IMG/VR virus record: IMGVR_UViG_3300017776_000239
Coordinates: 1 to 21,772 of that record
DNA from: a virus
Strand: one strand, 5' to 3'
DNA: 21,772 nucleotides
Position numbers and translations under genes: made by a program. Below the pieces are notes generated by a model. That model was not told the origin of the DNA and ran no database searches. It worked only from the letters and a program-made list of their open reading frames with translations. Positions 1 through 21,772 of this stretch are shown piece after piece (the stretch's first letter is position 1; every line of letters begins with the position of its first letter).

Positions 1-86
1 CAGCAATTGATACTGCTACATACTTAGTCCACAGTTCTTTACTGCTTGGATCAGGTACAATAGTAACACCATACGCGGATAGTTAA
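1..86 (+). CDS. C-terminal end of an upstream virion protein (partial, possibly major capsid protein)
   Basis: An open frame enters from the left edge (first full codon at base 3) and encodes 27 residues ending in TPYADS before TAA at 84-86. The other two forward frames hit stops within the first 27 bases, so this is the reading frame. Too little remains to identify a domain. It is followed at once by a strong intrinsic terminator and then by head-tail adaptor genes. In many short-tailed phages that position is held by the highly expressed major capsid protein or a capsid-associated protein, so a capsid identity is a positional inference only. Confidence 0.55.
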   Translation, partial: AIDTATYLVHSSLLLGSGTIVTPYADS

Positions 87-97
87 TAAATAATTAG

Positions 98-128
98 TGT
101 GGGGCTTCGGCCCCACATATTAATTTTA
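98..128 (+). terminator. Strong rho-independent terminator (UUCG tetraloop hairpin)
   Basis: A perfect 8-bp stem (98-105 pairing with 110-117; left arm TGTGGGGC) closes a TTCG loop, the most stable tetraloop type. It is followed by an AT-rich tract with a TTTT run at 124-127. It lies 11 bases after the upstream stop codon and just before the SD of the next gene. It probably trims or attenuates transcripts from the upstream, presumably abundant, virion gene while letting a fraction read into the neck and tail genes. No convincing promoter is visible between it and the next gene. Confidence 0.9.
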
Positions 129-142
129 AGGAGAAACAAATT

Positions 143-445
143 ATGGCAACATCAGACCAACAGTTTTCTACAAGAACTTCTGACGGTAGATTTGGTAGAG
201 CAACAGACGCTTCAGGTTCTTTTATTGGACCAGCTAGAATAACTTATATTCAAGTTGAAGGCGTCGCTAACAGCAATATCAAACTATATGATGGAACAGA
301 TAATTCAGGTGCTTTAGTATTCGAAGGTAATTGCGGAACTGAAGGATTAGATATTTATGTTCCGGGAAGCGGTATCAGATGTAGAACTGGAATATATTTA
401 GATTTAACTAACACTACTTCAGTTACTATCGGCTACACTGGCTAG
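143..445 (+). CDS. Small putative virion protein, 100 aa
   Basis: A 100-residue protein starting at an ATG with a good SD (AAGGAG at 128-133, 9-base spacing), first gene after the terminator. The sequence is rich in Gly, Thr, Ser and alternating beta-strand patterns (for example ARITYIQVEG at about 31-40 and IYLDLTNTTSVTIGYTG at the end), with no signal peptide, TM segment or long helix. It looks like a single small beta-sandwich. Its place between a presumed capsid gene and the first adaptor gene suggests a capsid decoration or head-completion role, but I do not recognise a named family. Its stop codon TAG forms part of the SD of the next gene. Confidence 0.75.
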   Translation: MATSDQQFSTRTSDGRFGRATDASGSFIGPARITYIQVEGVANSNIKLYDGTDNSGALVFEGNCGTEGLDIYVPGSGIRCRTGIYLDLTNTTSVTIGYTG

Positions 446-453
446 GAGTTTAA

Positions 454-1203
454 ATGGCTAATACTACTTCGGGAACTACAACGTTCGACAAAACTTTTTC
501 TATTGATGAAATCATAGAAGAAGCATACGAGCGTATCGGATTAAATTCTGTAGCTGGTTATCAAATGAAATCAGCTAGAAGGTCCCTTAATATTTTATTT
601 CAAGAATGGGGTAATAGAGGTATTCACTATTGGGAAATAGGAGAATTAAATCTTGATTTAATTCAAGGACAAGCTGAATATAAATTTTATAGATCAAGTG
701 GTGATGGAACTAGTGCTACATCAACACCTGCAGATGTTTATGGAATATCCGATGTTCTTGAAGCACAATTAAGATCTAATAGAACACAAACTACTCAATC
801 AGATAGTCCAATGACAAAAGTAGATAGATCTACTTATGCAGGTTTTTCAAATAAACTTTCACAAGGAACACCAAATCAATATTGGGTTCAAAGATTTATT
901 GATCATACTAGTATTAGTGTTTACCCTACACCTGATTCAACTAATGCATCTAAAGATATGCATTTTTATTATATAAAAAGAATTCAAGATGTTGGAGATT
1001 ATACAAATGCAACAGACATACCTTTTAGATTTGTACCTTGTATGACTTCAGGATTAGCTTTTTATTTAGCACAAAAATATCAACCACCATTAGTACAACA
1101 AATGAAATTGTATTATGAAGATGAATTAGCTAGAGCATTAGCAGAAGATGGTTCAGCTTCAAGTACATACATAACACCTAAAGCTTATTACCCAGGAACT
1201 TAA
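454..1203 (+). CDS. Head-tail adaptor, P22 gp4-like tail accessory factor
   Basis: A 249-residue protein. The N-terminal part (about 15-65) is helical, with a pattern typical of short-tailed-phage adaptor/tail-accessory proteins: an acidic helix (IIEEAYERIG), then KSARRSLNILFQEW and a W-rich strand (HYWEIGELNLDL). A beta-rich middle and a C-terminal helix ending in a disordered Ser/Thr tail follow. Proteins of this type bind under the portal ring and close the DNA-filled head, as gp4 does in P22. Length is somewhat above P22 gp4 (about 166 aa). The start has an SD fused to the upstream stop (TAGGAG at 443-448). It shares a 1-base TAATG overlap with the next gene. Adaptor role is likely; exact subfamily is inferred from motif resemblance. 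Confidence 0.72.
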   Translation: MANTTSGTTTFDKTFSIDEIIEEAYERIGLNSVAGYQMKSARRSLNILFQEWGNRGIHYWEIGELNLDLIQGQAEYKFYRSSGDGTSATSTPADVYGISDVLEAQLRSNRTQTTQSDSPMTKVDRSTYAGFSNKLSQGTPNQYWVQRFIDHTSISVYPTPDSTNASKDMHFYYIKRIQDVGDYTNATDIPFRFVPCMTSGLAFYLAQKYQPPLVQQMKLYYEDELARALAEDGSASSTYITPKAYYPGT

Positions 1204-1793
1204 TGTCTAAATACGCAACAGGAAAACATGCAATAGCTATTTCAGATAGATCAGGATTGCAATTTCCATATAGAGAAATGGTTAGAGAATGGAATGGTGC
1301 GTTTGTTCATGTTTCTGAATTTGAACCAAAGCAACCACAATTAGAACCAAAAGGTATTGGTGGAGATGGAGTTGCATTAAATCATGTAAGACCAGGTAGA
1401 ACAGAACCTGATACAACTGTAAGAATACCTGATAATGGGTTTGAAACTTATGCTGCAAGTTCGGGTGTTATAAATGTTTTTTCACCTGGACATGGGTTAA
1501 CAGATTCAACAACATATAGATTTAGAGGACCTCCAACTACTTCTGCAGGAACAGGAAGTTTTGTTTATGCTGATCCACAAAGTTTTGATGGTATAACAGG
1601 ATCTAATATTGCAAAATCTGCAGGATATACAATAAGAACTGGAAAATATAAAAATGATGCAAGAGATGCTTCTAATGACTATTTAACAAATAATTTTTTC
1701 TTTTTTACAGTTGACACAAATACTGCTACAACAGGTAGTATAAAAGGAGGAGGCTACGGTTGTTCCGTTGGGCCTGTAACAATAGAAGCATGA
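1203..1793 (+). CDS. Conserved structural protein of marine podovirus type, 196 aa
   Basis: A 196-residue protein starting at an ATG that overlaps the upstream stop by one base (TAATG), so it is probably translated by coupling; no SD is seen. The N-terminus has a basic/aromatic block (SDRSGLQFPYREMVREWNG, about 14-32) and a Pro-rich linker (EPKQPQLEPK). A Gly/Ser/Thr beta-rich C-terminal half contains HGLTDSTTYRFRGPP (about 97-111). From memory this arrangement recurs beside gp4-like adaptors in uncultured marine phages, where it is annotated only as a structural or hypothetical protein. Its position between two adaptors suggests a neck or head-completion role. No catalytic motif was seen. 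Confidence 0.7.
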   Translation: MSKYATGKHAIAISDRSGLQFPYREMVREWNGAFVHVSEFEPKQPQLEPKGIGGDGVALNHVRPGRTEPDTTVRIPDNGFETYAASSGVINVFSPGHGLTDSTTYRFRGPPTTSAGTGSFVYADPQSFDGITGSNIAKSAGYTIRTGKYKNDARDASNDYLTNNFFFFTVDTNTATTGSIKGGGYGCSVGPVTIEA

Positions 1794-1948
1794 TAAATTA
1801 TATTTGGAATTGGATAAAAAATATTTTTAAACCTGAAAAACAAGATCCTCATCTTACTTTGTATGAAGAAGTAAAAGGTTTTTGTGATGAACATAATAAA
1901 TACAAACATCGTTGTCCTAAATGTAGAGAGTTAGCAGGAGCAGAATAA
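1790..1948 (+). CDS. 52-aa putative zinc-binding small protein
   Basis: A 52-residue protein starting at the ATG at 1790, which forms an ATGA overlap with the upstream stop. A longer TTG-initiated form from 1760 is possible but less likely, because ATGA coupling matches the neighbouring junctions. The N-terminus is an aromatic amphipathic segment (MINYIWNWIKNIFK). The C-terminal half carries C32-x2-H35, H40 and C42-x2-C45, a plausible single zinc site. Role unknown; it is placed between two structural genes and could be a small assembly factor. It ends in a TAATG overlap with the next gene. Confidence 0.65.
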   Translation: MINYIWNWIKNIFKPEKQDPHLTLYEEVKGFCDEHNKYKHRCPKCRELAGAE

Positions 1949-2655
1949 TGGCAGGATTAAGTTACTCAGATTTAGTTACACAAATTAGAAACTATACAGA
2001 AACAGATTCTAACGTTTTAACTGAAGCTATTTTAGAAAATATAATTTTAAATGCTCAATACAGAATAATGAGAGATGTTCCAATTGATGCAGATAGACTA
2101 CAACAATCAGGAAATTTAGTAACAGGTCAAGAAACAATTAATGCTCCAGCAGGAGCTTTGTTTATAAGAGGTATTCAAGTCTATGATTCAACATCTGCAA
2201 TAACAGGACCTAACATTTGGTTAGAAAAAAAAGATATAACATATCTTCAAGAATATGTATCTTCTACTGCATCAGGTAAAAGAGGACAACCTAAGTATTA
2301 TGCTATGTTTGGTGGCGGAACAGGTAATACAGATACTACATCTGGAAGAATGATGATGGCTCCGGTCCCTGATACAACTTACAAATTTAGAGTACACTAT
2401 AACAAAATGCCAGCTACTTTAGCTTCAGATAATACAACTAACTATATTAGTCTAAATTTTCCAAATGGACTTTTATATTGCTGTCTATCAGAAACATATG
2501 GATTTTTAAAAGGTCCAATAGATATGTTGACATTATATGAAAATAAATATAAACAAGAGATACAAAAGTTTGCTAACGAGCAAGTTGGTAGAAGACGAAG
2601 AGATGACTATACTGATGGCGCTGTTCGTATACCGGTAAATTCAGCAAACCCATAG
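1948..2655 (+). CDS. Head-tail adaptor-like protein (SU10-type adaptor), 235 aa
   Basis: A 235-residue protein starting in a TAATG overlap. The N-terminal helical region has a repeated adaptor-type signature: SYSDLVTQIRNYTET (5-19), then LTEAILENIILNAQYRIMRD (24-43), followed by PIDADR. Next comes a beta-rich centre with the segment RGIQVYDS. A C-terminal helical region (about 168-203) has a conserved-looking LSETYGFLKGP turn. A Lys/Arg patch (GRRRRDD, about 214-220) precedes an extended tail. This matches the adaptor proteins that dock to the portal in SU10-like and related podoviruses. The combination with the gp4-like gene upstream suggests stacked neck rings. No enzymatic motif. Confidence 0.68.
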   Translation: MAGLSYSDLVTQIRNYTETDSNVLTEAILENIILNAQYRIMRDVPIDADRLQQSGNLVTGQETINAPAGALFIRGIQVYDSTSAITGPNIWLEKKDITYLQEYVSSTASGKRGQPKYYAMFGGGTGNTDTTSGRMMMAPVPDTTYKFRVHYNKMPATLASDNTTNYISLNFPNGLLYCCLSETYGFLKGPIDMLTLYENKYKQEIQKFANEQVGRRRRDDYTDGAVRIPVNSANP

Positions 2656-2667
2656 GAGAAAAAAATT

Positions 2668-3108
2668 ATGGCAATAACATCGGCAATTTGTACAAGTTTT
2701 AAAGTAGAACTTTTAAAAGGAGTTCATAATTTTACAGCTACAACTGGAAACACTTTCAAAATAGCTTTATACACAAGTTCAGCTTCTTTAGGAGCTGCGA
2801 CTACAGCTTATTCAGCAACAAACGAAATTACTAATTCATCTGGAACTGCATACACAGCAGGTGGAGCAACTCTAACAAGTGTTACGCCGGTCGCTTCTAG
2901 CACAACAGCAATATGTGATTTTTCAGATGTAAGTTATACTTCTGCTTCATTCACTGCAAACGGTGCAGTAATTTATAATGATTCAGCAAGTGGTGATCCG
3001 TCTTGTGCAGTCATAGCATTTGGTTCTGACAAAACTGTAACTAGCGGAACCTTTACAATTCAATTTCCTACAGCGGACGCAACAGACGCGATAATTCGTA
3101 TAGCGTAA
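2668..3108 (+). CDS. Beta-rich virion protein, 146 aa (probable tail/fibre-associated)
   Basis: A 146-residue protein with a strong SD that overlaps the upstream stop (TAGGAG, 2653-2658). Residues 1-20 (AITSAICTSFKVELLKGVHN) form the only helix-like stretch. The remainder is alternating Thr/Ser/Ala beta strands with a FKIALYTSSASLG strand, ending in TDAIIRIA. I associate this N-terminal pattern with a common small protein in marine phage tail clusters, annotated as hypothetical. It precedes three repeat-rich fibre-like genes, so a tail or fibre attachment role is likely but unproven. Its TAA stop is the first part of the next gene's SD. Confidence 0.7.
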   Translation: MAITSAICTSFKVELLKGVHNFTATTGNTFKIALYTSSASLGAATTAYSATNEITNSSGTAYTAGGATLTSVTPVASSTTAICDFSDVSYTSASFTANGAVIYNDSASGDPSCAVIAFGSDKTVTSGTFTIQFPTADATDAIIRIA

Positions 3109-3124
3109 GGAGGAAGTCCTTATG
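3106..3124 (+). promoter_or_regulatory. Stop codon fused to SD, within a potential SD-sequestering hairpin
   Basis: The stop TAA (3106-3108) is the first part of TAAGGAGG, an almost perfect anti-16S complement. TAAGGA (3106-3111) can pair with TCCTTA (3117-3122) around a GGAAG loop, which would cover the SD and the A of the start ATG at 3122. A ribosome terminating on the upstream gene would melt this stem, a classic layout for translational coupling. The stem is only 6 bp, so its strength is uncertain. Confidence 0.5.
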
Positions 3125-4015
3125 GCTACATCAATTTGGGGCGGCGATGATCCCTCGGTAGCATGGAACGAAAACTCATGGCAATCTAATTTAGCAACAG
3201 TTTCATTAACAGGTGTTTCAGCAACAACTTCAGTTGGAGAAGTAAAATCTTTTCCTGAAGCAGGATGGGGTTCTGACGGTTGGAGTGAAGATGGTTGGAG
3301 TGGAACTTTTATAGTAAACTTAACAAGTGCAGGTGTTGCAACAACATCTGTTGGTTCTGTATCAGTGTCTGCAGAAATAGGTTCTGGTTGGGGCAGAGGT
3401 GAATGGAACAACAACGAAGGTTGGGGTATCCAAGGAACAGTATTACTTGAAGGTGTAGCTGCAACAACAAGTGTTGGATCATTATCACCTGCAGATGTAA
3501 TGGGACTAACAGGAGTTTCTGGAACAACAAGTGTTGGATCAATTACAATGATTGGTAATGTAGTTGTAGAACCAACAGGAGTGTCTGCAACAACAAGCGT
3601 TGGATCTGTAACAACATCTGATGTTATAGGAGTAACGGGTCAAGGAATGACATCAGCTGTAGGAAGTTTAACTCCTGCAGATGTAATGGGAGTTTCAACA
3701 GCAGGAGTTGCAACAGTAAGTCTTGGTAGTGTAAGTATTTCTTCAAACCCAATTGTAATTCCTACTGGTGTTTCTGCAACAACATCTATTGGATCTGTAA
3801 CAACTGCAGATGTAATGGGATTAACAGGAGTTTCTATGACAGCTTCTGTAGGTTCTGTAGAGCCACCTGTTGTTATGGGATTAACAGGAAATTCTGTAAC
3901 TTCTTCAGTTGGAAACTTATTTATTCAAGCATATCAAAATATTGACACTGGATCAAATACATCGTATACAAGTGTTGCAACCGGATCAAATACAAGTTAT
4001 AGTGACGTTGCATAA
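3122..4015 (+). CDS. Repeat-rich tail/fibre-like structural protein, 297 aa
   Basis: A 297-residue protein built from about ten copies of a motif resembling GVSATTSVGSV, starting at residues 31, 71, 111, 131, 153, 173, 195, 216, 236 and 256, so the unit is about 20 residues. The two early 40-residue gaps contain Trp/Gly-rich inserts (GWGSDGWSEDGW near 48-59 and GWGRGEWNNNEGWG near 89-102). The N-terminus is also Trp-rich. The protein ends in two copies of an 11-residue Ser/Thr/Asn motif (TGSNTSY). There is no Cys, TM or signal peptide. The regular beta repeat suggests an elongated fibre or decoration protein. WG-rich motifs occur in known phage structural proteins; the function here is inferred from composition and position. 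Confidence 0.72.
   Translation: MATSIWGGDDPSVAWNENSWQSNLATVSLTGVSATTSVGEVKSFPEAGWGSDGWSEDGWSGTFIVNLTSAGVATTSVGSVSVSAEIGSGWGRGEWNNNEGWGIQGTVLLEGVAATTSVGSLSPADVMGLTGVSGTTSVGSITMIGNVVVEPTGVSATTSVGSVTTSDVIGVTGQGMTSAVGSLTPADVMGVSTAGVATVSLGSVSISSNPIVIPTGVSATTSIGSVTTADVMGLTGVSMTASVGSVEPPVVMGLTGNSVTSSVGNLFIQAYQNIDTGSNTSYTSVATGSNTSYSDVA
3212..3925 (+). repeat. About ten 20-residue coding repeats (GVSATTSVGSV type)
   Basis: Degenerate tandem coding repeat inside the 297-aa protein, with a basic unit of about 60 bp. Copies start near residues 31, 71, 111, 131, 153, 173, 195, 216, 236 and 256. The nucleotide sequence has diverged more than the protein pattern, so the array is old or selected at protein level. 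Short near-identical DNA blocks remain, such as the one encoding GTTSVGS/ATTSVGS around 3470 and 3530. Confidence 0.8.
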
Positions 4016-4027
4016 TTAGGAGATTAT

Positions 4028-5386
4028 ATGGCATCAACATACACACCTTTAGGTATAGAACTTCAAGCAACTGGAGAAAATGCCGGAACTTGGGGAACAA
4101 AAACTAACACTAACTTATCGGTTATTGAACAAATTTCAGGGGGATACTCTGCACAAGATATAGCAGGTAGCGCAGATACAACAGCTCTTTCAGTTTCTGA
4201 TGGATCAACTGGTGCTGTTTTAGCTCACAGAATGATTGAGTTCACTGGTACAATTACAGGAAATCAAGTTGTTACAATTCCATTAGATGTACAAAACTTT
4301 TATTTTTTAAGAAATTCAACATCAGGTGCATACACAGTACAATTTAAATATGCTTCTGGTTCAGGAGATTCATTTACTTTTTCAGCAACAGACAAAGGTG
4401 ATCAAATTGTTTTCGCAACAGCAAACGATGGAACTAATCCTGATATAGATACACTAGCAATTGGAACTGGTATAGCAAGTGTAGCTGCAGATACTTCACC
4501 ACAATTAGGTGGCGATTTAGATACTAACAGTTTTAATATAGCTTTTGATGACGCACACGGAATCAATGATGAAAATGGAAATGAACAAATTGTATTTCAA
4601 ACAACTACTTCAGCAGTAAATCAATTTGATGTAACAAATGCTGCAACAGGTAATTCGCCAAGTATATCTGCAACAGGTGGCGATACAAATATTGATGTAG
4701 CGATTATTCCAAAAGGATCTGGTGAAACTAAAATTGGAACTGGTTCAGCAAACGCAACATTAACATCAAGTGGTGCACACGATTTAATTTTAGATACGAA
4801 TTCTGGAACTAACTCTGGAACAATTGCAATTACAGATGGAGCTAATGGAGACATAACAATTACTCCAAATGGAACAGGAGATGTTAAAGCCGTTGCTGAT
4901 ACATTAACAGTTGGAGATGCTGCCGCTGCAGCAACGATATCTTCAAATGGTGCAGGAACACTTACACTAACTACAGGTGGTGCATCTGATTTAGTTTTAA
5001 ACACAAACAGTGGAACCGACTCAGGTAACATAACAATTACTGATGGTTCTAACGGAAATATAACACTTACTCCAGATGGAACAGGAGATGTAGTAGCGTC
5101 GGCTGATACTTTAACAGTCGGAGATTCTGGGGCAGCAGCTACTATTAACTCTAATGGGGCTGGAACGCTTACACTAACTACAGGTGGAGCTTCGGACCTA
5201 ATTTTAAACACAAATGGTGGAACTAGCGCTGGAACAGTTACTCTTACAGATGGTTCAAATGGAGATATGACTTTAGCTCCAGATGGAACTGGTAGAGTTA
5301 AAATAACTAATGCTACATCAAGCTCAACACAAATCGCAACTACCGATGGAAAAGGTCTTGTCTTTGCCATGGTTTTCGGGTATTAA
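4028..5386 (+). CDS. Tail fibre-like protein with tandem beta repeats, 452 aa
   Basis: A 452-residue protein with SD TAGGAG (4017-4022). The N-terminal module (about 1-150) starts with YTPLGIELQATGENAGTWG, a pattern I recognise from phage tail-fibre N-termini, and probably anchors it to the virion. A linker (SPQLGGDLDTNSFNI) of the kind found in other phage fibres follows. Then come three copies of a repeat of up to 69 residues (about 234-429) rich in Gly, Thr, Asn and Ser, containing LTLTTGGASDL and ITDGSNG blocks. The C-terminus (ATTDGKGLVFAMVFGY) is short and hydrophobic. Likely a trimeric beta-structured fibre or receptor-contact protein; no enzymatic domain was seen. Confidence 0.75.
   Translation: MASTYTPLGIELQATGENAGTWGTKTNTNLSVIEQISGGYSAQDIAGSADTTALSVSDGSTGAVLAHRMIEFTGTITGNQVVTIPLDVQNFYFLRNSTSGAYTVQFKYASGSGDSFTFSATDKGDQIVFATANDGTNPDIDTLAIGTGIASVAADTSPQLGGDLDTNSFNIAFDDAHGINDENGNEQIVFQTTTSAVNQFDVTNAATGNSPSISATGGDTNIDVAIIPKGSGETKIGTGSANATLTSSGAHDLILDTNSGTNSGTIAITDGANGDITITPNGTGDVKAVADTLTVGDAAAAATISSNGAGTLTLTTGGASDLVLNTNSGTDSGNITITDGSNGNITLTPDGTGDVVASADTLTVGDSGAAATINSNGAGTLTLTTGGASDLILNTNGGTSAGTVTLTDGSNGDMTLAPDGTGRVKITNATSSSTQIATTDGKGLVFAMVFGY
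4727..5314 (+). repeat. Three tandem coding repeats of about 207 bp in the fibre gene
   Basis: Copies at 4727-4900 (shorter, 58 codons, missing about 11 residues), 4901-5107 (69 codons) and 5108-5314 (69 codons). The last two are nearly the same at protein level and share long identical DNA words. The pattern points to recent duplication and possible copy-number change by recombination, common in fibre genes under host-range selection. Confidence 0.85.
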
Positions 5387-5405
5387 TATCAAAGGAGAAT
5401 AAAAA

Positions 5406-5765
5406 ATGGCAACACCGAATCTTGTAAATATAGCAACTATCACACCTAAAAATGCTATGGGCACTTTAGGGGATACTAACAGAACTACTATGATTGACGT
5501 TCCTGCAGAAACTGCAGTTAGAATAGATACAATCTTAATCGCAAACATTGATGGTACTAATGCTGCTGACGCAACAGTAGAAATTAGTAACGACAATGGA
5601 TCAACTTATTATAAAATTGCAAGTACAATATCTGTACCTGCAGATTCAACTTTAGACTTAATTTCAAGACCTATCTACTTAGACGAAACAGATTTAATAG
5701 CTATAACTGCTGGCGCTGCTAGTGATTTAGCTTTCCATGTTTCTTATGTAGAAATGGTTGACTAG
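5406..5765 (+). CDS. Small beta-sandwich virion protein, 119 aa
   Basis: A 119-residue protein with a good SD (AAGGAG 5392-5397). It has alternating strands and the pattern IDTILIANIDG, ATVEISNDNGSTYY, VPADSTLDL, PIYLDETD, then HVSYVEMV at the C-terminus. No helix, TM or signal sequence is evident. The strand order resembles the 109-aa protein at 12600 and, more loosely, the 100-aa protein at 143, suggesting a shared small beta-sandwich fold used several times in this virion. I associate this family with marine phage tail regions but know no assigned function. Its TAG stop is part of the next gene's SD. Confidence 0.72.
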   Translation: MATPNLVNIATITPKNAMGTLGDTNRTTMIDVPAETAVRIDTILIANIDGTNAADATVEISNDNGSTYYKIASTISVPADSTLDLISRPIYLDETDLIAITAGAASDLAFHVSYVEMVD

Positions 5766-5773
5766 GAGGATAA

Positions 5774-6433
5774 ATGCCAAGAATAATTAAATCAGCAAAA
5801 GGTACTTTCACAGCATCTACAGTTACTATTGATGGATCAGGAAGAGTTATTGCAGCTGCATCTGGATCAGGTGGAGCTAACATGCAATTAGTTAGAGCTA
5901 CAAAAGGACCTGCTTCAGGTAACTTTGTTGCTAACCCTAACGCATCAAAATTTCAAGCTTACGTTTATGCGCCAGGTGGCGGCGGAGGCGGCGGAGGTGG
6001 CCGAAATTCCGGGGGATCTGGTGGAGCTGGTGGATTTGGTTTTTTTAGCGGAGATGTAACAGGTGGAACAACTTATGCATTTGCGATTCCTGCCGGAGGA
6101 ACAGGTGGGGCTGGCGGCGGAGGTACGGGATCTTCTGGATCTGCTGGATCTGCATGTACTATTGCTAACTTAGTTACTACAAACGGTGGTAATGGCGGTA
6201 ATGGAGGTTTTCCACAAACTGACCAACCTAACGGAAACTCTGGCACTGATGGATCAGCACCAGGAGCTGAAACGGAAAATTTTACTAGAGGATTTTTATG
6301 GGCACCAAGTGATCTTTCACCAACACCTTTAGGAAATGGTGGAAGTGGTGGACCAGGACCAGCTAATGGAACACCTCAAGCAGGAACTGTTGGAGGACCA
6401 GGAGGAATAATTCTTTACGAGAATTCACATTAA
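5774..6433 (+). CDS. Glycine-rich adhesin-like tail tip protein, 219 aa
   Basis: A 219-residue protein with SD TAGGAGG (5763-5769) sharing the upstream stop. Residues 1-65 form a small beta-rich head. Then polyglycine stretches follow: a nine-Gly run at about 68-76, GGSGGAGGFG (80-89), GGTGGAGGGG (108-117), GGNGGNGG (138-145) and GGSGGPGPANG near 189-199. Spaced Gly tracts like these form the polyglycine-II sandwich in the gp38 adhesin of phage S16 and in related Gly-rich phage domains. The intervening loops (SGSAGSACT, FPQTDQPNGNSG, FTRGFLWAPSD) are candidates for receptor-contact loops. A receptor-binding tip role is inferred from composition and its position beside the fibre gene. Confidence 0.7.
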   Translation: MPRIIKSAKGTFTASTVTIDGSGRVIAAASGSGGANMQLVRATKGPASGNFVANPNASKFQAYVYAPGGGGGGGGGRNSGGSGGAGGFGFFSGDVTGGTTYAFAIPAGGTGGAGGGGTGSSGSAGSACTIANLVTTNGGNGGNGGFPQTDQPNGNSGTDGSAPGAETENFTRGFLWAPSDLSPTPLGNGGSGGPGPANGTPQAGTVGGPGGIILYENSH

Positions 6434-6435
6434 TT

Positions 6436-6930
6436 ATGGCATACGCAATTTTTAATTCAGATAATAATCTTGTACATATCGCTGCAAACGATAGTGATAG
6501 AGATGCATTAAACATAATGCAAAGTCTTTGTGTAATAAAAGATATTAGTGATTCTAATTTTACTAAACTTCAACTTAATACTGCAGGTATTACTTATGAT
6601 GGAACTAATGTTACAATAACTGATTACGATGATGGTTTAACAAGAGCTGCAAATAATCTAAATCGTCAGGTATCTGATAGTACTAAAGATAAGTTAATTA
6701 ATTTTGGAGCTCAAGCAGATTTAGATGGATATCTTAAAAACATAACAGATAGATTAGGAGATTTTGTAAAAAACAATTCAAGTAATTCTATGTATACTGT
6801 ATGTAATAATTATTTAACTTATTTAAATAGTTTAGACACTTCTTCTCTTAGCTATCCTTTAGGAAAAAGTTGGGAACAATATTGTACTGACAATTCTATT
6901 TCATTCGTACACCCTTTACAAATACCTTAG
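6436..6930 (+). CDS. Unknown 164-aa protein, possible fibre accessory
   Basis: A 164-residue protein starting 2 bases after the previous stop without a visible SD. N-terminal beta pattern MAYAIFNSDNNLVHIAAND, a central Asp/Asn-rich region (TYDGTNVTITDYDDG, about 53-67), then mostly helical sequence (about 70-140) and a C-terminal segment ending FVHPLQIP. No catalytic motif, TM or signal peptide. Its position just after a tail-tip adhesin is where several phages carry a fibre assembly chaperone, but the sequence match to known chaperones is not convincing, so the function stays unassigned. Confidence 0.65.
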   Translation: MAYAIFNSDNNLVHIAANDSDRDALNIMQSLCVIKDISDSNFTKLQLNTAGITYDGTNVTITDYDDGLTRAANNLNRQVSDSTKDKLINFGAQADLDGYLKNITDRLGDFVKNNSSNSMYTVCNNYLTYLNSLDTSSLSYPLGKSWEQYCTDNSISFVHPLQIP

Positions 6931-6951
6931 AATATAATATACTTTCAATAA

Positions 6952-7701
6952 ATGTTTGAAAGAAATATAGAGTTTATCGCTCCACAAGATTATGTGGATT
7001 TAAAAGATAATTATCCAATACCTTGTAAATTACAAATACCTCAATGGTATAAAGATTTAGAACACACTCCACTAGACCTAACTATTAAAGGATGTATGCC
7101 TTTTTTAGATACTTTAACTACAGGTTATATTTTAAAAATGCCAATAGATATGTACATTGAACATAATGTACCTGATCCTCAAGGAACTTTAGCAACAGGA
7201 AAAACAGTTGGACTTAGAGGTTTGTTAGGAGATTTGGGAGACGGTTTAAATGTAAATCAACAAGCTAATCAAGACTTTCATCCACTTAAACAAGTCGGAA
7301 ATAAATGTCCTTTTGGAGCAAAAAATAGTAATTTAGTAATTCATAAAATTAGAAACCCATGGGTAATAAAAACACCTCCTGGGTACTCATGTTTATTTTT
7401 ACCTCCTATGAATAATGCAGACGATAGGTTTAGTATAATTCCAGGAATAGTAGATACAGATACATTTCCTACAGAAGTAAATTTTCCGTTTATTATGAAT
7501 GGAGATAAGTATCCTTATCAAAAAACTACTATAAAAGAAGGCACTCCTTATGTTCAAGTAATACCTTTTAAAAAAGAAAGTTGGAAAATGAAAGTAAGGT
7601 CTAGACCAAAGAAAGAAGCTGATGCAGCTAAATGGTGGACTACAAGTAAAATAATACATGTTTATAAAACACGTTTTTGGAATAAAATATCATGGAAATA
7701 A
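6952..7701 (+). CDS. DUF6065-like protein, 249 aa
   Basis: A 249-residue protein beginning the AT-rich accessory block. Recognisable blocks: IPQWYKDLEHTP (29-40), GCMPFLDTLTTGYIL (47-61), NPWVIKTPPGYSCLF (135-149), IIPGIVDTDTFP (162-173) and EGTPYVQVIPFKKESWKM (196-213). These match the pattern I recall for DUF6065 proteins, widespread in marine phages and without a known function. The protein is basic at its C-terminus. It starts 21 bases after the preceding stop with no SD; a TATAAT-like word in the gap lacks a good -35. It overlaps the following oxygenase gene by 10 bases. It often sits beside 2OG oxygenases in my recollection, which suggests linked action. Confidence 0.68.
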   Translation: MFERNIEFIAPQDYVDLKDNYPIPCKLQIPQWYKDLEHTPLDLTIKGCMPFLDTLTTGYILKMPIDMYIEHNVPDPQGTLATGKTVGLRGLLGDLGDGLNVNQQANQDFHPLKQVGNKCPFGAKNSNLVIHKIRNPWVIKTPPGYSCLFLPPMNNADDRFSIIPGIVDTDTFPTEVNFPFIMNGDKYPYQKTTIKEGTPYVQVIPFKKESWKMKVRSRPKKEADAAKWWTTSKIIHVYKTRFWNKISWK

Positions 7702-8270
7702 AAGATAATCTTGTAGATTACATTAGAGTATGGGATGATATATTTCCTAAACAAACATTAACTAACTTTAGAAAAGTTTTAGATGTAACAGAAAAATTTG
7801 AAGATGCATCAATAGTAAATGGTGGAAAAGCAACAGTTGATAAAAAACATAGAGATACTTTAGTTTGGCATCCTAGTAATTTAAAAGGTTCTATTACTGA
7901 GGCACATTGGACTAATCTTTTGTCTTGGACATTTAAAAAATTATATGACAACTATTTTGAAGAAATACAAATTAATCATGCAGTAAAGATGACTGAATTA
8001 CAAATTTTAAAATATGGTAATAACGGTCATTATAAATTCCATGTAGACGCTTCTACAGTCTTACATAGAACTCTTAGTTTAATTTTTTTTGTTAATGATG
8101 ACTATAAAGGAGGTGCTTTAAAGTTTAAAAACATTACAACTGGTAATGAGGTTGAAATTGAAAAAAAAGCTAACAGATGTGTTATCTGGCCAAGTAATTT
8201 TATGTATCCACATACTGTTACACCGGTTACAGAAGGCACTAGATATTCGGTGGTATCATGGGCGTTATAG
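7692..8270 (+). CDS. 2-oxoglutarate/Fe(II)-dependent oxygenase (prolyl-4-hydroxylase-like), 192 aa
   Basis: A 192-residue protein with a complete double-stranded beta-helix oxygenase signature: H117-V-D119 in HYKFHVDAS, the distal H174 in YPHTVTPV, and R184 ten residues later, the usual 2-oxoglutarate anchor. The strands between include LSLIFFVND, GGALKF and VIWPSNFMYPH. Family members couple 2OG decarboxylation to hydroxylation of a protein, nucleic acid or small-molecule substrate; the substrate here is unknown. The ATG overlaps the DUF6065-like gene by 10 bases, and the gene's end overlaps the next oxygenase by 13 bases, so the genes are likely translated as a coupled set. Catalytic ligands appear intact. 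Confidence 0.85.
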   Translation: MEIKDNLVDYIRVWDDIFPKQTLTNFRKVLDVTEKFEDASIVNGGKATVDKKHRDTLVWHPSNLKGSITEAHWTNLLSWTFKKLYDNYFEEIQINHAVKMTELQILKYGNNGHYKFHVDASTVLHRTLSLIFFVNDDYKGGALKFKNITTGNEVEIEKKANRCVIWPSNFMYPHTVTPVTEGTRYSVVSWAL

Positions 8271-8851
8271 GAAAAGACTTTAAATTTAAAATAATAAAAA
8301 ACTTTTTAACAAAAAGTGAAGTAAAATTATTAAATAAATATTGTGAAATAAAACATAGAACAAATTTAGGATCTCCTACTATAGAAGATGGTACTTTTGA
8401 TATGGCATGTAAAAACATGGACACTCGTTTTTATGGTGATCCTATAATGGAAGCTTTATCATTAGAAAAACAAAATTTAATGGAAAAAGAAACAGGTAAA
8501 AAATTATTAGGTACTTATACTTATTGGAGAATGTATACTAAATTTGCAGATTTAAAAACACACACTGATAGACCTGCTTGTGAGATAAGTGTAACAGTGC
8601 ATATAGGAGGTGATATAGGTTGGCCTATATTTATAGATGGCAAAGAATGTGTAACTGAACCTGGTAACGCTGTTATATATTTAGGTATGGATTTAAAACA
8701 TGGAAGAAAAGAATTTTTAGGAGATTGGCAAGCTCAATGTTTTATACATTATGTTGATGCTAACGGGCCCCATACAGATAATTTTATGGACCAAAGACCT
8801 TATTGGGGAATGAGGTCTTCTAAAAAAGAAGTTATAAGACTGAAAGAATAG
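8258..8851 (+). CDS. 2OG/Fe(II) oxygenase-like protein, 197 aa
   Basis: A 197-residue protein with an oxygenase-like core: YWRMYTKFADLKTHTDRP contains H102-T-D104, and KHGRKEFLGDW contains the candidate distal H148. Intervening strands (EISVTVHIG, GNAVIYLGMD) fit the beta-helix fold. The 2OG-binding basic residue is not at the usual +10 position after the distal His (that residue is Q158); R150, two residues on, is a candidate. The C-terminal WQAQCFIHYVDANGPH block (157-172) looks conserved. I recall similar proteins in marine viruses annotated as oxygenases. Activity is likely but less certain than for the neighbour. No SD; 13-base overlap with the upstream gene. Confidence 0.72.
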   Translation: MGVIGKDFKFKIIKNFLTKSEVKLLNKYCEIKHRTNLGSPTIEDGTFDMACKNMDTRFYGDPIMEALSLEKQNLMEKETGKKLLGTYTYWRMYTKFADLKTHTDRPACEISVTVHIGGDIGWPIFIDGKECVTEPGNAVIYLGMDLKHGRKEFLGDWQAQCFIHYVDANGPHTDNFMDQRPYWGMRSSKKEVIRLKE

Positions 8852-8852
8852 T

Positions 8853-9092
8853 ATGCAATTTAAACAAAAAAAAGATGGATCTTGTACAATAGAGTTTTCA
8901 GATAAAGAATTAGAAATTATAGCTAGAAAGAAACATATATATTTTACAGCAGACGCATTAAAAGATTTTGGAAATGTTTTAATGAGAATGGTTGCTGAAT
9001 GGCAAGAAAATTTTTCTGATGATGTAAGATATAGACAAACTAGGTCTGATGCTAAACCTCTTGAAGGACAAGAAACAGATGACAAAGATTAG
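8853..9092 (+). CDS. Small helical protein, 79 aa
   Basis: A 79-residue protein starting 1 base after the previous stop. Short N-terminal strand region (KKDGSCTIEFSD), then helix ELEIIARKK, IYFTADALKDFGNVLMRMVAEWQ (amphipathic, about 29-51) and a charged disordered tail. No known catalytic motif. The arrangement resembles small conserved proteins I recall next to oxygenase genes in marine phages, perhaps a partner or regulator, but this is not established. It overlaps the following cupin gene by 14 bases when that gene starts at 9079. Confidence 0.6.
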   Translation: MQFKQKKDGSCTIEFSDKELEIIARKKHIYFTADALKDFGNVLMRMVAEWQENFSDDVRYRQTRSDAKPLEGQETDDKD

Positions 9093-9651
9093 AGGTTTTC
9101 AAAAAGAAGATCTTGAAATATTAGAAATATTAATAAAAGATTCTAAAATAATTCTTACAGAAAAAGACATATTTAATTTTTTAAAAATATCTAAAAGATG
9201 GCCTTTTAGATACCCTTGGAATCAACCTTCTGTAGAAATAATAACTAACAATGAAGAATTAAATTCTGATTTATTTTTTGATGTAACTGGTTATCTAAAC
9301 TTTGATAGATGGAAACAGTTTTATGATCTTGGGTTTACAACTATAATATCAAATGTGTTAGATCTAAATGAAGATTTAAGAATACTAAATGATAAGTTAA
9401 CAAAAGCAACAGGGTTAAAAATAAATGGCAATTTTTACTTTTCTAAACCAGGACAAAGAGTTAGCTGGGGAGATCACACTCATACCTATGATGTTATTGC
9501 TAAACAGATCTATGGCACTTCTGATTGGGTTGTAGGTGGTAAAGAAATATTATTGAGTCCACAAGAAACTGTTATTATTCCAAAAAAAACATATCATAAA
9601 GTTACTACTATGAAACATAGTAAATTATCTTTAACTATTAATATAGAGTAA
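9079..9651 (+). CDS. Cupin-fold (JmjC/cupin-like) protein, 190 aa
   Basis: The start at 9079 is preferred over the upstream ATG at 9049: it has a GAAGGA SD at 9063-9068 and keeps the overlap short (14 bases). The C-terminal half fits cupin motifs: GDHTHTYDVIAKQIYG (131-146) gives H133-x-H135 with Q143 in the place of the usual Glu, and VIIPKKTYHKV (165-175) gives P168 and H173. The N-terminal half (about 1-110) is helical and unassigned. Cupin and JmjC enzymes share a beta-helix fold and often bind Fe(II). Three His could make an iron site, but no clear 2OG-binding residue was identified. It ends in a TAATG overlap with the third oxygenase. Confidence 0.66.
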   Translation: MTKIRGFQKEDLEILEILIKDSKIILTEKDIFNFLKISKRWPFRYPWNQPSVEIITNNEELNSDLFFDVTGYLNFDRWKQFYDLGFTTIISNVLDLNEDLRILNDKLTKATGLKINGNFYFSKPGQRVSWGDHTHTYDVIAKQIYGTSDWVVGGKEILLSPQETVIIPKKTYHKVTTMKHSKLSLTINIE

Positions 9652-10229
9652 TGATTGATTTTAATTTTCCTATTTTAACAAGTAAGTTTGAAAAACATAA
9701 GGAACTTAAAGATACTTTACTAACTTTAATTGAAGAACAACAATCTGGTAATTTAAAACAAGTAGATAGTTATTATACTGATTCTATTTCTAAGTTAGAT
9801 TGGGATAGAAAAAGAGATGATACCAGACCTTGGACTAAAATTATTCTTAAAGACTTAATGGATCACTTTGAAACTCAAGTTAAAAGGTTGGGACTACGTG
9901 ACGTAAGATTATACGATCTTTGGTTTCAACAATATAGTAAAGAAGACACTCACGGGTGGCATGTTCATGGAGAAAACTTTACAGGAGTATACTATTTGGA
10001 ATTAAAAGAAGCCGCTCCTAAGACTCAAATCATAGAACCCACAACTTCTAGATTAATAACTGTTGATGCTCAAGAGGGAGATGTGGTAATTTTTCCAAGT
10101 ATGTTTATACATAGAGCACCTACGGTTATTTGGCAGACAAGAAAAACAATTATATCTTTTAATTTCTCATGTGATAATGTAGATCAACAGTATCTACAGA
10201 AAATAGTAGATTTATATGGTTTATATTAA
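9651..10229 (+). CDS. Putative 2OG-Fe(II) oxygenase (2OG-FeII_Oxy_5-like), 192 aa
   Basis: A 192-residue protein with the PF13759-type pattern: WFQQYSKEDTHGWHVHGENF (91-110) followed by TGVYYLE, then GDVVIFPSMFIHRAP (143-157) and RKTIISFNFS (164-173). Candidate metal ligands are H104 and H106 (or E108) with H154; R164 lies ten residues after H154, the usual 2OG-anchor spacing. The N-terminal helix-rich part (to about 80) probably caps the active site. The ATG overlaps the cupin stop by one base. Proteins of this family occur in T4-like and marine phages; no substrate is established. The first-ligand motif HVHGE is atypical, see findings. Confidence 0.78.
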   Translation: MIDFNFPILTSKFEKHKELKDTLLTLIEEQQSGNLKQVDSYYTDSISKLDWDRKRDDTRPWTKIILKDLMDHFETQVKRLGLRDVRLYDLWFQQYSKEDTHGWHVHGENFTGVYYLELKEAAPKTQIIEPTTSRLITVDAQEGDVVIFPSMFIHRAPTVIWQTRKTIISFNFSCDNVDQQYLQKIVDLYGLY

Positions 10230-10255
10230 CCAAAAAATATGTAATATAGGCGATT

Positions 10256-12436
10256 ATGCTACAGAAAATAGGATTCCAACCAGGTATAAACAAACAAATC
10301 TCAGAAACTACAGCTGAAGGCCAGTGGGTAGATTGCGATAACGTTAGGTTTAGATACGGCACACCTGAAAAAATAGGTGGTTGGAAACAATTAGGAACAG
10401 ACGATTTAACAGGAGCCGCTAGAGGTCTTCATCATTTTGTAAATAGTTTAGGTAGAAAGTATGCAATCATAGGAACTAATGCTATTTTATATGCCTACTC
10501 AGGAGGTGTATTTTATGACATACATCCTATCAAATCAACGACTACTCTTACAAGTGCTTTTAGTACAACTAATGGATCAGCTGTAGTCACTATAACTTTT
10601 TCTTCAGCACATAACATACAAGAAGATGATATTATTCTTTTAGATAATTTTACAACGATAACAGGGTCCAACTTTGGTGCTTCTGATTTTGATGATAAAA
10701 AATTTATGGTAACAAGCGTACCTTCTACAACAACTTTAACTATTACAATGCCTTCAAACGAATCAGGAAGTGGTGCTACTACTTCAGGCGGGATCAGAGT
10801 TCAACACTACTATCATATTGGACCAGCGGTGCAGGCAAAAGGATTTGGTTATGGTTTAGGGTCTTGGGGTGGTGAAGCAGCAGGAGCCATTACTACTACT
10901 TTAAATGGTGCAATAAACTCATCTACAACTACAATTGTTTTAACAGATGCTTCTCAGTTTCCAGACACCGGAACTAATTTTATTCAGATTGGTTCTGAAG
11001 AAATATCTTACACAGGAGTTTCAACAAACACTTTAACAGGTGTTACAAGAGGAGTAAGAAACACTACAGCGGCTTCTCACAGCGATGGCGCAACAATTAC
11101 TAATACAACTGATTATGTTGCATGGGGTGAAGCAGCATCAGGAGATTTAGTTATTGAACCTGGTATGTGGTCTATAGATAATTTTGGAGATAAAGCTATT
11201 TGTTTAATACACAACAGTGCATGTTTTGAATGGGACTCTTCCTTATCAAATGCAACGACAACAAGAGCAACAATTATATCAGGTGCACCTACTTCATCAA
11301 GACACATGGTTGTATCAACTCCCGATCGTCACTTAGTATTTTATGGTACAGAAACAACAATAGGTGACCCGTTAACACAAGACGATATGTTTGTTAGATT
11401 CTCGGACCAAGAAGATATTAACACTTATATACCTACAGCAACCAATACAGCAGGTACACAAAGATTGGCCGATGGATCACGGATCATTGGAGCAATTAGA
11501 GGTAGAGATGCACTTTATGTTTGGACTGATACAGCTTTATTTACTCAACGTTTTGTAGGACAACCATTTACATTTGCTTTTGCACAGGTTGGAACTAACT
11601 GTGGTTTGGTTGGACAGAATGCATGTGTAGAAGTTGACGGTGCTGCTTATTGGATGTCTGATAATGGTTTTTTTAGATATGCCGGTAAATTAGAATCACT
11701 ACCTTGTTTAGTAGAAGACTATGTTTACGACGATGTTAATTTAACATCTGGTAATCAAATGATTTCTGCAGGATTAAATAACTTGTTTGGTGAAGTTATT
11801 TGGTTCTATCCTACGTCAACATCTTCTGTTGTAAACAGAATGGTTGCATATAATTATTTTGATTCTTCACCTCAAAGACCTGTATGGACAAATGGAAGTT
11901 TAGCTAGAACTATGTGGAGAGATTCAGCAGTATTTGGAAGTCCACATGCAACAGAATACGATGCAGATACAGATACTTCTTTTGATGTTGTGGGTAATAC
12001 AGAAGGAATAACAACTTACTATGAACATGAAACAGGCACTGATCAAAATAAAAATGGAACAATTACTGCAATAACTTCTAACGTTTCATCAGGAGATTTT
12101 GATATTACACAATCAAGAGCACAAGGAACTGGACAAGCAACAGGTGTTGCGACCTTTAGAGGAGATGGTGAATTTTTAATGAAGATAAGAAGATTCGTAC
12201 CTGACTTTATATCTCAAACAGGAACAACAAGAGTTACATTAGAATTAAGAAATTATCCTAATAATACACAAGCTAGTTCAGCACTTGGACCATTTGATAT
12301 TACAACATCTACTACAAAAGTAGATACACGTGCAAGAGCGAGAGCAATAGCTATGAAAATAGAAAATACAGCAGCTAGTCAAAGTTGGAAACTAGGAACT
12401 TTTAGATTAGATGTTCAACCGGATGGACGTAGATAA
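10256..12436 (+). CDS. Tail hub/nozzle protein (P22 gp10 or T7 gp12-like), 726 aa
   Basis: A 726-residue protein. The N-terminus FQPGINKQ (7-14) and the block WVDCDNVRFRYGTPEKIGG (24-42) are typical of packaged-DNA-stabilisation / tail-hub proteins with a beta-propeller body. Later blocks (PDRHLVFYG, RGRDALYVWTDTALF, GAAYWMSDNGFFRYAG) repeat the propeller-blade pattern. The protein is longer than P22 gp10 (about 472 aa); extra Thr/Ser-rich modules at about 91-182 and 208-285 account for much of the difference. It would sit below the adaptor rings and carry the distal tail parts. It starts after a 26-base gap without SD and ends in a TAATG overlap with the small next gene. Confidence 0.76.
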   Translation: MLQKIGFQPGINKQISETTAEGQWVDCDNVRFRYGTPEKIGGWKQLGTDDLTGAARGLHHFVNSLGRKYAIIGTNAILYAYSGGVFYDIHPIKSTTTLTSAFSTTNGSAVVTITFSSAHNIQEDDIILLDNFTTITGSNFGASDFDDKKFMVTSVPSTTTLTITMPSNESGSGATTSGGIRVQHYYHIGPAVQAKGFGYGLGSWGGEAAGAITTTLNGAINSSTTTIVLTDASQFPDTGTNFIQIGSEEISYTGVSTNTLTGVTRGVRNTTAASHSDGATITNTTDYVAWGEAASGDLVIEPGMWSIDNFGDKAICLIHNSACFEWDSSLSNATTTRATIISGAPTSSRHMVVSTPDRHLVFYGTETTIGDPLTQDDMFVRFSDQEDINTYIPTATNTAGTQRLADGSRIIGAIRGRDALYVWTDTALFTQRFVGQPFTFAFAQVGTNCGLVGQNACVEVDGAAYWMSDNGFFRYAGKLESLPCLVEDYVYDDVNLTSGNQMISAGLNNLFGEVIWFYPTSTSSVVNRMVAYNYFDSSPQRPVWTNGSLARTMWRDSAVFGSPHATEYDADTDTSFDVVGNTEGITTYYEHETGTDQNKNGTITAITSNVSSGDFDITQSRAQGTGQATGVATFRGDGEFLMKIRRFVPDFISQTGTTRVTLELRNYPNNTQASSALGPFDITTSTTKVDTRARARAIAMKIENTAASQSWKLGTFRLDVQPDGRR

Positions 12437-12600
12437 TGGCAAAAATTGTACAGGTTATAACTAGACCATCAAAAGAATATGATGTACAGACTGCAGAAGC
12501 TCAAGTAAGAGATTTTGATGCGATTGTAGAAAAATTAAACTCAACGTTTCAAGAAGAATTAAAAGAGGAGATAGAGGCTAGAAGTCTCTTTTTAGATTAA
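12436..12600 (+). CDS. Small 54-aa acidic helical protein
   Basis: An ORF of 54 codons linking the tail hub gene to the next gene by TAATG overlaps at both ends, which supports it as a real coding gene. N-terminal MAKIVQVITRPSKEYD strand, then one long acidic helix (about 18-50: QTAEAQVRDFDAIVEKLN, FQEELKEEIEARS) with coiled-coil potential. No TM, Cys or catalytic motif. Perhaps a tail assembly or clamp factor for the hub; function unknown. A weak terminator-like hairpin lies inside its 3' end. Confidence 0.7.
   Translation: MAKIVQVITRPSKEYDVQTAEAQVRDFDAIVEKLNSTFQEELKEEIEARSLFLD
12573..12593 (+). terminator. Possible weak intrinsic terminator inside the end of the 54-aa gene
   Basis: AGAGGC (12573-12578) can pair with GTCTCT (12584-12589), with one G-T pair, around a TAGAA loop; five T (12589-12593) follow. 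The stem is short and within coding sequence. It could reduce downstream transcription, but conserved codons may explain it equally well. Confidence 0.25.
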
Positions 12601-12929
12601 TGGCTAATCAATTTAAATTTGCAGGTATAGATAATAGCACAACAGGAAGTGCACTTACTCCTTTAGGTTCTGGTAATCCTTTAGTTAGTGAAACTTATGT
12701 TATTAAATCTATATTAGTAACATCAGCAGGCACACCAACAGTCACAATTACAAACAACAGTATTACAGCTATAAAATCAGCTGCTTTGACAGCAAACGTT
12801 ACAACAGAATTATTAACCCAACCTTTGGTAGTAGAAGGAGGAGATAGTTTTACAGTATTATCAAGCACTACAGATTCATTTGATGTAGCAATTAGCTATT
12901 TAAACATTAAGAAAGAGGTAACAGCATAA
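12600..12929 (+). CDS. Small beta-sandwich virion protein, 109 aa
   Basis: A 109-residue protein with TAATG overlaps at both ends. Strand pattern: YVIKSILVTSAGTPTVTITN, TELLTQPLVVEGGDSFTVLSS, then DVAISYLNIKKEV at the C-terminus. The order of strands and the ILVTSAG/ILIANIDG correspondence suggest the same small fold as the 119-aa protein at 5406. No helix or membrane segment. Its position after the hub protein suggests a tail-decoration or hub-associated role. Homology between the small proteins is a visual inference. Confidence 0.7.
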   Translation: MANQFKFAGIDNSTTGSALTPLGSGNPLVSETYVIKSILVTSAGTPTVTITNNSITAIKSAALTANVTTELLTQPLVVEGGDSFTVLSSTTDSFDVAISYLNIKKEVTA

Positions 12930-13099
12930 TGATTGAGATACAACCAGATAAGATAATAGAAAAGATAACTAATAAAAAAACAGGTGAAAAATATAAGAAT
13001 GACGGAGAATGGAAGGCCAAAGGTATATCACCAGAGGACATCAGAAGAGATGTAACTGTTATAATGCCAAGCCTTGATTTATTTCCAAAAACAAAATAG
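12929..13099 (+). CDS. Small basic 56-aa protein
   Basis: An ORF of 56 codons starting in a TAATG overlap and ending in TAG, followed by a 9-base gap to the 399-aa gene. Charged sequence with MIEIQPDKIIEKITNKKTGE, GEWKAKGISPEDIRRDV and a hydrophobic end VIMPSLDLFPK. No TM or catalytic motif; function unknown. The reading frame is supported by overlap with the upstream gene and close spacing to the next. Confidence 0.65.
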   Translation: MIEIQPDKIIEKITNKKTGEKYKNDGEWKAKGISPEDIRRDVTVIMPSLDLFPKTK

Positions 13100-13108
13100 A
13101 ATAGTAAA

Positions 13109-14308
13109 ATGGCCATAACTAGATCACAACAAGCAAGACAATTATACAGGGACGCAGGATACGTTCAAGCAGCGTATGGACCAAAAATTACAGCTAAAGA
13201 AGGACCTGTTGAATATGATACAGGATTAGAAAGACAGAGAACTGAAAATGTTTTTAACGAAACTATCAAACCTAAAAATGAATTAGATATAAATGAAGTA
13301 TTAACTAAAGCAGGTGATATTACTAGAATAAAAAATGCAGTTACAGGTGGTGGTTTAAAAGCTTTAATTAGTCCTCAAATGATTATAGGTAAATTAATTA
13401 TAGATCAAATTAAAAAAGATAGAGGAGGTCAAACTATAGTGCAACCTGCTTTTGCAGATGGTGGAGATGTAGTAGGTGGTGAAATGGATTTTGAATCTGC
13501 AAGACAGATGTATGGTTTAGGTAAACTTGTTAAAAAATTTACACGTGGTGTTAAAAAAATAGTTAAGTCACCAATAGGTAAAGCTGCACTTGGATATGTA
13601 TTGACAGGTGGTTTAGGTAACCTTGCTCAAGGTACAAATTTTTTTGCTAATTTTGCAAGTCCCAAAACATTTATTGGTGGTGGATTATCTGCTATAAAAG
13701 GAAAACTATTCGGACTACCACTTGATGTTGGTGGTTTTCCAGGAACTAAAGGTATATTGGGTGACCTAGGTTTAACAAAAGGTGCAGGATCTTTCATGCC
13801 AACAACACAAGGTATTTATTCTGCAATGACAGCAGCATCAGCACTACCATTATTAGGTATTGGTACAGGTGAAGAAACAGAAGAAGAAGCACAAGCTATA
13901 TTAGATAACAGCGGAATAGATTTAGCTGCATTAAGAGCTAATCCACAACTTGCTAGAAGATTTGCTGCAGAAGGTGGATCTATGAATGAGCCAGTGGCAA
14001 AGAAAACTATGCCGTTATTAGATATGGATGGTAAAGAAATGGATTTAAGAGCTGAAGGTGGATTTGTTCCAATAGGACGTATGGAAAAAGCAGATGACGT
14101 ACCTGCAAGATTATCAAAAAATGAATTTGTATTTACAGCTGATGCTGTAAGAAATGCAGGTGAAGGAGATGTGGACAAAGGCGCAGAAGTTATGTATAAC
14201 ATGATGAAGAACCTCGAAGCCGGAGGTGATGTATCTGAAGAATCGCAAGGCATGGATGGCGCAAGAGAAATGTTTCAAACGTCTAAAAGATTAGAGGAAG
14301 TTATATAA
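13109..14308 (+). CDS. Internal virion / ejection-associated protein, 399 aa
   Basis: A 399-residue protein opening the internal-virion set. The middle (about 135-255) is Gly/Ala-rich with hydrophobic stretches (KAALGYVLTGGLGNLAQG, TAASALPLLGIGTG), suggesting membrane-active or flexible segments. Short GG motifs recur: FADGGDV (115-121), AAEGGSM (286-292), RAEGGFVPIG (314-323) and EAGGDV (370-375). A conserved-looking block, KADDVPARLSKNEFVFTADA (327-346) with a following DKGAEVMYNMMKNLE (357-370), is one I associate with marine phage proteins downstream of tail hubs. The start has no clear SD. It overlaps the next gene by one base. Injected/internal role is inferred from its position and partners. 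Confidence 0.65.
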   Translation: MAITRSQQARQLYRDAGYVQAAYGPKITAKEGPVEYDTGLERQRTENVFNETIKPKNELDINEVLTKAGDITRIKNAVTGGGLKALISPQMIIGKLIIDQIKKDRGGQTIVQPAFADGGDVVGGEMDFESARQMYGLGKLVKKFTRGVKKIVKSPIGKAALGYVLTGGLGNLAQGTNFFANFASPKTFIGGGLSAIKGKLFGLPLDVGGFPGTKGILGDLGLTKGAGSFMPTTQGIYSAMTAASALPLLGIGTGEETEEEAQAILDNSGIDLAALRANPQLARRFAAEGGSMNEPVAKKTMPLLDMDGKEMDLRAEGGFVPIGRMEKADDVPARLSKNEFVFTADAVRNAGEGDVDKGAEVMYNMMKNLEAGGDVSEESQGMDGAREMFQTSKRLEEVI

Positions 14309-14556
14309 TGTTAACAAAAATTAAAGGTTTCGGAAAAGCTTACTCAAATTATCAAAAAGCTAGAAAAGCAGAAAAACTTGCTAATGCACCTAAAACTGAA
14401 GAAGGTAAACTGTTAGATAAACAAGTTAAAATTTTAAAAAAAGTAGCTGTTGGAGTTCCAACAATACTTGGTGGTGCTACTATTGTAGGTAAAATAAAAC
14501 AAAATAACAAAGACAAAAAAAGAGAAGAAGACTATAAGAAAAAGGTAAAAGAATAA
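14308..14556 (+). CDS. Small membrane-spanning-type protein, 82 aa
   Basis: An 82-residue, very basic protein. N-terminal Lys-rich amphipathic stretch, one hydrophobic segment (VAVGVPTILGGATIVG, 46-61), then a Lys/Glu-rich charged tail. It could be a single-pass membrane protein or an internal protein that inserts into the host envelope during DNA ejection. TAATG overlaps at both ends tie it to the flanking ejection genes. It has no recognised family. Confidence 0.62.
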   Translation: MLTKIKGFGKAYSNYQKARKAEKLANAPKTEEGKLLDKQVKILKKVAVGVPTILGGATIVGKIKQNNKDKKREEDYKKKVKE

Positions 14557-15920
14557 TGGCTGTTCAACAAGTACAAAATCTACCCGCACAATTTGTTCAA
14601 GATCTAGGACAAGATTTAGCAACACAAGTTGTATCACAATCAGGTGTACCTGTAGTATCGACTGGTATTGCTGGTATATCACAACAAGCTGGTGAATCAG
14701 CTGCTGACTTTGCAGCAAGACAACAAGCTGCTCAAGCATTTACAACAAGACAACAAAGTTTATCTGGACTTGCACCACAAGTAGCAGGTCAAACAGCATT
14801 ACAACAACAAGCACAAAATTTAGCAACAACTGCAGCAGGAACATCTGGTATCGGATCTTTTGAACCATTTTTAAATCAAGCACAACAAGAAGCTACTCTT
14901 GCTTCAGCATTAGGAACCTCGGCCCTTGGACAATTAGGTACAGCAGCAGGAACTTTAGGCACAGCACAAGGAACTCTTGGAACTGGTTTAGGAACTTTAG
15001 GAACTGGACTAGGAACTTTAGGTACAGCTGGATCTGAACTTAGCGGTGCCGGAACTGCTTTAGGCACAGCTGCAACAACATTTGGTGGAGTACCAACAGG
15101 TCCAATGACTACTTCACAAACACAACAATACATGTCCCCTTATCAATCACAAGTGATTGATGCATCATTAGCAGAATTTGATCGTAACAAACAGATACAA
15201 GAACAAAGTATACGAGATCAGCAGACAGCTTTGGGTGCGCTTGGCAGTGGTCGAGCGGGAGTGCAACTCGCAGAGTTTGGCACAGGGGCTGCGAGAGAAC
15301 GAGCGTTATTACAAGCCGGTCTCTTGCAACAAGGTTTCAATCAAGCACAAGGAGCTAGACAACAAGACATTGCTAATCAGTTTGCTTTAGGTCAAGCACA
15401 AGCAGGTATTGCTGGTCAACAAGCAGGCTTTGCAGGACAAAGAGCAGGATTAGGTCAGGCTCAAGCAGGTATAGGTCAAGGTCAAGCAGCTATAGGTAGT
15501 CAACTTGCAGGCATAGGTGGTCAACAAGCAGGTATAGCAGGAGCAACACAAAATTTAGGACAGTTTAGATCTGGACTTGCAGGTCAACAAGCAGCTTTAG
15601 GACAAGCCTCTGAAGGTGTTCTTGGAACAAACATTTCACGTTTAGGTCAATTGGGCGCGATTAACCAGGCGCAAGCACAAGCAAATCTTGATGCACAAAG
15701 AGAAGCAGCAAGACAAGCAGCATTCTTACCACAAGAACAATTAGATAGATATGCTGCACAAGTAACAGGAATCATGGGTGGTTATCCTGGTCAAACACAA
15801 ACAACAAATATACCTAACCCTACACCATTACAAAGTGCATTAGGTATAGGTACAACACTTGCTGGTATTTACGGTGCAGTTAAAGGAGCAGGGGCACCAT
15901 CAACTATAATTCAAAATTAA
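14556..15920 (+). CDS. Internal virion / DNA-ejection protein with heptad arrays, 454 aa
   Basis: A 454-residue protein rich in Gln, Ala and Gly. Residues 1-115 are Gln/Ala-rich helix. Residues 119-174 form eight heptads of the TLGTGLG type. Residues 186-270 are a helical conserved-looking module (MSPYQSQVIDASLAEFDR, then LGSGRAGVQLAEFGTGAARE). Residues 279-355 form eleven heptads of the AGQQAGI type. The C-terminus has ALGIGTTLAGIYGAVKGAG, a Gly-zipper-like hydrophobic stretch. The composition and position resemble the ejection proteins of short-tailed phages (P22 gp7, gp16 and gp20; T7 gp14 to gp16), which assemble a trans-envelope channel. The role is inferred, and the exact homologue is not identified. 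Confidence 0.66.
   Translation: MAVQQVQNLPAQFVQDLGQDLATQVVSQSGVPVVSTGIAGISQQAGESAADFAARQQAAQAFTTRQQSLSGLAPQVAGQTALQQQAQNLATTAAGTSGIGSFEPFLNQAQQEATLASALGTSALGQLGTAAGTLGTAQGTLGTGLGTLGTGLGTLGTAGSELSGAGTALGTAATTFGGVPTGPMTTSQTQQYMSPYQSQVIDASLAEFDRNKQIQEQSIRDQQTALGALGSGRAGVQLAEFGTGAARERALLQAGLLQQGFNQAQGARQQDIANQFALGQAQAGIAGQQAGFAGQRAGLGQAQAGIGQGQAAIGSQLAGIGGQQAGIAGATQNLGQFRSGLAGQQAALGQASEGVLGTNISRLGQLGAINQAQAQANLDAQREAARQAAFLPQEQLDRYAAQVTGIMGGYPGQTQTTNIPNPTPLQSALGIGTTLAGIYGAVKGAGAPSTIIQN
14910..15077 (+). repeat. Eight 21-bp coding heptad repeats (TLGTGLG type)
   Basis: Codons for residues 119-174 of the 454-aa protein, in 7-residue frames beginning LGTSALG, QLGTAAG, TLGTAQG, TLGTGLG (twice), TLGTAGS, ELSGAGT and ALGTAAT. 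The register is unbroken for eight units. Two consecutive units are identical at protein level. Confidence 0.85.
15390..15620 (+). repeat. Eleven 21-bp coding heptad repeats (AGQQAGI type)
   Basis: Codons for residues 279-355 of the 454-aa protein, in unbroken 7-residue frames: GQAQAGI, AGQQAGF, AGQRAGL, GQAQAGI, GQGQAAI, GSQLAGI, GGQQAGI, AGATQNL, GQFRSGL, AGQQAAL and GQASEGV. The seventh position is always hydrophobic (I, F, L or V); the others are mostly Gly, Ala and Gln. No insertion or deletion breaks the register. Confidence 0.88.
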
Positions 15921-15921
15921 T

Positions 15922-17007
15922 ATGAACAGAGTATTAAGAAGACCAATGTTTAAAATGGGTGGTACACCGGCAGACGGTATCACATCTGGTTTAGATCAAC
16001 CAAGAAAACAATACAGCAATGGAACTGATCCTTATGACAGAGCTTTAAGTACAACTACAAGAGCTTTAGAAGATCTTGATAAATTTAGAGGTGAAAAATC
16101 AGGTTTTATGCCTGGTGGTTTACCAAACTTTCTTACATCATTTGGTTTAAATTTATTATCAACACCACCACAAGGTGGTCTTTTAGCTACAGCTGCAACA
16201 GCTGCTAAAACTCCTTTTGAAACATTTCAAGCAGCACAATTAGCTGAAAGACAAAAAGAAGCAAACAGAGCCGAAGATATATTTTCAGGAGCATTAGCTT
16301 CTGAGTATGATCTTGAAGAACAAAGAATAAAAAATCTTGACACTTCAGATAGCAGTAGTGAAAAAACACCTGAAGTAGAAGCAAGACTTATTAGACAAGC
16401 TCAAGATAATATTTTTGCTGCAAGAGATATACTTGCAAAAGAAGATGCAACAGAGGAAGAAAAAATAGCAGCTCAAAGAAAAATTAAAAATAATCAAAAC
16501 GTATTACAAAAAGAATTGGGTGTACCTGCAGAATATGAAGCTATTCTAACGAACCCAGAATTATTTGATAATGCTAAAGATGCTTATGTTGAAGCAGAAA
16601 ATAATAGAAGACTTAAGGAATTTAAAGATAAAAATCCTAACGCAACTCCAGAAGAAATTACTGAAGGTGTTACATTAATAGATCCTAGGTCTACAACAGC
16701 AATTGATTTTACAATAGAACAATTAAGAAAAAAATATTATTTTAACGAAGGTGGTAGAGTTGGTTTAGCCTTTGGAACTAAGCCAATGATGGAATCAGTT
16801 GCAGAACAAAGACCAAGTGAAGTACAGGATTTATCTTACACAGAACTTAGATCAAGATTACCACAAGAAATATCAAATGACATTGTACAATTATTAGCTA
16901 ACAGCAAACAAGCTTTACTAGATTTTGCAAATATACAAACACCAGAAGACATAGCTGGTTTCAATCAACAATACGACGTAAATTTATCATTACCACAGGG
17001 GGCGTAG
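15922..17007 (+). CDS. Internal virion protein, 361 aa
   Basis: A 361-residue protein. N-terminal signature RRPMFKMGG with DGITSGL (6-24) is one I recall in uncultured marine phages. A Gly/Leu/Ala segment (LTSFGLNLLSTPPQGGLLATAATAA, about 71-95) precedes long charged helices with coiled-coil character (about 103-205: QLAERQKEANRAEDIF, EVEARLIRQAQDNIFAARD). A GG motif follows, FNEGGRVGLAFG (274-285). The C-terminal module (306-361) begins YTELRSRLPQEISND and ends FNQQYDVNLSLPQGA. It lies one base before the 1398-aa gene. Likely an internal, ejected or capsid-interior protein. No enzyme motif was found. Confidence 0.65.
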   Translation: MNRVLRRPMFKMGGTPADGITSGLDQPRKQYSNGTDPYDRALSTTTRALEDLDKFRGEKSGFMPGGLPNFLTSFGLNLLSTPPQGGLLATAATAAKTPFETFQAAQLAERQKEANRAEDIFSGALASEYDLEEQRIKNLDTSDSSSEKTPEVEARLIRQAQDNIFAARDILAKEDATEEEKIAAQRKIKNNQNVLQKELGVPAEYEAILTNPELFDNAKDAYVEAENNRRLKEFKDKNPNATPEEITEGVTLIDPRSTTAIDFTIEQLRKKYYFNEGGRVGLAFGTKPMMESVAEQRPSEVQDLSYTELRSRLPQEISNDIVQLLANSKQALLDFANIQTPEDIAGFNQQYDVNLSLPQGA

Positions 17008-17008
17008 C

Positions 17009-20000
17009 ATGGAACCCTTTGAGCCAAAAAACAAGCTTATCTTAGATGTAGATCAAGTTCAAAATACTTTAGCTAGTGGTCTTAAACAAAGTCTTACAAA
17101 ACAAAAGAAACCAGTAAAATTTACATGGGAAGGTGCAGCTAATTTATTTGCGACCATGAGTAATACTCCATTAAGAGACTATAACTTAAGAGCGTTAATG
17201 GATGAAAAATTACCAAACATCATGGATTTAGCAAAAGGCAGAAAAAAACCAAAAGAAAAAGATTACATAGATTTTTTTGAAGACATGGAAAAGTCTATAT
17301 TTGGTGCAGCTCAAAACATATCTTATTCTTTTGGTGATTTAATTACAACTGGTATTGATATGGCAGCAGATACTAATCTTACTTCTGCTTTAGATAAAGT
17401 ATACACAGAAAATAAAATTAAAGATCCAGAAACATTGTTAGGAACTGTTAGTAAAGTTCTTATTGAATATGGTTTACCAGGTGGTGCTGTATTCAAAGTA
17501 ATGAATAGAGCTAAAAAATTATTAAAAAGTAAAAAGATTAAAGATGCAAAGACCGCGGCTCAAGCAACAGGAGCAGGTTCGCAAATTGTTAATACTGCAA
17601 AAAGAGTAGGTTATATGTCAACAGCTTTTGCTGCAACTGACTTTATAACATCGGGTGCAAGACAAAAAGAACAAGATCCTTTAGTTTTAAAAGAAGAAAA
17701 CGAAGAGGGTTTAGACGGAAAAGATTTAGCACTTGCAAGATTTAGAAACAAACTTAGATTTGGTGCAGAAGGAGCAGTCTTAGGAATGGGTTTTTCTTTA
17801 ATGGGTAGACCTCTTGCAAAAGTTGCTAGTTTTGGTGCAAAGTATGGATTAATGAAACCAGCAGGTTATGCACTAAGAGGTGTAGATTTTTTAGCTATAA
17901 GACCTGCAACTTACCTTGCAGCAAATATACCAGGATCTGCAATAGCAGGAAAAGCAATTAGAAACGCAAGTAGCTATGTAATTGACAAAGGACTATCTAC
18001 AGTTCTTACATTAAATCCTAAAAAACAATTACCTGCATTTGACGATTGGAGATTGTTTTCAACTAAAAGTAAAGATCCTTTACAAAGAAAATTAAAAAGA
18101 TTAGATAATTTTTTATCAGGGTTTAGATCTCTTGGTAAATATACAGGTCTTACATTTCAACTTACATCAGGTGCAAAAAGAGAAATAAAAGCAAGATCAA
18201 GAACTATAGAAAAATATTTAGAATCTATTGAAAAAAAATCATATGATCTAGCTAAAGGTTTTGAAGGCTTATATAATACAATGACAACTTCTCCTGCAAG
18301 TAAAGAGTATTATTTAGATCAAGTTCTTGCATATTTAAAAGGACAAACAAAAAAATCTGAATTACCTAAAGCATTACAAGAAACCGCTGAAAATTTAAAC
18401 AAAGAATTATTAAAAACTAAAACGGCGTTTGGTAATTTATTACCTGAAGGTGATCTTAAAAACTTTATGTTAAGTAATTTAAAAACTTATATGAGAAAAT
18501 CTTTTTCTATATTTACAAACCCAGAGTACATGCCTGATGAAAAAATAAAAACTGGTGCTACCAAATGGGTATTAGAGAATGTAGTAAAGAAAAATAAAGA
18601 TTTAAAAGAATCAGCTAAAACATTAAAGACTGGTAAAATGACAGATGCGCAAGCGCAAGAAGTTTTTTCAGAATCTTTAGTGCATAAAATTCTTACACAT
18701 ACAAAACAAGATGGCATAGACCCTTTAAGATTATTACAACAAGTATCTAAAAATCAATTACGATCTGATAAATTAATTAAAACAGGTGAGGAATTACCTG
18801 ATGCAATTAAAAAATTGTTAGGTGAAGAAAATAATTTAAAGTCAGCTGTATTACAAACTACATCACACGCTATTACACAATCAACAAATAAACTAACTTT
18901 AGATAAGTTAGCTAAACTTGGTATTGATGAAGGATGGTTATTTAAATCAGAGTCAGATGCGCTTGCTAAAAATGCAGTGGATGCTGTAAAAGTTGGAGAT
19001 TTAAAAGGTCTTGGAATATTAAAAAGTAGTATATCAAAATTATACGCATCAAAAGATATGGCAGCAGCTTTAAAAGGAGCACCGGGACCGTATGATAGTT
19101 GGATACAAAGTGGTGCATACAGAAATATTTTACAATTTAAAGTAGCTACACAATTTGGTAAAACAGTTCTTTCACCTGCAACACAAGTTAGAAACGTAAC
19201 ATCAGCTAGCATGTTTCCGTTAGCTAACGGTCACATTGGTGGTAGATCTTCTGTAACAGAATCTATTAAAATGGTTGTGGATGATATATTTGGTGCAGGT
19301 AAAGTTATTGATGAAAAAAAATTTATAGACAATTTAGAAAATAAAATACGTCTTGGTGTAATTGATGAAAACATTGTGGCATCAGAACTACAAGCAGTTT
19401 TAAAAGACATACGTTCCGGTGCAAAAGTAAAAAACATGGATAGTTTATTATCGAGATTATCAGAATCTAAAATGATTAAAACAGCAACAAGAGTATATGC
19501 TGGAGGTGATAACTTATGGAAATGGTATGGTCATGAGTATGTAAAATCACAAATGAAATCTATGTATAGAAATGTAGATGATGTTGCAAAATGGACTGAA
19601 GAAATAGTTGGTAGAAAATTTGATAAGTTTAATACATTTACAGGTAAAGCAAAAACATTTGACGAAGCATTAGATGAAGCAGCTGCATGGCAAATAAGAA
19701 ACACTTATCCAACATACAGTAAAGTACCACAAGTAATTAGAGATTTAAGAAAGTTACCATTCGGTAACTTTGTATCGTTCCCTGCAGAAATGATTAGAAC
19801 AACTTATAATATTGTATCTATAGGTTTAAAAGAAGCTACCTCTTCAAACCCACAGTTAAGACAGATGGGGTATAGAAGATTATTAGGTGCATTAGTTACA
19901 TTAGGTGGAGCAGAAAAAGGAGTAAGCACACTAGCTCAAAACTTAACAGGGACAACTATGGACCAAATAGATGCTTATAAAAGAAGTTTATCTGCACCAT

Positions 20001-21205
20001 GGGATTCAAGAGCAGCAATTTTACCTATTAACACGTGGAAAGACGGTAAAGGAAAAGCAATAAACTTTTCATACTTTAGTCCTTACGATGTTGTTTTACA
20101 ACCAGTTAGAGCTGCTTTAAAAACATTAGAAGAAGGTAAACTAAAACAAGAAGATGCTAGTAATGTAGCGTTTAATTTATTCTTAGGAGCTGATGGACCT
20201 GTAAGAAAACTTCTAGATCCTTTTGTTTCTCAATCAATTGCATTAGAAAAAATATCAGATGTACTACCAAGTGAATTATTACTTGGAGGTAGAGGTGGTG
20301 TAACTAAAACTGGATCTGCTGTTTATTCTGAAACAGATGATGGACCAACTGCATTTATGAAAAGTTTAGCACATATTATAAAAGGTGTACAACCCACTGG
20401 AATTGTAACTGGAACTAAAATTATACAAGGTATAAAACAAGATGTTAAAAAAGGAGGTCAACCTGTAAATTTACAAGATGAGTTAATGGCTTTATTTTCT
20501 GGTATAAGAATTATTAATGTAAATGTACCTCAAGCCATGGAATATAAAATTACAGACTACAATAAAAAATTTAGATCTACTACTAAAACTGAAAAATTAT
20601 TTAATTTACAAAATTTTCAAACTAGAGGACCATTTGTGTTAGCCGATGAGTTTAGAGATATTCAAGAAGAAACATTTAAAGTTAATCAAGAATTCTTTTT
20701 TATTTTAAGAGATGCTATGGAAACAGGTGTTGACAAAAGAGACTTAATTAAAATTTTAAGAAAAAGAAGAGTACCTTATTCAAAAGCTAAAAAATTAATT
20801 GAAGGTAAAAACATACCTTATACAGCCTGGAAAGAACGTATGAAAAAAAGAGTAAAGGCTGCTGAAAAACTAGCAGAAGATAGAGATCAAAAAGTAAATA
20901 AAGAATATTTTTTTCCTAAAAAATTATTTAAAGATGTAGAAAAAGAATACAAAGATAAAGATCTTAACACAGATCCTGATAAAGTATTAAGTGAGATAGA
21001 ACAAATATTAAAAGATCAAAAAAGTTCTGTACCACAAGTTAATAAAGTAAAACAAACAGCTGAGATACAGACACCACCATTAGGAGACACACCTATGCCT
21101 GTAGTACAAACAGCACAACTAAATGTGAATCCAAATACTAACTTGACACGAACACAAGAAGCGTTACTATCACCAAGTGAAAAAATTATAGCGAGTAGAA
21201 CATAA
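17009..21205 (+). CDS. Giant internal virion/ejection protein, 1398 aa
   Basis: A 1398-residue protein, the largest in the window, with a G-rich SD-like stretch (AGGGGGC, 16997-17003) just upstream. N-terminal third: acidic/basic helices, then a Gly/Ala-rich hydrophobic region (GAEGAVLGMGFSLMG at 252-266, continuing to about 330). Middle: long Lys-rich helices. A conserved-looking stretch around 916-934 (LPFGNFVSFPAEMIRTTYN) is one I recall in other marine phages' large proteins. The C-terminus is Pro-rich and ends TRTQEALLSPSEKIIASRT. I saw no lysozyme, transglycosylase or polymerase motif. By size and position it resembles the large ejection proteins (for example T7 gp16) that enter the host with the DNA; whether it has an enzymatic head is not shown. 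TAATG overlap with the next gene. Confidence 0.68.
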   Translation: MEPFEPKNKLILDVDQVQNTLASGLKQSLTKQKKPVKFTWEGAANLFATMSNTPLRDYNLRALMDEKLPNIMDLAKGRKKPKEKDYIDFFEDMEKSIFGAAQNISYSFGDLITTGIDMAADTNLTSALDKVYTENKIKDPETLLGTVSKVLIEYGLPGGAVFKVMNRAKKLLKSKKIKDAKTAAQATGAGSQIVNTAKRVGYMSTAFAATDFITSGARQKEQDPLVLKEENEEGLDGKDLALARFRNKLRFGAEGAVLGMGFSLMGRPLAKVASFGAKYGLMKPAGYALRGVDFLAIRPATYLAANIPGSAIAGKAIRNASSYVIDKGLSTVLTLNPKKQLPAFDDWRLFSTKSKDPLQRKLKRLDNFLSGFRSLGKYTGLTFQLTSGAKREIKARSRTIEKYLESIEKKSYDLAKGFEGLYNTMTTSPASKEYYLDQVLAYLKGQTKKSELPKALQETAENLNKELLKTKTAFGNLLPEGDLKNFMLSNLKTYMRKSFSIFTNPEYMPDEKIKTGATKWVLENVVKKNKDLKESAKTLKTGKMTDAQAQEVFSESLVHKILTHTKQDGIDPLRLLQQVSKNQLRSDKLIKTGEELPDAIKKLLGEENNLKSAVLQTTSHAITQSTNKLTLDKLAKLGIDEGWLFKSESDALAKNAVDAVKVGDLKGLGILKSSISKLYASKDMAAALKGAPGPYDSWIQSGAYRNILQFKVATQFGKTVLSPATQVRNVTSASMFPLANGHIGGRSSVTESIKMVVDDIFGAGKVIDEKKFIDNLENKIRLGVIDENIVASELQAVLKDIRSGAKVKNMDSLLSRLSESKMIKTATRVYAGGDNLWKWYGHEYVKSQMKSMYRNVDDVAKWTEEIVGRKFDKFNTFTGKAKTFDEALDEAAAWQIRNTYPTYSKVPQVIRDLRKLPFGNFVSFPAEMIRTTYNIVSIGLKEATSSNPQLRQMGYRRLLGALVTLGGAEKGVSTLAQNLTGTTMDQIDAYKRSLSAPWDSRAAILPINTWKDGKGKAINFSYFSPYDVVLQPVRAALKTLEEGKLKQEDASNVAFNLFLGADGPVRKLLDPFVSQSIALEKISDVLPSELLLGGRGGVTKTGSAVYSETDDGPTAFMKSLAHIIKGVQPTGIVTGTKIIQGIKQDVKKGGQPVNLQDELMALFSGIRIINVNVPQAMEYKITDYNKKFRSTTKTEKLFNLQNFQTRGPFVLADEFRDIQEETFKVNQEFFFILRDAMETGVDKRDLIKILRKRRVPYSKAKKLIEGKNIPYTAWKERMKKRVKAAEKLAEDRDQKVNKEYFFPKKLFKDVEKEYKDKDLNTDPDKVLSEIEQILKDQKSSVPQVNKVKQTAEIQTPPLGDTPMPVVQTAQLNVNPNTNLTRTQEALLSPSEKIIASRT

Positions 21206-21384
21206 TGGCTAAAAAATCGGCATTACAAAAAATAGAATCACATGAAAAGCTTTGCAGAATAATGCAAAAGCAAACGTTTGAACAAATAAAAGAAATGCAA
21301 GAACGTATTAAAAGATTAGAGTATTGGATAGTCGGTGGGATGGGAGCCGTACTAATAGTTTTACTTACAGACATCACAAAATAA
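21205..21384 (+). CDS. Small one-TM protein, putative holin-like, 59 aa
   Basis: A 59-residue protein starting in a TAATG overlap. N-terminal charged helix (MAKKSALQKIESHEK, then QTFEQIKEMQERIKRLE, coiled-coil-like) and one C-terminal TM segment WIVGGMGAVLIVLL (41-54). The layout resembles XhlA- or DUF7201-type small membrane proteins associated with phage lysis cassettes. Because an M15 peptidase follows five bases later, a holin or lysis-accessory role is likely; a spanin-like or unrelated role cannot be excluded. Confidence 0.66.
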   Translation: MAKKSALQKIESHEKLCRIMQKQTFEQIKEMQERIKRLEYWIVGGMGAVLIVLLTDITK

Positions 21385-21388
21385 ATTT

Positions 21389-21772
21389 ATGCAATTATCA
21401 AAACATTTTACTCTTAGAGAGATGACTAATTCAATGACCGCGCAGCGTAAGGGTATTGATAATACACCAGGGGCCGGAGAAATTAAAAGTCTAGGTGACT
21501 TATGTTATGAAGTTTTGGAACCGCTACGTGCACACTTTGACAAGCCAGTTACGGTGACCTCGGGCTACCGCAGCGAAGCGCTGTGTGAAGCGATCGGATC
21601 GAAAAAGACGTCACAGCATGCCAAGGGCCAGGCGGTCGACCTAGAAATATTTGGCGTGCCCAACATTAAGACAGCTTACTGGCTACAAAATAACGTTGAT
21701 TTTGATCAGCTCATCATGGAGTACTATGATCCAACAGATCCTGCAGGGGGATGGGTCCACATATCTTATCAC
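21389..21772 (+). CDS. Peptidase M15 family endolysin (partial, runs off right edge)
   Basis: At least 128 residues from ATG at 21389, open to the end of the window. Signature: VTVTSGYRSEAL (55-66), SQHAKGQAVDL (75-85) with zinc ligands H77 and D84 (HxxxxxxD), and GWVHISY with W122-x-H124. E111 in IMEYYD is a candidate catalytic base. This is the M15 (VanY/DD-carboxypeptidase-like) zinc peptidase layout used by phages to cut peptidoglycan stem peptides at lysis. The core is essentially complete by the window edge. It follows the holin-like gene after a 4-base gap, without a clear SD. Base composition rises to about 58% GC over 21541-21660, unlike the AT-rich genes around it. Confidence 0.86.
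   Translation, partial: MQLSKHFTLREMTNSMTAQRKGIDNTPGAGEIKSLGDLCYEVLEPLRAHFDKPVTVTSGYRSEALCEAIGSKKTSQHAKGQAVDLEIFGVPNIKTAYWLQNNVDFDQLIMEYYDPTDPAGGWVHISYH

Follow-up and report, generated by a model that had tools for sequence, protein, structure and literature searches.

An oxygenase gene module exchanged as a unit beside the adhesin genes of a putative HTVC023P-type pelagiphage

Background

Why should a phage keep a run of iron-dependent oxygenase genes in the middle of its tail genes, and on what would their products act? The question is raised by an island at positions 6952 to 10229 of the viral record IMGVR_UViG_3300017776_000239, of which positions 1 to 21,772 were analysed (the window: the whole stretch of 21,772 nucleotides). 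The kind of cluster is already known. Clusters of 2OG-Fe(II) oxygenase and 'ferrochelatase' genes have been published from HTVC023P-type pelagiphages (PMC9599517); they share with the island the kind of phage, the slot before the nozzle gene and the families of proteins B, F and C. That publication describes neither proteins A, D and E nor the co-inherited module with up164, and the predicted oxygenase fold of C is an addition of the present study. Fe(II)-dependent oxygenases have also been reported in metaviromic (host-recognition) islands of marine phages (PMC3909814), likewise in hypervariable host-recognition regions, but no module, partner proteins or mechanism were given.

Results and discussion

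The island consists of six ORFs (A to F) that abut or overlap their neighbors by 1-44 nucleotides, and homologs were found for all six, so that the single overlapping unit described in an earlier note on this DNA is present where it was placed (Table 1). The same note had located the unit between the adhesin region and a tail hub gene. The slot is indeed one among tail genes, with the adhesin region upstream, but the downstream gene encodes a P22-gp10-like stabilization/nozzle-type protein rather than a hub. Relatives of this protein occur in 023Pt_psg01, HTVC027P and HTVC023P; it is 45% identical to those of HTVC027P and 023Pt_psg01, where the slot is identical in position. By its structural genes and oxygenase slot the phage belongs with the HTVC023P type, and gene relatedness makes SAR11 a candidate host. 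In sister phages, related Gly-rich proteins occupy the adhesin position, and one of them matches the Pfam family Gly_rich_2.

Table 1. Genes of the oxygenase island and its flanks in the window
Feature	Coordinates	Strand	Remarks
Gly-rich adhesin-like protein, 219 aa	5774..6433	+	sequence; upstream neighbor, proposed substrate
up164, 164-aa adhesin-side protein	6436..6930	+	first gene of co-inherited module
A, DUF6065-like protein, 249 aa	6952..7701	+	phrog_7084; predicted dUTPase-like fold
B, Fe(II)/2OG oxygenase, 192 aa	7692..8270	+	2OG-FeII_Oxy_3; HxD...H...R
C, predicted Fe(II)/2OG-oxygenase-fold protein, 197 aa	8258..8851	+	phrog_2954; 'ferrochelatase' of PHROGs/pelagiphage annotations
D, 79-aa protein	8853..9092	+	conserved homologs
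E, cupin/JmjC-like protein	9049..9651	+	phrog_29157; HxH...H; 9079 (ATG, AAGGA 10 nt upstream) more likely start than 9049
F, Fe(II)/2OG oxygenase-type protein, 192 aa	9651..10229	+	2OG-FeII_Oxy_5; HxH...H
P22-gp10-like stabilization/nozzle-type structural protein, 726 aa	10256..12436	+	phrog_3287, 4.8e-99; downstream slot border

The island has a GC content of 29.2%, against 35.6% for the rest. The base counts given for its AT-rich stretches and for the fiber genes (5, 8 and 25 G/C per 60) are correct, but third-position GC is ordinary, at 12.5-18.1% in island genes and 8.6-20.8% in other genes. The low GC is thus attributable to protein (amino-acid) composition, and we rejected the idea of an AT-rich foreign island. 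Promoter-like sites fell inside the range of shuffled sequences, and no forward-strand terminator-like site was found inside the island.

Proteins B, C and F are of the Fe(II)/2OG-oxygenase type with conserved metal ligands, and E has a cupin-type HxH...H site. B matches Pfam 2OG-FeII_Oxy_3 (1.9e-19), and its residues H117-x-D119...H174...R184 are conserved in 100% of 66 orthologs; the nearest solved chains are PHD2 and PKHD hydroxylases, that is, protein hydroxylases. F matches 2OG-FeII_Oxy_5 (PF13759; 2.7e-9, 37.8 bits versus a cutoff of 27) and carries H104-x-H106...H154, conserved in all 12 orthologs, instead of the canonical HxD/E...H triad. E belongs to phrog_29157 (3e-59) and retains H143-x-H145...H183 in all 15 orthologs. 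No curated cupin or JmjC profile matched E above cutoff (Cupin_2, 20.7 versus 27.2 bits; JmjC_2, 18.5 versus 22), and a sequence search for solved relatives of E returned none. The metal triad of C is equally invariant in 104 orthologs. The alignment check of these ligands, named beforehand in the earlier note as a way to refute its reading, found the residues conserved in all four enzymes. D has homologs but matched no named family.

Protein C has carried the label 'ferrochelatase' in PHROGs and GenBank. It matches phrog_2954 (2.3e-43) and no Pfam family, and its predicted model (pLDDT 92) has the double-stranded beta-helix fold of the Fe(II)/2OG superfamily. Against the PDB, this model recovered 505 chains at E<=1e-3 (VIA Z up to 16.0; PHD2 at E 2.9e-8), with prolyl hydroxylases and SnoN as the top matches. 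C and B both resemble PHD2/EGLN and PKHD-type (PiuC/YbiX) hydroxylases in fold and Fe ligands, but the identity of C to these matches is low (10-17%) and its 2OG anchor is not the usual one. Residues H102, D104, R105 and H148 are invariant in a set of 78 homologs, the metal triad being H102-x-D104...H148. Residues R91, R105, R150, Q160 and H164 are conserved, none of them at the usual +9 to +11 Arg/Lys position near the distal His, so that the cosubstrate of C is uncertain. In cyanophage S-SCSM1, C and B are fused. The ferrochelatase profile PF00762 matched none of the 78 C homologs and was equally negative for the window and for six phages, five of them annotated with a 'ferrochelatase', while control genomes were positive. 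We accordingly rejected the ferrochelatase assignment; C is, as its confident model predicts, an Fe(II)/2OG-oxygenase-type protein long mislabeled as a haem enzyme, an identity newly proposed here.

Protein A matches phrog_7084 along its full length (1.4e-40), whereas its Pfam DUF6065 (PF19541) score of 18.9 bits lies below the gathering cutoff of 26.6; weak matches to that profile occur in 20 of 37 A homologs. The predicted model (pLDDT 85) gives A, for the first time, a putative dUTPase-like fold: the top PDB rows are all dUTPases (VIA Z 10.8, rmsd 2.3 over 119 residues), though with a Foldseek E of only 2.5e-3. Like trimeric dUTPases, A has stretches resembling motifs 3 and 4 in register, yet it is no recognizable dUTPase, being about 100 residues longer, with no sequence match to PF00692 and only a weak hhalign match (16% probability, motifs 3-4 only). 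Homologs across nearly the full length are the phrog_7084/DUF6065 proteins of haloviruses (HF1, HF2, HRTV) and Alphaproteobacteria, alongside which, unlike A, B/C-type oxygenases were not seen. Within 6 kb of cellular DUF6065 genes, profiles of the module oxygenases matched nothing except on two phage contigs; spurious ORFs, frequent where the DNA is GC-rich, compromised a general clustering of these neighborhoods.

To get an evolutionary perspective on the island, we compared the corresponding slot across relatives. Oxygenases occupy it in 53 of 56 non-redundant relatives, with shuffled gene order, variable gene number and, at four loci, versions on the opposite strand. E and F are optional, their positions being shuffled in other phages, and the six genes do not form one fixed unit. 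The natural unit begins one gene further upstream than the earlier note had drawn it, at 6436 with up164: up164 lies before A in 64 of 69 cases, and A, B and C follow in that order in 60 of 67, a distribution far from the random one that would have spoken against linkage. Pairwise distances among up164, A, B and C correlate at r 0.70-0.81 (0.70-0.74 for up164 with A, B and C). Correlation with the structural backbone, represented by the nozzle gene, is about 0 for the module (0.00 for up164), and adhesin distances correlate with those of the module at r 0.37-0.49. This common divergence, uncorrelated with the backbone, indicates a previously unreported module, up164-A-B-C(-D), exchanged between phages as a unit. 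D occurs in 15 of 18 slots with up164 versus 0 of 38 others. The presence or absence of A and D is linked to up164 (significant by Fisher's test), but because the tree shows no more than 4-6 independent switches, this linkage was not relied on alone as proof of function. Homology of up164 to the 157-aa protein of the other slot architecture found no support. Neighboring genes often move jointly between genomes, so the co-inheritance is no proof of a joint function; for A, the suggested partnership with the oxygenases is supported in the sense of co-inheritance.

Slots of sister phages also hold genes for Trp-halogenase and carbamoyl-, sulfo- and methyltransferases, a further new observation. 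Oxygenases accompany a Gly-rich adhesin in 56 of 56 cases versus 17 of 20 otherwise (p 0.016), which makes a strict rule weak; in one exception (L054) the oxygenases lie just beyond the boundary used, and oxygenases are still present in three slots whose adhesins are of the tail-collar or another non-Gly-rich kind. A search of the adhesins for residue enrichment (Trp with halogenase, Tyr with sulfotransferase) gave nothing convincing after multiple testing. Module-like genes lie among tail-fiber genes in P-SSM2, ACG-2014f, Sf-CH11, S-SCSM1 and Mosig, and some homologs lie far from fiber genes, with C among replication genes in P-SSM7 and B-like genes beside uvsX.

We give about an even chance to the explanation that the module is an adhesin-linked protein-tailoring cassette, whose enzymes would hydroxylate a phage protein at some of its residues, the neighboring adhesin or tail fiber being the most likely target. 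HTVC023P-type pelagiphages and relatives would keep the cassette in the interval that separates the adhesin genes from the nozzle-type gene, its core up164-A-B-C(-D) swapped as a unit with E and F as extras. Its enzymes would be made together with the late structural proteins, hydroxylation might tune receptor binding or stability, and A may be a binding or scaffolding partner, not a dUTPase. Tailoring is suggested by the conserved ligands of four enzymes, the predicted fold of C, the C-B fusion, the correlated divergence, the occupied slots and the other tailoring enzymes in them. A virion-protein substrate is favored by the adhesin linkage, the PHD/PKHD-type relatives of B and the recurrence between tail-fiber genes of unrelated cyanomyophages. 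Homologs distant from fiber genes, oxygenases in non-Gly-rich slots, the uncertain cosubstrate of C and the lack of an adhesin residue signal weaken this reading. The shared virion or host-surface substrate of the earlier note is something we still only infer.

The enzymes could instead act on the host, on surface glycans, lipids or receptor proteins (for example, in superinfection exclusion) or on further proteins of the host, and would then accompany the adhesin on account of a common receptor. We consider this unlikely, though it accounts equally well for co-inheritance with adhesin-side genes and gains from the slot's sulfo-, carbamoyl- and methyltransferases, enzyme types whose substrates are often glycans or small molecules; the protein hydroxylases nearest to B argue the other way, and genes inside the structural block suggest late expression, when exclusion would be less useful. 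That the genes have no common function is quite improbable. A tolerant insertion site, which gathers small enzyme genes and exchanges them along with the adhesin through recombination in the conserved genes on either side, would explain the shuffled order, variable number and strand reversals, but not readily the up164-A-B-C order fixed across divergent phages, the conserved ligands, the high occupancy or the C-B fusion.

There are two further readings. Modification or repair of nucleotides or DNA, with a dUTPase-fold A handling the nucleotide and B and C oxidizing bases like TET/JBP or AlkB, seems improbable: prolyl hydroxylases and SnoN lead the structure matches of C, A lacks a dUTPase profile match, and position and co-inheritance are tied to adhesin genes, not replication genes. 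In its favor stand the dUTPase-like predicted fold of A, a Tet-like dioxygenase as the best PDB sequence match of the C profile (but weak, E 0.32) and the interpretation of cyanophage 2OG genes beside uvsX/uvsY as AlkB-like repair (PMC2984593). The published reading, stated for pelagiphages (PMC9599517; PMC11561400), takes ferrochelatase and oxygenases as genes of host iron/haem metabolism. It draws on the database label of C and appears highly improbable given the confident model, the invariant HxD...H and the PF00762 searches; moreover, in P-SSM2 the gene that bears the name piuC/ferrochelatase is a match to B rather than C.

Conclusions

More specifically, and only tentatively, hydroxylases, a halogenase and sulfo-, carbamoyl- and methyltransferases may form a swappable set that is inherited together with adhesin genes and modifies the Gly-rich adhesin, with a DUF6065-like protein of dUTPase-like fold as dedicated partner. 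The model of A would be the first structural lead for DUF6065-like proteins, which occur in haloviruses and many Alphaproteobacteria. If the proposal is true, marine phages would encode post-translational tailoring of their adhesins and vary host recognition by chemistry in addition to sequence. Oxygenase/'ferrochelatase' genes are reported to be a hallmark of abundant pelagiphages and also their seasonal signature, and a role in host metabolism has been assigned to them. Should C be an oxygenase and the module follow the adhesin, this view would have to be revised, with host recognition replacing haem metabolism as the likely function.

Gene content and constraint

The window spans the entire IMG/VR record, a linear 21,772-base fragment, and positions 6952-10229 are filled by six open reading frames, A to F, each of which abuts or overlaps the next. 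The gene on their 3' side matches phrog_3287, annotated in relatives as a stabilisation, needle or constituent protein; the best matches of this gene, hereafter the nozzle gene, are in 023Pt_psg01 and the pelagiphages HTVC027P and HTVC023P. The earlier note had called sampled stretches of the island AT-rich, and the base counts it quoted are correct. GC at third codon positions, however, is 12.5-18.1% in the island, inside the 8.6-20.8% spanned by the other genes; the low GC content therefore derives from protein composition. At 21389-21772 a Peptidase M15 gene (Peptidase_M15_3, 4e-19), a probable endolysin, is cut by the record end.

Island genes of the window and cargo genes in the slots of relatives
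Feature	Family or context	Location	Strand	Basis
A	DUF6065-like		forward	family search
B	2OG-FeII_Oxy_3		forward	family search
C	phrog_2954		forward	family search
D	no named family		forward	family search
E	phrog_29157; cupin/JmjC matches sub-threshold		forward	family search
F	2OG-FeII_Oxy_5		forward	family search
Tryptophan halogenase	slot of relative	L012:4921-6348
Carbamoyltransferase	slot of relative	L120:8440-9939
Sulfotransferase	slot of relative	L094:8569-9381

The suggestion that the enzymes keep their metal ligands is borne out by orthologue alignments, in which the expected residues are 100% conserved in B (H117, D119, H174, plus R184), C (H102, D104, H148), E (H143, H145, H183) and F (H104, H106, H154). 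Compared with the nearest divergent relative, A to E have dN/dS values of 0.29-0.45, based on few substitutions, and F shows just one change. In comparisons with more distant relatives, the adhesin genes and the module (A, B, C, usually D, and up164, the 164-aa protein gene before A) mostly give 0.28-0.75, with D reaching about 1, versus 0.09 for the nozzle gene. The genes are constrained yet fast-evolving, along with the adhesin.

Protein C and the ferrochelatase label

Published pelagiphage work reads the gene pair as a ferrochelatase plus an oxygenase (PMC9599517), and seasonal enrichment of both genes has been reported (PMC11561400), so the label of C matters. In an alignment of 78 sequences, H102, D104, R105, G136 and H148 are invariant, and the AlphaFold2 model (pLDDT 92) hits 505 PDB chains (E<=1e-3), headed by PHD2 and the P. 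putida prolyl hydroxylase, with VIA Z up to 16.0. The Pfam ferrochelatase profile matched no C homologue and nothing in the window, HTVC023P, HTVC027P, 023Pt_psg01, HTVC008M, Mosig or P-SSM7; control genomes matched. Every gene annotated 'ferrochelatase' in HTVC023P, 023Pt_psg01, HTVC008M, Mosig, S-RIM32 and P-SSM7 is matched by the C profile and encodes HxDR. The P-SSM2 gene named 'piuC: ferrochelatase' matches B and sits among tail-fibre genes, which suggests a possible route by which the label spread. In S-SCSM1 a single protein fuses C to B; two oxygenase domains were recognised in it by the authors of that work (PMC9602691).

The slot in relatives

Between adhesin genes and nozzle gene, the named relatives carry oxygenases and a gene labelled ferrochelatase, while HTVC027P has oxygenases only, on the opposite strand. 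IMG/VR loci were collected by searching with the nozzle gene, which leaves slot content unbiased, and slot genes were labelled with profiles built in this analysis. B- or F-class genes are present in 53 of 56 non-redundant slots, and most slots hold two to five oxygenase-class genes. Two architectures were found. The window represents the first, in which up164 precedes A, B, C and, in most cases, D, and further genes are optional. In the second, a 157-aa protein and Gly-rich proteins of other kinds come before B, F, C, E and additional genes, whose order is shuffled. Cargo in relatives includes a tryptophan halogenase (7.7e-93), a carbamoyltransferase (1.4e-53), sulfotransferases, a methyltransferase, DUF6445 and an additional oxygenase family whose profile matches that of B (96.8%).

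Four loci (L055, L087, L104, L111) have the oxygenase cluster before the nozzle gene on the opposite strand, and in three of them a tail-collar-like adhesin replaces the Gly-rich one. Two slots have no recognised oxygenase (L093, L130); there, large virion-structural-related proteins replace the Gly-rich adhesins. At L259:8981-10217 in Pelagibacter phage Mosig, the oxygenase cluster is followed by genes annotated as haem oxygenase and phycocyanobilin:ferredoxin oxidoreductase. The profile of the window's first small protein (5406-5765) also matches the gene after the nozzle gene (12600-12929), as it does in most relatives; direct BLAST between the two proteins gave no match, and they are possibly distant paralogues flanking the slot.

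Two contigs filed as bacterial, L158 (single-cell genome AG-910-K03) and L157 (a Maricaulis MAG), belong to relatives of this phage and have the nozzle gene and A-B-C. L158 keeps this order despite differing surrounding gene order and, coming from a single alphaproteobacterial cell, provides a possible host link.

Co-inheritance of the module

The earlier note had proposed testing for co-occurrence in other phages: B then C follow A in 60 of 67 cases, and up164 precedes A in 64 of 69. Among slots with up164, 14 of 18 have A and 15 of 18 have D, versus none of the 38 others for either gene. This presence linkage was not relied on, since on the nozzle tree it reflects only four to six independent switches. 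A stronger test than presence or absence compared pairwise distances over 29 first-type loci. In these distances the upstream structural gene correlates with the nozzle gene (r 0.88). The genes up164, A, B and C correlate with one another (r 0.70-0.81) and not with the nozzle gene (r -0.01 to 0.06). The adhesin takes a middle position, at r 0.37-0.49 to the module and 0.34-0.38 to the flanks. In partial Mantel tests, module-up164 and module-adhesin each had p 0.0005, and module-nozzle gave no signal. The module has therefore been exchanged as a unit that starts at up164, not A, and ends sharply before the nozzle gene. Because neighbouring genes are often exchanged jointly, the result speaks to co-inheritance, not function.

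Function of the module

A 2014 study (PMC3909814) tabulated oxygenases from host-recognition islands of marine phages, and clustered oxygenases in HTVC023P-type pelagiphages were reported in 2022 (PMC9599517). Measured against the literature searched, what is new is the delimitation of the module, the new assignment of C, the predicted fold of A and the broader set of tailoring genes in the slot; that literature does not mention DUF6065.

Gene content, conservation, predicted folds and co-inheritance are established by computation; the function of the module is inferred. Modification of nucleic acid by the module would draw its main support from cases near replication or repair genes and from the predicted fold of A. 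The model of A (37 sequences, pLDDT 85) has only dUTPases as its top PDB matches (Foldseek E 2.5e-3; VIA Z 10.8, rmsd 2.3 over 119 residues); its viral matches include phage and giant-virus dUTPases, ranked below A's own relatives. Relatives of A occur in haloviruses, in many Alphaproteobacteria and in a small number of other bacteria. In profile comparison, PGIVDTD...GTPYVQVI aligned to the dUTPase motif 3-4 stretch at a low probability of 16% (E 0.0016), where unrelated controls gave 0.1-1.7% and a value of 8% was obtained for C versus B, which are two families with the same fold; A did not match PF00692. We read A as a protein of predicted dUTPase-like fold with another role.

The main rival, that the enzymes modify the host surface, is compatible with most of the same facts. 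We favour hydroxylation of a phage protein because of the gene position and the co-divergence with adhesin-side genes, because B has relatives that are protein hydroxylases, and because such genes recur among fibre genes of other phages. On this protein-hydroxylation reading, the enzyme genes would be expressed late, together with the structural genes; B and C would hydroxylate the protein, F and E would add extra oxidations, and the substrate would be the adhesin or a fibre.
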